A stretch of 64,000 nt of DNA from Agathobacter rectalis ATCC 33656 (GTDB taxonomy: Bacteria > Bacillota > Clostridia > Lachnospirales > Lachnospiraceae). The stretch is taken from assembly GCF_000020605.1 (NCBI RefSeq), contig NC_012781.1, forward strand, positions 2,171,501 to 2,235,500, given 5' to 3'. Below the pieces are notes generated by a model. That model made no database searches. It was not told the origin of the DNA and saw only the letters and a program-made list of their open reading frames with translations. Below are positions 1 through 64,000 of the stretch, one piece after another; position 1 is the stretch's first letter; every line of letters starts with the position of its first letter. The translations under genes were made by a program, and so were the position numbers.

Positions 1-2096
1 CCGCTGTTTTCTGAGCCTGAGCTTGTCAAAAGCTTTACAGTACCTGATGCTGATACTGCTATATTCTTCACAAAATCAGCTGCACCGGTTCCAGGCTCAA
101 TGCCTGTAATATAAGTACCTATACTGTATTTACCTGATGTTATGTTTACATCTGTATTATTTTGGTTATTATTGTTCTGATTATTATTGTCACCTGCATT
201 ATTTGCAGATGCCGCCTGCCTGTTTATATTGATAGTGTATGTTCTTGTATCACCGCTTTGCGACTTGCATTTTACCTTAATTGTATTATTTCCGACAGCA
301 AGCGAATAGCTTCCTGTGCCTGAAACACCACTGTTTCCTGAAACTGCATCTGCCGAAACAGTCACTGAGCTTATGGCATTTGAAACAACTGCTGAATAGC
401 TTGTTGTCGCTCCATTGAAGGCCGGTGTGAGTGTTACACCACTTATCGCAAGCGACTGCAGATAGTTATTGGTATCGCCAGCTTTATCGAAGCCCACTGC
501 TGACGATGGCATATTGTTGTATACAGGTATTTTAAATACAAAAGCCTGATTCCTGTCTGAATATCCTTTAGCCAGACTCTGTCCCTCAGTAAGAGCCGCT
601 GTGGCATTGCCCATGTACTGATGGAAATACAGCGAGCTTGTATTTACTACATTAAACTTCTCAAAATACAGTGTATTTTGACCCTTATTTATATAATTGC
701 TGCCCACCTTTACAGCTCCGCCGCTTATGGACTTTGCTCTTGTATTCCAGCCCTGCTTCTTGGCAAAAGCCAGACCATTTTTATAAATCTTATCCTTCGT
801 GTTTCCGGTTGCACTAAAATTAAAATAATTATAATATCCTTCATATCCGGAATATGTACCCGAAATAAGAGGGCTCGTTCCCTTTTGTCCCTGCTCCTGC
901 TTTATACGCGATGCTATATGGTATGCACTTACTCCACTGCTCTTTGCCACATCCATGAACGTGCTTGCATAATTGATTTTCTCACCATTGTTGGAATAGG
1001 TCTTTGTTCCCTCCATAAATGTGCCTTTTACTATGGACTTGACACCTTCAAGTGCCTCATTCGGACTGTATGCCAGACTCTGAAACTGAAAAATATTGGT
1101 CTCATCAAGGAAGTTCCTTGGATCCATGAGATAAGCAATATAAGCACTGCTTGCTGACACCCAGCCCGGCTCATACTCAACCCACGTATTTGTTGACCAG
1201 TTATATGCTCCGGCAGCTGTGGATTTCTTGGCATTGTCTGCTGATTTGGATACCAGATTAAGTCCGTTTACACTTTCATTTTCAATCACCGTATCCCAAT
1301 TCAAACCTGTATTTACAGCCTCAAATGTCCAGCTTGGATACTTATTGTGAAGAGCTGTAAGGTTTGGAATATAGCTGTCTGGAAAGCCTGCATTCTTCAT
1401 AGCCGTGACAAAATCAGTATTGTCTCCACTATTATTGTATGTCACCTTTATGTATGTACTGATAGTCCAGCCCGTAAATGCCTTGCCGTTTAAAGTACCC
1501 TTGACATTATACCAGACCACACCGTTTACCCTGGTCTCTCCAATTATGTCAACCTGATGGTTCCAGTTGAGTGAGACAACCTTGGTAGTGCCAGATGTGC
1601 CTGCTGCATTGCGGACATACACATTGCCACCTGTAATCGTACCTGTAGCATATGCTCCCGATGCGGTTGCAAGGGCAAGCTGTTCCTCATTATTCTGCTG
1701 TATGGCATCCGCATTGCCGGTGTCTGCTGAAGCATCCCCTGTCTGCGCATTGTCTGATGCAGCTGTGCCGGTACCTGCTGATACAAAATCAGACCTGATA
1801 TAGCTTACACACTCCTCGTTATTTGCTGCCAGATTGTACTTTGCCTTGTACCACACCTTGCCGTCTGCACCTGTGGTCTGCTCAAGAATAATAATATCCT
1901 TACCGTTTGAAAGCTTGTGCTCCAGCTCATACTCTGTGCCCGGTCCGCTTCTCGCCGCTACCCAGTATCTCTCATCACACACAACCTTAGCCGCCTGATC
2001 CGCATAAACTGCTATGCTGCTGTATGGTGCCAGGTCACATGCGGCTAATGACAATGTTACGACAGAGGCTGCCAGAAATTTATTTATCTTTATCAT
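1..2096 (-). CDS. Secreted endo-beta-N-acetylglucosaminidase-like protein with SH3 and cadherin-like domains (3' end missing)
   Basis: The reading frame starts at 2096 and runs open past the left edge, giving about 698 visible residues. The N-terminus is a signal sequence; it contains LAAC near residue 20, which could be a lipobox, and AVYA near residue 32, which could be a signal peptidase I site, so the mode of export is undecided. Two SH3b-like stretches follow (about residues 35-75 and 125-190). The central part (about 280-520) is a glucosaminidase-type hydrolase, with the segment RIKQEQGQ near residue 400 carrying the probable catalytic Glu and the tandem YEGYYNYFNF expected of this family. 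After it comes a cadherin-like beta-sandwich (about 560-650) with repeated Ser/Val strands, then an Asn-rich linker. The likely role is peptidoglycan cleavage at the cell surface. It is transcribed alone; a terminator lies upstream of it at the end of the next gene. Confidence 0.85.
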   Translation of the reverse strand, partial: MIKINKFLAASVVTLSLAACDLAPYSSIAVYADQAAKVVCDERYWVAARSGPGTEYELEHKLSNGKDIIILEQTTGADGKVWYKAKYNLAANNEECVSYIRSDFVSAGTGTAASDNAQTGDASADTGNADAIQQNNEEQLALATASGAYATGTITGGNVYVRNAAGTSGTTKVVSLNWNHQVDIIGETRVNGVVWYNVKGTLNGKAFTGWTISTYIKVTYNNSGDNTDFVTAMKNAGFPDSYIPNLTALHNKYPSWTFEAVNTGLNWDTVIENESVNGLNLVSKSADNAKKSTAAGAYNWSTNTWVEYEPGWVSASSAYIAYLMDPRNFLDETNIFQFQSLAYSPNEALEGVKSIVKGTFMEGTKTYSNNGEKINYASTFMDVAKSSGVSAYHIASRIKQEQGQKGTSPLISGTYSGYEGYYNYFNFSATGNTKDKIYKNGLAFAKKQGWNTRAKSISGGAVKVGSNYINKGQNTLYFEKFNVVNTSSLYFHQYMGNATAALTEGQSLAKGYSDRNQAFVFKIPVYNNMPSSAVGFDKAGDTNNYLQSLAISGVTLTPAFNGATTSYSAVVSNAISSVTVSADAVSGNSGVSGTGSYSLAVGNNTIKVKCKSQSGDTRTYTININRQAASANNAGDNNNQNNNNQNNTDVNITSGKYSIGTYITGIEPGTGAADFVKNIAVSASGTVKLLTSSGSENS

Positions 2097-2211
2097 CAAA
2101 TCCCATCTTTCTTATGTGCATTGTTTACATTAATCCATTATCCATTTAATTATAATAGAATATGACCTTTGTATCAATGTATTCGGCAGAAATTTATTAT
2201 TTTTTTATTAA

Positions 2212-2264
2212 TGATAAAAAAACTCCCTTCAACGTGTAGCACATGCTTACGTTTCAGGGAGTTG
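2212..2264 (-). terminator. Rho-independent terminator after the DUF1002 gene
   Basis: On the minus strand AACTCCCTGAAACGT pairs with ACACGTTGAAGGGAGTT through a short loop and is followed by a T-rich run. It sits about 45 bases beyond the stop of the DUF1002 gene and upstream of the glucosaminidase start. Confidence 0.85.
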
Positions 2265-2309
2265 CCTGATTCATATTCTGCTTATTCTTACTGTCTCCTG
2301 TAGCTTTTT

Positions 2310-3353
2310 CTAGCTGAACAGTGATTTTATCTTATCCCATAAATCCATGAAAAAGTTACCAAGCTTTTCCCAGAAGCCCGGGTCATTTATCTTATCGCCA
2401 AGCTTTGATGCCCAGTCCTGTGCCTGGTTGATGACTGAATCCCAGTCGATATTGGCATCCTTAAGCTTCATAAGAAGCGATGTCAGCTTTGCAATATCAT
2501 CATCAGAAAGCTTCAGGTCGTAATCCTTTGCAGCCTCCTTTATCGCATCCTTTATCTGGCTCTCATCCTTGAGCCTTCCATCGGCAAGCTGCTTCTTTAG
2601 GTCTGCAATCATTGCCTCGATATCCTTCGAATCGCCGTCAATGCTCTTGTTGAGCTCTCCTGTTGTGACAAGCTCATCCATCGCTGCGTCTGTCACCTTG
2701 TCGTCAAGCTTCTTGCCTGTCATCTCCTCGTATGCCTTTAGTGTGCCTACAAGTGCTGCCGTTCCGGAAATAGGGAAAGGGCCTGCGACTATGATTTTAG
2801 CATCAGCTATGCCTGCTGTGGCAAGCGCATTCTTGTACATTCCTACCGTACAGTAATTGATATTGTGCGTGGAAACACTAAGACCCGCGCCCTTTTTATC
2901 CTCTGTAATGAGTACTGAGGAAAGTGATCTTTTGCCAATCTCGCTCTTGCTGATGTATGAATCGAGGTACTTGTGCTCCTCATCATTATTTACATAGACC
3001 ACATCGTATTTGTCCAGATCAGTGAGCTCGATTCCCATAAATCCAAGCACTGTCGCTCTCTGATCCGGTGTGAGGTCTGCTCCAAGACTTAAGTATGGCT
3101 TATCATTTTTGCTGATGGTCACCTTGTCGTTTGCCTCACTGCCGGCTGTCGTTGTGCTGTCTGCAGTACTGTCTGTGTTACTCTTATCAGCTGCGTCACT
3201 GCTGTCACTGCCTGATACATCAACGCTTGAAACTGTATCAGTCTGCGTAGCTGTCTCTGTTGCAAATACTGCCGGATTCATCGTAAACAGTGTCACCGCA
3301 GCAAGCACGCTACATACAATACTCTTTGCTTTTTTCTTTATTAATCTAATCAT
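2310..3353 (-). CDS. DUF1002 (YpuA-like) secreted protein
   Basis: This 347-residue protein has an N-terminal signal peptide (KKKAKS followed by a hydrophobic stretch ending in AVFATE), a Ser/Thr/Asp-rich linker to about residue 75, and then a DUF1002 domain to about residue 230, recognisable from LGADLTPDQRATVLGFMG and the GTAALVGTLKAYEEMTG segment. The C-terminal 100 residues are alternating charged helices ending in aromatic and basic residues. The family is secreted or surface-exposed in Firmicutes and has no established biochemical function. It is separated by only 12 bases from the LD-carboxypeptidase upstream, so the two probably share a transcript ending at the terminator at 2212-2264. 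I see no catalytic motif. Confidence 0.85.
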   Translation of the reverse strand: MIRLIKKKAKSIVCSVLAAVTLFTMNPAVFATETATQTDTVSSVDVSGSDSSDAADKSNTDSTADSTTTAGSEANDKVTISKNDKPYLSLGADLTPDQRATVLGFMGIELTDLDKYDVVYVNNDEEHKYLDSYISKSEIGKRSLSSVLITEDKKGAGLSVSTHNINYCTVGMYKNALATAGIADAKIIVAGPFPISGTAALVGTLKAYEEMTGKKLDDKVTDAAMDELVTTGELNKSIDGDSKDIEAMIADLKKQLADGRLKDESQIKDAIKEAAKDYDLKLSDDDIAKLTSLLMKLKDANIDWDSVINQAQDWASKLGDKINDPGFWEKLGNFFMDLWDKIKSLFS

Positions 3354-3365
3354 TTTTCCTCCAAT

Positions 3366-4403
3366 CTACTGCTCTATATCATACGAAATTGTAAAGTTGC
3401 TTCCGTCGAAGCTGACATCTGCCATGCTTCCGCATACCACAGGCATCATCGGTGACATATGACCTATATCCAGATCCATGATGATTGGCACATTAAACTC
3501 TCTAAGCAGTGATGAAAGCGCCTGTCTGTGGTCTATGCCAAACATTTCCTCTCCGAAGTGCGCCGGGCGTCCGATAAGAAAGCCCTTTACATTTGAAAAC
3601 CATCCTGCATTTTTCATCTGCCACATAGCCCTTCTCATGCCCATCACATTAAGGTCACATGCCTCAAGGAACCATATGATACCATCATCACTGTAGCGCT
3701 CATTAAATTCCCTTACATGGTCAAACGATGTACCAAGCAGATTGATAAGACAATCCATGCAGCCACCAAGCAGCCTGCCTCTCATGGTAAGCCTGCTTTC
3801 CTTTGCCACCGTGGGAATAGAGCTGATGCACGACTTTTCAGTCAGGTTGTAGCCCACAAACGGAGCATTCTCATCCTTTATCGATTCCTTCTCCCACATA
3901 GGGTAATTGGTAAATGAAAGCTTCCTGCCACAAAGCAGATTAAATGCATCGGTAAGTGACTCATGCCACACCTCCATGCCAAAGCTGCCCGCACACGGCC
4001 CGTAAATACCTGCTGTATCTGCAATAGTAGCCTCCAAAAATGTGAAATTCGTGTTGTCGGAATAGCCCATGTACCATTTAGGCTTTGACTGCTTCACGCG
4101 CTCAAAATCAATATAAGGCACTACCTCGCACATCAGCTCGCCACCACCACAGGATATAAGCACATCACTGTCAGCAGAAACATAGCTCTCGTTCAGCTCT
4201 TCTGCGCACTTCTTAGGTGTATTGCTGATACCTATGCCACTGTCGCACCTGCAGTTAGGTCCCTCTATCGTCTTATAACCCATGCTGTGAAACCTTTTAA
4301 TGGCATTGTCAAAGGCACTCCTGTACGGCTCTGTTGTACAGCCCATCGAAGGCGCCACAAAGCCTATTGTTCCTCTATCCTTTAGAAATTCAGGGTATCT
4401 CAT
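3366..4403 (-). CDS. S66-family LD-carboxypeptidase (LdcA/MccF-like)
   Basis: The 345-residue protein belongs to peptidase family S66, serine peptidases with a Ser-Glu-His triad that remove the terminal D-residue from muropeptides or inactivate microcin C-like compounds. The nucleophile elbow is MGYSDNTN (Ser near residue 113), preceded by the ISCGGGE loop; the Glu lies in the WFLEACD segment and the His in DIGHMSP near residue 313. There is no signal peptide, so it acts in the cytosol, as expected for muropeptide recycling. Its ATG overlaps the stop of the upstream small gene by four bases (4400-4403), indicating translational coupling. Whether it is an LdcA-type or MccF-type enzyme cannot be decided from sequence alone. 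Confidence 0.9.
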   Translation of the reverse strand: MRYPEFLKDRGTIGFVAPSMGCTTEPYRSAFDNAIKRFHSMGYKTIEGPNCRCDSGIGISNTPKKCAEELNESYVSADSDVLISCGGGELMCEVVPYIDFERVKQSKPKWYMGYSDNTNFTFLEATIADTAGIYGPCAGSFGMEVWHESLTDAFNLLCGRKLSFTNYPMWEKESIKDENAPFVGYNLTEKSCISSIPTVAKESRLTMRGRLLGGCMDCLINLLGTSFDHVREFNERYSDDGIIWFLEACDLNVMGMRRAMWQMKNAGWFSNVKGFLIGRPAHFGEEMFGIDHRQALSSLLREFNVPIIMDLDIGHMSPMMPVVCGSMADVSFDGSNFTISYDIEQ

Positions 4404-4702
4404 GTTTCTATCATCCTATCACTATTATTTACATATCTAAGCTTCTGTCTGAAGTAAAATATGTAGGATTTTATCATTTCTGTCAAGGTCATTTTACTGT
4501 CATAATTAAATGTCGTCGTGTACTGCACATGCTGTCTGTTGCACCAGTTGTATATATCATGCAGACTTATCGAATCAACATTCTTCATATTGTTCATAAA
4601 CACCTTAACCTTTGAAAGCTCATCCTCACTGTCAATGTATAGATGAAAGATAGTATTCGGACATTCAATTATTATCTGCTGTTCTTCTATATTTTTCATC
4701 AC
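4400..4702 (-). CDS. Small hypothetical protein coupled to the LD-carboxypeptidase
   Basis: I do not recognise this 100-residue protein. It is acidic in its first half and aromatic/basic in its second (several Tyr, Phe and Lys near residues 80-95), with no membrane segment or signal peptide. The start is supported by a GAGGA site nine bases upstream. Its stop overlaps the ATG of the LD-carboxypeptidase gene in an ATGA arrangement, so it heads the operon 4400-2310. It may be a small partner or sensor of the peptidase, but nothing in the sequence shows this. Confidence 0.6.
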   Translation of the reverse strand: MMKNIEEQQIIIECPNTIFHLYIDSEDELSKVKVFMNNMKNVDSISLHDIYNWCNRQHVQYTTTFNYDSKMTLTEMIKSYIFYFRQKLRYVNNSDRMIET

Positions 4703-4909
4703 TGTATCCTCTATTGAATGATGTATCCTGTGTGATTAAAAACATTATCGTCTGTCACACCGGGATGTGAGTAATAACAAAATATCGTAACTGTTCAGTA
4801 CCTTCACAGCTAAAAAATATCACATAACCATAGTACTACACCGGCGTCACAAAATCCAGTCATTTTTGCCTGCCAATTCTTACTATTTTATTAAGAAAAA
4901 CGGTAAATA

Positions 4910-5815
4910 TTATACTCCCTCACAGTCAAATGCCGGAATGAAGCTGTCCTTTGCCACGTCACCCTCCTGTATAAATGCATTCGTGATTCCTATTTCGAGG
5001 GCATAGTCAACAAGCCTTTCATACTCTCTCCTTGTCACTGTGCGGTTTATCTCAGGATAATCCTTTAGTGCAATCGGCGTAAACTGGCTCATCATGCTTA
5101 TATATACGTGATCATGATATGTATCATACAGGTACTTAAGTACAGCCTTTGCATCATTCACATGTCCCGGCAGTAGAAGCTGTCGCACAATAACTCCCTT
5201 TTGTATGAGTCCTGTCGCATCGTCAATCACGACATCCGGCTGCTGCCTGACCATCTCTGAAAGCGCCTGCTTTGCGACAGACGGATAATCTTTTGCCCTT
5301 GAATACCTTGCCGAAAGCGTACTGTCCATATATTTAAAATCCGGAAGATACACATCCACTATACCCTCAAGCAGCTTTAGCTCTGTCACATTTTCATATC
5401 CGCTCGTATTGTATATAATAGGAAGCTTCATGCCGCGGCTTTTTGCATCGTTTACCGCCCACACTATATCAGGGATATACTGCCCCGGTGTGACCAGATT
5501 GATATTATTTGCGCCTTTGTCAGCAAGTTCCATAAAGATATCACTCAGCCTCTCTTTACTGATCACCTTTCCCGCTTTTCCGTCAGAAATCTCCCTGTTC
5601 TGGCAGAACACGCAGTGCAGGCTGCAGCCTGAGAAAAAAACTGCCCCGCTTCCTCTTTTTCCTGATATGCACGGCTCCTCCCAGTAATGAAGCGCTGCTC
5701 GCGCCACCTTTATTTCAGATGAAACGCCACATACGCCTGTTTGTCCGGTGCTTCTGTTTATGCCACATTTTCTGGGACACAATAAGCAATTCTCGTATTT
5801 ATTCATATTTTTCAT
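4910..5815 (-). CDS. Radical SAM protein, PflA-like (COG1313 type)
   Basis: This 301-residue protein has an N-terminal Cys-rich segment (CLLCPRKCGINR...GVCG) that could bind a second metal centre, followed by the radical SAM cluster motif CSLHCVFC near residue 69, the CX3CX2C pattern that binds the 4Fe-4S cluster reducing S-adenosylmethionine. The NINLVTPGQY and QLLLPGH segments are typical of the COG1313 group related to pyruvate-formate-lyase activating enzymes. The substrate is unknown; no partner glycyl radical enzyme is in the neighbourhood. It stands alone, with about 200 bases without a gene downstream and a structured region upstream that separates it from the divergent phosphofructokinase gene. 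Confidence 0.88.
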   Translation of the reverse strand: MKNMNKYENCLLCPRKCGINRSTGQTGVCGVSSEIKVARAALHYWEEPCISGKRGSGAVFFSGCSLHCVFCQNREISDGKAGKVISKERLSDIFMELADKGANNINLVTPGQYIPDIVWAVNDAKSRGMKLPIIYNTSGYENVTELKLLEGIVDVYLPDFKYMDSTLSARYSRAKDYPSVAKQALSEMVRQQPDVVIDDATGLIQKGVIVRQLLLPGHVNDAKAVLKYLYDTYHDHVYISMMSQFTPIALKDYPEINRTVTRREYERLVDYALEIGITNAFIQEGDVAKDSFIPAFDCEGV

Positions 5816-5880
5816 TTTAACCCTTGCTAAAAATAATGTTTGATACTACAATCTATATGATTAAAGGGTCAAAAGGTATC

Positions 5881-6026
5881 ATCGATGCATTCTTGCATGC
5901 AATTCGATGTACACCTTAGTGACCCGCACTACACCGAGAAAGTAGCAATTTGCTGCGGGGACGCAGGAAATTAACGGATTTCGAGGTGTAGTCAGATTAC
6001 GGGAATGCGTAGCATGTAGTAATCTG
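5881..6026. other. Highly structured intergenic segment with nested inverted repeats
   Basis: Between the divergent radical SAM and phosphofructokinase genes I see several perfect or near-perfect hairpins: 5881-5890 with 5897-5908; ACTACACC at about 5928-5935 with GGTGTAGT at 5985-5992, enclosing the small hairpin AGCAATTTGCT; and CAGATTAC at 5993-6000 with GTAATCTG at 6019-6026, enclosing ATGC/GCAT. There is no convincing reading frame. It could be a structured leader or a small insertion of a repeat family; I cannot match it to a known RNA class. Confidence 0.45.
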
Positions 6027-6103
6027 ATTAATCATCATTTTAAATTATATCATAACTATTCTTACAGAAGAGAATAGTTAAAATACACAATAAGGAGATT
6101 ACA

Positions 6104-7342
6104 ATGAATCAGTCAAACTGTATCGTCGCCCAGTCAGGCGGCCCAACTGTTGCAATCAACGCAAGCCTTGCAGGAGTCATCGCAGGAGTAAAAAGCTCTG
6201 AGAAATACGATATCTGCTATGGCGCCGTAAACGGAATACTCGGCATATTAAATGAGAATTATCTCAATCTGTCAGATATTTTTGCAGATGATGCTAATCT
6301 TGAAAAGCTTAAGACCACACCTGCCATGTATCTTGGCTCATGCCGCCACAAACTCCCTGATTACAAGGATGATGATTCACCATATGTATACATCTTCCAC
6401 CAGTTCGATAAGCTTTCCATAAAAGCTTTCTTTTACATCGGTGGAAATGATTCGATGGATACCGTATTAAAGTTATCCGATTATGCAAAAAAAATCAACA
6501 GTGATGTGAAAATTATAGGGATTCCAAAAACCATCGACAATGATCTGTGCATGACAGACCACACTCCTGGCTTTGGCTCTGCCGCCAAATATATCGCATC
6601 AAGCATGCTTGAGATAGCCCATGATACCTTTATCTATGCTGTTAAGAGTGTGACAATCGTTGAAATCATGGGACGTGACGCAGGATGGCTCACTGCCGCT
6701 TCCGCTCTCGCACGTAATGAGTACAATACAGCGCCTCAGTTCATCTATCTGCCTGAGGTGAATTTCGACAAGGACAAATTTGTTGCCGATATAAAAGAAG
6801 CCCTTGCGCACACTAACAATGTAATAGTCGCCGTATCCGAAGGAATACATGACGCAGACGGCTCATACATTACATCATCAAAGGCCGCATGTGACCAGTT
6901 CGGACACCAGCAGCTAAGCGGTGCCGGAAAAGCTCTTGAGTTCATCGTAAAGGAAAACATCGGTGTCAAGGTGCGCTCTGTAGAGGTAAATGTGCTCCAG
7001 CGCTGTGCCTCACATCTTGCATCATTAACCGATATCGAGGAATCTTTTGCTCAGGGTAAAAAGGGTGTCACTATTGCAGCAGAGGGTGTGACCGCATCAA
7101 TGGTATGCTTAAAGCGCATCTCAAATAAGCCTTATCAGGTGGAATACACATATTCTGCTATCAAGGATATCGCAAACGAGGCCAAGTCTGTGCCAAGAGA
7201 GTGGATCAATGATGCTGGCAATGATGTGAAACCTGAACTTATCGAATACTTAAAGCCACTTATTCAGGGAGAAACCGCTGTAGCCTACAAGAATGGTCTG
7301 CCTGACTATATGGATGTGTCACATCTTCACAAATGTAACTGA
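6104..7342 (+). CDS. pfp: PPi-type 6-phosphofructokinase (diphosphate-fructose-6-phosphate 1-phosphotransferase)
   Basis: This enzyme phosphorylates fructose 6-phosphate at C1 in glycolysis. The 412-residue protein shows the phosphoryl-donor loop QSGGPT, the donor-specificity motif GGNDSMDT near residue 110, the catalytic PKTIDND near residue 141 and the substrate motif MGRDAGW near residue 186. Lys in PKTIDND (Gly in ATP-dependent enzymes) and Asp in the GGND motif both point to pyrophosphate rather than ATP as donor. The first Asp of the more usual GGDD is Asn here. The start has an AAGGAG site; a hairpin at 6055-6078 (AACTATTC paired with GAATAGTT) lies in the presumed leader. It is followed 64 bases later by the L,D-transpeptidase gene on the same strand. 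Confidence 0.9.
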   Translation: MNQSNCIVAQSGGPTVAINASLAGVIAGVKSSEKYDICYGAVNGILGILNENYLNLSDIFADDANLEKLKTTPAMYLGSCRHKLPDYKDDDSPYVYIFHQFDKLSIKAFFYIGGNDSMDTVLKLSDYAKKINSDVKIIGIPKTIDNDLCMTDHTPGFGSAAKYIASSMLEIAHDTFIYAVKSVTIVEIMGRDAGWLTAASALARNEYNTAPQFIYLPEVNFDKDKFVADIKEALAHTNNVIVAVSEGIHDADGSYITSSKAACDQFGHQQLSGAGKALEFIVKENIGVKVRSVEVNVLQRCASHLASLTDIEESFAQGKKGVTIAAEGVTASMVCLKRISNKPYQVEYTYSAIKDIANEAKSVPREWINDAGNDVKPELIEYLKPLIQGETAVAYKNGLPDYMDVSHLHKCN

Positions 7343-7406
7343 TTTTAGCTGCTGTCTACACCCCGGTGTGGGCAGCAACAGCATATCTCCAAGGAGGTCG
7401 ATTTAC

Positions 7407-8849
7407 ATGAAGAAAAAAGTGCTTATAACCTGCGCCGTTGTGCTTGGTGTGCTTTTGGCTGTTTATCTTGGCTTTGCCTTTTATTTTAGCAGCCACTATC
7501 TGTTCAACACAAAGATTAACTCTGTAAAATACGCAGGGAAAACTGCAAAAGAGGCATTAGAAAAAAATACAGCCCTAAGCCGCGACTATCTGCTCACAAT
7601 CACTGATAGAAAAGGCAACAGCTTTTCACTTAAGGGACCTGATTTTTCCTATGAATATGTCTCAAACGGTGACGAGGAGCAAATCCTAAAAAGCCAGAAT
7701 GCTTTTACATGGCCTGTCAGTCTCTTCAAAGCTCAAAACTATACTCTAAAGGGTTCGTCCAAATATGACGATGCCGCTTTGGCGGAAAAGCTCAAGGCTC
7801 TTGATATTTTCAGTGATGACTACATTGAGAATCCGGAGGATGCCCACATCGAGATAAAAGACGGCAAATACGATGTGATTGAAGAGAAAAAAGGCTGCAA
7901 TCCGATATATGACAGCATCCTTGCCGAGGTAAAGGATGCCCTGGACAATGAGCTTCCAAAGCTTAGCTTAAACGATGACTGTTATGAAGCTCCAAAAATC
8001 ACAAAGGAAAGCGATACAATCAAAAATGAAAAAGAAGCCCTCGACAAATACACTGCTTCAACCGTCACCTACAAAATTGAAGGTGCCGACGAGAAGCTTG
8101 ACTCAGCCAAAATCCTTGATATGCTAAGCATCTCAGATGACGGCAGCGTGAGCATAGATGATGCCAAGGTCACTAAATATGTCCAGCAGCTTGCTTCCAA
8201 GTACAATACCTTCGGCCGCAAGCGCTCGTTCAAAACATCGTCCGGTGACACTATTGAAATAGGTGGTGGAGACTACGGATGGGTAGTCAGCAAGAAAAAT
8301 GAGAAAGCCCAGCTCCTTTCAGATTTAGAGGGCGGCAAGCCAGTGGAAAGAGAGCCTGTTTACGAGCAGACAGCACTCTACCGAGGCGCTGACGACATAG
8401 GTAATACATACATAGAGATTGACTACACAAAGCAGCACATGTGGTATTACAAGGATGGTGCTCTCCAGATGGAGTCTGATTTCGTATCAGGTAATCTCGC
8501 CCGTCAGAATGGTTCCGTAGATGGTGTATACAAGATTGTTTACAAACAGAGAAATGCTACTCTTGTCGGCGAGGGATACTCTTCTCCTGTCAGCTATTTC
8601 ATGCCGTTTGCCTACAATATAGGTATCCATGATGCCAGCTGGCGTGATACCTTCGGAGGAACAATTTACAAAACCTCCGGCTCACACGGATGTATCAATG
8701 TGCCGCCTGCTTTTGCAGAGCAGCTGTTCAACGCTGTGGATAAAGGCACTCCTGTCGTTGCCTACTACAGAGAGGCTGTCACTCTGACAAACAATGCTGC
8801 AAAGATGTCCAATGCATACTCGTATGTGGCTCCTGATGCTGCACAATAA
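7407..8849 (+). CDS. L,D-transpeptidase (YkuD) with peptidoglycan-binding domain
   Basis: This surface enzyme would make 3-3 cross-links in peptidoglycan or attach proteins to it. I chose the ATG at 7407 because AAGGAGG lies at 7391-7397; a longer open frame reaches upstream into the phosphofructokinase gene and has no such site. The 480-residue protein starts with KKK and one membrane-spanning segment (about residues 4-28), continues with an extracellular PG_binding_4-like region (about 50-310), and ends in a YkuD domain (about 330-460). The catalytic motif SGSHGCINVP with the nucleophilic Cys is intact near residue 430. The fold-back element at 8860 begins 10 bases after its stop and may serve as its transcript end. 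Confidence 0.92.
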   Translation: MKKKVLITCAVVLGVLLAVYLGFAFYFSSHYLFNTKINSVKYAGKTAKEALEKNTALSRDYLLTITDRKGNSFSLKGPDFSYEYVSNGDEEQILKSQNAFTWPVSLFKAQNYTLKGSSKYDDAALAEKLKALDIFSDDYIENPEDAHIEIKDGKYDVIEEKKGCNPIYDSILAEVKDALDNELPKLSLNDDCYEAPKITKESDTIKNEKEALDKYTASTVTYKIEGADEKLDSAKILDMLSISDDGSVSIDDAKVTKYVQQLASKYNTFGRKRSFKTSSGDTIEIGGGDYGWVVSKKNEKAQLLSDLEGGKPVEREPVYEQTALYRGADDIGNTYIEIDYTKQHMWYYKDGALQMESDFVSGNLARQNGSVDGVYKIVYKQRNATLVGEGYSSPVSYFMPFAYNIGIHDASWRDTFGGTIYKTSGSHGCINVPPAFAEQLFNAVDKGTPVVAYYREAVTLTNNAAKMSNAYSYVAPDAAQ

Positions 8850-8859
8850 TTAATAATAC

Positions 8860-9149
8860 GGGAAAGCGACCGGCACATAGGGATTGGCCCGCTCGGCAGA
8901 GGTGCTCCCGACGAGCTAACGCTACGCAGCTAAGGTACTGTACGAATTATGCTTTTTAGGGTTTCTATGCTTGACGAAACCGTCGAAACGCGCCGTCCAT
9001 GGCGCGGTTTCTCCTTGCCCCGACGTCCATGCCGGGGCATTTCTGCGTTTCATGGGCATAATTCTACAGTATCTAAGCCGCTACGCTAGTCGCTCTTTCG
9101 GGAGCACCTCTGCCGAGCGGGCCAATCCCTATGTGCCAGTCGTTTTCCC
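8860..9149 (+). repeat. Fold-back element, copy A (uninterrupted)
   Basis: A 290-bp element whose two ends are reverse complements: about 40 bases at 8872-8911 match 9109-9148 region perfectly apart from the extreme edge, and pairing continues inwards through GGTACTGT/ACAGTATC to AATTATG/CATAATT. The unpaired core (about 8950-9055) holds two further GC-rich hairpins, CGCGCC/GGCGCG and GCCCCG/CGGGGC. A second copy at 11282-13470 has nearly the same core but different arms that are still self-complementary. It lies 10 bases after the L,D-transpeptidase stop, and both copies are in the same orientation relative to the gene they follow. Open frames inside it on either strand are by-products of the base composition. 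Confidence 0.85.
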
Positions 9150-9278
9150 TTACTCTTTCGCTATATTCATGCGATTTTTCCATCTGAAAGTGTGTTAAAA
9201 TCTGCTTACATTGAAGTATTTTCCACTACTCCAGTAACAAAATGTCAATAGTTTTTTAATCACTTTTTTCAAAAAGGC

Positions 9279-9316
9279 AAAAAAATAGAACGTATCGATT
9301 ATTTCCATACGCTCTA
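9279..9316 (-). terminator. Rho-independent terminator, minus strand
   Basis: TAGAGCGTAT pairs with ATACGTTCTA and is followed by seven T on the minus strand. It lies downstream of the integrase remnant, so it is probably the original terminator of that gene. The rest of 9150-9490 is AT-rich and holds nothing else that I can identify. Confidence 0.75.
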
Positions 9317-9490
9317 TCTCACATTTCATATTAAATTTTTGAATTCTACAAACTGGGGTTTATCTATTAACTCTCTTAACTTTCCCCTATTTTCAAAGCT
9401 TTCTGCCATTGAAAATTCTATATATGTATCCTTTTCCCTTGTTTTTGCCCTTATGGGATAATCACAAGGGAAAATTCATTATTCAGTTGT

Positions 9491-9661
9491 TTAATCATTG
9501 CCTGCCACTTTATCAAGAAGTCTTGCGGAAGTCCGCTTTGCTTCCCTTGTAGCATGGGCATAGACATTCATGGTGGTACTCACGTCTGAGTGTCCTGACA
9601 GTTCCTGCACATCCTTAGGCTGAGCCCCGTTGGATAAGAGGTTTGTCGTGTAGGTATGCCT
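9491..9661 (-). pseudogene. C-terminal remnant of a tyrosine integrase
   Basis: The minus strand encodes 56 residues ending in a TAA at 9491-9493. They begin RHTYTTNLL and continue through LSGHSDVSTTMNVYAH, that is the R-H-x-x-x box, the LGH-like box and the catalytic Tyr of phage/conjugative-transposon integrases. Everything upstream of the Arg is gone: at 9661/9662 the sequence switches to an unrelated plus-strand frame. This is the surviving tail of an integrated element. Confidence 0.8.
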
Positions 9662-9662
9662 T

Positions 9663-10032
9663 AGAAAGCAAGATTACCACCAAAGAGGAAGAGATCCGAA
9701 CTCTCAAAGCCAGATTATCCAATATCGTCAGACAGCATGAATTTGCAACAGTACAAGACTTCTACACAACATTCTATACTGCACAGCGTGCCTTTGACGC
9801 ATATCAGAAAGAACGTTCTAAGTGGGAAGAAGCATACGGAGAGATAGTTACTCCAAAGTTCGAAACCATACACGACAAAATAAAAAGGTATCAGGAAAAG
9901 TCTGACAACCAGAACGCCAATCGACCTTATCAAAGCAAAGATAAAGGGGGCGAGATAATCGCCCCTCAATTTCATTGCTTAATTTTTTCAAAAATGAAGT
10001 TCAGAACACTCATCATCAAGGAATCACACTAA
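9663..10032 (+). pseudogene. Fragment of a mobilisation-type (MobA/MobL-like) protein
   Basis: An open frame of about 120 residues on the plus strand rich in Glu, Lys, Arg and Gln, predicted coiled coil, without a start of its own. Its composition and the QDFY...AYQKER pattern resemble the C-terminal tail of relaxases of mobilisable elements. This assignment is weak. The hairpin GGGGCGA/TCGCCCC at about 9946-9968 may be the original terminator. It abuts the integrase remnant head to head, consistent with a deletion that removed the middle of a mobile element. Confidence 0.35.
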
Positions 10033-10073
10033 ACTTCCATTATTGAAATCAATTTGATTAATTGCTATAGTAA

Positions 10074-10811
10074 TCAGCTCTTCAATATTTGATAGCTATA
10101 TAATTTTTTCATATTTTCACTTTTTCTTCTCTCAGCCTCTTCCAGCGCCTCATTATATAAACTCTTGTCAGAATATACTTTATCCCGAGAATATACAATA
10201 CTTTCGATAATACCATGAAACAAATCATCATAAGCCATTTCTTTCGTATAGCCATCACCAACATTTCCTGCATCAATTTGTGCGTATAATTCATCCAGAT
10301 GCTGCTGGAAATACGTTTGAAAATCATCATGGTTATCTGTTTTAATCAAGACAAGAGATTCCCCTTCAAAAGTATCACATGCGCGCAATTTATTAATCGA
10401 ATATTCCTTTAAAAAATCAATAAAAGAATCTAAATCATAAACTCGATTGAATATAGGCATCAAACGTTCCTTCACATATAAAGCCGTCGCTGAAATAATC
10501 TCTTCCATTGTATCTTCGGTATATTCAAAACTTACTCTTGCTTCATTTCGTGGAAGGAATGAATTTAAATCCTGTCCAGCATACAATATTGATTTTTTAT
10601 CGATAGAAGAATGATATGTAGAAATAATTCCTGCAGTAAGGAAAAATCCTTTTGCCCCTTTATTCCATGCCGGAGCTGTTTTTACTCCAAAAAAAGCCAT
10701 CAAATCTTCGTTGAGCATTTTAACAAAAACATTCAATTTTGAGCAATATCGAAAACCCTCTGTTTGAAATGTTTCACCAAAAATAAGTTTAAACTGTGAA
10801 TTAAACGACAT
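10074..10811 (-). CDS. Hypothetical protein in the mobile-DNA region
   Basis: I do not recognise this 245-residue protein. It is soluble-looking, mixed alpha/beta in the first 100 residues and helical and charged after that (EALEEAERRKSENMKK near the end). There is no signal peptide or membrane segment. The start has an AAGGAGA-like site. It lies between the mobilisation fragment and a truncated response regulator and is bounded by broken genes on both sides, so it probably arrived with the same element. Its frame is intact over the full length, which suggests it may still be expressed. Confidence 0.55.
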   Translation of the reverse strand: MSFNSQFKLIFGETFQTEGFRYCSKLNVFVKMLNEDLMAFFGVKTAPAWNKGAKGFFLTAGIISTYHSSIDKKSILYAGQDLNSFLPRNEARVSFEYTEDTMEEIISATALYVKERLMPIFNRVYDLDSFIDFLKEYSINKLRACDTFEGESLVLIKTDNHDDFQTYFQQHLDELYAQIDAGNVGDGYTKEMAYDDLFHGIIESIVYSRDKVYSDKSLYNEALEEAERRKSENMKKLYSYQILKS

Positions 10812-10840
10812 AAAAAATCTCCTTTGTTATAGTCCAAACA

Positions 10841-11071
10841 TCAACCTGTATGCAAGATAATTTCCTCCATAAGCTGAAATCCATCTTTTCCGGGCAGCAT
10901 AATGTCCAGCAAAATCAGCTGGTAGTCTCCAGCCCTCAAATAATCCATGACCTGGTTCCCGTCACTGCAAATCGTTCCCTTATAATTTCCCAATGAAAGG
11001 GAAACCTTTATCATCTTCGCTATATTCTCATCATCTTCCACGATTAAAATCTGTGCTGTAAATGTTTCCAT
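10841..11071 (-). pseudogene. Truncated response regulator receiver domain
   Basis: The 76 residues match the first two thirds of an OmpR-type receiver domain: the acidic pair in ILIVEDDENI, and the phosphoacceptor Asp in LILLDIMLPGKDG near residue 57. The frame ends in LHTG followed by a stop, so the Thr/Lys switch residues of the receiver and the entire DNA-binding domain are missing. The start has an AGGAGA site, so a short protein could still be made. No histidine kinase is nearby. Confidence 0.8.
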
Positions 11072-11192
11072 ATCATGCCAAATCTCCTATCCGCTGTTAC
11101 AATACTGCTAGTTAGTATTCAAGCAACTCATATTATATCGTATTCGTTTATTATTCTCAATCCCGAGTAATAAAACAACAATTAACTTCACT

Positions 11193-11281
11193 TTAAAGGT
11201 TATAGATTTTGCGGATCACCGGCGCAGTCTCCGGGTCAAGGATCAGATGCCCATTATCGTCCGGGTCACGCATCAGACCGA
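11193..11281 (-). pseudogene. Fragment of a large serine recombinase
   Basis: About 28 residues before a stop at 11193 read LMRDPDDNGHLILD...ETAPVIRKIYNL, which matches the start of the 'recombinase' domain found in large serine recombinases of conjugative transposons. The upstream part is replaced exactly at 11282 by the fold-back element copy B. No other piece of this gene is present in the window. Confidence 0.6.
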
Positions 11282-11415
11282 GGGGCGTAAGCCGCCGGAG
11301 CGACTGCCCTGCAGCAGAGGCGTTCTCTCGTAAGCGCATAGCGAAGCTGCCTAGATACTGTAGAATTATGCCCATGAATCGAGTAGGAGGCGGTGACTAA
11401 CCGCCGTCCTCTCAC

Positions 11416-11447
11416 AGCACCGTACGTACCGTTCGGTATACGGCGCT
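11416..11447 (-). other. Group II intron domain V
   Basis: The 32-nt minus-strand hairpin starts with the AGC triad; AGCGCCGTA pairs with TACGGTGCT, then a CG bulge, then TACC/GGTA closed by a GAAC loop. This is the catalytic core hairpin and follows the maturase stop by one base. Confidence 0.85.
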
Positions 11448-11448
11448 T

Positions 11449-12843
11449 TCAATAGTTGACGTGCACAGACTGATAGGCTGTGGCTAAATCGTAAAAGCCA
11501 CTGTTTATCAGTCTTTCTTTATTCAGCGCCCAAATCACAGCTTTGTTATTGCTGATATACCAATACTTTCTGCGACTGTTTGCTATTGTTGACGCATAGT
11601 GTTCTGGGATTCCAAGTTTGACTAGATTTTTATATTTCGTTCTAGGTTTCTTCCACTGTTTCCATATACACATGCGTATTCTGTGATAGAGCCATCCGTT
11701 GATGTCATCTATGTTGCTCTTCATACTTGCAATTCCGTAGTAGTTAAGCCATCCCCTTGCATATACTTTGATTTTCTCAAGGCTTGGCTTGATTGACTGA
11801 CATCGCTTACGGGAAGATAACTCCTTCAGTCTGGACTTAAACTTCTTCCATGACTTCGGATGAACTCGGACATATATGCCTTTTCCGTTCCTTCCCAATG
11901 CAAAGCCAAGGAATTTAAAATTTCGGATTGCAAACACGCTGACTGTACGGCTCTTTTCTCGGTTGACTGTAAGTTTCAGCCTCTCCTCAAGATATTTTGT
12001 ACTGCTTTCCAAGAGTCTCTCTGATGCTCGCTTGCTCTTTGCAAGAAGCACGATGTCATCTGCATATCTTATGCATGGAACACCTCTTTTCAGGTATTCC
12101 TGGTCGAACTCATTGAGGTAGATGTTTGCCAGCAATGGTGATAGATTTCCACCTTGTGGTGAGCCTTCCTCTGTGTCAATGACCACTCCGTTTTCCATTA
12201 CACCGCTTTTCAGATAGCGCTTTATCAACTGTACTACACGTTCATCTTTTACATTCTTTCGTAGAAGATTGATGAGAATTTCGTGATTAAGAGTATCGAA
12301 GTACTTTGACAAGTCAAGGACTACAGCGAATGTATAGCCTTGTTCTGCATACTCCTTAACCTTAAGTATTGCATCTTTTGCACTTCTGTTCGGACGATAG
12401 CCATAGCTACCATCTGCAAACAGCGGTTCATAGATTGGCACTAACTGTTGGGTTATTGCCTGTTGAAGTGTACGGTCTATCACTGTTGGTATGCCAAGCT
12501 TTCGCACACCACCATCTGGTTTGGGAATTTCAACTCGTCTTACTGGAGACGGAGTATACTTTCCACGATAAATGCGGTCAGTTATCTCTTGTTGATGTTC
12601 CTTTAGATATGGAAGAGCCTCTTCAATGGTCATGCCATCAATTCCCGGCGCTCCCTTGTTTGCCTTAACTCTCTTATACGCTCTGTTAAAGTTGTCTTTA
12701 TACAGTATCGTTTCCAAAAGTCTCGGCTGTGCACTGTCTCTTTCTTTCCATATCCGATTGAATGACCTGGACGCTTTCACATACCCTTCATGTTCCGCAT
12801 TATCTCTTTGCGAACAGCCATTGTTTTCAATGTTTTCTGCCAT
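11449..12843 (-). CDS. ltrA: Group II intron reverse transcriptase/maturase
   Basis: The 464-residue intron-encoded protein helps splicing and copies the intron into new sites. Reverse transcriptase motifs run from about residue 60 to 330: IPKPDGGVRKLGIP, GYRPNRSAKDA, VLDLSKYFDTLNH, the EGSPQGGNLSPLLANIYL box and the active-site YADD near residue 257. The maturase domain X follows (about 340-430; GWLNYYGIAS). There is no HNH endonuclease domain after it, so retrohoming would need a nick or a single-stranded target. All catalytic residues are present and the frame is intact, so the intron may be active. Confidence 0.95.
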   Translation of the reverse strand: MAENIENNGCSQRDNAEHEGYVKASRSFNRIWKERDSAQPRLLETILYKDNFNRAYKRVKANKGAPGIDGMTIEEALPYLKEHQQEITDRIYRGKYTPSPVRRVEIPKPDGGVRKLGIPTVIDRTLQQAITQQLVPIYEPLFADGSYGYRPNRSAKDAILKVKEYAEQGYTFAVVLDLSKYFDTLNHEILINLLRKNVKDERVVQLIKRYLKSGVMENGVVIDTEEGSPQGGNLSPLLANIYLNEFDQEYLKRGVPCIRYADDIVLLAKSKRASERLLESSTKYLEERLKLTVNREKSRTVSVFAIRNFKFLGFALGRNGKGIYVRVHPKSWKKFKSRLKELSSRKRCQSIKPSLEKIKVYARGWLNYYGIASMKSNIDDINGWLYHRIRMCIWKQWKKPRTKYKNLVKLGIPEHYASTIANSRRKYWYISNNKAVIWALNKERLINSGFYDLATAYQSVHVNY

Positions 12844-13489
12844 AGACGGTCATTCCTCCTTTCTCGGTCATACTCAAGACTCCTACTGATTCGGTCCTTC
12901 ACCTCTCGGCTACTATGACCTCTGCTGACTTCTATGCGTTCAGCATTGCTTTATGCAATGGTTACCTCTTTCAAGGCATACCGCACAGACCTCCCTAGGT
13001 ACCACACGTTTCTTCCTCTCCATCCATCTGCCTCATTTATCATGCATGATTCCGTGTAGTTATTGGGCTTTAACATGGGTTGCTGTCTTACCCACATGCA
13101 TGACCTCATATGAGATTTCTGTTCGTCAGACCAGAGATTTGCCCGTGAGTTGGTATATTCCTCACATCCAGCTTCCTTCAGATTCCATCTCACGATGGAC
13201 ACCCTTGCCTTCGGCTATATCCTTCCCACTACCGGGCGGATTCGGGACTTTAACCCGTTAGAAACGTGCGCCGCTAGGCGCACAACGCAGAAATGCCCCG
13301 GCATGGACGTCGGGGCAAGGAGAAACCGCGCCATGGACGGCGCGTTTCGACGGTTTCGTCAAGCATAGAAAACCTAAAAAGCATAATTCGTACAGTATCT
13401 TGGCAGCATAGCGTAGCGAACGAGAGAACGCCTCTGCTGCAGGGACAGTCACTCCGGCGGCTTACGCCCCGTATTTCTATAGCCCTATG

Positions 13490-15244
13490 CTATGCAAACT
13501 GGCTATTATAGAGATTCGCATAAAATCCGTCCGCTGCAAGCAGGCTCTCATGATTGCCCTGCTCTATAATCTTTCCGTCTTTCATAACAAGGATAATATC
13601 CGCTTCCCTGATGGTAGACAGACGATGAGCCACTATAAAGCTGGTTCTTCCCTGCATCATGGTAAGGAACGCTTTTTGAATCTTAATCTCTGTTCGTGTA
13701 TCAATCGATGATGTAGCCTCATCCAATATCAGCATAGGCGGTAAGCAGAGCATAACTCTTGTGATGCATAATAGCTGCTTCTGTCCCTGTGACAGGCTGC
13801 CGCCGTCCTCACCGATTTCAGTGTCATAGCCCTTCGGCAGACGTCTGATAAAGCTGTGGGCATGAGATGCCTTTGCTGCTGCAATGATTTCCTCATCTGT
13901 GGCATCAGGCTTTCCCATTATGATATTGTCACGGATTGTGCCCTTCTTGAGCCATGTCTCCTGAAGCACCATACCATAGTTGTCACGAAGACTCTCGCGC
14001 GTGATTTTTCTGATATCATGTCCGCTCACCTTAATTGTTCCACTGTTTACATCATAAAATCTCATAAGCAGATTGATAATAGTCGTCTTTCCACAGCCTG
14101 TCGGACCTACGATAGCCACGCGCTGTCCAGGCTTTACATGGAGATTGAAATCCTCGATAAGCTTTTTATCCGGCACATATGAGAAATAAACATCCTCTAT
14201 GTCCACACGTCCGTCAGCCTCTTCAAGTATTACCGCATCCGAAGCATCCGGTATCTCCTTTTTCTCCTCAATCAGCTCGAAGATACGAGCAGCACAGGCA
14301 AGTGCGTTCTGAAGCTCTGTGATGACACCTGATATCTCATTGAACGGCTTGGTGTACTGGTTGGCATATGATAAGAAGCATGAAAGCTGTCCTACTGTGA
14401 TTCCGCCTGTGAGTGCACTCATGGCGCCGAAGATTCCGACTCCGGCATACACGAGACTGTTAACAAAACGTGTACTCGGATTTGTAAGACTCGAGAAAAA
14501 TGTTGCCCGCAGTGAGCATTTCTGTAATCTGTCATTTATCTCATCAAACTGCCAAAGAGCCTCATCCTCATGGTTGAAGGCCTGTACGACCTTTTCATTT
14601 CCTACTATCTCATCGATGAGTGCTGTCTGCTCTCCCCTTGTTCTTGTCTGTAGCTGGAACATGGAATAAGTCTTTTTAGTGATAAAGCTTGCCACAAAAA
14701 GTGACAAAGGTGTGATGAGCACTACAATGCATGATATCTTCACATCTATTGTAAGCATGAAAATAAGCGTGCCTGCTATTGTTGCAATTCCTGTAAAGAG
14801 CTGTGTGAAGCCCATCAAAAGTCCCTCTGAAAATGTATCTACATCGGCGATGATACGGCTGACCATATCACCGTGTGAGTGGCTGTCAATATAGGACAGC
14901 GGCATTTTCTCAATATTTAAAAATGCATCACGCCTTATATCCCTCACTATGTTGTAGGTCATCCTGTTGTTGCAGATATTTGTAAGCCACTGGGCTGCTG
15001 CCGCTATGACGACTATTATTGCAGCTCTCGTGAGGATGGCTGTCATAGCCGTAAAATCAACCTTTCCTTTTCCTACAATCAAATCAATTGCGCGTCCTGT
15101 GAGAATTGGAAAATAGAGCGTAAGCGCCACTGTAACAACAGACAGGGCAAGTGAAATTACAAGCAAAGGAATATATCTCTTCATGTAGCTTAATACCTTG
15201 CGGATTGTGCCTGCTTTATTCATCTTCGCATTATCCATAGCCAT
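13490..15244 (-). CDS. ABC exporter subunit (membrane + canonical ATPase)
   Basis: The 584-residue half-transporter has six membrane segments in residues 20-310 and an ATP-binding domain in about 340-575. Walker A is GPTGCGKTT, the Q-loop follows at MVLQETW, Walker B ends with the catalytic Glu in ILDEATSSID, and the switch His is in IVAHRLS. The signature is LSQGQ rather than LSGGQ. With its partner at 15248-16996 it forms a heterodimer in which one ATP site is degenerate. The start has AGGAGGTG, and only three bases separate it from the partner's stop. The substrate is not evident. Fold-back element copy B follows the stop by 20 bases. Confidence 0.92.
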   Translation of the reverse strand: MAMDNAKMNKAGTIRKVLSYMKRYIPLLVISLALSVVTVALTLYFPILTGRAIDLIVGKGKVDFTAMTAILTRAAIIVVIAAAAQWLTNICNNRMTYNIVRDIRRDAFLNIEKMPLSYIDSHSHGDMVSRIIADVDTFSEGLLMGFTQLFTGIATIAGTLIFMLTIDVKISCIVVLITPLSLFVASFITKKTYSMFQLQTRTRGEQTALIDEIVGNEKVVQAFNHEDEALWQFDEINDRLQKCSLRATFFSSLTNPSTRFVNSLVYAGVGIFGAMSALTGGITVGQLSCFLSYANQYTKPFNEISGVITELQNALACAARIFELIEEKKEIPDASDAVILEEADGRVDIEDVYFSYVPDKKLIEDFNLHVKPGQRVAIVGPTGCGKTTIINLLMRFYDVNSGTIKVSGHDIRKITRESLRDNYGMVLQETWLKKGTIRDNIIMGKPDATDEEIIAAAKASHAHSFIRRLPKGYDTEIGEDGGSLSQGQKQLLCITRVMLCLPPMLILDEATSSIDTRTEIKIQKAFLTMMQGRTSFIVAHRLSTIREADIILVMKDGKIIEQGNHESLLAADGFYANLYNSQFA

Positions 15245-15247
15245 ACT

Positions 15248-16996
15248 CTACACCTCCTTTTGTCTGGTCATATCCGACTCTTTTTTAAACTGTGAATCAT
15301 ATATCTCTTTGTAGGTCTCGCATGTCTCAAGCAGCTTTTCATGAGGTCCGAAGCCAACCATCTGTCCGTCGTCGAGTACTATGATATTGTCCGCAAACTG
15401 GATAGATGAGGTACGCTGTGACACGATAAATATTGTCTTGTCACCATGCATGCCCTTTAATGCCGCGCGAAGGCTCGCATCTGTAGCAAAATCAAGCGCC
15501 GATGCACTGTCGTCTAGTATCAGTATGTCAGGATCCTTTACAACCGCCCTGGCAATTGTAAGACGCTGCTTCTGACCGCCTGATAGGTTCTTGCCGCCCT
15601 GCTCTATCATGTAGTCAAGTCCTCCCTCTTTGCCCTTTACAACCTCTGTGGCCTGTGCTATATCAAGCGCCCTCCACATTTCCTCCTCTGTGGCATCATT
15701 TTTGCCCCAGCGCAGGTTATCGGCTATCGTTCCTGCAAAAAGCACTGCCTTTTGCATTACAACACCGATTTTATCTCGAAGCTGCACTGCATCGTAGTCA
15801 TTTATATCATTTCCCTGAATCCTTATAGTGCCCTTTGTGGCATCATAAAACCTCGGAATAAGGTTTACAAGGCTTGATTTTCCTGAGCCTGTACCACCGA
15901 TGATTCCGATTGTCTGCCCCTTTTGCACTGTAAAGCTTATATCTGTAAGTGTCTCATCGGCCGCTCCCTCATAGGTCATGCAGACATGGTCAAACTCAAC
16001 CTCAGGTGCCCCTGCCTTTGCATCAATGAGCTTAGGATTTTTATCAGGAAGCTTTGATGGAATAGAAAGCACATCCGCTATACGATTACCGCACGCCACT
16101 GCCTTTGTCACCTGTACGATGAGGTTTGCAAGCTTTATCAGCTCGACAAGTATCTGTGACATGTAGTTTACAAGTGCCACAACCTCACCCTGTGTGAGGA
16201 TTCCTGCGTATACCTGCTTGCCGCCTGATACGATAACTGCGATTGTTGCGATATTTATAATGATAAAGGTCAGAGGATTGGTGAGTGCTGAGATTCGTCC
16301 TACAACCTGCTGCATATTGGTTAAAAATTCGTTGTCCCTGTTGAAGCTGTCAATCTCATCATTTTGCTTATTGAAAGCTCTTATAACTCTGGTTCCCTCT
16401 AAATTCTCCCTGGTATGTGAAAGCACTGTGTCAAGAGAGCTCTGCACCTTTTTGTAAAGCGGAAGGCTTGCAGCCATAACTGAGAATACCACTATTGAAA
16501 GCAGAGGTATGGTAACTGCAAAAACCATTGCCGCTCTTACATTTACTGTAAAAGCCATCGCCATAGCTCCGAATACAATAAATGGCGAGCGAAGGAAGAG
16601 TCGAAGCACCAGATTGACTCCTGACTGCACCTGGTTTATATCGCTTGTCATCCTCGTGATAAGTGTCGATGTGCCCACTGTATCCATCTTTGAGAATGAC
16701 AGTGACTCTATCTTTTCAAACAATATATGGCGAAGCTTTGTGGAAAAACCGACTGCCGCCTTTGCCGCAAAATACTGTGCTGTGACCGAACTTACCAGAC
16801 CAACTGCCGCAAGCAGCACCAGCACACCTCCCATCTTCCATATATATGGCTTGTCCGAAGCCGTAATTCCGTTATCAATGATTGCCGCCATGACAAGCGG
16901 TACTATAAGCTCAAAGGATGCTTCCAGCAGCTTAAATAACGGAGCACAGATGCATTCCTTTTTGTACTCCTTCAAATATTTTAATATCTGTTTCAT
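15248..16996 (-). CDS. ABC exporter subunit (membrane + non-canonical ATPase)
   Basis: The 582-residue partner half-transporter has a membrane domain (about residues 15-300) and an ATPase domain (about 330-570). Walker A is GGTGSGKSS and the signature LSGGQKQR is perfect, but Walker B ends in ILDDSAS (Asp in place of the catalytic Glu) and the switch motif is IVSQRTS (Gln in place of His). Combined with the opposite arrangement in the other subunit, this is the hallmark of asymmetric heterodimeric exporters of the BmrCD/TM287-288 type. The first gene of the operon; start supported by AAGGGGA. Drug or peptide export is likely but not shown. Confidence 0.92.
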   Translation of the reverse strand: MKQILKYLKEYKKECICAPLFKLLEASFELIVPLVMAAIIDNGITASDKPYIWKMGGVLVLLAAVGLVSSVTAQYFAAKAAVGFSTKLRHILFEKIESLSFSKMDTVGTSTLITRMTSDINQVQSGVNLVLRLFLRSPFIVFGAMAMAFTVNVRAAMVFAVTIPLLSIVVFSVMAASLPLYKKVQSSLDTVLSHTRENLEGTRVIRAFNKQNDEIDSFNRDNEFLTNMQQVVGRISALTNPLTFIIINIATIAVIVSGGKQVYAGILTQGEVVALVNYMSQILVELIKLANLIVQVTKAVACGNRIADVLSIPSKLPDKNPKLIDAKAGAPEVEFDHVCMTYEGAADETLTDISFTVQKGQTIGIIGGTGSGKSSLVNLIPRFYDATKGTIRIQGNDINDYDAVQLRDKIGVVMQKAVLFAGTIADNLRWGKNDATEEEMWRALDIAQATEVVKGKEGGLDYMIEQGGKNLSGGQKQRLTIARAVVKDPDILILDDSASALDFATDASLRAALKGMHGDKTIFIVSQRTSSIQFADNIIVLDDGQMVGFGPHEKLLETCETYKEIYDSQFKKESDMTRQKEV

Positions 16997-17085
16997 CTTT
17001 TCCCCTTTCAGATTTTATGTCGCCGATTACAGCTTCACTATTATAGATGATTTTTCTCATATATACAAGAAAAACGATACACTAA

Positions 17086-17112
17086 AAAACCAGTACCCTG
17101 CGGTACTGGTTT
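17086..17112 (-). terminator. Terminator after the DtxR-family gene
   Basis: AAACCAGTACC pairs with GGTACTGGTTT around a four-base loop, followed by a T run on the minus strand. It separates the regulator from the ABC exporter operon. Confidence 0.9.
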
Positions 17113-17118
17113 CATATA

Positions 17119-17484
17119 TCAGCTCTTATGTATATGCTTCTTGATTGCTTCAAAGCTCTCAGGACTGATGACATGCTCTATACGGCATGCGTCCTCTGCT
17201 GCAATCTCCTTATCAACACCAAGCTTCTCAAGACACTCTGACAAAAGCTCATGTCTTTCGTATATCATCTCTGCTATCTGTCTTCCTGACTCTGTGAGTG
17301 TGATAAAGCCTGCATCACTAACTGTGATATTGTTCTTCTCTCTAAGGTTTTTCATGGCTATACTCACGCTGGATTTCTTATATCCAAGCTCATTTGCTAT
17401 ATCAACTGAGCGTACCACAGGAAGCTTCTTGCTGAGAATAAGTATGGTCTCTAAATAGTTTTCTGATGATTCATTGTTTCGCAT
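17119..17484 (-). CDS. DtxR/MntR-family metal-dependent transcriptional regulator
   Basis: The 121-residue protein has the DtxR N-terminal winged helix (SVDIANELGYKKSSVSIAMKNL as the recognition region, residues 24-48) and the metal-binding dimerisation domain (RHELL near residue 77 and EDACRIEHVIS near residue 100). It lacks the SH3-like third domain, as in MntR. The Cys-x-x-Glu-His ligand set resembles iron-sensing DtxR/IdeR more than manganese-sensing MntR, while the position of MntR Asp8/DtxR Met10 appears to be Asn. I therefore leave the metal open. It has its own promoter (17535-17562) and terminator. A palindromic TTAG-N6-CTAA site lies 160 bases upstream. Confidence 0.9.
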   Translation of the reverse strand: MRNNESSENYLETILILSKKLPVVRSVDIANELGYKKSSVSIAMKNLREKNNITVSDAGFITLTESGRQIAEMIYERHELLSECLEKLGVDKEIAAEDACRIEHVISPESFEAIKKHIHKS

Positions 17485-17534
17485 TTCGAATACCCCCGTG
17501 AGTTTATTTTCGTTCGTTTTAATTCAGTTATATT

Positions 17535-17562
17535 ATTATAACATACATTTTATTGTTTGCAA
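17535..17562 (-). promoter_or_regulatory. Promoter of the DtxR-family gene
   Basis: TTGCAA (17562-17557), a 16-base spacer and TATAAT (17540-17535) on the minus strand, about 50 bases before the start codon. Confidence 0.7.
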
Positions 17563-17629
17563 AACTTTTCTTTTGATTTGTACGTGATTTATAAAAATCC
17601 AAAAAAATATCAAAATCCCATATTTGTTA

Positions 17630-17661
17630 TTGACTTCTAATTCGCGTTAGTGTATACTAAC
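17630..17661 (+). promoter_or_regulatory. Sigma-A promoter overlapped by a DtxR-like palindrome
   Basis: TTGACT (17630-17635), a 17-base spacer and TATACT (17653-17658) point rightwards. The palindrome GTTAGT-GTAT-ACTAAC (17646-17661) covers the -10 box and fits the TTAG-N6-CTAA pattern of DtxR-family operators. No protein gene follows on this strand; the only downstream feature is the hairpin at 17735-17764. Confidence 0.65.
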
Positions 17662-17664
17662 TAT

Positions 17665-17764
17665 CGAATCAGAAAACAAACGTATGCATGATATATTTCT
17701 AAATCTTGTATGCCATAAATGTTTAATTATATCAAATAAGACCGGCCGATCACCGGTCTTATTT
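17665..17764 (+). ncRNA. Candidate small RNA under the DtxR-like operator
   Basis: A transcript from the promoter at 17630-17658 would start near 17665 and could end at the hairpin at 17735-17764, giving about 100 nt without a plausible reading frame. The region includes an inverted pair around GTATGCATGATATA and TTGTATGCC. It is not similar to any RNA family that I know. The existence of the RNA is inferred only from promoter, operator and terminator. Confidence 0.35.
17735..17764. terminator. Bidirectional Rho-independent terminator
   Basis: AAATAAGACCGG pairs perfectly with CCGGTCTTATTT around a six-base loop. On the minus strand it ends the PatB-like aminotransferase transcript; on the plus strand it could end the candidate small RNA. 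Confidence 0.85.
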
Positions 17765-17789
17765 ATTTTAAAAAATGTACATATTCAGC

Positions 17790-18938
17790 TTAAACGAGAG
17801 CTCTTTTTAACCTTTCCAGACCTTCCATAAGCACTGCCCCGGGGCATGCGATATTCAATCTCACAAAGTAGCGTCCATTGCCTCCAAACTCAGCTCCCTC
17901 CGACAGATAAAGTCCTGTTTTTTCGCGAATCATCTGCGTAAATGCCACAGAATCATCTGTGAGTGCACTGCAGTCAAGCCACATGAGGTATGTCGCATCG
18001 GCATCCACTATGTGTATCTGCGGCAGGTTTTCTGCCACGAAGTCACAGACTGTTTTGCGGTTTTCCCAGAGATATTTTCTGAGCTCCTCAAGCCACGGCT
18101 CACCCTTTGTGAACGCTGCAACTGCTGCAGTGATGGCAAATGCGTTTGGCTCCGCCACCTCGTCTGTATTTAATGCGCGCCATACCTTGTGACGCAAAAA
18201 TTTATTTGGCACCATCACTGCCGCAGTCTGTAAGCCAGCCATATTAAAGCACTTGGTCGGTGCAATACAGGTGATGCTTATATCGGCGCAGTCCTCCGAT
18301 GCTGCCGCAAACGGCACGTATGATTTTCCCGGTGCTGTGATGTCGCAGTGTATCTCGTCTGATATGACCGTCACATTGTACTTCCTGCAGAGTGCACCTA
18401 TTTTCGCAAGCTCATCCTTTGTCCAGATGATACCGCACGGATTGTGAGGGTTGCAAAATATCATAAGCGAGGTCTGTGGATTGGAAAGGTCATGCTCCAA
18501 CCTGTCATAGTCCACAAAATATCTGCCGTTTTCGTATCCAAGCGGGCTTTCCTGCACATTTACGCCGTTATTAAATATGGAATTAAAAAATATATTGTAT
18601 ACCGGCGTCATGATAAGCACATTTTCACCGGGTGTTGTGAGCTTTCGAACTGTAGATGATATGGCCGGTACGACCCCTGTGCAAAAAATCAGGCTGTCTC
18701 TTTCGATTTTAAGCCCATGGCGTCTGTCCCACCACGAAATATACGCATCATTCCACTCATCCGGAATGATGGAATAGCCAAACACTCCGTGAGAAACACG
18801 CTCTGATATTGCCTCTATTATCTGTGGAGCTGTCTTAAAATCCATATCTGCTACCCACATCGGGAGCTCATTTTCTGCCACATCCCACTTTAGTGAGCCT
18901 GTATTTCTTCTGTCTACAACGGTGTCAAAATCATACAT
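17790..18938 (-). CDS. PatB/MalY-family PLP-dependent aminotransferase (probable C-S lyase)
   Basis: The 382-residue protein belongs to the fold-type I PLP enzymes of the MalY/PatB group, which usually cleave cystathionine or cysteine conjugates. The N-terminal LPMWVADMDF and VFGYS segments, FCNPHNPCG near residue 160, ISDEIHCD near residue 192 and the PLP lysine in APTKCFNMAGLQ near residue 230 are all present, as is the Arg-containing VRLNIACP near the end. It is the second gene after a DUF3737 gene, only three bases away, and both end at the terminator at 17735-17764. A beta-cystathionase or cysteine desulfhydrase activity is inferred from family. Confidence 0.9.
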   Translation of the reverse strand: MYDFDTVVDRRNTGSLKWDVAENELPMWVADMDFKTAPQIIEAISERVSHGVFGYSIIPDEWNDAYISWWDRRHGLKIERDSLIFCTGVVPAISSTVRKLTTPGENVLIMTPVYNIFFNSIFNNGVNVQESPLGYENGRYFVDYDRLEHDLSNPQTSLMIFCNPHNPCGIIWTKDELAKIGALCRKYNVTVISDEIHCDITAPGKSYVPFAAASEDCADISITCIAPTKCFNMAGLQTAAVMVPNKFLRHKVWRALNTDEVAEPNAFAITAAVAAFTKGEPWLEELRKYLWENRKTVCDFVAENLPQIHIVDADATYLMWLDCSALTDDSVAFTQMIREKTGLYLSEGAEFGGNGRYFVRLNIACPGAVLMEGLERLKRALV

Positions 18939-18941
18939 AGA

Positions 18942-19793
18942 TTATTTTCCCTCACATATTATCTTAGTCTTTGATGGGTCAACTCTGTCCCTTTCGATAG
19001 TCAGTGTGCCAATCTCTTTTGCCCTTATCACTCCGCTTGTCGGATTTAAAACACTATCCACTTTACTGCAAATCTCTGCATCTACCGAAGAATACTCAAA
19101 TGCCAATGTAGTGTTTATGAGCTTACAGTTTTTCATAACGAGGTTGTCGATGTAGCAAAGCCCCTGCAAGCTTTCGATTGTGCAGTTTATAAGTGTCAGA
19201 TTCTTTGCGTTCCAGCCAAGGTATTCACCTGTAATAAATGAATCATAGACTGTGACATTTTCCGTATTCCAGAAGGCATCCTTTGAGATAAGCTTTGAAT
19301 CGTGCACCTCTACATTTCTTGAGCCGTCAAACGAATAGTTGCCGACCAGCTGGAAATTCTTCATGATAAGATTATTTGTATTCATGCCAAAATAATCTCC
19401 CTTTGCCGAAACATTCTCGATATCGACATGATCACAGCTCCAGAGGGTCTCCTGGGCATTTGGAAATGTCACATTTTTAAGCTTTAGGTTATTGCATCGC
19501 CTGAAGTTCTTAGGTGCCTCAACTATTGAATCAGTGACAGAGATATTGTCTGTATACCAGACACCCGCACGCGCCATGTCAAACCATGTACAGTCCTTTA
19601 CAGCTATGTCACTACAGTACCATAGCGGATATTTCCATCTAAAAAAACAGCCTGTCAGGCTAATGCCATGGCTCTCCTTAAGAGGTGACTCTCCGTCATC
19701 AAAAATTGTATCATATATATCCAGGTCGTTGCTTGCAAACAGGGCTCTTTCGCCTGTCAGAAACTCCTGATGGATTTGTTTTCTTTCGCTCAT
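18942..19793 (-). CDS. DUF3737 beta-helix protein
   Basis: This 283-residue protein is made of repeated short strands of the type 'NVTVYDSFI', 'NLTLINCTI', 'NLVMKNCKL', which predicts a right-handed parallel beta-helix along nearly its whole length. It matches the DUF3737 family (TGERALFASNDLDIYDTIF...GES near the start and WDCSDIAVKD-like units). The family has no established function; it is found widely in Firmicutes beside metabolic genes. No signal peptide is present. The start has AAGGAG, and the aminotransferase gene follows after three bases, implying co-expression. Confidence 0.85.
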   Translation of the reverse strand: MSERKQIHQEFLTGERALFASNDLDIYDTIFDDGESPLKESHGISLTGCFFRWKYPLWYCSDIAVKDCTWFDMARAGVWYTDNISVTDSIVEAPKNFRRCNNLKLKNVTFPNAQETLWSCDHVDIENVSAKGDYFGMNTNNLIMKNFQLVGNYSFDGSRNVEVHDSKLISKDAFWNTENVTVYDSFITGEYLGWNAKNLTLINCTIESLQGLCYIDNLVMKNCKLINTTLAFEYSSVDAEICSKVDSVLNPTSGVIRAKEIGTLTIERDRVDPSKTKIICEGK

Positions 19794-19967
19794 TATATAT
19801 ACTCCTTTTTCCCGGTAATTCTAAATAATTATCTGCCATAAAATCAAATAACCGCCGAGCACATAATATATGCATCCCGACAGTTATCATTATACCCCAA
19901 ACCCTACTGAATTTATAGTATTTTATATAAGTTTAATATTACAAAATTAATATTAAGAGCCTGATAT

Positions 19968-20939
19968 TTACAGCTCAAGCCCGTCAAGTATGCTCTTAAG
20001 TGCATCAGCAGACTCCTTGAGCTTTAAAGCTTCCTCACCGTTTAACTCGATCGGGATATCGCTCTCCACTCCGTTTGCTCCAACGATTGCAGGCATTGAG
20101 AGAACCACACCGTCGATGCCGTACTGTCCGTGCATCATGTGTGAAACAGGAAGAATAGACTTCTCATCACGCATGATTACCTCGCAGATACGTCTGACCG
20201 ACATAGCGATACCATAATATGTCGCATGCTTTCGGTTGATTATCTCGTAAGCACTGTTCTTTACGTTTGCAGCGATTTCCTCTGTATTCTCCTTGTGCTT
20301 GTAGTGACCTCTCATCTCGCACATCTTGTGAAGCTCCACTCCGGAAACATTGGCTGATGACCATGCAACCACCTCACTGTCTCCATGCTCACCTACTATA
20401 AATGCATGTACGCTTCGGCTGTCCACCTCAAGATGCTCTCCAAGCGCGTACTTAAGTCTTGCACTGTCAAGCACGGTACCTGAACCGATGACACGCTCCT
20501 CAGGAAGTCCTGAAAGCTTCTGTGCCACCTGTGTTAAAATATCTACAGGATTTGCAACGATAAGTAAGATTCCACCGAAATTTCTCTTTGCAATCTCCGG
20601 AATGATGCTCTTGAAGATTGCAACATTTTTATTTACCAGATCAAGTCTTGTCTCGCCCGGCTTTTGGCCTGCACCTGCAGAAACAACAATGATAGCAGCA
20701 TCTGCCACATCATCATAACCACCTGCATATATCTTCATAGGTCTGGCAAAAGGAATACCGTGGCTTATATCCATCGCCTCTCCCTCAGCCTTGTCCTTAT
20801 CAGCGTCAATGAGAACTATCTCAGAAAAAAGACCGCTCTGCATAAGTGCAAAAACTGATGCCGAACCAACGAATCCACATCCGATCATGACAGCCTTTCT
20901 TGGGTTTGTCTTAACAACTGCGCTAGTTTTATTGCTCAT
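19968..20939 (-). CDS. ldh: L-lactate dehydrogenase
   Basis: The enzyme interconverts pyruvate and L-lactate with NAD. I chose the ATG at 20939, which has GAGAGGAAC nine bases upstream; an earlier in-frame ATG lacks such a site. The 323-residue protein shows the Rossmann glycine loop GCGFVGSASVFALM, the acidic NAD residue in VLIDAD, the substrate-binding NPVDILT and DSARLKY segments (Arg of the latter binds the carboxylate), and the catalytic His in VGEHGDSEV near residue 190. It is monocistronic and convergent with nothing. A lactate role fits the cross-feeding metabolism of gut Lachnospiraceae. Confidence 0.95.
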   Translation of the reverse strand: MSNKTSAVVKTNPRKAVMIGCGFVGSASVFALMQSGLFSEIVLIDADKDKAEGEAMDISHGIPFARPMKIYAGGYDDVADAAIIVVSAGAGQKPGETRLDLVNKNVAIFKSIIPEIAKRNFGGILLIVANPVDILTQVAQKLSGLPEERVIGSGTVLDSARLKYALGEHLEVDSRSVHAFIVGEHGDSEVVAWSSANVSGVELHKMCEMRGHYKHKENTEEIAANVKNSAYEIINRKHATYYGIAMSVRRICEVIMRDEKSILPVSHMMHGQYGIDGVVLSMPAIVGANGVESDIPIELNGEEALKLKESADALKSILDGLEL

Positions 20940-21201
20940 GTACGTTCCTCTCTTTCTTAAACTATAATTCAAATAGTTGCTTTTTATTATAACTATTCAT
21001 CCCAAACACAAATTCTCAATATCTGCTTTGTTATCAGTAGTTCTGAATAATTATCTTTTATTTATATTATACCCGCATTGTACATATAATCCGTTGTAAA
21101 AACAACAAATTACTTGATAAAATACAATCAATAGCCCATTGTTCCCATTTTTATACAATTTTAATGCAGATTTTTACATAAAAAGTGCAGTACTAAAAAG
21201 C
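20940..21201. other. AT-rich leader region of ldh with candidate promoter
   Basis: This stretch of about 260 bases has no gene. On the minus strand TTGTTT (21105-21100), 17 bases and TACAAT (21082-21077) form a modest promoter; a TATAAT at 21071-21066 could be an alternative -10. Closer to the gene an imperfect palindrome AACTATAATTCAAATAGTT lies at 20960-20978, and a TAACTATTCA motif at about 20990 recurs in other intergenic regions. I do not see a typical Rex operator. Confidence 0.4.
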
Positions 21202-21254
21202 AAACCGGACCAATACAGCTGAATGAATTGTCATTTGGCATATTGATCCGGTTA
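21202..21254 (-). terminator. Terminator after the LeuA-AraC gene
   Basis: On the minus strand TAACCGGATCAATA pairs, with one mismatch, with TATTGGTCCGGTTT, and T-rich sequence follows. It lies about 20 bases beyond the stop. Confidence 0.75.
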
Positions 21255-21274
21255 TATTAAAATGCTGTATCCGC

Positions 21275-23269
21275 TTATTTTGTGCTTGAATTTCTGTACT
21301 CAAGCGGTGTCATTCCATACAGTTTCTTGAACTGTCTGTTAAAATGCTCCACATTCTGATATCCTGCCTCGATTGCGATATTCTCAACAGTTGTAATGCT
21401 GTTTCTAAGCAGTGTGCGTGCCTTTTTCATCTTGGCATTGGTGACCAGCTCTCCGAAGGTCTTGCCTGACTTCTCCTTTATGTACTTTGAGATATAAGGC
21501 TCTGTCAGATTGAACTGTGCAGCCATATCTGCAAGCGATACCGTCTTGTAGTTGGCCTGGATGAAGTTAAGCATGGCGATATAACGCTCATCCTTCACAT
21601 GGCTGTCAGCCTTTGTGGCAAGGTAATGGTTTACCGCAACAACAAGAGCTCCGATTGATGCCTTGATGATATCCTCATCCACACCTGCGCCCCAGAACAT
21701 CTTGCCGTCAACTGTGATACCCACGTATGCCATAGCCTTTGATGAAGAGCCGTGTGAAAGCGCATGCTCCTCGTATACGGTAAGCTCAAAGCTGATGTCA
21801 AAATACTGCTTTATTATATTGCTGACTGCATCGAGACGGCCGTTTCCGTTGGCATCTACCTTTCTGGTGCTGTCATTGTGCAAAATAACTGCCTCTGCGA
21901 AAATACCGTTCACCTGCTTAAAGTGGCACTCCGGTATAGTAAAATATGGATGGAAATCCACATAATTGTCTGTAAAGATGCTGTGTACCCAATCAGGTGA
22001 AAGCTCCTTGTGCTCCTCGTCAGATACCTGCTTGACCATGTATCCGACCTGCTCTCTCATCTGCTGTGGCACATTGATACCGAAGCTCTGCTTAAGGATA
22101 TAAGCCACTCCGCCCTTTCCTGACTGGCTGTTGATACGGATAACATCAGCCTCGTATGTCCTGCCGACATCCTTTGGATCTATAGGCAGATATGGAACTG
22201 TCCACTTATCAAGCTTCTTTTCCTCTCTCCATGCCATGCCCTTTGAAATAGCATCCTGATGAGAGCCTGAAAATGCAGAGAATACGAGGTCTCCCGCATA
22301 TGGCTGTCTCTCGCCTACCTTCATTCTGGTATATGTCTCATACTTCTCCCTGATCTCAGGCAGATTTGAAAAATCAAGCTGCGGATCCACTCCGTGTGAG
22401 TAGAGATTCATAGCAAGTGTCACGATATCGACATTTCCTGTTCTCTCACCGTTTCCAAACAGTGTACCCTCTATCTCCTCAGCTCCTGCAAGCACGCCAA
22501 GCTCTGATGTGGCAACACCGCAGCCTCTGTCATTATGAGGATGTAAGCACAGCACTACTCCGTCTCTGTACTTAAGATGCTTGTCGATATACTCTATCTG
22601 TGTGGCAAAAACATGTGGCATAGCATTCTCTACTGTGGTAGGGATATTGATAATGGCCTTGTTATCAGCCTTTGGCTGCCATACATCAAGCACTGCGTTG
22701 CACACATCAACCGCATAATCCACCTCAGTGCCCGAAAAGCTCTCCGGTGAATACTGGAAGCGGAAATTACCGTCAGTCGCAGCCGCAAGGTCTCTGAGTA
22801 AGATGGCGCCGTCAACCGCAAGCTGCTTTATCTCTTCCTTTGACTTCTTAAACACCTGCTCACGCTGTGCAACAGATGTGGAATTGTACAGATGTACAAC
22901 CGCTCTCGGTGCTCCCTCAAGTGCCTTGAAGGTCTTCTTGATGATATGCTCTCTGGCCTGTGTCAGCACATGTATAGTGACATCATCCGGAATCATATCC
23001 CTCTCAATAAGAGCTCTTGTAAAATTGAACTCTGTCTCAGAGGCTGCCGGGAAACCTACCTCGATTTCCTTAAAGCCTATATCTACAAGCATCTTAAAGA
23101 AGTCAAGCTTCTCCTCAAGGCTCATCGGCTCTATAAGAGCCTGGTTGCCATCACGTAAATCAACCGAACACCACAGTGGTGCTTTATCTATATAATCCTT
23201 CTTAACCCAGTCATAAGTGCATTCAGGAGGCAGAAAATAACTGCGCTCGTATTTTTCATATCCTTTCAT
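21275..23269 (-). CDS. leuA: 2-isopropylmalate synthase fused to a C-terminal AraC-type DNA-binding domain
   Basis: The enzyme condenses acetyl-CoA with 2-oxoisovalerate, the first step of leucine synthesis. The 664-residue product has a DRE-TIM barrel domain (about residues 30-310: [10 protein letters not shown] with the metal Asp, [12 protein letters not shown] with the metal His, [10 protein letters not shown]), the long-form LeuA linker and dimer/leucine-binding domain (about 330-550), and then an extra 105 residues (560-664) that are a complete AraC/XylS helix-turn-helix pair: [19 protein letters not shown] and the conserved second half ending [21 protein letters not shown]. Standard long-form LeuA is about 550-560 residues. 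The start has AAGAGG. The promoter and an inverted repeat lie just upstream (23301-23345). One reading frame covers both parts with no sign of sequencing error. Confidence 0.93.
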
Positions 23270-23300
23270 CTTAAAACCTCTTTTCGTTTGAACTGATATA

Positions 23301-23345
23301 ATTGTAACACATAAGCGCAGTTATTGGAATGATTATATTTAATCA
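23301..23345 (-). promoter_or_regulatory. leuA promoter with adjacent inverted repeat
   Basis: TTCCAA (23329-23324), 17 bases and TACAAT (23306-23301) on the minus strand. The inverted repeat TGATTATATTTAATCA (23330-23345) touches the -35 box on its upstream side, and further TAATCAA/TTGATT motifs continue to about 23405. This is where an AraC-type activator would bind. Confidence 0.55.
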
Positions 23346-23437
23346 CTTTGGTTGATGTAATTTAATTTTTTATAAAAATATAATCAACTTTATTGATTTT
23401 GATTATTCTAATCAGATATTCTGGTCAAAATATCTGA

Positions 23438-24325
23438 CTAATCCTCTCTCTTATTGCCCCAGAAAAACAATGCAACTGTTCCGGGACCGGTGTGGCTTCC
23501 TATAGTCGTACCGATATCATTTATCTCTACCTTGCCCTTCATCTTAGGAAAAGCAGCCTCTATCAGATCAGCTACGGCTCTAGCATCCTCATAGCATGCG
23601 GAATTTGATATGTATACCTTATCTGAATAATCGGCACCGTCCTTGCAGAGCGCCTGCATCTTCACAAGCATCTCCTTTATCGCCTTCTTTTTGGTGCGGA
23701 TTTTCTCACGCACAATAAGCTTTCCCTCATTGCTCACATTCATGAAAGGGCAGATATTCAGCACATTTCCCACGAAGCCCGCGGTCTTTGAGATACGGCC
23801 TCCCCTGATAAAAAATGTAAGGTCTGATGAGAAGAACCAGTGATTCACCTCAAGTCTGTGCTCCATGGTCCAATTAGCCAGTGTATCAATATCCATGCCA
23901 CTATCCCTAAGGTCAGCAAGCTTATCCATCAAAAGACCAAAGCCAGACGATGCTGCCAGCGAATCAATCACATATATCTTTCTGTCAGGGTATTCCTCTT
24001 CCAAAGCCTCCTTTGCAAGCCTTGCTGAGTTGACTGTACCTGATATGCCGGAGCTTAGTGCACAGTGAAGCACATCATATCCCTCATCCAGAAACTGTCT
24101 GAAGTACTCCATGTACTCCTCCTGATTGATCTGCGAGGTCTTTGTCATGGCACCTGCCTCCATTGCCTTGTAGAAATCCGGCAATGGCATGGACTGTCCT
24201 AAATCATCCATATACTCTTTACCGTCAAGCTCATAGTGAAAGCATGCGTACTTAATATTTCTCTCGAGCATATGCTCCCTGGTAAGATCTGCTGTTGAAC
24301 AGCAGCTAATCACATAATTTGACAT
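23438..24325 (-). CDS. DegV-family fatty-acid-binding protein
   Basis: I chose the ATG at 24325, preceded by AAAGGAAAATAAT; an in-frame ATG at 24358 has no good site. The 295-residue product has the DegV fold: an N-terminal DNA-binding-like alpha/beta domain with CSTADLT, the central CALSSGISGTVNSARLA motif binding the fatty-acid carboxylate, and the C-terminal domain ending GSHTGPGTVALFF. Family members (FakB type) carry a fatty acid for phosphorylation by FakA; no fakA is in the window. It follows the acetyltransferase gene closely and may be co-transcribed. A weak hairpin at 23413-23436 lies just after the stop. Confidence 0.9.
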   Translation of the reverse strand: MSNYVISCCSTADLTREHMLERNIKYACFHYELDGKEYMDDLGQSMPLPDFYKAMEAGAMTKTSQINQEEYMEYFRQFLDEGYDVLHCALSSGISGTVNSARLAKEALEEEYPDRKIYVIDSLAASSGFGLLMDKLADLRDSGMDIDTLANWTMEHRLEVNHWFFSSDLTFFIRGGRISKTAGFVGNVLNICPFMNVSNEGKLIVREKIRTKKKAIKEMLVKMQALCKDGADYSDKVYISNSACYEDARAVADLIEAAFPKMKGKVEINDIGTTIGSHTGPGTVALFFWGNKRED

Positions 24326-24357
24326 ATTATTTTCCTTTACCTTTTGACCTTTTATCA

Positions 24358-25584
24358 TTATATGTAGTCAGATACATATGGTATCTCATGATATAAAATA
24401 TCGTCAAGCTTTGCAACAGCATCGTACGTAGTCTGTATTTTGCCCATCTGCAAAAGCTTCTCAGCACTCTTGTAGCCTAAAAGCAGTGTGGTAAACGTGC
24501 CAATAGATATGCTTAGGTGATACTGTGGATTTTTGTCGGTGAGAGCACAGTGCCCCTTCTCAAAATCAATGACAAATGTGCCATTGTTCCACGGAAGAAG
24601 GTCATCTGCTATCTCAAAGCTAAAGCAGCCGCCCGGGCCATCCGGGTCACAGTTATACTGTGATATAAACTGCGCCACGTCGATGATTCTGCCCATGGCG
24701 TATGGTCTTATTGTCTCCTTTATATCACTGTCATCGAGCTCAAAAGCGATGGGCTCGCTGTAATAGTTGTTGCCTCTGACCTCATCAATCATGGAATCGT
24801 GCGCATGAATGTACTCCCACAGACCAAGCTGCGCCTCACGGTTTAAGTAGATGAGCTCCTTGATGTGCATGACATCGGAGCTGATAAGATACACCATATA
24901 GCCACACGGTTCATCATCCTCGTTATAGTAGATGGCGACCATCGTATCGTCCTCATCCCAGCGGAAGTACTCCTCCCAAGCCAGATTGTTTCTGTACAGA
25001 CAGCCGTGAGTCTTCGCGGCAAAGTGAGTATGAAGCTTTTTAAACTGCTCGTCATCCCACTGCACACGGCGCACATAGCCCGGCTCCTTAAGCTTTGTAG
25101 GAATCTGTCTGTCCTTTATCACATATGTCATCTTGTTTGAGATAATCTCCCAGCCAAGCCCTCTGTAAAGAGGTATGGAGTATGGATACAAAAGGGCAAA
25201 CGACTTGTTGCTATCGCGCATCCTCGTAAGACTCTTTCTCATAAGCTTCTTCATGAGACCATGGCCTGTGTACTCAGGATACGTGCACACACTTGTGACA
25301 AAGCCTACCTCGTAGCGCTCACCATATATATTCATATCGAGCGGATATACCGCAAACTGAGCCACAAGCTCCTCTTTTTTGTCTATGATATTGAAGCAGC
25401 CAAGCACATCAGCTCTCTCAAGCACCGGAAACTTCGACTGCTTGATTTCATCATCCTTCCAACCGGTCTCGGCAAGATCTGCCTCCGTCACCTGAAAAGC
25501 ATAACGAAGCAGTGCATTGTATTCCTCCGCATCGTCCTTTGTCAATACTCTTATCTTAAATTCATCTGATTTAAAAGAATGCAT
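24358..25584 (-). CDS. Eis-like GNAT acetyltransferase
   Basis: The 408-residue protein has an N-terminal GNAT domain (about residues 8-150) with the acetyl-CoA loop in VCTYPEYTGHGLMKKLM, a second degenerate GNAT-like domain (about 180-290) and a C-terminal sterol-carrier-like domain (about 300-400), the arrangement of the Eis/enhanced-intracellular-survival family. Eis proteins acetylate amino groups of small molecules including aminoglycosides; the natural substrate here is unknown. Its start lies inside the last 14 bases of the upstream GGDEF gene, and the DegV frame begins right at its stop, so the three genes form one transcription unit. Confidence 0.85.
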   Translation of the reverse strand: MHSFKSDEFKIRVLTKDDAEEYNALLRYAFQVTEADLAETGWKDDEIKQSKFPVLERADVLGCFNIIDKKEELVAQFAVYPLDMNIYGERYEVGFVTSVCTYPEYTGHGLMKKLMRKSLTRMRDSNKSFALLYPYSIPLYRGLGWEIISNKMTYVIKDRQIPTKLKEPGYVRRVQWDDEQFKKLHTHFAAKTHGCLYRNNLAWEEYFRWDEDDTMVAIYYNEDDEPCGYMVYLISSDVMHIKELIYLNREAQLGLWEYIHAHDSMIDEVRGNNYYSEPIAFELDDSDIKETIRPYAMGRIIDVAQFISQYNCDPDGPGGCFSFEIADDLLPWNNGTFVIDFEKGHCALTDKNPQYHLSISIGTFTTLLLGYKSAEKLLQMGKIQTTYDAVAKLDDILYHEIPYVSDYI

Positions 25585-28500
25585 AGTGTCCTTTCTCGCC
25601 TGTCTTTACTGTATACATCAGATCGTCCGCCTTCTTAATCAGCTCCGTAATCTGACTCTCACTGGTGACATTTCTCTCATATGAAATACCAATAGAACAA
25701 GTGATATTCTTCTCCTCATTAAACTCTACATCATGATTCAGGTATTTCTTTATCTGGCTTCTGAAGCCATCAGCCTCTGCAATCCTCGCATAGATGTCCT
25801 TCGCAATATTCTCAAGCTCGTATCTGGCACAGGACTCAATAACTATGATAAACTCATCACCGCCATATCTGCTCACAAAGCCTCTGTCCTTAGCAACTTC
25901 CTTGAACACAAAGGCCATCTCCTTAAGTATCAGATCTCCCACATCATGACCATATGTATCATTATAATGCTTGAAATTGTCCAGGTCAATAAACATAAGA
26001 CCCACATCCATGCCACCGGATGTAACACTTATGCGCTTTTCAAGCTTTTCAATCTCCTGATACATACCTGCTCTGTTATAGATACCGGTAAGCATGTCAG
26101 TGATAGCTGCCTGCTTCAGCCTCTTGTTCATCTCATTGGCCTTCTCATTGGCCTCAATACGGGCAATGGAATACTCAAGCTCTCTGAACAACAGCTTGAA
26201 AATGCTCAGATCATCCTCATTGAGCATGTATCGCTCGATTGAGCCATGCCAGTTGTCCTTCATGCGCACATATGCTATGAGTACACTTGAAAGTGCATCA
26301 TTCTTGATAAAAGGCACTGCGACAAATGAGCATACATCATCCACGCCGAAGTACGAGATGACATTTTCATACTCGTAGAAGCCCTCTGCAATCTTTGATG
26401 TGGCAATGCCCTCCGGATAGTCTATCATGATATCACATATACCCTTTATAACCTCATCTGTCATATCACAGCCCGTATCATTATAAAGCACCTGCGGCTC
26501 CTTCGCGTGCAGATCTATGATCAGCGCACAGTCAAGACTGAAATGATTGATGAAATTGCTCATGGCATTTTCAATCATGGTGTCCTTCTTCTGGTCATTG
26601 ACATCGATAATGGTCTGCCATATGGAAATAAACTCCATCTGACGCTTTGAGCCCTGATAATCCTTTTCGAGCCCATGCTGCTTTACAAGCATATTAATCT
26701 GCCGCTCATTGATATGGCCATCACTCAGTGACTCTAGGTTGATATTTTTTAACATGTCAAGCGGAGCTGCCTCTGCTATTTCATGCATCCTTTTATTGTG
26801 TGCCTCTAAAAGTATTCTCTCATGCTCTATAAGCTCATTTTTGCCGAGCAGCTCAAACAGCTTCATCCTGCTTTCCCTGTATATCGAATATGCAAAAAAT
26901 TCGTTTCCCTCCGCATTAACGAGATATCTCTCCGCATCCTCAAAACGTAAAAAGGCTTCTTCCTTTTCACCATCGTGCCACAAGAGCATGGCTGATGCAA
27001 AGGAGTAAAGGAACATCTCATCATCGCATCTGGAATAGTCATGGACTGCCTCAGTTCTTGTGGTGTCAATTACTCTGTAGATGACATAATTAAGAAACTG
27101 CTTGCAGCTGAGCAGATAACGCTCACAGCTGAATCTGTCACCCGAAAATATAGATGCAAGCGCAAGAAGCGCATATACCTTACTCGTGTTGCACACTCTT
27201 AAGCTGTTTAGATGAAGCTTTATAATAGTCTTCATGGCAACTAAAAGTGCATGGACAGCCTCCTTATAATTGCCCTGCATGATATAGTTAAGAGACTTGT
27301 TATAATACACCTCAGCTATATCCTCCGGCATCTTCAGGTAATATAACATATTGATTGCAGCATTGTAATAATTGTCAACCAGCTCATTTTTACCCATGGC
27401 ACTTAAATTGTAGCCTATAGACGTAAGCACTCTCGCAACATATATATTGCCGTGCCCCTTCATGAACTCGTATGTACGGATAACATATAAAAAGGCTATC
27501 TCATTGAGACCGCTTGTGCTGGCAAGCATAATAGTCTTCTGATATGCATCATACACAAGCTGCTCATTTCCTATCTCCTTCGCAAGCTCAAGCCCCTTCG
27601 TAAAATGCTTTAGTAATGATTCATCATAAAAGGACTGCTTCACCACATCCCGGCTATTGTCGTATGCGTAAATATATATATGTGCCAAATGATTCCTGTA
27701 GCCGTGCTTTATGAGCTTTTCTATAATTTCATCACTGACAGGTATATCCTGTACACAGAAGAATATATTGTACCAGCCTGACATCTTTATCATGACTGAC
27801 AAAAGCTCTGCCTTAAATATCAGTGTGTCATCCTCTGCCAAAACTGCATAGTCATAGGCACTCTTTGCACTGTTTCCGGCCTTCTCAAGCTTGCCCTGAT
27901 ACATATAGCAGGTGCCCTTCATGAAATAATACAGCGAAAGATAATGCTCACTGTCATTTTCCGGTATCAGCGCCTTGTATTCATTCGTGAGCTCAATCGC
28001 TTTGGACATCTCTCCAAGTAAAACAGACGTCCTTGCATAGACCATATAAAAGCGGCGCAGGCTTTTCTCATCAATCCATGCATCCTCAAACTTAAGCTTA
28101 TGCTCTATAATGCGGCAGCCTCTCCTTGCCTGCTCAAAATCCAGAAACTCCATGATATTTGATGCTTCCTGGATGCTCTGCTCAAAGTTCATAGTGATAT
28201 ACAGCTCATCATCATTTGTAGTTTTTACGTTATTTTTAAGCGGTCCGGCACTGCCTATATAGTATATGGCGCTCCTGTCCTCAAGCGACTCAACTATACG
28301 ATCCCACACCTCAACAGTACTGTCAGTACCCTTGACTATGGCATTGACACCTAACACGATACCGATATTGGCGCATGGATTGTCAATCAGATACTTGATG
28401 GTCTCAATTGAACTCTTAGACGCCATCTGGAATCTGTTTATCACAATCATCAAAGGCTTCACCTCAGAAAGCTTCTTGAGCATGTCAGCTATGGCCATCG

Positions 28501-28891
28501 TCATGCGTCTCTGCTCATATGCCACCTCATTTAACAGCACTGTCTCCTCTCTGAAGCACTCACCTGTCTCATAATAGCTGTTTAACACCTGTCTGTGCAG
28601 ATAGTACACACCGCACTCCTTCTGGAAATCATCAAAGCTTCCGCCTATAAAGCGCCTGTGCATATTGCATATGATGTCCAAAAATGGCTCATAAGCTCCG
28701 ACCAGCGTATTGTAAGAGAACTCACTGTATGCAAAAAAGACGTTATCCTCATTGCTTTGATAACGTCTTATAACCTCAAGATTTTCAATCGAAAAATCAT
28801 TGCTATAATTCGCCATTACGATATTTCGAGTCTCTTTTCCTATGCGATTGTAAATCTGCTCGATTACCCCGCTATAATACTTCTCTATCAT
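25571..28891 (-). CDS. Large TPR-GAF-GGDEF diguanylate cyclase
   Basis: This 1,106-residue protein would make the second messenger c-di-GMP. The C-terminal domain (about 935-1105) is a GGDEF cyclase with the active-site RYGGDEF, DLDNFKHYNDTYGHDVGD and the final ADDLMYTVK signature. The inhibitory RxxD site expected a few residues before GGDEF is absent (AKDRGFVS is found), so product inhibition may be lost. A GAF-like domain lies at about 745-900. The middle (about 250-720) is helical TPR-like repeat. The N-terminal 230 residues resemble the tail of an AAA/STAND ATPase, with IVINRFQ at the Walker B position but no Walker A, so nucleotide hydrolysis there is unlikely. No transmembrane segment is seen. 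It overlaps the acetyltransferase start by 14 bases. Confidence 0.88.
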   Translation of the reverse strand: MIEKYYSGVIEQIYNRIGKETRNIVMANYSNDFSIENLEVIRRYQSNEDNVFFAYSEFSYNTLVGAYEPFLDIICNMHRRFIGGSFDDFQKECGVYYLHRQVLNSYYETGECFREETVLLNEVAYEQRRMTMAIADMLKKLSEVKPLMIVINRFQMASKSSIETIKYLIDNPCANIGIVLGVNAIVKGTDSTVEVWDRIVESLEDRSAIYYIGSAGPLKNNVKTTNDDELYITMNFEQSIQEASNIMEFLDFEQARRGCRIIEHKLKFEDAWIDEKSLRRFYMVYARTSVLLGEMSKAIELTNEYKALIPENDSEHYLSLYYFMKGTCYMYQGKLEKAGNSAKSAYDYAVLAEDDTLIFKAELLSVMIKMSGWYNIFFCVQDIPVSDEIIEKLIKHGYRNHLAHIYIYAYDNSRDVVKQSFYDESLLKHFTKGLELAKEIGNEQLVYDAYQKTIMLASTSGLNEIAFLYVIRTYEFMKGHGNIYVARVLTSIGYNLSAMGKNELVDNYYNAAINMLYYLKMPEDIAEVYYNKSLNYIMQGNYKEAVHALLVAMKTIIKLHLNSLRVCNTSKVYALLALASIFSGDRFSCERYLLSCKQFLNYVIYRVIDTTRTEAVHDYSRCDDEMFLYSFASAMLLWHDGEKEEAFLRFEDAERYLVNAEGNEFFAYSIYRESRMKLFELLGKNELIEHERILLEAHNKRMHEIAEAAPLDMLKNINLESLSDGHINERQINMLVKQHGLEKDYQGSKRQMEFISIWQTIIDVNDQKKDTMIENAMSNFINHFSLDCALIIDLHAKEPQVLYNDTGCDMTDEVIKGICDIMIDYPEGIATSKIAEGFYEYENVISYFGVDDVCSFVAVPFIKNDALSSVLIAYVRMKDNWHGSIERYMLNEDDLSIFKLLFRELEYSIARIEANEKANEMNKRLKQAAITDMLTGIYNRAGMYQEIEKLEKRISVTSGGMDVGLMFIDLDNFKHYNDTYGHDVGDLILKEMAFVFKEVAKDRGFVSRYGGDEFIIVIESCARYELENIAKDIYARIAEADGFRSQIKKYLNHDVEFNEEKNITCSIGISYERNVTSESQITELIKKADDLMYTVKTGEKGHYAFF

Positions 28892-29000
28892 CTAATTACC
28901 CCATCATGTTCCAAAGCCGACACAGTGTATATCAATCCTCCTGTAATCAGGCTTTTCCGAAATAATCCTAAAACCATAGTAGACCAAAACTCCTAAAAAG

Positions 29001-29645
29001 TCAATCTTTTGACTCAATAATGATAAATTTTCCTCTATGGATATCAATCAGTGCATGATCATCGACTATTTCATTGGATATGCCAAGCGATGTAAACCTG
29101 TCAAAGGAATAATCAGTAACAGGATACTTAAAGCCCTTAAGGCTTACCTCATTGTCGTCTGTCAGTGCTATAAGAGATACAAACCTGCCATACTGTGCTG
29201 ATTTTTCAATGGTTACCGGCTTATCTGCCATCCTTATGCGGTTGTTTGTATCGATAATGCTGATATCAGTTCCACTTTCCAGGCCTATTCCCAAAAGTGA
29301 AATATTTCCAAGCACATGGTCTATTCTGCTGCCTGTTGCTCCAAGCAGCACTATGCTTCGTGCTCCCTCGCTTATTGCCAGTCTTATGGCATACTCTGTA
29401 TCGGTATCATCCTTTATGGGATTGAGCCTGCGTATCTCAGTCTGTCCCTTTCTCTCAAAATACTCCAATGCATTTGTCGTAGTCGAATCGAAATCACCTA
29501 CAATTATATCAGGTGTGACACCGTTTTCGTACAGAAAATCCATTCCGCTGTCAGCCGCAATGATAGCATCTATTCCGTCAGTCTTTATCTCGTTTAAGCC
29601 AAATTCCTTATCTATTTTTCCACCACATACAATCAAATACCGCAT
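29001..29645 (-). CDS. thiN: Thiamine diphosphokinase
   Basis: The enzyme transfers pyrophosphate from ATP to thiamine to make thiamine diphosphate. I prefer the ATG at 29645; a GTG three codons earlier (29654) directly abuts the Shine-Dalgarno sequence AAGGAGAGG and leaves no spacer. The 214-residue product shows IAADSGMDFL, PDIIVGDFDS near residue 55, KDDTDTEYAI near residue 80 and LLGATGSRIDHVLGNI near residue 105, which bind ATP-Mg and thiamine. It is the last gene of the conserved series rlmN-prpC-prkC-rsgA-rpe-thiN, an order common to Firmicutes. Confidence 0.93.
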   Translation of the reverse strand: MRYLIVCGGKIDKEFGLNEIKTDGIDAIIAADSGMDFLYENGVTPDIIVGDFDSTTTNALEYFERKGQTEIRRLNPIKDDTDTEYAIRLAISEGARSIVLLGATGSRIDHVLGNISLLGIGLESGTDISIIDTNNRIRMADKPVTIEKSAQYGRFVSLIALTDDNEVSLKGFKYPVTDYSFDRFTSLGISNEIVDDHALIDIHRGKFIIIESKD

Positions 29646-29721
29646 TTTATCCACCCTCTCCTTAATAACATATCCACATTTGCTTAAGCCCCGGAAGCAT
29701 TTCCGTTTTAACCTGCATCTG

Positions 29722-30372
29722 TTACATCATGATATTCAGAAAACCCTTTACATTTTCTTCTATATCTCCGCTAAACACCGCACTTCCCGCAACAATGATA
29801 TTGGCTCCTGCCGCAAGCAGTGTCTCAACATTCTCCAGATTGACACCACCGTCCACCTCTATATCAGCCTTGTTTGCGGTTTTCTCAAGAAGCGCCTTTA
29901 GGTCGCGCACCTTGTCTACAGTGTACGGAATAAGCTTTTGTCCTCCAAAGCCCGGATTTACCGTCATGATAAGCACCATATCCACCTTAGGGAGCACATA
30001 CTCTATAGCAGAAAGCGGAGTAGCCGGATTTAATGCTACACCTGCCAGTATGCCCTTTTCCTTTATTGCCTCGATTGTTCTGTCAAGATGCTTGCATGCC
30101 TCCGCATGGACTGTGATGATGTCAGCGCCTGCCGCCGCAAAATCATCTATGTATCTGACCGGCTCATCTATCATCAGATGCACATCAAACATGCGCTCTG
30201 TGCACTTTCTGATTGTCTTTATGACCGGCAGTCCTATTGATATGCTTGGAACGAAGCTGCCGTCCATAACATCTATATGTACATATTGTGCTCCGGCCTC
30301 ATCAAGCTGCTTAAGCTGCTCTCCGAGTATTGAATAATCCGCTGATAAAATTGATGGTGATAAACAGTTCAT
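29722..30372 (-). CDS. rpe: Ribulose-phosphate 3-epimerase
   Basis: The enzyme interconverts ribulose 5-phosphate and xylulose 5-phosphate in the pentose phosphate pathway. The 216-residue TIM barrel has the family motifs LSPSILSADYS, HIDVMDGSFVPSIS (metal His/Asp), VHLMI, the MTVNPGFGGQ phosphate loop near residue 138 and EVDGGVN near residue 173. The catalytic Asp pair and metal ligands are intact. A GGAGG site precedes the ATG. It sits between rsgA and thiN on the same strand, 28 bases after rsgA. Confidence 0.95.
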   Translation of the reverse strand: MNCLSPSILSADYSILGEQLKQLDEAGAQYVHIDVMDGSFVPSISIGLPVIKTIRKCTERMFDVHLMIDEPVRYIDDFAAAGADIITVHAEACKHLDRTIEAIKEKGILAGVALNPATPLSAIEYVLPKVDMVLIMTVNPGFGGQKLIPYTVDKVRDLKALLEKTANKADIEVDGGVNLENVETLLAAGANIIVAGSAVFSGDIEENVKGFLNIMM

Positions 30373-30400
30373 GTTTTCCTCCGTTTGATTATGCTTTAAA

Positions 30401-31309
30401 TTAATACTTTTGTCTGTTTTTCAGCTCCTCATACAGAAGCTTATAGTTATCATACCGCACCTGCGATATTTTCCCTTCTGAAAGAGCCTCCTTGACACCG
30501 CAGTCCGGCTCATTTATATGACTGCAGCCCTGAAACCTGCAATACGGCTCATATTCTACAAACTCCGGATAACAGGTCCACAGATCCTCCTTTTCAAAGC
30601 CCGGCACATCCATCGAGCTAAAGCCCGGTGTATCCATGATATACGTGCCATCCTTTATCGGAATAATCTCAGAATGTCTGGTCGTGTGCTTTCCGCGCTC
30701 TATTTTCTCACTTATGTGCCCTGTCTCCATCTGCACATCATCCTGCAGACAGTTGATGATAGATGACTTGCCAACACCTGAGGGGCCTGCAACCGTGGTT
30801 GTCCTTCCCTCTAAAACGTGCTTTATCTCATCTATACCCTCGCCGGTTTTCGTGCTGGTAAACATCACTCTGTAGCCTGCCGGCTCGTATATGCTTTTAA
30901 GCTCCTGCTGCTTTTGGGGCGTGATTAGATCCTTTTTGTTGAAGCATATGGTGACCGGCACATGCTGGTACTCCATCATACACAAAAACCTATCAAGCAG
31001 GTTGAAATTGGGATCCGGCTTTGCGGATGCAAAAATAACCAGGGCCATGTCTATATTGGACACAGCCGGCCTGATAAGTTCGTTTTTCCGTGGCAGTATA
31101 CGCTCGACATTGCCTATGTGCTTTTCCTCGTCGAGGACTGCTATATCGACTGTATCGCCTACCAGTGGCTTTATCTTTTGTTTTCTGAAGGTGCCTTTTG
31201 CTTTGCACTCGTAGAGAGTGCCGCCTGTGGCAGTTTCTTTTGCTTCTTTGGTTTCTTCTACGTAGACGTAGTAGAAGCCGGCAATTCCTTTAATAATTTT
31301 TCCTGTCAT
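30401..31309 (-). CDS. rsgA: Ribosome small subunit-dependent GTPase A
   Basis: This GTPase checks and matures the 30S ribosomal subunit. The 302-residue protein has an N-terminal OB fold (about 1-75), a circularly permuted GTPase domain with motifs in the order G4 (NKKD), G5, G1 (GPSGVGKSS near residue 172), G2 (HTTRH) and G3 (DTPG), and a C-terminal zinc-binding helix domain (CRFQGCSHINEPDCGVKEAL) with Cys-Cys-His-Cys ligands. The start has AAGGAAA. The gap before it holds the fold-back sequence at 31391-31546, unlike the tight spacing elsewhere in this cluster. Confidence 0.95.
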   Translation of the reverse strand: MTGKIIKGIAGFYYVYVEETKEAKETATGGTLYECKAKGTFRKQKIKPLVGDTVDIAVLDEEKHIGNVERILPRKNELIRPAVSNIDMALVIFASAKPDPNFNLLDRFLCMMEYQHVPVTICFNKKDLITPQKQQELKSIYEPAGYRVMFTSTKTGEGIDEIKHVLEGRTTTVAGPSGVGKSSIINCLQDDVQMETGHISEKIERGKHTTRHSEIIPIKDGTYIMDTPGFSSMDVPGFEKEDLWTCYPEFVEYEPYCRFQGCSHINEPDCGVKEALSEGKISQVRYDNYKLLYEELKNRQKY

Positions 31310-31390
31310 GGTTTTCCTTGTGTGCTTTTGTATTTGCAGGAGTCACGCTTTCGGCGGGGTGCATGCCGCGCTTTGAGGTTGTGTGGGTGG

Positions 31391-31546
31391 CGGTGGCAGG
31401 CATATATTCCTCTAAAAAAATATGAAGCCAGCCCCGGGCTCTCCTACGGACAGGCTATGGCTTGCTCTGCCCTGTTCTTTCCTCGGTAGGTTTATGACAC
31501 CCCGGGGCATTTCATATTTTTTCCTCGGAACACATGCCTGCCCCGC
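31391..31546. repeat. Intergenic fold-back between prkC and rsgA
   Basis: Three stacked inverted repeats share one axis: GGCAGGCAT (31395-31403) with ATGCCTGCC (31534-31542), AAAAAATATGAA (31414-31425) with TTCATATTTTTT (31511-31522), and GCCCCGGG (31431-31438) with CCCGGGGC (31501-31508), with ACAGG/CCTGT further inside. The whole 484-base gap 31310-31793 has no convincing gene. Its layout is like the fold-back elements at 8860 and 11282 but I see no shared core sequence. Confidence 0.6.
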
Positions 31547-31608
31547 TTCCTTAGTTTCTCTCCGCGAGTTCAGGTTTTCGTCCGCGGGTTGATGCGGTAG
31601 TGGGGTGC

Positions 31609-31637
31609 GGATAGCACCCACTTTGTGGGTGCTATCC
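31609..31637. other. Strong 12-bp hairpin downstream of prkC
   Basis: GGATAGCACCCA pairs perfectly with TGGGTGCTATCC around a five-base loop. No long T-run follows on either strand, so it may be an attenuator, an RNA-processing or stabilising structure rather than a simple terminator. The remaining sequence to 31793 has no recognisable feature. Confidence 0.5.
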
Positions 31638-31793
31638 GGTGGTTGCTATAGAGTGTGTATACAAATACTATTGCTATGTGGAAAACTTGACGTAGCTACG
31701 CTACTGCTCGTTTTCCTTGTACCCCACGCAATGGCAATATCTACCTCTTTTTAGCTATTCCGGTTTATAATAATTATTTAGCGTCTCTTATGC

Positions 31794-33944
31794 TTATGGC
31801 ACGCTATACGTTACTGGATCAAGTGTGACAGTTGCAGGATTTCCTGCTTCATCTGTTTCCCCTGTCTGAACTGTCCAAGTAACCACAATACTTCCTGTAG
31901 CTTCTTTCATTGTTCCGGAAACTGTAAATGATGACGTATTTTCATATGAACCCTTATCGTATACAGTTCCACTTTTACCTACAAGCTTATACTCTGCTTT
32001 TACTACAGTTCCCTCTCCACTATAACTAATTCCTTTACTTACGTTAGTCGATATCTCCTGCTTACCCTTACTGAGTGTAAGTGTGATTGTGGTGCCCGCG
32101 GCTACGGTTTCACCGGATTTGGTCTGGCTGATTACGTTGCCGGCGGGTACTGTGTCGCTGTACTGGGAGTCGGCATAGGTGTACTTGAGCCCTGCTCCTG
32201 CGAGGGCGCTTTCTGCATGTGACTGTGAGGCGCCTACTACGTTTGGCACGGTGATTGGCTTCTGGCCCGGTGAGAGGGTGACTGTTACTGTGCTGCCCTT
32301 TGCGGCCTGTTTCTTTGCTGATGGTGACTGTGCTGTTACTACATCTGCTGCTACACTGTCATTGTAATCTCCATACTCGAAGGTGACACTAAAGCCTGCT
32401 GACTCGAGTGTGCTCTTTGCTGAGCTCTTGGTCTTTCCGATTACACTTGGTATCTTGACCATCTCTGATGTACTATCACCTTTTCCTGCGATAACTACAT
32501 TAATCTGTGAACCACGCTTTACTGTATCTCCGGCCTTGACATCCTGCTCAAGGATTGTGCCGTCCTTTTCATCTGACTGCTTTGTCTCAAATGCAAATAC
32601 TGTGAGGTCAAGCTTTAAGCGGTCTACTGCCTTCTGAGCATCCTCCACTGACATGCCTCTGATGTCAATCATCTGGCCCTCTGTCTCAGTCTGTGTCTCT
32701 GACTCTGATTCAGACTCGGTCTGTGTCTGTGACTCTGTCTGCTGTGACTCTGAGTTCTTTTTGCCGCCAAACTTAAACACTCCTGCCACTGAAAGTGCAA
32801 GATATATGATAACTATTACAATGATTACAGCTGTTACTATACCCATGATTGTGATTGCTTTATCCATCTTTGGATTTAAAAGCTTGCCGTCATCATCATC
32901 GTCTTCGTCTTCGTCGTCATCATCGTCGTCTAAGAGTGACTCATCATATTCATCATCATCGTCTTCATCGTCAGCATACTCATCACCATTATCTGCATCG
33001 GTATCATCATCGTTTAAGTCCTCTGCGACACCTCTGCCCTCTTTTATCTTGTCAAGCTCCTCCGGGCTTATAACCTTGGTCTTGCCACCGTCAACGAGTG
33101 GTGCTATTGTGACGAAATCCTCATCAGGATGCGCAAGAGAGCGCCTTATGTCTGTGAGAAGCTCCTCAATAGTCTGGTATCTGCGGTCCGGTGTCTTTTG
33201 TGTACACTTTAAGATGATTTTCTCAAAGCTGATTGGCAGATCCGGTGCGTAGATGCTTGGCCTTGCAATCTCCTCCTGTAAGTGCTGCAGTGCAACTGCC
33301 ACTGTGGTATCACCGTCAAACGGCACACGGCCTGTAACCATCTCAAACATTACGATTCCCAATGAGTAAATATCACTTCTGCCATCGACGAAGCCGTTTC
33401 TTGCCTGCTCCGGAGATGCATAGTGTACTGAGCCCATCACATCTGAGCTTATTGTATTTGAAGATGTAGCCTTTGCAATTCCAAAGTCTGTCACCTTTAC
33501 CTTGCCATCTGTAGAAATAATGATATTCTGCGGCTTGATATCACGGTGGATGATATTTTTATTGTGAGCGGCCTCTATGCCCCTTGCCACCTGGATTGCA
33601 ATACTTGCAGACTCCTTGAATGACAGCTGGCCCTTTTTCTCGATATAAGTCTTAAGTGTGATACCCTCGACATACTCCATGACAATGTAGTACAGACCAT
33701 TCTCGCTGCCTACATCATAGATATTTACGATATTTGGATGCTCAAGTCCTGCTGCTGACTGTGCCTCAGCACGGAACTTGGTCACAAATGAACTATCCTC
33801 CGAAAACTCCTGCTTTAAAACCTTTATAGCTACAAAACGGCTCAGTATATGGTCTTTTGCCTTGTATACATCAGACATGCCGCCTGCGCCAACCTTGCTT
33901 AGGATCTCATATCGATCCGATAAAAAACTTCCTATCTCTAACAT
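31794..33944 (-). CDS. prkC: PASTA-domain Ser/Thr protein kinase
   Basis: This membrane kinase senses peptidoglycan fragments and phosphorylates cytosolic targets. The 716-residue protein has a kinase domain (about 1-275: GAGGMSDVYKA loop, catalytic HRDIKPQN, KVTDFG, APE-like SPEQ), an unusually acidic juxtamembrane linker (about 300-355, almost all Asp/Glu), one membrane segment (about 368-392), a Ser/Glu/Thr-rich stretch, three PASTA domains (about 420-625), and a C-terminal beta-rich region ending DPVTYSVP. The start has GAGGT and is 16 bases from the phosphatase gene prpC, its usual partner. All kinase catalytic residues are present. Confidence 0.95.
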   Translation of the reverse strand: MLEIGSFLSDRYEILSKVGAGGMSDVYKAKDHILSRFVAIKVLKQEFSEDSSFVTKFRAEAQSAAGLEHPNIVNIYDVGSENGLYYIVMEYVEGITLKTYIEKKGQLSFKESASIAIQVARGIEAAHNKNIIHRDIKPQNIIISTDGKVKVTDFGIAKATSSNTISSDVMGSVHYASPEQARNGFVDGRSDIYSLGIVMFEMVTGRVPFDGDTTVAVALQHLQEEIARPSIYAPDLPISFEKIILKCTQKTPDRRYQTIEELLTDIRRSLAHPDEDFVTIAPLVDGGKTKVISPEELDKIKEGRGVAEDLNDDDTDADNGDEYADDEDDDDEYDESLLDDDDDDEDEDDDDDGKLLNPKMDKAITIMGIVTAVIIVIVIIYLALSVAGVFKFGGKKNSESQQTESQTQTESESESETQTETEGQMIDIRGMSVEDAQKAVDRLKLDLTVFAFETKQSDEKDGTILEQDVKAGDTVKRGSQINVVIAGKGDSTSEMVKIPSVIGKTKSSAKSTLESAGFSVTFEYGDYNDSVAADVVTAQSPSAKKQAAKGSTVTVTLSPGQKPITVPNVVGASQSHAESALAGAGLKYTYADSQYSDTVPAGNVISQTKSGETVAAGTTITLTLSKGKQEISTNVSKGISYSGEGTVVKAEYKLVGKSGTVYDKGSYENTSSFTVSGTMKEATGSIVVTWTVQTGETDEAGNPATVTLDPVTYSVP

Positions 33945-33960
33945 CTGTTATTACCTCGTC

Positions 33961-34689
33961 TTAAAATGGTTTAATAATCATTACCGTGATATTATCGCGG
34001 CCACCGTTTGCATTGGCCATGGCGACAAGCTGTGACGCTGCTGTCTCGATATTATCATTTTGCCTAATAGTATCGCATATTTCTTTATCTCTCACCATAT
34101 TGGTAAGTCCGTCTGTACACAGAAGAATCCTGTCGTCCTCACATAGCTCGACCTCAAAGAAATCTGCCTCCACATGATCTGCTGCCCCGACAGCTCTCGT
34201 GATGATATTCTTGTCCGGATGAACTCTCGCCTCGTCGGCATTTATCTCACCCATCCTGACCATCTCATCAACCAGTGAATGATCCCTGGTAATTTGTCTG
34301 ATCTGCTCTGTGCCACCTACAATATAAAGCCTACTGTCACCTATATTGGCCACAAAAAGCTTGTTTCCTATAATAGTTCCTACGACTAAGGTGGTACCCA
34401 TTCCACGCTTAGCTTCATCCTCACGAGACTCAGCCACCAAAAGCTCATTTGCCTTGTTGATAGCCTCTTTGATGATGGATACCGGTTCATCCCCGGCATT
34501 TCTCGATACCGATGCAACCACACGCTCTATAGTGTATCTGGAAGCATAGTCACCGGCTTTGTGTCCTCCCATTCCATCTGCTACGATGAAAAGATTCGGA
34601 AGATTTCCTACTGCAGTGTCAGACGAGAAATAAAAATCCTGATTCATCTCACGAATAGCACCTGCATCCGTAATGGAAAACGTCTTCAT
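33961..34689 (-). CDS. prpC: PP2C-type Ser/Thr phosphatase
   Basis: This Mn/Mg-dependent phosphatase reverses PrkC phosphorylation. The 242-residue protein contains the PP2C motifs ITDAGAIREMNQD near the start, IVADGMGGHKAGDYAS near residue 37 with the metal Asp, GTTLVV, ANIGDSRLYIV near residue 114, ITRDHSLV, and the late metal motif LCTDGLTNM near residue 190 and GGRDNITVM near the end. Its ATG directly follows the rlmN stop codon with no gap, so translation is likely coupled to rlmN. Confidence 0.95.
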   Translation of the reverse strand: MKTFSITDAGAIREMNQDFYFSSDTAVGNLPNLFIVADGMGGHKAGDYASRYTIERVVASVSRNAGDEPVSIIKEAINKANELLVAESREDEAKRGMGTTLVVGTIIGNKLFVANIGDSRLYIVGGTEQIRQITRDHSLVDEMVRMGEINADEARVHPDKNIITRAVGAADHVEADFFEVELCEDDRILLCTDGLTNMVRDKEICDTIRQNDNIETAASQLVAMANANGGRDNITVMIIKPF

Positions 34690-35754
34690 CTAGTTTATTC
34701 CTCTCTCTTTATCTATATGCTTCTTGCGAAGCTGTCCACAGGCACCGTCTATATCTCTGCCCATTTCCCTTCTAATAGTAACATTAATTCCGTTTTTTTC
34801 AAGCCTATTTTTAAAAGCCTCTATAACACCCTTATTGGACTGCACGTAATCGCGCTCCTTTATCGGGTTTACCGGAATCAGATTTATATGGCAGTTCATG
34901 CCATGTACGAGTGCCGAAAGCTCTGCTGCATCCTCGGCTGTATCGTTCACTCCGCCTACCAGGCTATACTCAAAGGTGACTCTGCGGCCGGTCTGTGCAA
35001 AATAATATTTGCATGCATCAACCACATCATGTATATCATAGCTGTTTGCAACCGGCATGAGAGCTTTTCTCTTTTCCTGGTTGGAGGCATGCAGTGAAAG
35101 CGCCAGCGTGATAGCAAGCTTTTCATCTGCAAGCTGTCTCATGCGCGGTACGAGACCACATGTGGAAACTGTCAGATTGCGCTGGCTGATATTGATTCCG
35201 TTTTCATCAGTGAGAAGCTCTATAAAGCGCAGCAGATTGTCGTAATTGTCAAGCGGCTCACCTGTGCCCATGACAACTACATTTGAGATGCGCTCTCCTA
35301 TGTCCTTGCCTATCTGATAAATCTGGTCAATCATCTCAGACGGCCTAAGCCCCCTGACGAGACCGTCAAGAGTGGATGCACAGAATCTGCACCCCATCCT
35401 GCAGCCAACCTGCGAAGATATGCATACAGAGTTTCCATGCTTGTACTTCATAAGCACACTCTCTATGACATTGCCATCGTCGAGTGCAAAGAGATATTTT
35501 CTCGTGCCATCGAGCTTTGACACCTGCACCTCCTCTTTTTTTAGCGAGATGAGTATTGCATTGTCCTTTAATACCTGTATGAACTTTTTTGAAATATTGG
35601 TCATCTCATCAAAGCTGTCCACATGCTTCACATGAATCCACTCATATATCTGCTTCGCACGGAATTTCTTTTCTCCGAGCGATATGATAAACTCTGTGAG
35701 CTCGTCCATATTCATTGATTTGATGTCAGTTAGTTGTTCTTTTATCTGTTCCAT
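34690..35754 (-). CDS. rlmN: 23S rRNA (A2503-C2) methyltransferase
   Basis: This radical SAM enzyme methylates A2503 of 23S rRNA and A37 of some tRNAs. The 354-residue protein has the RlmN N-terminal domain, the cluster motif CRMGCRFCAS near residue 115, GTGEPLDNYDN, and the conserved catalytic Cys pair with the second Cys in the C-terminal DGACGQL segment (near residue 341). I see no clear Shine-Dalgarno sequence before the ATG at 35754, and a start at the later MNMDELTEF is possible. It heads the rlmN-prpC-prkC series with zero spacing to prpC. Confidence 0.95.
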   Translation of the reverse strand: MEQIKEQLTDIKSMNMDELTEFIISLGEKKFRAKQIYEWIHVKHVDSFDEMTNISKKFIQVLKDNAILISLKKEEVQVSKLDGTRKYLFALDDGNVIESVLMKYKHGNSVCISSQVGCRMGCRFCASTLDGLVRGLRPSEMIDQIYQIGKDIGERISNVVVMGTGEPLDNYDNLLRFIELLTDENGINISQRNLTVSTCGLVPRMRQLADEKLAITLALSLHASNQEKRKALMPVANSYDIHDVVDACKYYFAQTGRRVTFEYSLVGGVNDTAEDAAELSALVHGMNCHINLIPVNPIKERDYVQSNKGVIEAFKNRLEKNGINVTIRREMGRDIDGACGQLRKKHIDKERGIN

Positions 35755-35831
35755 ATTATTTTTATTAAATCTGCATTTAACTATTGTTTTTAAACCAATT
35801 TATATTTATTAATTCATGATTTATTTTAATA

Positions 35832-37241
35832 TCATAATTTACTTTTTATGAATCTTGCAATAAAGAATCCGTCACTTCCATGCTCACCGGGCAGTATCTG
35901 TTTCATTCCGGTGCCCTCAGCAAAGCTCTTATCCAGCTCAAACTCCGGATGCTTTTCAATAAACCACCTCACATTGTCCTCATTCTCAGCCTCATCTATC
36001 GTACATGTACTGTACACGAGCACTCCGTTTGGCTTCACGTATGTATGCACGGTATCAAGTATCTGTCTTTGAAGAACGACAAGCTCATCTACAGACCCAG
36101 GTGTCATCTTGTAGCGGATGTCCTTCTTTCTGCCGAGCACTCCAAGCCCTGAGCACGGCAGATCACAGATCAGTATATCTGCCTTTCCCGCCGAATCAGC
36201 ATCAAATACTGTGGCATCCCACACCTCTGCCGACATATTGTTAAGACCATGCCTGTCTATATTTTCCTCAATCATATCGACCTTGTTATCGGTCAGGTCA
36301 CGCGCGAACACATGGCCGCTTCCCTGCAAAAGCTCAGCTATATGGGTGCTCTTGCCGCCCGGTGCTGCGCATACATCTATCACATAGTCGCCCTTCTTTG
36401 GAGCAGCCGTCTGTGCGACAAGCATTGAGCTTATATCCTGCACATAGAAAAGTCCGTCTCTGAAGCTCTGCAAGCCATTCAAATAATCAAATCCAGATAT
36501 AACAAATGCATAATTAAGTTCATCAACCGCTGTGACCGTCACACCCTCTGCCTCAAGCGTCGCGCGAAGCTCATCCGGAGTACACCTGGTCAGGTTTGTC
36601 CTGATGCTAATTGTGCTCTTATTGTGAAAGGCCTTGAAAATCTCCTCTGCCTTCTTCTCTCCGTATGCCGCAACAAATCTGTCCACTATCCACTGTGGCA
36701 TAGAGTATCGGATGCTTAAGGTATCAAACTGTACTGAATCTATATTTCTTGCAATATTTCTGAGTACACCGTTTACAAAGCCCGAAAGCTGTGCAAACTT
36801 ATGCCTCTTTGCAAGCTTCACCGCCTCATTGCATACGGCCGAATCCGGCACCGCGTCCATGTACTTTATCTGGTAAACGCTCATGCGAAGAAGGTTTCTG
36901 ATGAAGGGCTTCATCTTCCTTACCTTTGTCTTTGAAAAAGAGTCTATGATGTAGTCAAGCTGCAGCATATACTCGATAGTGCCGTCAACAAGCCTCGTCA
37001 TAAAGGCTCTGTCCTGCTTTGACAGATACTGATACTTGTCAAGCACACTACGAAGCACGATATGTGAAAATGCTCCACGCTCATTAATCTCAATAAGCAT
37101 CTCAAGGGCAAGCTCACGCGTATCTACAGAGTGCTCATTATGCGCTGTCACGTTTGATTTTGCCGGTCTGCCCGGTATATTATTTTTGTTTATTTGGCTA
37201 TTTTTATTATTATGATTATTTTTACTATGATTATTTATCAT
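35832..37241 (-). CDS. rsmB: 16S rRNA (C967-C5) methyltransferase
   Basis: The enzyme methylates C967 of 16S rRNA. The 469-residue protein has an NusB-like N-terminal domain (about 45-170) and a SAM-dependent methyltransferase domain (about 200-465) with the SAM loop DVCAAPGGKSTH, the DLPCSGLGVLGRKKDIR motif IV, and the catalytic Cys in VYSTCTIDEAEN. The first 25 residues are an Asn/Lys/His-rich tail that precedes the domain start and comes from an AT-rich run of codons; a GGAAAC site supports the ATG at 37241. It lies 77 bases upstream of rlmN in the same orientation. Confidence 0.94.
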   Translation of the reverse strand: MINNHSKNNHNNKNSQINKNNIPGRPAKSNVTAHNEHSVDTRELALEMLIEINERGAFSHIVLRSVLDKYQYLSKQDRAFMTRLVDGTIEYMLQLDYIIDSFSKTKVRKMKPFIRNLLRMSVYQIKYMDAVPDSAVCNEAVKLAKRHKFAQLSGFVNGVLRNIARNIDSVQFDTLSIRYSMPQWIVDRFVAAYGEKKAEEIFKAFHNKSTISIRTNLTRCTPDELRATLEAEGVTVTAVDELNYAFVISGFDYLNGLQSFRDGLFYVQDISSMLVAQTAAPKKGDYVIDVCAAPGGKSTHIAELLQGSGHVFARDLTDNKVDMIEENIDRHGLNNMSAEVWDATVFDADSAGKADILICDLPCSGLGVLGRKKDIRYKMTPGSVDELVVLQRQILDTVHTYVKPNGVLVYSTCTIDEAENEDNVRWFIEKHPEFELDKSFAEGTGMKQILPGEHGSDGFFIARFIKSKL

Positions 37242-37346
37242 GATGATGTTTCCGAATAGTTACATATACATTTAATTTTCTAACTAATATATCCAATTTG
37301 AACTGCCACCCTGTAAAATCACAGGCAAACAGCAGCTAAAACAATA

Positions 37347-38051
37347 TCAGTCGTCCCGTCTGCGTCCGTTTGTGATAAGTATTATACGAAGGAGCTGTAA
37401 AATAGCAGCCGCCGCACTGGCTACATAGGTAAGTGCCGCTGACTTGAGCACCCTTCTTGTGTACCTAAGCTCGTCATCTGCAAGTATGCCCTGTGTACGA
37501 AGCATGACAAGCGCACGTCTTGAAGCATCAAACTCTACCGGCAATGTCACGAGCTGGAAAAGCACTGCTGCCGAAAACAGCAATATGCCTATATCAATAA
37601 TAAGCCCTGACGAGCGTGTGTTAAATAATAAGCCGATAAGTATGACCGGCCATGCAAGCATTGAGCCAAAATTAGCTATAGGCACAAGTGCACTCCTGAT
37701 TGAAAGAGGTGCATAGCTTTTTGCATGCTGTATAGCGTGTCCACACTCATGGGCTGCTACGCCAAGTGCTGCGACCGATGTGGCATTGTACACAGGATCA
37801 GATAAATTCACTGTTTTGGTGCGCGGATCGTAGTGGTCCGTCAGACTACCTGACACATGACGCACCTGCACATCATATATGCCTGCCGCCTGAAGCACTC
37901 TCTGAGCCACCTGCGCACCATTCATGCCTGACATGCTTCTTAGCTGTGAGTATTTATTAAATGTACCTTTAACTCTTGCCGATGCAATCATACATATCAC
38001 TGCACCTATCACAACGAGTATATATGTCGGATCCCAGTAATAATATCCCAT
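37347..38051 (-). CDS. YugP-like membrane zinc metallopeptidase
   Basis: The 234-residue membrane protein belongs to the YugP/COG2738 group of neutral zinc metallopeptidases. The zinc motif HECGH (HExxH type, AAHECGHAIQH near residue 95) is intact. Membrane segments lie at about 8-24, 118-150, 152-175 and 210-228. The segment YDVQVRHVSGSLTDHYDPRTKTVNLSD is typical of the family. Its substrate is unknown. It occurs here within the translation/phosphatase cluster, where it is often conserved in Clostridia. The start has an AGAGATG-like site. Confidence 0.88.
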   Translation of the reverse strand: MGYYYWDPTYILVVIGAVICMIASARVKGTFNKYSQLRSMSGMNGAQVAQRVLQAAGIYDVQVRHVSGSLTDHYDPRTKTVNLSDPVYNATSVAALGVAAHECGHAIQHAKSYAPLSIRSALVPIANFGSMLAWPVILIGLLFNTRSSGLIIDIGILLFSAAVLFQLVTLPVEFDASRRALVMLRTQGILADDELRYTRRVLKSAALTYVASAAAAILQLLRIILITNGRRRDD

Positions 38052-38079
38052 GTATCATCTCTGCTACTAAAAACATATA

Positions 38080-38500
38080 CAAATGTGTATATGCTAGATG
38101 ATTCGCTACAATCTCACGATTTGTAGTTACTGCTTCAATGTGTATGCTTTGGCGATTATAAACAATACGCTACTCACAAGTTCTTGTACACTCCACAGTC
38201 GTAAATTCCCGACTAAGCCATCGGTACATACCTATAAATTCTTTAAATTGATTAGATATAGGTTTTCATCTAAATAGCTTTTCCTTTCTTAATATTTTAT
38301 GTTTCGCTACTTGGTTTTCGTAGGCTTCTACCATTGTCTAAACGCTACCATCAAGGTTCTATCCTATAATTAGCAAGACTGTTTCAACTTGCACTGGCTA
38401 CTTCTCAACGTTTCCGACTGCTTTGACGTTAGCACAAACGAATACTCTGGATTTTGAGTATCTTTGAGAACATTGACTCACATTTAATTATGTTTTTAGT
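38080..38500 (-). pseudogene. Probable decayed tnpB (IS605/IS607-type) 3' end
   Basis: This 465-base gap between yugP and fmt carries on the minus strand a decayed frame with several stops in which SRVFVCANVKAVGNVE, then MYRWLSREFTTVECT, resemble the C-terminal zinc-ribbon region and the closing '-TTVE-' segment of TnpB proteins, followed by the kind of structured tail that forms the 3' end of these elements. No tnpA or left end is present. The identification rests on pattern memory only and could be wrong; otherwise I see no gene here. Confidence 0.3.
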
Positions 38501-38516
38501 TACTTATAATGAATAA

Positions 38517-39449
38517 CTATAACGTGAAAAACGAGCCCTCTTCCACATGACAGCCTCTCAAAAATGAACCTGTATCCATGCGCTTCTTGCCCTGGAGCTG
38601 TACCTCTACTAAAGATAATGCTCCTTTTCCTGTCTGTACATACATATCATTTTTTCCGATATGATAAATACAGCCCGGCTCATAATCATCGCTGCCGTCA
38701 ATCACCTTTGCACTCCACACCTTAAATGTCTTACCATTCAGGTGGGTGTATGCGCTCGGCCATGGATTAAGCCCCCTTATAAGCCTCTCAATCTCAACAG
38801 CCGGCTTTGTCCAGTCGATAAAGCCAAGCTCCTTACTGATCATTGATGTATGTGTGGCCTCCTCGCTGTTTTGAGGAGTATACTCTGCAGTGCCATCCTC
38901 TATCATCTTCATGGTCTCCACACACAGCTTTGCTCCCTCTGCTGAGAGCTTATCAAACAGGCTGCCGCCGGTCTCATCAGGTGCGAGTCTGACTGTACTC
39001 TTTGCAATCATATCGCCGGTATCGACGCCCTCATCCATCCTCATGGTAGTGACACCTGTAAACTCGTCACCGTTAATCACAGCCCACTGGATAGGAGCCG
39101 CACCTCTGTACTTTGGCAAAAGTGAAGCATGCACATTGATACAGCCGTATCGAGGCATATCAAGAATACTCTTTGACAGAATCTGTCCGAAAGCAACCAC
39201 GATTATTATATCTGCATTAAACTTTCTGAGATACTCTATATTAGCAGTCTCTCTTATTTTAACCGGCTGGAATACCTCAATACCGTGCGAAAGCGCACAC
39301 TCCTTGACCGGTGTATACTGCATTGTCTTGCCGCGGCCCTTTGGCTTGTCGGGCTGTGTGACAACCAGTGCCACCTCGTGCCCTGCCTCTATAATTGCCT
39401 CAAGTGTTCCCACCGAAAAGTCCGGTGTTCCCATGAAAATTACTCTCAT
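38517..39449 (-). CDS. fmt: Methionyl-tRNA formyltransferase
   Basis: The enzyme formylates initiator Met-tRNA with 10-formyl-tetrahydrofolate. I chose the ATG at 39449 (MRVIFMGTPDFS) because GGGAGGC lies just upstream; a longer frame adds 13 unrelated residues. The 310-residue product has the formyltransferase domain with NVHASLLPKYRGAAPIQWAV, GVTTMRMDEGVDTGDM and the catalytic Asn-His-Asp set intact, and the C-terminal OB-like tRNA-binding domain (about 205-310). It precedes def by the usual order reversed on the minus strand (priA-def-fmt), typical of Firmicutes. Confidence 0.95.
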   Translation of the reverse strand: MRVIFMGTPDFSVGTLEAIIEAGHEVALVVTQPDKPKGRGKTMQYTPVKECALSHGIEVFQPVKIRETANIEYLRKFNADIIIVVAFGQILSKSILDMPRYGCINVHASLLPKYRGAAPIQWAVINGDEFTGVTTMRMDEGVDTGDMIAKSTVRLAPDETGGSLFDKLSAEGAKLCVETMKMIEDGTAEYTPQNSEEATHTSMISKELGFIDWTKPAVEIERLIRGLNPWPSAYTHLNGKTFKVWSAKVIDGSDDYEPGCIYHIGKNDMYVQTGKGALSLVEVQLQGKKRMDTGSFLRGCHVEEGSFFTL

Positions 39450-39503
39450 CTTACTGCCTCCCAGATATTTTCCAAGCTCAGATAACAAATGTCATCCTAA
39501 TGA

Positions 39504-39980
39504 TTACTCCTGTGTATCCTCATATGTCACATCGTGAAGTGCGCCCTCAACCTTCTCCACATAGAGATGTCCGTCGAGATGGTCAAGCTCGTGGCAGATA
39601 CATCTGGCCAAAAGCTCTTCTCCCTCTATCTCATACTCATTCATATCCTCGCCCATGAAGCGAGCCTTTACATAATTCGGGCGGGTCACCTGTCCGGCCT
39701 TTCCCGGTACTGAAAGACAGCCCTCATCGCCGGTCTGCTCTCCGTCAGACTCGATAATTTCAGGATTAATCATCACGATTGGACCCTCGCCCACATCGAT
39801 AACAACGATTCTCTTTAATATGCCAACCTGTGGTGCGGCAAGTCCTACACCATTAGCCTCATACATAGTCTCAAGCATATCATCAATAAGTGTTACTATC
39901 TTTGGAGTCACCTCCGTAACCTCTCTGCAGACCTTGCCAAGTACAGGGTCTCCCTCCACTCTAATAGTTCTAAGTGCCAT
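39504..39980 (-). CDS. def: Peptide deformylase
   Basis: The enzyme removes the formyl group from nascent proteins. The 158-residue protein has all three motifs: GVGLAAPQVG near residue 43, EGCLSVPG near residue 87 with the metal Cys, and the metal HELDHLDG near residue 130. The metal is iron or zinc. The start has AAGGAGGC. It lies between priA and fmt, 21 bases from the priA stop, so Def and Fmt are co-produced. The length fits type 1 deformylases. Confidence 0.96.
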   Translation of the reverse strand: MALRTIRVEGDPVLGKVCREVTEVTPKIVTLIDDMLETMYEANGVGLAAPQVGILKRIVVIDVGEGPIVMINPEIIESDGEQTGDEGCLSVPGKAGQVTRPNYVKARFMGEDMNEYEIEGEELLARCICHELDHLDGHLYVEKVEGALHDVTYEDTQE

Positions 39981-40001
39981 AATTGCCTCCTTCTATATCT
40001 A

Positions 40002-42263
40002 TCAAAATCCACTCATCGGATTGAAATCAAATGAGATATTAGCATGTTTCATTGCCGTATCAGCTTTCACAGCCTGCTCTATGACATCCTTTATTGAAAT
40101 GAGCGCCGCATAGTCAGATGTCTTCATGTAAATCACCTTGCGGTATATGTCATTTACCTTGGCGATGGTCGCATCCGCAGGACCGATGAGCTGAATCAGA
40201 TGCCTATCATCAGGGCTTTGATTTTCATCTGTATGCGATATCATCTGCAACGCTATATCGTACACTTGCTGTGCCATGCTGCTGCACTCACTCTCATCAG
40301 GTGATGTGACATGGACTAAAAGCATATTCCATACAGGTGGATAGTTCATAAGCCTCCTGTACTCTATCTCCTTATCGTAAAAAGCCTCATAATCCTGCTC
40401 TTTGGCAGTCCGGATGGCATAGTGGTCAGGGTCGTAGGTCTGGATAACCACATTGCCGGGCAGCTTTCCTCTGCCGGCGCGCCCTGCCGCCTGGGTCAGC
40501 AGAGCAAAGGTGCGCTCCGCCGCATGAAAATCATTCACATGCAGTGACATATCCGCCGCCAGCACACCAACCAGCGTGACATTTGAAAAATCATGCCCCT
40601 TTACAATCATCTGCGTACCGATAAGTATATCGGCTTCATGATTGGAAAATGCCTGCAGAATCTTCTCATACGCATCCTTCGCCCTCGTGGTGTCATAATC
40701 CATGCGCAGTATACGCGCCTGTGGAAAACGCTTTGCCACCATCGCTTCTATCTTCTGTGTGCCGGCCTTAAAGCCGCTAATGTACTTCGAGCCACAGCTC
40801 GGACACACCTTAGGCACCGGCTGTCTGTAGCCGCAGTAGTGACAGACCATCACTCCGCCGCTATGTTCACTGAGTGATACATCGCAATGAGGACATTTTA
40901 CCACAAAACCGCACGCTCTGCACGACATAAATGCCGATTTGCCCCTTCTATTTAAAAAAAGCATGGTCTGCTGGCCATTTAGAAGCCGCTCCTCCATAAG
41001 CTCCTGAAGCCTGGTGGAAAGAATCGAGCGGTTTCCCTCACGAAGCTCCTGCCTCAAATCGACAACCTCACACTTTGGAAGAGGTCTGTCGTCCACACGC
41101 TTATCCAGCTCCAAAAGCCTGTAAACGCCTGTCTTTGCCTTGTAATAGCTATCCACCGACGGTGTTGCAGAGCCAAGTACCACAATGGCATCGGACATGC
41201 GCGCGTACTCTATCGCCACCTCCCTGGCATGATAGCGTGGCACCGACTCGCTCTTGTATGAATTCTCGTGCTCTTCATCTATTATGATAAGTCCTAAATT
41301 TGAAAAAGGTGTGAACAACGCCGACCGCGGGCCAATCATGATGTCAATATCACCATTCTTAGCTCTCTCAAACTGGTCATAACGCTCACCATTTGAAAGT
41401 CTTGAATTGATTATCGAAACCCTGTTCCCAAATCTTGCAAAAAAACGCATCACGGTCTGGTAAGTAAGGGCAATCTCGGGAATCAGCACAATCGCCTGAC
41501 GCCCGGACTGTATACAGTGTGCGATAAGCTCCATGTACACCTCTGTCTTGCCGCTTCCGGTGACACCCTTAATCAGATAAGTATTTCTAAGACCGGCGGC
41601 AATGTCGCCTTCTATCGCATCAACCACACTCTGCTGCGCGGCATTCAGTACCTTATCATAGGTGTCCACACTCATATGCTCCACAGGATTTCTGTAACCG
41701 CTCTGTGTGATGACCTCGATAAAGCCGCTCTGCTCAAGCGCTCTTATAGTGGCAGCCGACACCGACAGCTTGCCTGTCACAAAGGAATACTCAAGGCGCG
41801 CCCCATCATCAGCATCAATCAGCGCACGAAAAAGCCTGGCCTTTGCCTTTTGTTTTTTTGCCTCGCAAAGCGCAAGCTGCGCCCTTGCCTTTACCTTGTC
41901 TATTTTCAGTGCAATACTGCGGCTCACCTGCTCCTTAGCCTGCTTCTTTACAGGTATAACAGTCTTAAGCGCCTGATTCATGGTAGAGCCGTAATTGCGC
42001 CGTATCCATGCCGCAAGTGCGATGAGCTTTGCCTCCACAGCCACAGAGTCTGCCTTTATCCCGATAAGAGGCTTTGTCCTTGCCGGGTCGTACTCAGGCT
42101 TATCCGTGACCTCAATCACATAGCCTGTGATAGTGCGGCTGCCAAATGGAATATCCACGCACACACCCGGACGGATGTCGCATAAAAGCTCATCCGGGAT
42201 GCTGTACTGAAATGTCTTATCCAGTTTTTCGTGGGATATATCCACAATCACGTTGGCATACAT
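40002..42263 (-). CDS. priA: Primosomal replication restart helicase
   Basis: PriA recognises stalled forks and reloads the replisome. The 753-residue protein has a 3'-DNA-binding domain (about 1-110), winged helix region, a DEAH-type helicase core with Walker A GVTGSGKTEVY near residue 240, the DEEH box near residue 328 and helicase motifs V/VI (ADILIGTQMI, QAAGRAGRG), and a zinc-binding domain inserted between the lobes with eight Cys in four CxxC pairs (CRAC, CPHC, CHYC, CPSC). The Shine-Dalgarno sequence is weak and distant, and the gene lies eight bases after pyrI. Confidence 0.95.
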   Translation of the reverse strand: MYANVIVDISHEKLDKTFQYSIPDELLCDIRPGVCVDIPFGSRTITGYVIEVTDKPEYDPARTKPLIGIKADSVAVEAKLIALAAWIRRNYGSTMNQALKTVIPVKKQAKEQVSRSIALKIDKVKARAQLALCEAKKQKAKARLFRALIDADDGARLEYSFVTGKLSVSAATIRALEQSGFIEVITQSGYRNPVEHMSVDTYDKVLNAAQQSVVDAIEGDIAAGLRNTYLIKGVTGSGKTEVYMELIAHCIQSGRQAIVLIPEIALTYQTVMRFFARFGNRVSIINSRLSNGERYDQFERAKNGDIDIMIGPRSALFTPFSNLGLIIIDEEHENSYKSESVPRYHAREVAIEYARMSDAIVVLGSATPSVDSYYKAKTGVYRLLELDKRVDDRPLPKCEVVDLRQELREGNRSILSTRLQELMEERLLNGQQTMLFLNRRGKSAFMSCRACGFVVKCPHCDVSLSEHSGGVMVCHYCGYRQPVPKVCPSCGSKYISGFKAGTQKIEAMVAKRFPQARILRMDYDTTRAKDAYEKILQAFSNHEADILIGTQMIVKGHDFSNVTLVGVLAADMSLHVNDFHAAERTFALLTQAAGRAGRGKLPGNVVIQTYDPDHYAIRTAKEQDYEAFYDKEIEYRRLMNYPPVWNMLLVHVTSPDESECSSMAQQVYDIALQMISHTDENQSPDDRHLIQLIGPADATIAKVNDIYRKVIYMKTSDYAALISIKDVIEQAVKADTAMKHANISFDFNPMSGF

Positions 42264-42271
42264 AACTGATA

Positions 42272-42703
42272 CTATTTAACTCCTTCGTATTTCTCCTCGC
42301 AGTACTTGCAGCGGTAGATTTCGTTTTTCTCATCGGAAAGCACGAAAATCTGGTCAAGCTCCTGCTCAATTGAAGTGATGCATCTTGGGTTTTTGCACTT
42401 GATGACATTTTTCACCTGATGAGGCAGCTTAAGCTCCATCTTGTCCACAATCTTATCACCCTTTATCACATTTACAGTGATATTGTGGTCAATAAATCCA
42501 AGGATATCGAGGTCTAATGACTCTATCGGACACTCTACCTTGATGATATCCTTCTTGCCCATCTTGCTGCTCTTTGCATTCTTTATGATTGCAACTGTGC
42601 AGTCGAGCTTGTCAAGCTTTAAATCCCTGTAAATCTGAAGACTCATACCTGCCTTGATATGATCGAGCACAAAGCCCTCATGTATTCCACTAATATTCAG
42701 CAT
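42272..42703 (-). CDS. pyrI: Aspartate carbamoyltransferase regulatory chain
   Basis: PyrI binds nucleotides and transmits allosteric control to PyrB in pyrimidine synthesis. The 143-residue protein has an allosteric N-terminal domain (about 1-95) and a zinc domain holding four Cys: CKNPRC (about residue 107) and CKYC (about residue 135). The start has AAAGGAGG, 12 bases after pyrB. Presence of PyrI means the trimer-of-PyrB complex is allosterically regulated, unlike Bacillus, which lacks PyrI. Confidence 0.95.
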   Translation of the reverse strand: MLNISGIHEGFVLDHIKAGMSLQIYRDLKLDKLDCTVAIIKNAKSSKMGKKDIIKVECPIESLDLDILGFIDHNITVNVIKGDKIVDKMELKLPHQVKNVIKCKNPRCITSIEQELDQIFVLSDEKNEIYRCKYCEEKYEGVK

Positions 42704-42714
42704 ATTATCCTCCT

Positions 42715-43635
42715 TTAGTCCTCAGCCAGTCCAAGCAATGTCAGAATAAGCGCCATACGCACGTAAACCGCATACTGTGCCTGCCTGAAATAGCATGCTC
42801 TCGGGTCATCATCCACATCAACAGAAATCTCATTCACACGTGGGAGCGGATGAAGTACAATCATATCATCCTTTGCAAGCTCCATCTTCTCCTTTGTCAG
42901 AATGTAGAAATCCTTCAGACGCACATAGTCCTCCTCATTGAAGAAACGCTCCTTCTGGACACGTGTCATGTAGAGCACATCAAGCTCTCCCATGGCATCC
43001 TCGAGCTTTTCTACCTCCTTGAACTCGATATTGTTGGCACGAAGCACATCATCGCGCACATAGTCAGGCACCTTAAGCTCCTCTGGCGAGATAAGCACAA
43101 TCTTCACATTGTCATATCTGATAAGTGCATTGATCAGTGAATGCACTGTACGTCCAAACTTTAAATCTCCGCAAAAGCCGATTGTGATATTATTCAATCT
43201 GCCCTTGATGGAACGGATTGTAAGGAGATCAGCAAGTGTCTGGGTAGGATGCTGATGACCTCCATCGCCTGCATTGATTACAGGGATACGCGATTTCTCT
43301 GAAGCCACAAGCGGTGCACCCTCCTTAGGATGACGCATGGCACAGATATCCGCATAGCAGGAAATAACCCTGATAGTATCTGAAACGCTCTCGCCCTTTG
43401 ACGCAGATGACGAATCAGCACTGTGGAAACCTAACACCGAGCCTCCCAAATTAAGCATGGCAGCCTCAAAGCTAAGCCTGGTTCTCGTGCTTGGCTCATA
43501 AAAACAGGTTGCAAGCTTCTTTCCATCGCACTTGTGTGCATATTTCTCAGGATGAGCCTCTATATCATTTGCAAGATCCAGAAGCTTGTCCAACTCTTCT
43601 ACAGAAAAATCCAACGGACTCATTAAGTGACGCAT
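42715..43635 (-). CDS. pyrB: Aspartate carbamoyltransferase catalytic chain
   Basis: The enzyme joins carbamoyl phosphate and aspartate, the committed step of pyrimidine synthesis. I start it at the ATG at 43635, which has GGAGGCAAATT upstream, rather than 10 codons earlier. The 306-residue product shows the carbamoyl-phosphate loop [13 protein letters not shown] near residue 42, [18 protein letters not shown] near residue 120, and the aspartate-binding HPLPRVNEI near residue 260, all intact. A sigma-A promoter (43685-43713) lies 50 bases upstream; no pyrimidine attenuator or PyrR box is evident in that short leader. Confidence 0.96.
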
Positions 43636-43684
43636 AATTTGCCTCCATTCTTTTTCGCGTAACAATTTTTATTACATTTTTTCT

Positions 43685-43713
43685 ATCATATAATAACTTG
43701 GCGCAATATTCAA
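43685..43713 (-). promoter_or_regulatory. pyrB promoter
   Basis: TTGAAT (43713-43708), 17 bases and TATGAT (43690-43685) on the minus strand, about 50 bases before pyrB. The leader between is too short for an RNA attenuator. Confidence 0.7.
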
Positions 43714-43731
43714 GTTGGCTTTTACACTTTT

Positions 43732-43760
43732 TTGTTGTAGAATATATGACAGAATATAAC
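43732..43760 (+). promoter_or_regulatory. Promoter of the PH-domain gene
   Basis: TTGTTG, 17 bases and TATAAC on the plus strand, about 75 bases before the ATG at 43836. It faces away from the pyrB promoter, and the two overlap back to back. Confidence 0.45.
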
Positions 43761-43835
43761 TGTTCTGAACGTTTAGCAATTGTATTGAAGTTTTCATACA
43801 ATTACGACAATTTCAACATCAAAAAGGAGAATAAT

Positions 43836-44297
43836 ATGTCTGTAAATGAATCACAAATCAAAAACACCACAGCCGGCGCAATCGATGATGACGATGCTGT
43901 AATCTTTAAGGAGAGAAAGAGACTGCTGTTTCTCGGTCTGCCGTGGACTTTCACAAAATATACCGTCACACCGTCCTTTATCACTGTAGAGTCCGGACTC
44001 TTAAGCACCACAGAGGATGACTGCTACATGTATAAGGTAGCTGATGTAAAGCTCACCACATCACTGATGGAGCGCATTTTTAAGCTCGGCACCATAGTCT
44101 GCTACACAGGCGACGTCACAAACCCTGAGCTTAAGCTCGTTCACGTAAAGCACTCACGCGAGATAAAGAGCTATCTGCTCAAGCAGTCTGAGGCCGCAAG
44201 ACTTAAAAGACGCACCTTAAACACTGTGGATATCGGTGCGCACGGAGCAGACATGGCAGATTTGGATCATGATGGTATTCCGGATTCGCTGGAATAA
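43836..44297 (+). CDS. Bacterial PH-domain protein with a C-terminal Ca-binding-like motif
   Basis: I chose the ATG at 43836 because of AAAAAGGAGAATAAT upstream; an earlier in-frame start lies before the promoter. The 153-residue product has a bacterial PH domain (about residues 25-115: LGLPWTFTKYTVTPSFITVESGLLS and the YKVADVKLTTSLMERIF segment), which normally binds lipids or peptides at the membrane face, although no membrane helix is present. The last dozen residues, DLDHDGIPDSLE, form a DxDxDGxxD loop like those of thrombospondin type 3 or dockerin repeats. Transcribed alone; terminator at 44432-44472. Confidence 0.8.
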   Translation: MSVNESQIKNTTAGAIDDDDAVIFKERKRLLFLGLPWTFTKYTVTPSFITVESGLLSTTEDDCYMYKVADVKLTTSLMERIFKLGTIVCYTGDVTNPELKLVHVKHSREIKSYLLKQSEAARLKRRTLNTVDIGAHGADMADLDHDGIPDSLE

Positions 44298-44342
44298 TAC
44301 AGCCGTTGCTGCGCAGCTGATTTTGCTCATATATGTGTGGAT

Positions 44343-44495
44343 CTGAATAGTTACTTATGTCCATAAACAAAAGTGGAAGTGCGCTTTCTTTGCGCATGAT
44401 TTCAGTCATTTATACACAACAGGTACAAAAAGGGAGATGCGAAAAAACTCAATCGAGTTTTTTCACATCCCCTTATTTTTCAGGTAACTATTCAG
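44343..44495. repeat. Intergenic segment flanked by 12-bp inverted repeats
   Basis: CTGAATAGTTAC (44343-44354) and GTAACTATTCAG (44484-44495) are perfect reverse complements enclosing the terminator of the PH-domain gene. Variants of this motif occur at about 4787, 6055, 20990, 37253 and 47286. It may be a small non-autonomous mobile repeat or a REP-like sequence. Confidence 0.5.
44432..44472 (+). terminator. Terminator of the PH-domain gene
   Basis: GGGGATGTGAAAAAACTC-type pairing: 44432-44450 pairs with 44454-44472 with one or two mismatches around a short loop, followed by TTATTTTT on the plus strand. Confidence 0.85.
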
Positions 44496-44593
44496 AATAA
44501 TTCACAGATTAATATAGACGTCCATCGTTCTTCAAATAACCAGCCCAATAATTTGCATGAATTTCCATCTGTAACATCAGAAAAGCTTGACAT

Positions 44594-45316
44594 CTAGCAG
44601 CAGAACATCTGCCAGCAAAGGAATGTGGCTAGCAGGCTGCAGCACTCGCTGCCCCTGCCACTAGGGCGTCCGTATATGTCTCCCATATCCGAATACCACG
44701 AGCCACCATTTTCAATTATCTGCATAAACTGGCGGTACTGCATGTTGTTTGGCTCAAGCGACACTGCTCGCTGTATGTGTTCTATGGCTGTCGCTGTGTT
44801 GCCGAGCTTTTGGTTTGCGATAGCACTGTAGTAGTACCACCTTCCGCGTCTCTCAGCAAAAGGTACCTCCTCAAGCACCTTCAGTGCCTCATTGTAGTAG
44901 CCGTTGCTGATGAAATTGCCTGCTGCACGCACCTTTGGATTGTCATCCTGTGCACTGCTGCCTGCATTATTGTAGGTATAGCGGCCATAGAAACCACCAA
45001 ACGGTCCACCTGCTCCAAATGGATCACCTGCTCCCGGTCCACTACCATATGCTCCACCATAGGAGCTGCCGCCGTATGAGCTGCTGCTTCCCGCACCGCC
45101 ATATCCACCGGTTCCGGCAGCACCGGACTGCTTTTCCTTCATTATCTGGTCATATGCCTGCTGCACCTGCTTAAACTTCTCCTCAGCCTGATCCTTGTTA
45201 GGATTGTTGATATTGGCATCAGGATGATATTTTCTGCTTAAGCTCCTGTAGGCCTTTTTTATTTCATCGTCACTTGCACTGCGGCTGACACCGAGCACCT
45301 GATATGGATCTATCAT
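44594..45316 (-). CDS. J-domain protein with Gly-rich linker and TPR-like tail
   Basis: The 240-residue protein starts with a J domain (residues 1-62) that includes the HPD motif in KYHPDAN, the site that stimulates DnaK ATPase. A Gly/Ser/Tyr-rich linker (about 68-125) follows, then a TPR-like helical part (about 130-205), and a Cys-rich end ([17 protein letters not shown]) that could be a lipidated or membrane-anchored tail. It is a specialised co-chaperone rather than general DnaJ, which would have zinc and C-terminal peptide-binding domains. Its ATG overlaps the upstream stop by four bases. Confidence 0.85.
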
Positions 45317-46164
45317 TTATGTTTCTTCCTTTTCTTCATCTGAATATACTCATACTTGCTCCACACACCGGAGTATAGAACATTTCTGATTATATCCGCA
45401 TGTAAGAGAATTGGCAACCTCTCAAATATTTTTGCTGCCTCTGAAAGCATAGATGTCATCATAAGCCGACAGGATTTGTCAAATTTTTCCTGATCATTAT
45501 TGCAGCAATGCATGAGCTGTATAAGTGGATTATATGACTTCTTTTTCACATCATCCCCAATATCCTCATACGCATCCATTATATAAATAAATTTGCCCAT
45601 ATAGCAGCCAAATTCCTTCAGATCCTTCTGCCACTCATCCTGCTTCCACGCAAAAAGTATGCCGAGCATCTCTCCTGTCAGCCCCGCAACTGCATCAATA
45701 TTGGTATCATTGCTCTTCTCGCACTCTGCAAGCCTTGCAATGTAGTCTTCTATCGCCTTAGCCTGTATCGGATAGCCTTTTTTTGCCTTCTCAAAGTCCT
45801 TTTTCAGCATCTCTGCGTATGTCTTCTTCGTCAGGCTTTTATCGTCCTTCCAGTCATCTATCAGATTGTAGTATGCAAGCAGTATGTTCATAGCTGCAGC
45901 ATACTCTGTAATCTCATTGGTGCGAAGTGTACGCTTCTTCGTAGGGTGCACGCTGCATACAAATCCATCACGCGTCACACTATCCGGCTCGTACAAGCCT
46001 GTCAGAAGCACTATGAGAAAAGTCATGTCATAGTTTAGTGCCATCTGTGCACGCCTGCCATACTGCGACTTCATTGTCTGGCACAGCCCGCAATAATAGC
46101 TTTGATATATTTTTTTATTTTCCTCGGACAAGGTGTCCTTATTGACAGTTATATATCCAAACAT
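45313..46164 (-). CDS. DUF5685 protein
   Basis: I chose the ATG at 46164 (MFGYITVNK), which has GGAGAAGAG upstream; the frame is open further but without a start signal. The 283-residue protein matches the DUF5685 family: [12 protein letters not shown] near the start, a largely helical body with NYDMTFL and [13 protein letters not shown], resembling the prenyl-synthase-like all-helical fold, and a basic tail. Function unknown. It is translationally coupled (ATGA overlap) to the J-domain gene, so they probably act together. Confidence 0.8.
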
Positions 46165-46208
46165 TTCTCTTCTCCATGCTCTTATGTACAGGTATATATA
46201 TTGACATA

Positions 46209-46604
46209 CTAGCTGCGTCTCACGAACTGCTCCCGGCACTTCGGACAGGTAATACAGATCTTGCCATGTCCTCTTGGCACCCTGACCTCCTGCTTGCACA
46301 TAGGACACTTGAAGAACTTGTACTGCTTCCTCTGTGCAAAGCGCTTTTTCCTGCGCTCTGCCTTTACGGTCCACTCATACCTGGCATTTAAAAACTTCTG
46401 ATTCTCTGCATAGCGCTTGTTTACATTTCTCGAAAATACACGAAAATACATATGTATCATCAGTCCTATAGCCAGTATATCAAGTATCGCCGACCTTGTA
46501 AATATTGAAACCACAAGTAATATCATTACTACCCATGACTCAGCCCTTGCAAGCTCGTCCATCCCGTTTCTTCCATTCATAAATCTGATAAATTTTTCTC
46601 TCAT
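46209..46604 (-). CDS. Small membrane protein with C-terminal zinc ribbon
   Basis: The 131-residue protein has two membrane segments (about residues 22-42 and 44-58) and a C-terminal zinc ribbon with CPMC (about residue 100) and CPKC (about residue 121). The start has GAGGCGG. It is the first gene of the operon with the DUF5685 and J-domain genes, 44 bases upstream of DUF5685. This suggests a membrane-tethered complex with a chaperone partner. I do not know the family name. Confidence 0.75.
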   Translation of the reverse strand: MREKFIRFMNGRNGMDELARAESWVVMILLVVSIFTRSAILDILAIGLMIHMYFRVFSRNVNKRYAENQKFLNARYEWTVKAERRKKRFAQRKQYKFFKCPMCKQEVRVPRGHGKICITCPKCREQFVRRS

Positions 46605-46792
46605 ATTACCGCCTCGCCCTATATTTTCATTATAGCCAAATTCTTACCTCATACAGTGTCCACGCTATGAATTTGAGGTTTTAAATCGTTCTTTACATTT
46701 ATTAAGATAATATTGAAGATAAAAACCGTCAATAGACCTATCGTCTTTTAAGAAACATTTTATATTTCGTTTATTAAAGTTGGTAAAAGGGC

Positions 46793-46821
46793 TTGATTTT
46801 TGGAAAAATGCTTGGTATATT
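46793..46821 (+). promoter_or_regulatory. rnpB promoter
   Basis: TTGATT (46793-46798), 17 bases and TATATT (46816-46821), about 10 bases before the RNase P RNA start. Confidence 0.7.
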
Positions 46822-46830
46822 AAATAAATA

Positions 46831-47168
46831 TGCAGGACAGGTGATCGCGGCTGCAGGTGTCGAAAGACCGCAGGTGAGGAAAGTCCGGGCTTCATAGGGC
46901 AGGATGCCGGTTAACGGCCGGTGGAGGAAACTCTAAGGACAGTGCAACAGAAATATACCGCCACTTTTGTGGTAAGGGTGGAATGGCAGTGTAAGAGACT
47001 ACCGCCTCACTGGTAACAGGGAGGGCACATGTAAACCCCATCCGAAGCAAGACCGAAACAAAGCTTTGACGTGGCCCGCCAGCTTTAGGTAGGTCGCTTG
47101 AGGCGTCTGGCAACAGGCGTCCTAGATAGATGATCACTCAACGACATAACCCGGCTTATCGTCCTGCG
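46831..47168 (+). ncRNA. rnpB: RNase P RNA
   Basis: The catalytic RNA that trims tRNA 5' ends. Conserved parts are all there: GAGGAAAGTCCGGGCT near the start, GAGGAAACTCTAAGGACAGTG, the CAGAAATATACCGCC block, GGTAAGGGTGGAA, AGAGACTACCG and the final ACTCAACGACATAACCCGGC. The termini GCAGGAC (46832-46838) and GTCCTGC (47161-47167) pair to form helix P1. It is on the plus strand between minus-strand genes and has its own promoter and terminator. Confidence 0.96.
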
Positions 47169-47244
47169 TATTTTAATAATCTAAAGCCTATTGGCGTTTC
47201 GTAAAATAACTTATTAGTAACGTGCGCCGCAAGGTGCACCATTA

Positions 47245-47278
47245 AAAATGCAACTGAGATATCTCAGTTGCATTTTGT
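47245..47278. terminator. Bidirectional terminator after rnpB
   Basis: AAAATGCAACTGAGAT pairs perfectly with ATCTCAGTTGCATTTT, followed by T-rich sequence on the plus strand and preceded by A-rich sequence serving the minus-strand hydrolase gene. A shorter GTGC/GCAC hairpin precedes it. Confidence 0.8.
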
Positions 47279-47286
47279 TATTTCCC

Positions 47287-47364
47287 GGTAACTATCATTT
47301 GCTGTTGTATATGATGCAGTCTACCGGTAATTATTATTTGCTGTTGTATGTAATAAAGTCTACC
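47287..47364 (-). repeat. 39-bp tandem duplication at the 3' end of the hydrolase gene
   Basis: 47326-47364 (the true C-terminal codons VDFITYNSK and stop) is followed by a copy at 47287-47325 that would read VDCIIYNSK and stop. About seven differences separate the copies, so the duplication is old. Confidence 0.75.
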
Positions 47365-48146
47365 GTCATCTCTATCTGCTCCTCGAAAGCCACATCAGGT
47401 GTACCGTCTCCCTTTTGTAGACCATAGCTTCCAAAATAAGAATGGCACCCTCCATCAATGACATACTCATATGTATCCTCCGGCAGGTTCGAGCGGTATT
47501 TGCGGTATTTGTCCATATCAAGCACTCCATCCTCTGAGCCATACACACTAAAAACCCTCAGATCTGAATCCGACAGGTCAGCGGTCGAATATGCTGCAAA
47601 AAGATATAGTCCGTCAAACTCATCTACATGCTTTGCCACATATTCCGCAGCCATGGCTCCGCCTAAGGAGTGGCCTCCCATGTACCATTCCTGTATGGAT
47701 GGGTATATTTCCTTGTATTTTTCAATGATACCGTCTGCTGCATTCTGGTCCAATACTGCTAGGTTGCCCGGCATATGTACAAGTATGCACACGAAATTAT
47801 TCTTTGCAAGCTCATGCATCAGCGGCGCATACGCCGTATACTGTACCCTGCCTCCCGGATAAAAAATCAATGCCTTTGTGGCTTTTTCCTTATCCTGCGG
47901 TGCAAAGGTTATCGTATAATTCTTAAGCTTTAAGTCGTACTGGGTGGCCTGTATACGCTTGTCCTTCTTTTCTATGGTAACAGCAACCTCTCTGTCTGAA
48001 TCGATTGCAGCCTCCGCAATTGAATCTGCGCGATAATAATTTCCCACATAACAATTTACGGCAATACCGCCAATAGCCATGACTGCAATTGCCACAAGCA
48101 GTATTCTATACACAGCCGGAATGCGGGATTTTTTAGTTTTAAACAT
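47334..48146 (-). CDS. Membrane-anchored alpha/beta hydrolase
   Basis: The 270-residue protein has an N-terminal membrane anchor (about residues 13-33) and an alpha/beta hydrolase domain with the nucleophile elbow GGHSLGGAM near residue 158, a catalytic Asp in the SVYGSEDG segment (about 207) and His in DGGCHSYFG near residue 236. It belongs to the dienelactone-hydrolase-like or esterase group; the substrate is unknown. Its start overlaps the end of the nucleoside-kinase gene by eight bases. The 39-bp tandem repeat begins at its stop. Confidence 0.85.
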   Translation of the reverse strand: MFKTKKSRIPAVYRILLVAIAVMAIGGIAVNCYVGNYYRADSIAEAAIDSDREVAVTIEKKDKRIQATQYDLKLKNYTITFAPQDKEKATKALIFYPGGRVQYTAYAPLMHELAKNNFVCILVHMPGNLAVLDQNAADGIIEKYKEIYPSIQEWYMGGHSLGGAMAAEYVAKHVDEFDGLYLFAAYSTADLSDSDLRVFSVYGSEDGVLDMDKYRKYRSNLPEDTYEYVIDGGCHSYFGSYGLQKGDGTPDVAFEEQIEMTVDFITYNSK

Positions 48147-49878
48147 TAAAGCAGCTTCCTCCTACAAACTCACGAAGCAGTGAATTGTTTGGTATGCCGT
48201 CAGCCGGCATCGGAAGAAAGTAGTCTAAGAGCTTAAGCAGCCTCTTTGCCTCGAGATACTCCGGGCAGTCTCTTTCTATGCCAAAAAGCAACGGCTCCGC
48301 ATACACCTTGAGTACCGCAAGCTCATACACAAGTGCAGAGTTGAACATCACATCCGCCTGTTCCTGGAAAGGAAAGATATTCTCCCTTTCACCCTTTCTG
48401 ACAGACGGCCACATAGCGATTGTCTCCATGGCATTGGTACCTCGTGTACGCGCATCACGCACAATCCGGCGTATAAGTCTTTCATCTGTGGTGGAAAGAG
48501 GATTGTGCTCGTCAATATTGAGCTGTGTAAGCGCTGAAATATAGATTTTGAACTTGTGCTCAGGCGGGATAAGCTGTGAAAGCCTGTCATTTAGGCCGTG
48601 GATTCCTTCTATGACAAGTATATCATCAACTCCCAGCGTCAGCTTTCTTCCGCGGTACTCTCTCTTTCCTGTCTTGAAATTGAAGGAAGGCATATCAACA
48701 GCCTCTCCTTTAAGAAGCCTGTTCATATCCTCATTGAACAGCTTCACATCAATAGATTCAAGGCACTCAAAATCAAAGCTTCCGTCCGGATGCTTCGGGC
48801 AAAACTCCCTGTCCACATAGTAGTCATCCAGACTTAACGGATGTGGCTTTCTGCCCTTTGCGATAAGCTGGATTGACAGTCTGTTGGCAAACGATGTCTT
48901 GCCTGATGATGAAGGACCTGCTATCATGACAAATTTCTTTTTGTCATCCGAAGCAATCTGCGCTGCAAGATTTCCTATCTTCTGCTCCATCAGTGCCTCC
49001 TGAAGCAGCATGATTTCCTGTCCCCTGCCTGCTGCAATCGCATCATTTAGTGAGCCTATCGTGCCTATTCCAAGCATCTTGCTCCATTCCCTGGAATCAT
49101 CCAGCGTGTGAAACAGCTTATTTGATGTCACAAGCGGCTCAACACTCCTGCTGTGAGCACCCGGAAAAAGAAGCACGAAGCCACTCTCATACGGCACTAT
49201 ATCAAAGTATTTGAGCATGCCTGTCGAGGGTGCCATAAATCCGTAGAAATAATCCACCACACCATCCAGCTCATAGAGATTGACTCTGGAGCTTCTCCTG
49301 TAGTGCAATAGCCTCTCCTTATCATGCAGCCCTTTTTCCTTGAAAAGCTGCTCCGCATACTGTGTTTTTGCACTGTGCTTGGTAATCGTGAGGTCTTTTT
49401 CCACAAATGTGTACATGCTGCATACTATCCTGTCGATATCATGCTCTGTCACGCTTTTCTCACTGTTTTCTCTGCTGCCTTGGTCTGTATCTTCATTATA
49501 TTTTTCCTGTTGGCTGTCCGCACACTCCACTGCTTTCTCAAGCTGACAATAATAGCCTTCTCCGAGCGAATGCATCACATGAAGCTGTGTCATGCTGCCA
49601 TATACATCGTATATAGCCCTCTGCAAAAGCAGCACAACACTTCTTCTGTATGTACGCCTGCCATCCCTGTCAGCTGTCGTCACAAAGCTAAGCTCACAGT
49701 CACTTTTTATTTTCTTATTCAGTTCACGAAGCCTGCCGTTTACAATTCCAAGGATTATGTCATCCTCATAATAATCCTTGAATCTGTCTGCTACGGCTTC
49801 TAAAGTATCACTTTCTGATGCTGTCACTGCCATGACCTGTCCATCCGGCAAGGTCACCTTCACACTATATTCCTGCAT
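48139..49878 (-). CDS. Nucleoside (uridine) kinase with TGS/ThrRS-like N-terminus
   Basis: The 579-residue protein joins an N-terminal TGS domain (about 1-60) and a threonyl-tRNA-synthetase-like second domain (about 70-270) to a C-terminal P-loop kinase (about 280-560) of the uridine-kinase family. Walker A is GPSSSGKTSFANR, followed by SLDDYYVDRE and VIEGIHGLND, the nucleoside-binding segments. Such fusions are known in Firmicutes and Bacteroidetes, with a proposed salvage role (uridine/cytidine to monophosphate). The start has GGGGGC and overlaps the trmK stop by 14 bases, so it is expressed with trmK-rpoD. Confidence 0.9.
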   Translation of the reverse strand: MQEYSVKVTLPDGQVMAVTASESDTLEAVADRFKDYYEDDIILGIVNGRLRELNKKIKSDCELSFVTTADRDGRRTYRRSVVLLLQRAIYDVYGSMTQLHVMHSLGEGYYCQLEKAVECADSQQEKYNEDTDQGSRENSEKSVTEHDIDRIVCSMYTFVEKDLTITKHSAKTQYAEQLFKEKGLHDKERLLHYRRSSRVNLYELDGVVDYFYGFMAPSTGMLKYFDIVPYESGFVLLFPGAHSRSVEPLVTSNKLFHTLDDSREWSKMLGIGTIGSLNDAIAAGRGQEIMLLQEALMEQKIGNLAAQIASDDKKKFVMIAGPSSSGKTSFANRLSIQLIAKGRKPHPLSLDDYYVDREFCPKHPDGSFDFECLESIDVKLFNEDMNRLLKGEAVDMPSFNFKTGKREYRGRKLTLGVDDILVIEGIHGLNDRLSQLIPPEHKFKIYISALTQLNIDEHNPLSTTDERLIRRIVRDARTRGTNAMETIAMWPSVRKGERENIFPFQEQADVMFNSALVYELAVLKVYAEPLLFGIERDCPEYLEAKRLLKLLDYFLPMPADGIPNNSLLREFVGGSCFNV

Positions 49879-50608
49879 TTCTTATTGCCCCCATAGTCGA
49901 ATATGCTGCCTCATTGTATGCCATCATCTCGTTTATCTGCTCGATTCTGTCCATGATGGAATCACTCATATCCTGTGTCCTTAGCTGCTGCATGATGGCA
50001 GCCAGCTTGTGGTGTTCCCTGACAAGGAACTTACGAAGCACCGGATTACCGTTTTTGATAAGTACCGGTCCGTACAAATCGCATACAGTAACCGTCGTCT
50101 CGTCCATATTGTCCCATGCGGAATTGTCCGCACACGGCACACATCTGAACATCGGATAGTATTTTCCGTCCTCCAAAATCATATCCTCATCAACTATCTT
50201 ATAGCCTGTGTTCCTTACATATTCACGGACTTTGCTCACTTCCGACTGTGGCTGCAGAATCAGCTCCTTTGCCGACCTGCACACTGTCTCCCCTGCGGTT
50301 AAAATGTGAATAACAAGCTCTCCTCCCATTCCTGCTATGACAATAGAGTCAACCTCTCCGTCGTGTATCGCTTCAAGCCCATTGGAAAGCCTTGTGGTAA
50401 TCTGCTCTGTCAGACCGTTTGCCCGTATATGCTCATTGGCGCGCTCAAGCGGTCCCTTATTTATATCAACAGCAATTGCTTTCGGTATTATATTACTCTG
50501 CACCAGGGCAATAGGCACATAGCCATGGTCGGTTCCCACATCACACAGCGTGTAGCCGGCCGTGACCATTGATGCCACTGCCTTCATTCTTCTGGATAGC
50601 CTAATCAT
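49865..50608 (-). CDS. trmK: tRNA (adenine22-N1)-methyltransferase
   Basis: TrmK methylates A22 in the D loop of certain tRNAs. The 247-residue protein has a SAM-binding domain with VGTDHGYVPIALVQ near residue 23, the acidic residue VDINKGPL, the IAGMGGELVIHIL segment near residue 95, and a C-terminal coiled-coil tail. Conserved beside rpoD/dnaG in Firmicutes, one base after the rpoD stop, which supports the name. The following kinase gene overlaps its stop. Confidence 0.92.
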   Translation of the reverse strand: MIRLSRRMKAVASMVTAGYTLCDVGTDHGYVPIALVQSNIIPKAIAVDINKGPLERANEHIRANGLTEQITTRLSNGLEAIHDGEVDSIVIAGMGGELVIHILTAGETVCRSAKELILQPQSEVSKVREYVRNTGYKIVDEDMILEDGKYYPMFRCVPCADNSAWDNMDETTVTVCDLYGPVLIKNGNPVLRKFLVREHHKLAAIMQQLRTQDMSDSIMDRIEQINEMMAYNEAAYSTMGAIRNAGI

Positions 50609-50609
50609 C

Positions 50610-51866
50610 TTACTCTAAGTAGTCCTTAAGCTTTCTACTTCTGCTTGGATGACGAAGCTTTCTTAGCGCCTTTGCCTCAATCTGGCGGATACGCTCACGA
50701 GTGACGTTGAACTCCTTACCTACTTCTTCAAGTGTTCTGGCTCTGCCGTCCTCTAAGCCAAAGCGGAGTGTGAGTACCTTCTGCTCTCTCTCTGTAAGAG
50801 TGCCAAGCACCTCCTCAAGCTGCTCCTTAAGAAGTGTGAATGCTGCCGCATCAGCAGGAACCGGTACATTATCATCCTTGATGAAATCACCAAGATGTGA
50901 ATCCTCCTCCTCACCGATTGGAGTCTCAAGTGAAACAGGCTCCTGCGATATCTTGAGTATCTCACGCACACGCTCTACCGGCATGTTCATCTCCTTGGCA
51001 ATTTCCTCCGGTGAAGGCTCTCTGCCAAGCTCCTGAAGGAGCTGTCTTGACACACGGATGAGCTTGTTGATTGTCTCAACCATATGCACAGGAATACGGA
51101 TTGTTCTGGCCTGATCAGCTATGGCTCTTGTGATAGCCTGGCGAATCCACCATGTGGCATATGTAGAGAATTTGTAGCCCTTCTTGTAGTCGAACTTCTC
51201 AACTGCCTTGATAAGACCTAAGTTTCCCTCCTGAATCAGGTCAAGGAAAAGCATTCCTCTTCCCACATATCTCTTTGCGATGCTGACAACAAGACGCAGG
51301 TTTGCTTCTGCAAGACGCTTTTTGGCATCTGCTCCCTTGTCCACATCCCTCTGCAGTGTCTTTATTTCTTCCTTTATCTCAGCCTTTTCCTCTTCCGATG
51401 CACCATCAATGCGGCCCTTTAGTACATTAATCTTCTCGGTTGCTACCGCTCCGTCCTCCATATTCTGAGCGAGCTCAATCTCCTCATCTGCTGAGAGAAG
51501 AGGTACCTTACCTATTTCCTTAAGATACATACGGACAGGATCCTCGACGCTGACTCCCTCCGGTACTGAGAGATCAATCTTTTCAACCTCTACCTCGTCC
51601 TCATCATCGAGTATGATATCATCATCCACGTCATCATCATTGCTGATTTTAAGCACGTCTATGCCGTTTTGCTCGAGATAATCAATTACCATCTCAAACT
51701 TCTCCGGATCCAGATTTAAGTCCTTGAAAAAATCTGCAATTTCCTGATATTCGAGCATATTCTTTTTCTTTTTTCCAAGCTCAAGAATCTCAATAAGCTT
51801 CTGCTGGAAATTCAGTCTCTGCTCCTGCTCCTGTGCCATGTCTTTTTGTTCCTTTTTCTTTGCCAT
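50610..51866 (-). CDS. rpoD: Primary sigma factor (sigma A / RpoD)
   Basis: I chose the ATG at 51866 (MAKKKEQ), preceded by AAAGAGGAAAATAAA. The 418-residue protein has region 1.1 (about 20-80), an acidic stretch, region 1.2 ([17 protein letters not shown]), region 2 ([43 protein letters not shown] binding the -10 box), region 3 and region 4.2 ([20 protein letters not shown]) for the -35 box. Length and layout are standard for the housekeeping sigma factor. It follows dnaG by 13 bases in the conserved dgt-dnaG-rpoD order. Confidence 0.97.
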
Positions 51867-51879
51867 TTTATTTTCCTCT

Positions 51880-53652
51880 TTATTCTGGTATTTTTTGCAA
51901 TTCTTCGAGTGCACGCTTATCCTCAATAATCCTCATCATGCCCTCCATATCTGTAGGTGCCAGATGCTTTGAGCGGTAGTCTATGCTGTTTTGCTTGATA
52001 CGGACAACGGTTTCCCTGAGTGCGGTTGCCTTGTCATTTTTGCCCTCCACCTGATGGATTGTGGCATTGAAAAGCCCTGCCACCTCGCGCTGTTCGTCCT
52101 CATCGGTAAACATGCTTACTATCCTGGCCGGATTTACTGTATGCGTGGTCTCGTACTGTGAAAAAACCTCCTTAGCCACCTTGTGGTACAGCTCTTCGGT
52201 AAAGTCATCTGCACTGATACGCCCCTTTATCCTGTCAAAAAGTGAATTATCCTCTATGAGCCATGTGAGGAGAAGCTTCTGCGACTGCTTCATGCCATCC
52301 TCCTTTTTATTTTTCTCATTGATTCCACTTTTAAGCTTTGTCTGGGGCTTTACGATACCGCCCTTCATTGCCATACTGTTTACGAGCTTTCTTAAGTCGT
52401 CGTATGGTATGCTGTACTCTCTGGACACTGCCTGCGTATAGTTTGTCCGCTCAAGCTCCTCGGTAAACCCAAGCAGCTTCTTTGCGATTTCATTATAAAA
52501 TGCGGTTTTTGACTCGGGATCGTCCATATCATAGCCTGCCTGCATGATCCGTATCTGAAACATAAAGCTGTTTTCAGCCTTTTTGATACGCTCCTCATAC
52601 TCCTGTGCGCCAAGCGCCTTGATAAACTCATCCGGGTCCTTGTACGGCCGCATGTTAATGACCTTTGTTGTGATGCCTACCTCCTTGAGTATCGGAATCG
52701 CACGCAGCGCTGCCTTTACCCCGGCGCCATCACTGTCATATGTCAGATACACTTCATTGGTATATCTCTTTAATAGTGAGGCATGTCCGCTCGTGAGCGC
52801 CGTGCCAAGCGACGCCACCGCATTGTCAAAGCCCGCCTGATGCAGTGCTATGACATCCATGTAGCCCTCACACAAAAGGAGCTGATTTTTCCTCGTGCTC
52901 CTTGCTATATTAAGCCCGTAAAGATTACGGCTCTTATCAAATATCTTTGTCTCCGGAGAGTTTAAATACTTTGGCTCTCCGTCACCCATCACTCGGCCTC
53001 CAAAGCCTATGACGCGGTTGTGCACATCCATAATCGGAAACATCGCACGATTCCAGAACTTATCGTGCCCGCCTCTGACCTCATCTATCGTCACAAGACC
53101 TGTCTCCTTAAGTATCTCATCATCATAGCCCTTGCTGCGCAGATACTTGTACAGATCATCACTGTACTGGTCCGAGTAACCAAGCCCGAACTTCTGCATT
53201 GTCTCATCAGAAAGCTCTCTCTTTTTGAAATACTCATGTGCCCTTTGTCCTCTCGGTCCACGAAGCAGCATATAAAAATACTTTGCAGCCTCTTTATTTA
53301 TCTCAAGCAGCTGTGTACGCCTGTCTGCCTCCCTCCTTTGTGCTGAGGTCATCTCCTGCTTGGGAAGCTCAATTCCCACACGGTCTGCAAGCTCCTGCAT
53401 GGCCTCAGGGAAGGTAAAGTTCTCATACTGCATGAGAAATGTAAATACATTGCCTCCGGCTCCACAGCCGAAGCAATAGTACATCTGCTTATTCGGTGAG
53501 ACGGAAAAGGATCCTGTCTTTTCGTTATGGAATGGGCATAATCCAAAATAGGTACTTCCCTTTTTCTGAAGATGCACGTAGCTTCCTATAACATCGACTA
53601 TGTCATTTCGCGAACGTACCTCCTCTATAAGCTCGTCAGAGTAGTACGGCAT
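51880..53652 (-). CDS. dnaG: DNA primase
   Basis: Makes RNA primers for replication. The 590-residue protein has the zinc domain ([11 protein letters not shown] with CFGCG, about residues 38-65), the RNA polymerase/toprim domain (about 120-430: [16 protein letters not shown] with the metal Glu, and TYDSDGAG), and a C-terminal helicase-interaction domain (from about 440). The start has AAGGGGA. It lies between dgt and rpoD, 54 bases after dgt, as in the classical macromolecular synthesis operon. Confidence 0.97.
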
Positions 53653-53706
53653 TTTATCATCCCCTTACTGTTCATCTTTGTTGTCATTTGCGTCGCCCGG
53701 CGAAAA

Positions 53707-54720
53707 TCAATATCCATCTATTTCCCAGGCTACCGGTACGAAATACTCGTGGAACTTCGTGGTGGCATACTGGTCTGTCATGCCTGATATATAGTCGCAT
53801 ATGATACGCCCCTTGTCATCCCCCTGCTCTAGCATGACGAGATACTTCTGCGGCAGCTCCTCTATATGCTCCATATAATAGAAATAAAGCTGCTTGAGCA
53901 TCGCCTTGGCCTTTTTCTCCTCGCTTTTTGCGACTGGATTGTTGTAGAGGTTTGCGAACATGAATTTACGCAAATCCTGCATTGCCTGCGCGGACTCTTT
54001 TGACATGCATATATCGTCCTTTCCCATGCTGTTTGTGATGATATTGTGCACCATATGATTGAGCCTGGCCTTGGTGCTGTGTCCAAGCGTGTTTCTTATC
54101 TCAAGCGGTATATCATCCTCGCACAGCAGCTGTGCGCGGATTGCATCATCAAAGTCTGAATTTATGTAGGCTATCTTGTCTGAAAGCCTGACTATTTTGC
54201 CCTCTAATGTGTGTGGCATGAGCGAGGTCTGGTGATTTAGCATACCATCTCTGACCTCCCATGTCAGATTGAGTCCTGCTCCGTCCTTTTCGAGCTTCTC
54301 CACTATGCGCACACTCTGCTCATTATGCTTAAAGCCCCCCTCGTATATCTCATTGAGGATGCGCTCACCCGCATGTCCAAACGGTGTATGCCCCAGGTCG
54401 TGTCCCAGCGCTATAGCCTCCACCAGATCCTCATTCAGTCTCAGTGCCTTGGCTATTGTCCTGGCATTCTGCGACACCTCAAGCGTATGCGACATACGTG
54501 TGCGGTAATGGTCGCCCTTTGGCGTAAGAAACACCTGTGTCTTATTTTTCAGACGCCTGAATGCCTTGCTATGCAGTATCCGGTCCCTGTCCCGCTGAAA
54601 AACAGGCCTGATATCGCACTGCGGCTCATCATAGTCCCTGCCTCTTGAGTTTATGCTCAGGCATGCGAACGGACTAAGTATTTCCTGCTCACGTTTTTCT
54701 ATCTGCTCGCGAATAGTCAT
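53707..54720 (-). CDS. dgt: dGTPase-like HD-domain triphosphohydrolase
   Basis: The enzyme removes triphosphate from dNTPs. The 337-residue protein is a dGTPase-like HD hydrolase: TRMSHTLEVSQNARTIA (first His), GHDLGHTPFGHAGE near residue 115 (HD pair), and the NEQSVRI segment. Members adjoining dnaG are normally annotated as deoxyguanosinetriphosphate triphosphohydrolase-like. The start has GAGGAGGC. It is the first gene of the dgt-dnaG-rpoD-trmK series. Confidence 0.93.
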   Translation of the reverse strand: MTIREQIEKREQEILSPFACLSINSRGRDYDEPQCDIRPVFQRDRDRILHSKAFRRLKNKTQVFLTPKGDHYRTRMSHTLEVSQNARTIAKALRLNEDLVEAIALGHDLGHTPFGHAGERILNEIYEGGFKHNEQSVRIVEKLEKDGAGLNLTWEVRDGMLNHQTSLMPHTLEGKIVRLSDKIAYINSDFDDAIRAQLLCEDDIPLEIRNTLGHSTKARLNHMVHNIITNSMGKDDICMSKESAQAMQDLRKFMFANLYNNPVAKSEEKKAKAMLKQLYFYYMEHIEELPQKYLVMLEQGDDKGRIICDYISGMTDQYATTKFHEYFVPVAWEIDGY

Positions 54721-54917
54721 TTATCTGCCTCCTCGCTGTCACAGTCGTTATGTTCTGCTGCTATTCACACACAAATGTAACAAATAGCGTTACATTCCAC
54801 TAATAGTGCTCTACACTAATTATGCTCTACACTAGTTATTATTCGACGTGATTTTTAAAAATCCTTTTTTTATTTCTTTTTACTTTAATTTTCTTTCGGC
54901 AAAAATTAAATGCTATA
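54721..54917. other. AT-rich upstream region of dgt
   Basis: It contains the inverted repeat AATGTAAC (54774-54781) / GTTACATT (54789-54796) and a tandem repeat of GCTCTACACTA. It probably holds the dgt operon promoter, which I cannot place securely, and the 3' end of the upstream membrane-protein gene. Confidence 0.35.
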
Positions 54918-56291
54918 TCAATTACCGCCGAGCACATGGCGCAGCATCTGAAGCTGTCCGCCTGTGATTTCATTGTCGTAACTGCCATAGTAAAATTTAT
55001 CGTCTTTTGCCAGTATGCAGCCCACCCAGGTGCCCACATGACTGTCACTCTCTATGGCATCCTTCATGGATTTGTAGCCCTCTATTGTAAAATAAGCATC
55101 ATAGCCCTTGAAGTCTGCCGGATTTATTTTCACTGCACCAAAGGTATCCTCAAGACTTTTTATGAAATCCTCATCGCACTCCGTATAGCCTGTGACATCC
55201 TTGCTGTAGCGCGACTCTGACTGCCACTCCTCATCCCACATGAGAAAAACGCTGCAGTCCTTCCATGAATTGCTTTTTTCAACTACAGACAGCTTCTTGT
55301 ATGAATTTGATGCGTTGCCCGCCATCTGTAAATATGTATCGTCACCGTTCTTATTCATATATAAGAGGTTTGATGCTGCAACCTCATAGTACCTGCTGCT
55401 ATAATCCTGATCCTTGTATACAATATAGCCAAGCGGACTGCCGGTCCCTGCATAGTCAAGCTCTATGGTTATCGGAATATACACCTGACTGTCATAAACC
55501 ATAGGCCCAAGCCTGTCATCATTTGTGATACAGCTTGCGACCTTTTCATACTCAGCCGGCTCGTTTGAAGGCGACATGAAATATGTGTAAACAACAATAA
55601 TTGCAATAACAACGACCGGCACAATGACTATTACAGCTTTTAATGTTTTCCTTCGAACCCTGCGTCTGTGAATGCGCACTTTCCTGTCTGCATGTTCATC
55701 GCAATACCTGTATTTTACCAGTCTGTATACAACGAAAAGCTCCAGCACAAGCAAAAGCACAGCAAAGGCCATCATACAGCCGGCCTGCCACATCACCTTG
55801 TGATTGACAAATTTCTTATCTATAAACCTAAGCGGTATGAGTATTATCGTCCAAAAAAGCGTATTTCCCAACACATACCGTGCATATATTTTCCTGCTTT
55901 TTATTACGGTAAGCGGAAAAAGTGAAACAATCACTGTCAGCATGAGCACAATTGCAAAAAAATATCCCCATATCTCTGACAGGGTTGAGCCGTACAGTGC
56001 CTTGAAATACTGCGCCGGACCAAGCTTTTTGATATTGCCCCAGCCTGAGTATTTTGAGATAAAGAGCACTACCGTGCCGATAAACCATGTCAGTATATAG
56101 ATGCCCATGTAGCATGCCATATTTTTCCTTGCAAAGCTGCCATATCTCATAACGGAATATGACACAAGCACCCCTGCAAGCACAGGAAATCCGCCCACTC
56201 TGCCAATCAAAAGATTTACATACTCCATAACAGCAAAGGACAAAACAAACACACATATTACATTAATATAAGATAGATTCAATCTCTTCAC
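54918..56291 (-). CDS. Hypothetical multi-span membrane protein with C-terminal extracellular domain
   Basis: I do not recognise the 457-residue protein. It has about six membrane segments in residues 1-205 (8-28, 35-52, 60-80, 105-125, 135-152, 168-190), a basic loop (RKVRIHRRRVRRKTLK), another membrane segment (about 217-240), and a C-terminal domain of about 215 residues outside the membrane rich in Tyr, Ser and Asp. The last part reads like a periplasmic/extracellular substrate or sensor domain. Not in an obvious operon; tRNA-Leu lies upstream. Confidence 0.6.
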   Translation of the reverse strand: MKRLNLSYINVICVFVLSFAVMEYVNLLIGRVGGFPVLAGVLVSYSVMRYGSFARKNMACYMGIYILTWFIGTVVLFISKYSGWGNIKKLGPAQYFKALYGSTLSEIWGYFFAIVLMLTVIVSLFPLTVIKSRKIYARYVLGNTLFWTIILIPLRFIDKKFVNHKVMWQAGCMMAFAVLLLVLELFVVYRLVKYRYCDEHADRKVRIHRRRVRRKTLKAVIVIVPVVVIAIIVVYTYFMSPSNEPAEYEKVASCITNDDRLGPMVYDSQVYIPITIELDYAGTGSPLGYIVYKDQDYSSRYYEVAASNLLYMNKNGDDTYLQMAGNASNSYKKLSVVEKSNSWKDCSVFLMWDEEWQSESRYSKDVTGYTECDEDFIKSLEDTFGAVKINPADFKGYDAYFTIEGYKSMKDAIESDSHVGTWVGCILAKDDKFYYGSYDNEITGGQLQMLRHVLGGN

Positions 56292-56408
56292 GCTGCAATC
56301 CCATCTCCAATATAATAATCAAATTCCTGTGACAGCTGTACCCCTCAGTGTGGCAGGCAACGGTTACAGACCATTAATAGCCAATAGGCTTTCAAAATTA
56401 TCTGCACA

Positions 56409-56440
56409 AAATAAAATAGGAAGCCGTTCACCGACTTCCC
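56409..56440 (-). terminator. Terminator after tRNA-Leu(CAG)
   Basis: On the minus strand GGGAAGTCGG pairs with CCGGCTTCC through a short loop and T-rich sequence follows. Confidence 0.7.
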
Positions 56441-56446
56441 TGTTAA

Positions 56447-56530
56447 TGCAGGAGATGGGACTTGAACCCACACGATATTGCTACCACAGGCACCTGAAGC
56501 CTGCGCGTCTGCCAATTCCGCCACTCCTGC
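56447..56530 (-). tRNA. tRNA-Leu (anticodon CAG)
   Basis: The 84-nt minus-strand sequence folds into a type II tRNA: acceptor GCAGGAG/CTCCTGC with discriminator A, anticodon stem CAGGC/GCCTG with loop TTCAGGT (anticodon CAG), a variable arm, and T arm GTGGGTTCAAGTCCCAT. It reads CUG codons. CCA is not encoded. Confidence 0.95.
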
Positions 56531-56621
56531 GAACAAGCATTATTCTACCAAAAAGTTTAGAATAATGCAAGCATAAATTTAAAAAACTATACGAAATGTA
56601 CGAAAAACTATAAATCTGTTA

Positions 56622-57656
56622 CTACACCAGCTTTGATATATCTAAAACCAGTGCATCAACCTCCTCCTGTTTTGTGGCCCAGCTGGTGCAGAATCGCACT
56701 ACAGTGCCCTCTTTTTCTCTTTCCATCTCTTCAAAATAGTACTTCTCGGCAAGTGTCTTCTTCTGCTCATCCGATAAAATCACAAACTGCTGATTTGTAA
56801 AGCTCTCAACCCAAAACGGTACCTTCTTCTGTTCAAATGCCTCTTTAATCTGCATGGCAAGCTCATCAGCACGCTTTGTCTTTTCAAAATAATCGCCATT
56901 CTCAAGCATAGTGGCAAACTGCAAGCCCATCAGCCAGCCCTTTGCAAGCACTGCACCGTTTTGCTTCATATAAGCCTTAAAACGATACTTGATATCCTCA
57001 GCATTTATAACCAGCGCTTCGCCAAAGAGCGCACCACACTTTGTGCCACCGATATAAAAAACATCCGAAAGCATGGCAAAATCACAAAGTGTAAGGTCAT
57101 TTTTATCTGAGCCCAGTCCATAGCCCATTCTCGCACCATCAACAAACAGGTACATGCCGTATTTCTTGCAGACAGCACTGATATCGCAAAGCTCTCTTTT
57201 CGTGTAAAGAGTACCCTGCTCAGTAGGAAATGAAATATAAACCATCTTTGGCTCTGTCAGATACTCAGGCTTTGCATTGTCATAATACTCTGCGGCACAC
57301 GCCTCAATCTGCGCAGCACTGATTTTACCATCCGTGTTAGGAAGTGCAAGAATCTTATGACCTGTATTCTCAATAGAAGCGGCCTCGTGGCAATTGATAT
57401 GTCCCGTATCCGCTGCAATCACGCTCTGCACCGGTGAAAGCGCCGCCGCAACCACAACATAATTGGCCTGTGTCGCACCCGGAATAAATTTAATCATGGA
57501 ATCATCTCTGCCAATAAGCCCCTTAATAATCTGCTCAGCCTTATCGCACCACTCATCCTCACCATATCCCGGATAGCTGGTTGTATTTGTATCCGCCAGT
57601 GCCTTCAAAATGCAATCAAATGCACCGCGGTTATAATCGTTATTAAATCTAATCAT
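56622..57656 (-). CDS. Low-specificity L-threonine aldolase
   Basis: The PLP enzyme cleaves threonine or allo-threonine to glycine and acetaldehyde. The 344-residue protein matches the beta-eliminating lyase/threonine aldolase family: NNDYNRGAFDCIL at the start, SYPGYGEDEW near residue 27, GATQANYVVVAAAL, INCHEAASIE near residue 88 (stacking His), FVDGARMGYGLG near residue 172 (Asp-Arg), and the PLP lysine in FYIGGTKCGALFG near residue 203. It is preceded on its own strand by the hairpin array at 57693-58010, which forms its leader if transcription comes from the tRNA side. Confidence 0.9.
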   Translation of the reverse strand: MIRFNNDYNRGAFDCILKALADTNTTSYPGYGEDEWCDKAEQIIKGLIGRDDSMIKFIPGATQANYVVVAAALSPVQSVIAADTGHINCHEAASIENTGHKILALPNTDGKISAAQIEACAAEYYDNAKPEYLTEPKMVYISFPTEQGTLYTKRELCDISAVCKKYGMYLFVDGARMGYGLGSDKNDLTLCDFAMLSDVFYIGGTKCGALFGEALVINAEDIKYRFKAYMKQNGAVLAKGWLMGLQFATMLENGDYFEKTKRADELAMQIKEAFEQKKVPFWVESFTNQQFVILSDEQKKTLAEKYYFEEMEREKEGTVVRFCTSWATKQEEVDALVLDISKLV

Positions 57657-57692
57657 AAAAATCCTACCTTTCCTGTCTTATCATTATAGAGA

Positions 57693-58010
57693 GCCTGCCC
57701 CACAACAACCGGAGCCTTGCGGAAGATGGGTTGCAAGACGTCCGGGGGACGTCTGTTCTGCAACGACCGAAGCGGAGCGGAGACCGAGTGAGGTCCGGGG
57801 GACCTCATGCCACGAGCCGACCGAGCCGGAGGCGAGACCTTGAACCATGGGTGCCTGCCCCACAACAACCGAAGCCATGCGGAAGATGGGGCGCAAGACA
57901 TCCGGGGGATGTCTGCTCTGCGCCGACCGTAGCGGAGCGGAGACCGCAAGACGTCCGGGGGGACGTCTGTCCTGCAACGACCGAAGCGGAGCGGAGACCT
58001 TGGACCCATG
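57693..58010. repeat. Tandem GC-rich hairpin array with covarying stems
   Basis: Two copies of a ~160-bp unit (57693 and 57853) each hold a 38-base block (57693-57730; 57853-57890) and two ~55-base hairpin subunits (57731-57785, 57786-57839; 57891-57945, 57946-57999). Each subunit has a stem around CCGGGGG: AGACGTCC/GGACGTCT, TGAGGTCC/GGACCTCA, AGACATCC/GGATGTCT, so changes on one side are matched on the other; an outer stem (TTGCA/TGCAA, GCGCA/TGCGC) covaries too. The tail GACCGAAGCGGAGCGGAGACC is nearly constant. Open frames here on both strands come from the GC-rich composition. The 38-base block contains TGCGGAAGATGGG, identical to the 3' end of the adjoining tRNA-Leu. Confidence 0.85.
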
Positions 58011-58040
58011 GGGACAAGGTCCGCTTCCGCTTCTAAAATT

Positions 58041-58074
58041 AAAAAGGGCTAAGCCCTAAGGCTTAACCCTTTTT
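58041..58074 (-). terminator. Terminator after tRNA-Leu(AAG)
   Basis: AAAAAGGGTTAAGCC pairs with GGCTTAGCCCTTTTT around a four-base loop on the minus strand. Confidence 0.9.
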
Positions 58075-58084
58075 AGTTTTATAA

Positions 58085-58169
58085 TGCGGAAGATGGGACT
58101 TGAACCCACACGATTGCAATAATCACAAGATCCTTAGTCTTGCTCGTCTGCCAGTTCCGACACTTCCGC
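58085..58169 (-). tRNA. tRNA-Leu (anticodon AAG)
   Basis: The 85-nt type II tRNA has acceptor GCGGAAG/CTTCCGC with discriminator A, anticodon stem CAAGA/TCTTG with loop CTAAGGA (anticodon AAG), a variable arm and T arm. A at position 34 is unusual for bacterial Leu tRNA; reading CUC as well as CUU would need deamination to inosine. Confidence 0.92.
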
Positions 58170-58266
58170 ATGTATTTTGTTTTCGCCGCTTGTCTCACGC
58201 GACTCGTATATAATATCAGATTGTTTTCAAAAATGCAAGCACTTTTTTCAAAAAAATCATATTTTT

Positions 58267-58875
58267 TTACAGACTCTTTTCATAGCACAAAAACGGCTGC
58301 CCAAACAGGCTGCATTCACCCACTGTATCAAATCCAAACACTGCATACGAGCGCAGAGCCTTCACATTGAGCTTGTTGACTAAAAAATGCACACTTTTGT
58401 ATCCTCTCCTTGCGAGTTCTTCCATCCCAAATACCAGCATTTGTCTGGCGATTTTCTGATTCTGAAAATCCGGATGAACCGCAAGTCTTGAAAGCTCAGC
58501 CCCGGGTGCCAGTTTATGGCTCCAGCAATCAAGCCTCTCCACCTGTGGATCATCATCAATTGAAATTGCAGCGATAATTCTGTCCTCTTTGCTTCCGGCA
58601 TCAGCATTAATCTCCTGCCCATCAATCATTACAAACAAAGATTCTCTACCAAGATCAAACTCAATCTCCTTCATTCCCGGATAAGAATCGTCCCATGGAC
58701 AAAACTCCCTGCCTAGCTGTATCTTATACAATTTTAAAATTTCTTCTTTATTTTCTTCTGTAGCTGCTACTATTCTTCTCATTCTGTTTCTCATTTCCTT
58801 TATTTTCCCATGTGCATCATTCTCTTCTGTTACACGATTATCTTTATCATAGACTATCTTTGCAACATAGCCCAT
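58267..58875 (-). CDS. GNAT family N-acetyltransferase
   Basis: The protein (up to 202 residues) has a GNAT domain at about 33-200 with the acetyl-CoA-binding loop in LSRLAVHPDFQNQKIARQMLVFGMEEL and the AVFGFDTVGEC end strand. The start is uncertain: the ATG at 58875 follows GGAAGTAAG, but a start at residue 33 (MRRIVAATEENKEEIL) would begin at the domain. The substrate is unknown; it stands alone between tRNA-Leu and the Abi gene. Confidence 0.75.
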   Translation of the reverse strand: MGYVAKIVYDKDNRVTEENDAHGKIKEMRNRMRRIVAATEENKEEILKLYKIQLGREFCPWDDSYPGMKEIEFDLGRESLFVMIDGQEINADAGSKEDRIIAAISIDDDPQVERLDCWSHKLAPGAELSRLAVHPDFQNQKIARQMLVFGMEELARRGYKSVHFLVNKLNVKALRSYAVFGFDTVGECSLFGQPFLCYEKSL

Positions 58876-58895
58876 CGTTTCTTACTTCCGCAACT

Positions 58896-58949
58896 AAAAA
58901 GTCCATTACAATACACATAACATCTCTGTATATTGTAACGGACTTTTTT
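58896..58949 (-). terminator. Terminator after the Abi gene
   Basis: On the minus strand AAAAAAGTCCGTTACAATA pairs with TATTGTAATGGACTTTTT, with one mismatch. It lies about 105 bases after the Abi stop. Confidence 0.8.
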
Positions 58950-59055
58950 CAAACCCAGACTTGGTGCAAGCACCATTTCTGATAAAAACCTCGAAAGTTT
59001 TTGTTCTATGTGCATATATTACCTAATTTCATTCACAAAGTCAATATATTTTCTG

Positions 59056-60033
59056 CTAAATTTTCAAATACCATTTATGTTTTGGATTACTATTTTGCCC
59101 CTTAATATATTGTATTACCCCACTAATGAATCTATACGCTTCAGCAATAACCTGATTTTTTTCAAAATACTCTTTGCACTTCAAAACTCTTCCACCTTTT
59201 TCACAGAAAAAATGGTACAATTCATCCATTGTTTTATCACGCATATTACGATTAGCCGCTTCCTTTAAAAGATCATTATAAACAAATAGAAGTGCCACAA
59301 AATCATGAAATGCAGGATAAGACATATATTTACTACGAGCATGTAAACTAATTTCCTTTTGAGCCTTAGATAATGCATTTGTCAACTTGATGGTCTTTCG
59401 AAATTTTTTCTCTCCCTTTGGTTTCATAATTGAACTCATCAAACAATTGCTATGAGCTGCCGCATTTCTTAAAAATTTAATAGATTGTAAATAGTCACTG
59501 TAGTTTGATAAATTATACTCTTGATAATATAAGGTATATAACTCCACAAATTTTCCAAATGATAATAATTCAACCAAATTCCAAACTGAATATTCCTCAT
59601 CCAGCGAATGCTTTTCTGCTAAATCAGATGTAAAATTATATGAATCTGCTTTCTGTAGTATTTCTATCTTTGTATTAGGATACGCCCAAAAATATTTTTT
59701 GACAATATTATATCCGTCTTCTTTCTCATTTCGACTAAGATCATATAACATCCTTGTTTTTAGTATATGCTCTACGTCCAAACACATACCCAAAATTATT
59801 TTTCGAAGATACATATCCAGCTTCGACAATTCCACTAAATATGCAAATTCTAAATTTACATACTTACCATTTTTCGGATTAATAGGATAATTTTTGGCAT
59901 ATGATTTCAATTTAAAATAATAATTATTGTAGCGAAGAAATTTTTTTGCCTCCTCTTCACTCATTATTTCAAAAGTAACTCCTTTTTTCTTGAGATCTTC
60001 GATTTGCTCATCTATTGTAAGTTTCTTTTTCAT
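59056..60033 (-). CDS. Abi_2-family (AbiD/AbiF) phage-resistance protein with HEPN motif
   Basis: Abi proteins of this type stop phage by killing or stalling the infected cell. The 325-residue protein has the Abi_2 features: KKLTIDEQIEDLKKKGVTF at the start, RYNNYYFKLKSYAKNY near residue 35, YLVELSKLDMYLRKIIL, the H-V-E-H-I-L segment, and RNAAAHSNCL near residue 187, the R-x4-H motif of HEPN ribonucleases. It is probably a toxic RNase activated by phage. The codon use is more AT-rich than in the core genes. Upstream SD is AAAGGG. Confidence 0.88.
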   Translation of the reverse strand: MKKKLTIDEQIEDLKKKGVTFEIMSEEEAKKFLRYNNYYFKLKSYAKNYPINPKNGKYVNLEFAYLVELSKLDMYLRKIILGMCLDVEHILKTRMLYDLSRNEKEDGYNIVKKYFWAYPNTKIEILQKADSYNFTSDLAEKHSLDEEYSVWNLVELLSFGKFVELYTLYYQEYNLSNYSDYLQSIKFLRNAAAHSNCLMSSIMKPKGEKKFRKTIKLTNALSKAQKEISLHARSKYMSYPAFHDFVALLFVYNDLLKEAANRNMRDKTMDELYHFFCEKGGRVLKCKEYFEKNQVIAEAYRFISGVIQYIKGQNSNPKHKWYLKI

Positions 60034-60198
60034 CGTAAAAGTTCAACCCTTTTCCATTATTTATACCATTTCCATAAATATCATAACAATGAATTTTACC
60101 AATAGCAACTATTATTTACACTTCGTTAGAAGCTTTTTTCATCTCCTGCATGTAATGTTATAAAAAACAGACAGATAATCTACTCCCCATTTCTATGC

Positions 60199-60504
60199 TC
60201 ATTTAGCAACAATATATTCCATTTCTTCGTTTTTAGAAAGAATATCTAAAAGCCTGAACACCGGTCCTGTTGGATGAGTTCTACCGCCTTCCCATGCTTC
60301 CACTGTTTTAATTGAAACCCCCATATATGAAGCAAATACACTTTGAGTCATCCCCGCCTTTGTCCTAATATCACGTATTTCTTTTCCACTATACTCTTTG
60401 ACCGGCAAAATCATATATGTTTTTACTCTACCCGCTCCATATCCTTTCTCATAAGCTATAGCTTCCTCGAGTCCTTCTTTTAAATCCTCAAATAATGAAC
60501 TCAT
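60199..60504 (-). CDS. HTH-type antitoxin-like regulator
   Basis: The 101-residue protein has a Cro/C1-type helix-turn-helix (about residues 43-95: IRDIRTKAGMTQSVFASYMGVSIKTVEAWEGGRTHPTG), typical of HigA/RelB-like antitoxins that accompany RelE-type toxins. The AGGAGG that serves its ATG lies inside the last codons of the toxin remnant (60512-60610), the usual toxin-antitoxin order. As the toxin is cut to a stub, the antitoxin appears orphaned. Confidence 0.85.
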   Translation of the reverse strand: MSSLFEDLKEGLEEAIAYEKGYGAGRVKTYMILPVKEYSGKEIRDIRTKAGMTQSVFASYMGVSIKTVEAWEGGRTHPTGPVFRLLDILSKNEEMEYIVAK

Positions 60505-60511
60505 AGAAAAA

Positions 60512-60610
60512 TCACCTCCTATTTTTAGCAGCTTCCTCTCTCAACGATTTAACTAATTTCTTTAAAACGCTTTTTTCTTCCTCTGTAAGATTTTCCCTTC
60601 TCTTTTCAAC
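60512..60610 (-). pseudogene. C-terminal stub of a RelE/HigB-type toxin
   Basis: The last 32 residues before the TGA at 60512-60514 read EKRRENLTEEEKSVLKKLVKSLREEA-like, the charged C-terminal helix common in RelE-type toxins linked to HTH antitoxins. Everything before it is missing; homology ends exactly where the 29-bp direct repeat (60610-60638) begins. Confidence 0.6.
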
Positions 60611-60638
60611 TATATTATAGGGTGTCAACACAATTCAT
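60610..60638. repeat. 29-bp direct repeat, left copy
   Basis: Matches 63009-63037 with one difference (CTATATTATAGGGTGTCAAC here). The pair bounds a 2.4-kb segment. Confidence 0.8.
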
Positions 60639-60698
60639 CTTTATATATGCCATCCCTCCATTACTTCCGATTTTCTCTACTAACGCCAATAAGTAATA

Positions 60699-61268
60699 TT
60701 ACTTAATCTCAAAAAATTCACTACAAGCATCCCTTAATTCTTTTGGAGCTTTCTTTTCACCAATTCCAACAACTTTCTTACCTTGTCTTCTTAATTCTTT
60801 AACAGTATCCGTATAACCTTTGTCAGATGTCGCAATGCAAACCACATCGACCGATTTATTATTTTTTATTTCTTGGTTTACATCTTTTTTTATTTTATTA
60901 TCAACTTTATCTTTTTCTGGATTACCACACAATCTAATATCTTTAATATCCAGTTTTTTTGCCTTATCTGACCAAGATTTTGTACACTCATCTTTTTGCA
61001 ATCCATACACTTTTTCTGTTCCTAATACTCCTTGTTTATTTGCAATTTTCTGAATTTGTTCTGCCTTTTTTGAACTAATATTTTCTCCATCAATAAATAA
61101 CGCTGCATTCACCTTTTTTCTCGTACTATTACTTTTCGTTTGAATGGTTTTCTTCTTTTTCTTACTCTTATTTTCAGTGAATGAATTATTTCTGCTACAG
61201 CTTTCTACTTCATCCCAAAAATAAGGATTATGTTCCATTTCCCAATATAATTCAGCATCGTCTCCCAT
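60699..61268 (-). CDS. NYN-domain (LabA/PIN-like) putative ribonuclease
   Basis: I chose the ATG at 61268, seven bases after AGGAGG. The 189-residue protein has a charged N-terminal linker (Lys-rich near residues 35-50) and a NYN domain (about 55-189): ALFIDGENIS (first catalytic Asp), EKDKVDNKIKKDV, and CIATSDKGYTDTVKELRRQGKKVVGIGE (further acidic residues), the fold of PIN-type nucleases. The cellular role is unknown; it sits among defence and toxin-antitoxin genes. Confidence 0.8.
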   Translation of the reverse strand: MGDDAELYWEMEHNPYFWDEVESCSRNNSFTENKSKKKKKTIQTKSNSTRKKVNAALFIDGENISSKKAEQIQKIANKQGVLGTEKVYGLQKDECTKSWSDKAKKLDIKDIRLCGNPEKDKVDNKIKKDVNQEIKNNKSVDVVCIATSDKGYTDTVKELRRQGKKVVGIGEKKAPKELRDACSEFFEIK

Positions 61269-61289
61269 GTCCATACCTCCTAAATACAA

Positions 61290-61500
61290 AACATTTATTT
61301 ACTTCTTTATCACATCCATCCTTGTTTTCCTTATGACATTTTTCTAAATCTTATCTTGCCACATCTCCGATCAGAATACAACCACCCTCTTTTAATAATG
61401 TTTTTAATAATTGAATAAATTAAATTTTCTCATCATCTGTTAGGTGATGTAAGGAATACGTTGCAATAATAAAATCATATGCATTGTAGCATTTTTGTAA
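61290..61500 (-). pseudogene. C-terminal part of a class I SAM methyltransferase gene, with two stops
   Basis: One minus-strand frame reads AYDFIIATYSLHHLTDDEKI, stop, FIQLLKTLLKEGGCILIGDVAR, stop, DLEKCHKENKDG, matching motifs IV-VI of YrrT-like methyltransferases. The N-terminal piece of what looks like the same gene is at 63456-63530. Between them lies the PadR/HAAS operon. The middle, including the SAM-binding glycine motif, is gone. Confidence 0.7.
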
Positions 61501-61527
61501 ATGAAGATTGATTCATCTAAAATTATT

Positions 61528-62520
61528 TTATTGTCGACTGTATTTTACTGCTTTCACGACTGTCTCAATGCAATTAATTGTTAATGCCAAAATGATGATT
61601 GAGAGAAATACCTTATTATAGTGTATAAAAACATGTGAAATACCTTCTGCATCCGTTCCAAGTAACTGCTCAATACCATCAAAAAATCCACTATTCATAA
61701 TCCTATCATTTAACAGCCAAATGCTTGTTAATACTCCATCAATAATATTGGTAATAATGGTAACAAGCATCACTCTTTTGGTATAGCTGCCATCAATAAG
61801 TCTCACACTGTCCCTTGTAACACCCAAAATTCCAAATGCAAGAATGAAATACCATGTTTGTCTGATATATTCTAAATTAAAAAGTGGTTCATACACACCT
61901 ACCCCATTTTTTACAAATGCAATGCATAAAATCTGTGGGCATACGAGAAATACAAGAGTGAAGATAACCGAAAAAACAATTCCTACAATCGCATCTACTT
62001 TTGAAATCCTATTAGACTTTTGTGGAACAGGAGGCAAATTATCTATTCCATCATTTAACCCATCCACCTTAATTCCTTTTTTATAAAAGAATACAAATAA
62101 TAATGTCACAAATGCAAATCCTGTCAATATACCGCCAAAAATCCCACCGATGGTTCTATAGATAGCTATATACCAGATTGTATGCGATGTTAATGCTGCC
62201 ATAATTTGAGCAAATAACATTCCTCCACTGATGCACACTGCCACAATTTTCAATACATACACATATAAACTGTAATACGGCTGTCCAATCAAACAATCCT
62301 GTGTTTCACCTTTATATTTCGAAGCTAACTCATTCGGGGTTCCCAGTTCCGTTAGAACAACTTTGATATCACGCTCCGTTGGAGTAACATCCTCACATCG
62401 TTCCTCCAACATATCTTGTATGATCGTCTCTAATTCCGCTGCCACGTCTTTTTTCATGGCGGATTTCATATGTTTTGTAACTGCATAAATGTATCTGTCG
62501 ATCAAATCATTTTTTACCAT
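61528..62520 (-). CDS. HAAS-domain multi-span membrane protein
   Basis: The 330-residue protein has an N-terminal HAAS/DUF1700-like helical domain (about 1-75: DRYIYAVTKHMKSAMKKDVAAELETIIQDML, with the TELGTPNELASKY end) and about six to seven membrane segments from residue 88. Such proteins accompany PadR regulators and likely control or form part of a membrane stress system. Its ATG directly follows the PadR stop (62521), so the two are one operon. Substrate unknown. Confidence 0.82.
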   Translation of the reverse strand: MVKNDLIDRYIYAVTKHMKSAMKKDVAAELETIIQDMLEERCEDVTPTERDIKVVLTELGTPNELASKYKGETQDCLIGQPYYSLYVYVLKIVAVCISGGMLFAQIMAALTSHTIWYIAIYRTIGGIFGGILTGFAFVTLLFVFFYKKGIKVDGLNDGIDNLPPVPQKSNRISKVDAIVGIVFSVIFTLVFLVCPQILCIAFVKNGVGVYEPLFNLEYIRQTWYFILAFGILGVTRDSVRLIDGSYTKRVMLVTIITNIIDGVLTSIWLLNDRIMNSGFFDGIEQLLGTDAEGISHVFIHYNKVFLSIIILALTINCIETVVKAVKYSRQ

Positions 62521-62856
62521 TTATTCTTCCTCCATTAAAACATTGATTGACTGTGAAAATTTTTTCCAGTGTTCTTTAATTTTTTTATAAACCAGCTTCC
62601 CATCTTCTGTGATAATATAATATTTTCTTGGCTTCGTTGCCTCAGTTTCCCATTCACTTTTTAGCAGACCTTGACTCTCTAGTCTTCTCAACAGAGGATA
62701 TAATGTATTGCCTTCTATTGAAATACCTTTTCCTTCTAATTCCTTTACCAATGAATATCCATACATTGGTTTATTTAGTTGTGCTAACACTACCATGATG
62801 AGTGTGCCCCGTCTGAATTCTAAAATTAATCCTGAAACAATTTCATCACAATTCAT
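62521..62856 (-). CDS. PadR-family transcriptional repressor
   Basis: The 111-residue protein has a PadR winged helix (about 15-90: RGTLIMVVLAQLNKPMYGYSLVKELE, EGNTLYPLLRRLESQGLLKSEWE, KPRKYYIITEDGKLVYKKI). It likely represses its own operon by binding the ACTATGT/ACATAGT palindrome beside the promoter (62924-62968). The start has AGGGAGGAGA. The partner gene is the HAAS membrane protein. Confidence 0.92.
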   Translation of the reverse strand: MNCDEIVSGLILEFRRGTLIMVVLAQLNKPMYGYSLVKELEGKGISIEGNTLYPLLRRLESQGLLKSEWETEATKPRKYYIITEDGKLVYKKIKEHWKKFSQSINVLMEEE

Positions 62857-62923
62857 CCAATCTCCTCCCTAGTATCCTTTATTTAAATTCACTGTGTTTA
62901 TTGCACTGTATTGTGTGTCGCAC

Positions 62924-62968
62924 ACTATGTGTTTAACATAGTATACTGTGTATCACACATCATGTCAA
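62924..62968 (-). promoter_or_regulatory. PadR operon promoter and operator
   Basis: TTGACA (62968-62963), 17 bases and TATACT (62945-62940) on the minus strand, a near-perfect sigma-A promoter. The palindrome ACTATGT-N5-ACATAGT (62924-62942), an ATGT/ACAT site as PadR proteins prefer, overlaps the -10 box and start site. Two smaller GTGTG/CACAC palindromes lie on either side. Confidence 0.8.
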
Positions 62969-63008
62969 CAAGTTTATCCTTTGCATTTTAAGTTTTGCAT
63001 ATTATGCC

Positions 63009-63037
63009 CTATATTATAGGGTGTCATCACAATTCAT
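63009..63037. repeat. 29-bp direct repeat, right copy
   Basis: Matches 60610-60638 with one difference. Confidence 0.8.
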
Positions 63038-63137
63038 GTCCTCCTTACATTTAATACAATAACGCTGAAAAAATGTGATGTCAGTGATGGGAATAGCCAA
63101 GGATTTTGATATGGGATTAGCGATAGTGTAGATAATA

Positions 63138-63169
63138 CAAAAAGGACAGTGTCCTCTCAACACTGTCCT
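63138..63169 (-). terminator. Terminator following the ParDE remnant
   Basis: AGGACAGTG pairs with CACTGTCCT around a nine-base loop, followed by five T on the minus strand. A small Cys-rich frame across this hairpin is therefore not considered a gene. Confidence 0.8.
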
Positions 63170-63176
63170 CCCTAAT

Positions 63177-63337
63177 TTACATGATTGAATTTTCATAATC
63201 TTGTAATTCGTGATATATACCTTCTATGATGACCCTATTTCCAGCCACTCTATAAACCAATAAATATCTATGCTTTGCAAAACTTATTTATCATATTGCT
63301 TTTCTGCCAACTCTGAAAGTTCTACATTAAACTGCAT
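63177..63337 (-). pseudogene. ParE-type toxin with internal deletion and frameshift
   Basis: The frame starting at 63337 reads MQFNVELSELAEKQYDK and stops; a second frame from about 63290 to 63177 reads ISFAKHRYLLVYRVAGNRVI and ends HELQDYENSIM. These are the N-terminal helix and the C-terminal strand/tail of a RelE/ParE toxin, with about 45 residues between them missing and the frame changed. The start overlaps the stop of the antitoxin-like frame, as in intact modules. Confidence 0.7.
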
Positions 63338-63530
63338 ACTTCTCCCTCATGCTCTTTGAAACTGATCTTGCTGACTTCGTTGCTCCAATGTCACTTTTTC
63401 TGATTGATGCGGAAAGTTCTTCTACTAGCTCGTTCTCACTTAATCTTTTCATTCCATTCTCTTCATCTGAAATTCCAACTGTTTTGTCATATCCATCTGC
63501 CCACAAATCAAATCCTTTATTATCTAACAA
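63327..63530 (-). pseudogene. Chimera: methyltransferase N-terminus joined to an antitoxin C-terminus
   Basis: The 67-residue frame starts with FDLWADGYDKTVGISDEEN (residues 7-25), a match to the N-terminus of YrrT-like methyltransferases whose C-terminus lies at 61290-61500. From about residue 27 the sequence is RLSENELVEELSASIRKSD and ends TKSARSVSKSMREKYAV, a pattern of antitoxin C-termini paired with ParE-like toxins. A deletion apparently fused the two. Confidence 0.6.
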
Positions 63531-63602
63531 ATACTTCTTCTCCTTTTAATTAATCCAATATTTAGGAATTTACACTTCTAATTCATCAAACTTCTCATTT
63601 TC

Positions 63603-64000
63603 TTATTTCACCAGCATCTCATATGTAACCCCATACTTCTGCGCAATCTCGCTTGCATAAGATTTCCCTTCCGGAGGCGCCACTTCAATCTGATAGGAGC
63701 GCTCTGTCCCCTTCATGTGCACGATCATGGAAAACGCTTTTCCATCTGTGTGCTCTGCCTTCTGCTGTTCTTCATTCATTTCCTCCACATCAAATGCCAG
63801 CTTATGCATATGTGTATTATAAATGGTCCTCATTCCCTTATGTAAAATTGCCCTGACACTGTCCTTGGCAATGTAGTATCCTTCTTCAAACGAAGTGGTA
63901 GAAAATGATTCATTCATCAAAAGCAGACTCCTGCTGTCAGCCTCCTCATAGATTGCCTTAAAACGCTTACATTCTTCCCCAAGCCTTCCTAAATCCAATG
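63603..64000 (-). CDS. MutS-like ATPase (5' part beyond the window)
   Basis: The last ~131 residues of a MutS-family protein are visible; the first in-frame ATG near the edge is probably internal. LLLMNESFSTTSFEEG is the Walker B region, with the divergent NES in place of DEI/DEL seen in a side branch of MutS-like proteins. TIYNTHMHKLAFDVEE matches the His-containing switch segment (usually TH-x-x-L). It ends SYASEIAQKYGVTYEMLVK, the helix common at the end of this family. Function in mismatch repair is doubtful for this branch. Confidence 0.75.
   Translation of the reverse strand, partial: LDLGRLGEECKRFKAIYEEADSRSLLLMNESFSTTSFEEGYYIAKDSVRAILHKGMRTIYNTHMHKLAFDVEEMNEEQQKAEHTDGKAFSMIVHMKGTERSYQIEVAPPEGKSYASEIAQKYGVTYEMLVK

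Follow-up and report, generated by a model that had tools for sequence, protein, structure and literature searches.

The leuA–araC fusion gene and its surroundings

The window, meaning the whole 64,000-nucleotide stretch of Agathobacter rectalis ATCC 33656 DNA that was analysed, carries a gene in which leuA is joined to the coding region of an AraC-type DNA-binding domain (Table 1). The gene is an open frame of 664 codons that runs from ATG to TAA on the minus strand; stops abound on the plus strand when it is read in that register. A single intact frame of 664 residues joining a long-form 2-isopropylmalate synthase to an AraC/XylS domain had been described in the first-pass annotation with the strand unstated; the frame proved to be real and both parts were recovered by Pfam on the minus strand, and the operator, its fixed spacing and the T-box of unfused relatives had gone unnoticed there. 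Five Pfam domains, all exceeding their curated cut-offs, were found along the protein, namely HMGL-like, IPMS_D2 and LeuA_dimer (Table 1), followed by HTH_18 (residues 582–660) and HTH_AraC (residues 627–660), and its full-length mass was estimated from its length at ~74 kDa. When the whole genome, a single contig of 3,449,685 bases, was searched with the LeuA_dimer profile, the fusion protein was the one match.

A terminator-like hairpin followed by a T run was read by eye behind the stop codon; having a 25-base loop, it is absent from the list of our hairpin scan, which was restricted to loops of 3–8 bases. As a predicted promoter lies in front of the gene and this hairpin with its T run behind, leuA-araC may be transcribed alone. 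A lactate dehydrogenase gene, named from its sequence, follows ~300 bp downstream on the same strand.

Table 1. Features of the leuA–araC locus (window coordinates; residues are those of the fusion protein)
Feature	Coordinates	Strand	Basis or remark
leuA-araC fusion gene, 664 aa	21275..23269	-	sole LeuA in the genome
HMGL-like catalytic barrel, residues 32–308	22346..23176	-	Pfam
IPMS_D2 post-catalytic domain, residues 327–393	22091..22291	-	Pfam
LeuA_dimer allosteric (leucine-binding) domain, residues 423–549	21623..22003	-	Pfam
Short linker, residues 553–560	21590..21613	-	structure model; residues 554–559 with pLDDT <50
AraC/XylS DNA-binding domain, residues 561–664	21278..21589	-	Pfam and structure model; seven helices
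Helix 590–601, first HTH	21467..21502	-	structure model
Helix 640–651, second HTH	21317..21352	-	structure model
Likely ribosome-binding site AAAAGAGG	23277..23284	-	read by eye
Predicted extended -10, TGTGT-TACAAT	23301..23311	-	hexamer begins 21 bp after the operator
Predicted operator TACATCAACCAAAGTGATTAAATATAATCATT	23328..23359	-	39.4 bits
Possible second, weak operator copy, 41 bp upstream	23369..23400	-	5.0 bits; could be chance
Terminator-like hairpin and T run after the stop codon	21195..21253	-	by eye; 13-pair stem with one G-T, 25-base loop

Domains of the fusion protein

The enzyme part scored 791.9 bits with the family model NF002991 (cut-off 455) and 657.2 bits with TIGR00970, under the cut-off of 697.4. 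Among 64 fusions, R39, D40, H243, H245 and the motif GNGERTGN at residues 272–279, which we take to be the catalytic residues, were invariant, as were the leucine-site motif G475 N476 G477 and residues Y499–H502. The best structural matches were 1sr9 and 3fig, the long-form 2-isopropylmalate synthase of M. tuberculosis, to which residues 26–548 were aligned at 44–47% identity; GNG 475–477 and the YEEHALS loop aligned with that enzyme as well. The two proteins are alike in barrel, linker and leucine-binding dimer domain, and the M. tuberculosis enzyme stops where the AraC domain of the fusion starts. The M. tuberculosis enzyme holds leucine in two pockets of its dimer interface, which a mobile loop covers (PMC11057210). 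By its domains, catalytic residues and leucine motif, the fusion protein is thus predicted to be a long-form 2-isopropylmalate synthase.

The C-terminal part was assigned to the AraC/XylS family by an HTH_18 score of 71.9 bits, compared with a cut-off of 33.6, and by its two HTH motifs. In the structure model of the full protein (mean pLDDT 81.5, pTM 0.58), a flexible linker follows the LeuA_dimer domain, which ends at residue 549, and the AraC helices begin at residue 561, in agreement with the residues 560–664 previously proposed for this part. With these confidence values, the relative placing of the domains is uncertain. Helices 590–601 and 640–651 are presumably the recognition helices of the first and second HTH, respectively, judged by their place in the fold.

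Distribution of the fusion among relatives

With residues 540–664 as the query, 1628 proteins were matched at E ≤ 1e-10. The 120 listed matches all carried the LeuA domains PF00682 and PF08502, which argues that the fusion is not a product of chance, and where they were named, they were named just 2-isopropylmalate synthase. In a sample of 299 genomes of the family, with nearly one genome per genus, at least 68 encoded the fusion at full length, with a listed match reaching residue 660 or beyond, and the remaining LeuA matches listed ended at about residues 548–624. In three further genomes of the family (G061, G078 and G163), the fusion is present as well but interrupted by a frame break or cut off by the end of a contig. 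When genome records were scanned with the AraC part, at least 80 named loci were obtained, most of whose titles name Lachnospiraceae or genera that we assign to it (Agathobacter, Roseburia, Butyrivibrio, Dorea, Coprococcus comes, Eubacterium ramulus, Faecalicatena contorta and Hespellia); two fusion records titled Muribaculaceae and Succinivibrionaceae are perhaps mis-binned. Among 196 genomes sampled across the order, the AraC part scored >170 bits in 11, all of the window's own family, with the next match at 111 bits, and in a class-wide sample of 245 genomes a full-length match was found in nine, three of which (G556, G690 and G692) belong to other families. The fusion most likely arose in Lachnospiraceae.

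LeuA reads on into the AraC part without a change of frame at all 147 loci so classed, which comprise the 68 genomes together with 79 of the 80 named records (all but L060). It had been stated beforehand that a separate AraC frame in most genomes would speak against the fusion; a frame break was found in only two (G061 and G078) of the 71 fusion-bearing genomes found among the 299. These two breaks could be cited for the view that the AraC domain is a passive appendage retained fortuitously, or that the fusion reflects misassembly or gene decay, but the frame preserved in all 147 loci and the 25 columns of residues 561–664 that are invariant in a 13-row alignment, whose rows are 50–69% identical to the window, make such an explanation hardly credible. 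In both broken loci, L143 (G061) and L144 (G078), the break falls between the LeuA and AraC parts and the operator described below is kept; that of L144 lies near a run of A.

A tree of the LeuA part was built for the whole-genome set only (121 rows), from which eight loci without a recognised start were excluded, including L146 (G286), an unfused gene near fused ones. The fused label required 7 changes on this tree, compared with 39.9 for shuffled labels, and at least three changes between fused and unfused were forced by supported branches. A single origin of the fusion followed by several losses fits this tree, in which the root is a midpoint root and many forks are weak. Two single cases were seen besides: G022, a genome of the window's family, carries a fused LeuA (66% identity) and a second, more distant unfused one (48%) (L263 and L192), and G681, which belongs to a different family in the class, has a 666-codon open frame (G681:C6:1557–3182) with a LeuA match to residues 20–551.

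A 32-bp candidate operator upstream of fused leuA genes

A 32-bp motif common to the upstream regions of the fused genes was identified, with the consensus TAAATCAATAAAAATGATTAAATTTAATCATT and 31.7 bits, built from 69 of 95 upstream regions; the best score among 475 shuffled upstream regions was 11.5 bits. A site was called at ≥15 bits within 1 kb upstream of leuA. Loci without a recognised start or with <150 bases upstream were dropped, which reduced the fused loci from 147 to 136 and the unfused ones from 62 to 58. By this call, the operator was present in 110 of 131 distinct fused loci and in none of 54 distinct unfused loci, and in the whole-genome tree set in 52 of 66 fused loci versus 0 of 54 unfused ones. 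Four loci with a site that had initially been classed as unfused (L060, L143, L144 and L145) turned out to be fusions in which the frame is broken or the contig ends; L143, L144 and L145 were counted as fused in the tree, the contrasts and the final site counts, and L060, which is the gene of L143 in another record, accounts for the one "unfused" row that scored a site when all rows were pooled. Among fused loci outside motif building, the operator was found in 19 of 33, with 14 misses. By eye, about seven of the 21 distinct fused loci lacking a site at 15 bits show a degenerate site with a -10 at 20–21 bp, and the fused loci L055, L069, L074, L165 and L198 show no clear operator. The stretch 23270–23437, which had been proposed for a gel shift before any operator was recognised, contains the predicted site. 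The earlier suggestion that enzyme and regulator are one molecule gains strong support from comparison, through a conserved operator tied to the fusion; the leucine link put forward with it is a prediction.

The operator could also belong to another regulator that co-occurs in the same genomes, with the AraC domain of LeuA doing something else or nothing. AraC-type domains are indeed numerous in these genomes, and the covariation between protein and operator, which might have tied this particular domain to the site, fails against ancestry. In this comparison, K590 was accompanied by CAC at the right half-site in 42 of 46 rows, CAC occurring in 0 of 48 non-K rows, with 13 of 107 rows unclassable and dropped; as it amounts to one or two independent contrasts, the supported one of which lacks the association, and as columns of the LeuA part reach equal mutual information (0.78), the covariation is confounded by ancestry and was not counted as evidence. 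Against another regulator speak, besides the empty unfused loci, seven unfused genomes placed among fused ones in the LeuA tree, none of which carries the operator, and the three fusions of other families (G556, G690 and G692, all outside motif building), each of which carries it at the 21-bp distance, the scores of the three sites being 34.2, 20.6 and 38.2 bits. In the window's own genome, furthermore, a search with the operator pattern (≤3 mismatches) returned a single match, which lies at the fused leuA with 0 mismatches, the reversed-pattern control also giving one match. We therefore consider another regulator quite improbable. Counted over supported branches, the association between fusion and operator comprises only three independent contrasts and is not significant.

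The pattern search was extended to the 299 genomes, in 67 of which matches were found, compared with ~25 for the reversed control. All matches with 0–2 mismatches lay upstream of fused leuA, counting G061 and G078, and by this pattern, which is stricter than the motif score, a site was located within 1.5 kb of leuA in 32 of the 68 fused genomes. A wider regulon was considered and set aside: the 12 matches away from leuA in the fused and nearby genomes counted were not taken as targets because all of them have three mismatches. The remaining leucine genes of A. rectalis lie elsewhere: leuC-leuD (L246 4825–7725) adjoins a LysR-type gene that is divergently oriented, and leuB-ilvD-ilvB occupies yet another locus, as named from their sequences and matches. 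No good operator was found at either of these groups, the best score being 8.2 bits upstream of leuC. Nor was any match to leuB, leuC or leuD (tblastn, E ≤ 1e-20) found beside leuA in 63 loci (the window and 62 named ones) with at least 3 kb downstream. The target of the fusion protein thus appears, from these sequence comparisons, to be leuA. The LysR-type protein beside leuCD may, to judge from its position, sense the product of LeuA, 2-isopropylmalate, and pass the signal on.

Promoter layout and predicted mode of action

The -10 hexamer begins exactly 21 bp past the operator in 101 of 110 sites and at 20–22 bp in 107 of 110, with TGTGnTAnnAT as the shared extended -10, and the offsets scatter in shuffled sequence. 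Among sites outside motif building, the distance was 21 bp in 17 of 19 and 20 bp in the other two. At the window locus, transcription is predicted to begin ~7 bases past the -10, near 23294. Mean pairwise identity was 0.71 in the operator and 0.32 in the spacer, compared with an expected 0.27. Matches to the -35 hexamer were partial: 6/6 occurred in none of the 110 sites, 5/6 in four and 4/6 in 43, and shuffled sequences reached at least 4 in ~15%. With 4 or 5 matching bases, 47 of 110 sites have a partial -35, a larger share than among the shuffles, so that some basal promoter activity is likely. A TATAAT inside the operator (23361–23332) was tried as a promoter and rejected, the scan having found 5 promoter-like sites compared with 6.2 in shuffled sequence.

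Class II activators of the AraC/XylS family have a site overlapping the -35 (PMC9820224). As the site upstream of leuA-araC ends at the -35 position and its distance to the -10 is fixed although the spacer is hardly conserved, the layout is that of a class II activator, with the difference that the sensor in LeuA-AraC is a whole enzyme. We infer that the AraC domain binds the operator and that the effect is activation. Alternatively, the protein may be an autorepressor, in which leucine-loaded or idle enzyme closes its own promoter; such autorepression is known from PutA, likewise an enzyme that carries a DNA-binding domain (PMC8249747). In some relatives (L012, L063, L067 and L167), moreover, a second, weaker operator copy lies just after the -10, at +59 counted from the first base of the main site, where a bound protein could block polymerase and be repressing. 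Yet a repressor would not call for a -10 distance that is the same to the nucleotide in 101 of 110 sites, next to a -35 that is partial at most, and the window has no strong operator copy downstream of the -10, so that autorepression seems unlikely to us. A second, weaker copy downstream of the -10 was also seen at L259 and other loci. As a general downstream motif, it was set aside as a weak lead: 81 of 96 regions scored >8 bits after the -10, but shuffled sequences gave 41–52, T-box starts were mixed in, and the window lacks it. Activation by the fusion protein remains the preferred reading of the layout.

T-box leaders and likely transfer between families

The T-box core sequence was found in 44 of 54 distinct unfused leuA loci and in 28 of 130 distinct fused ones, 26 of which also carry the operator. 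RF00230 was confirmed by Rfam upstream of leuA in eight of eight loci submitted, all chosen for the core, two of them fused. The T-box leader, an RNA element upstream of leuA in unfused and some fused relatives, differs in this from the protein–operator system. The unfused genomes placed among fused ones in the tree have a T-box in 6 of 7 cases, and in the window no RF00230 was found at the gathering score. The simplest story would be that the T-box is ancestral, that the fusion added a protein layer, and that the RNA was then lost in many lineages; where the AraC part was lost, the T-box would have remained. Other RNAs in the window are two TwoAYGGAY RNAs (8919–9088 and 13258–13401), the latter adjoined by group II intron pieces on the minus strand (11378–11448 and 12894–13199), a Clostridiales-1 RNA (5858–6034) and RAGATH-18 (38127–38199).

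Genes neighbouring the fusion were compared in two of the other-family genomes to tell transfer from a mis-binned contig. For the neighbour in G690, matches reaching 83% were obtained in 34 of the 41 genomes of the family of G690, and a search of 60 genomes from the window's family gave a single weak one; as this gene is at home in the family of G690, the contig belongs there and transfer of the fusion to that family is likely. For G692, the closest match of the neighbour gene came from one genome within the family of G692 (80%), but the window's family reached up to 70%, which is compatible with transfer as well as with mis-binning.

Proposed mechanism

Taken together, LeuA-AraC is probably both an enzyme and the activator of its own gene, acting through the 32-bp operator and gated by leucine, so that the enzyme would control its own production. 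The catalytic part would make 2-isopropylmalate, and the LeuA dimer domain would bind leucine at the dimer interface and signal to the barrel, giving feedback inhibition. The same leucine signal may cross the short linker and reach the AraC domain. As the leucine domain ends at residue 549 and the AraC helices follow from residue 561, enzyme activity and DNA binding could both be set by leucine, which would then be the gate. Low leucine is taken as the activating state because this gives sensible feedback. Under leucine shortage, the dimer would place its AraC domains on the operator just upstream of the leuA promoter, where they would touch RNA polymerase in the class II manner, 21 bp ahead of the extended -10, and raise leuA transcription; when leucine is ample, binding or contact would be lost, and enzyme activity and enzyme synthesis would drop together. 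In evolution, the fusion would have taken over from the T-box of unfused leuA, or would work beside it, and fusion and operator would have moved into at least one other family. We lean, by a little over even chances, towards the fuller reading that one leucine site gates both catalysis and the gene, and that the enzyme–operator module displaced the T-box in many Lachnospiraceae and moved as a unit to another family.

Relation to known systems and significance

LeuA-AraC, which combines an enzyme and a DNA-binding domain in one protein, is a putative trigger enzyme. Trigger enzymes of E. coli include BirA, NadR, PepA, PutA and PyrH (PMC8249747), each of which, as predicted for LeuA-AraC, is a metabolic enzyme and a transcription regulator in one protein. 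PutA binds only beside its own gene, according to the same source, which compares with the single site for LeuA-AraC. PutA is catabolic and a repressor, whereas the layout of LeuA-AraC predicts activation. To our knowledge, all five of these proteins lack an AraC-type domain, and none of them catalyses, under feedback inhibition, the first step of an amino-acid pathway. Ada of E. coli, a suicide DNA-repair enzyme switched by methylation, has an AraC-type HTH joined to a methyltransferase and activates its own promoter; LeuA-AraC is likewise an enzyme with an AraC-type HTH, but it would turn over and have a reversible ligand site. In yeast, Leu3 senses the product 2-isopropylmalate as a co-activator, so that transcription of the leucine pathway is tied to LeuA as predicted here, but Leu3 is a protein separate from the enzyme. 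No report of a LeuA-AraC fusion was found among the matches listed from the open-access literature. Enzymes with a DNA-binding role are thus a known kind, and what appears to be new here is a biosynthetic first enzyme with an AraC-type domain, a predicted autoactivator with a candidate operator.

Autogenous regulation by the first enzyme of a pathway was once proposed for the histidine and isoleucine pathways and was largely displaced by attenuation. LeuA-AraC offers a widespread natural case, in a common gut bacterium, in which the enzyme, the ligand domain, the DNA-binding domain and a candidate operator are all visible, and it makes testable whether a single allosteric site sets both the activity and the level of an enzyme. 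It would also present a protein replacing an RNA regulator at one gene or layering on it, as at the 26 distinct fused loci that have both.
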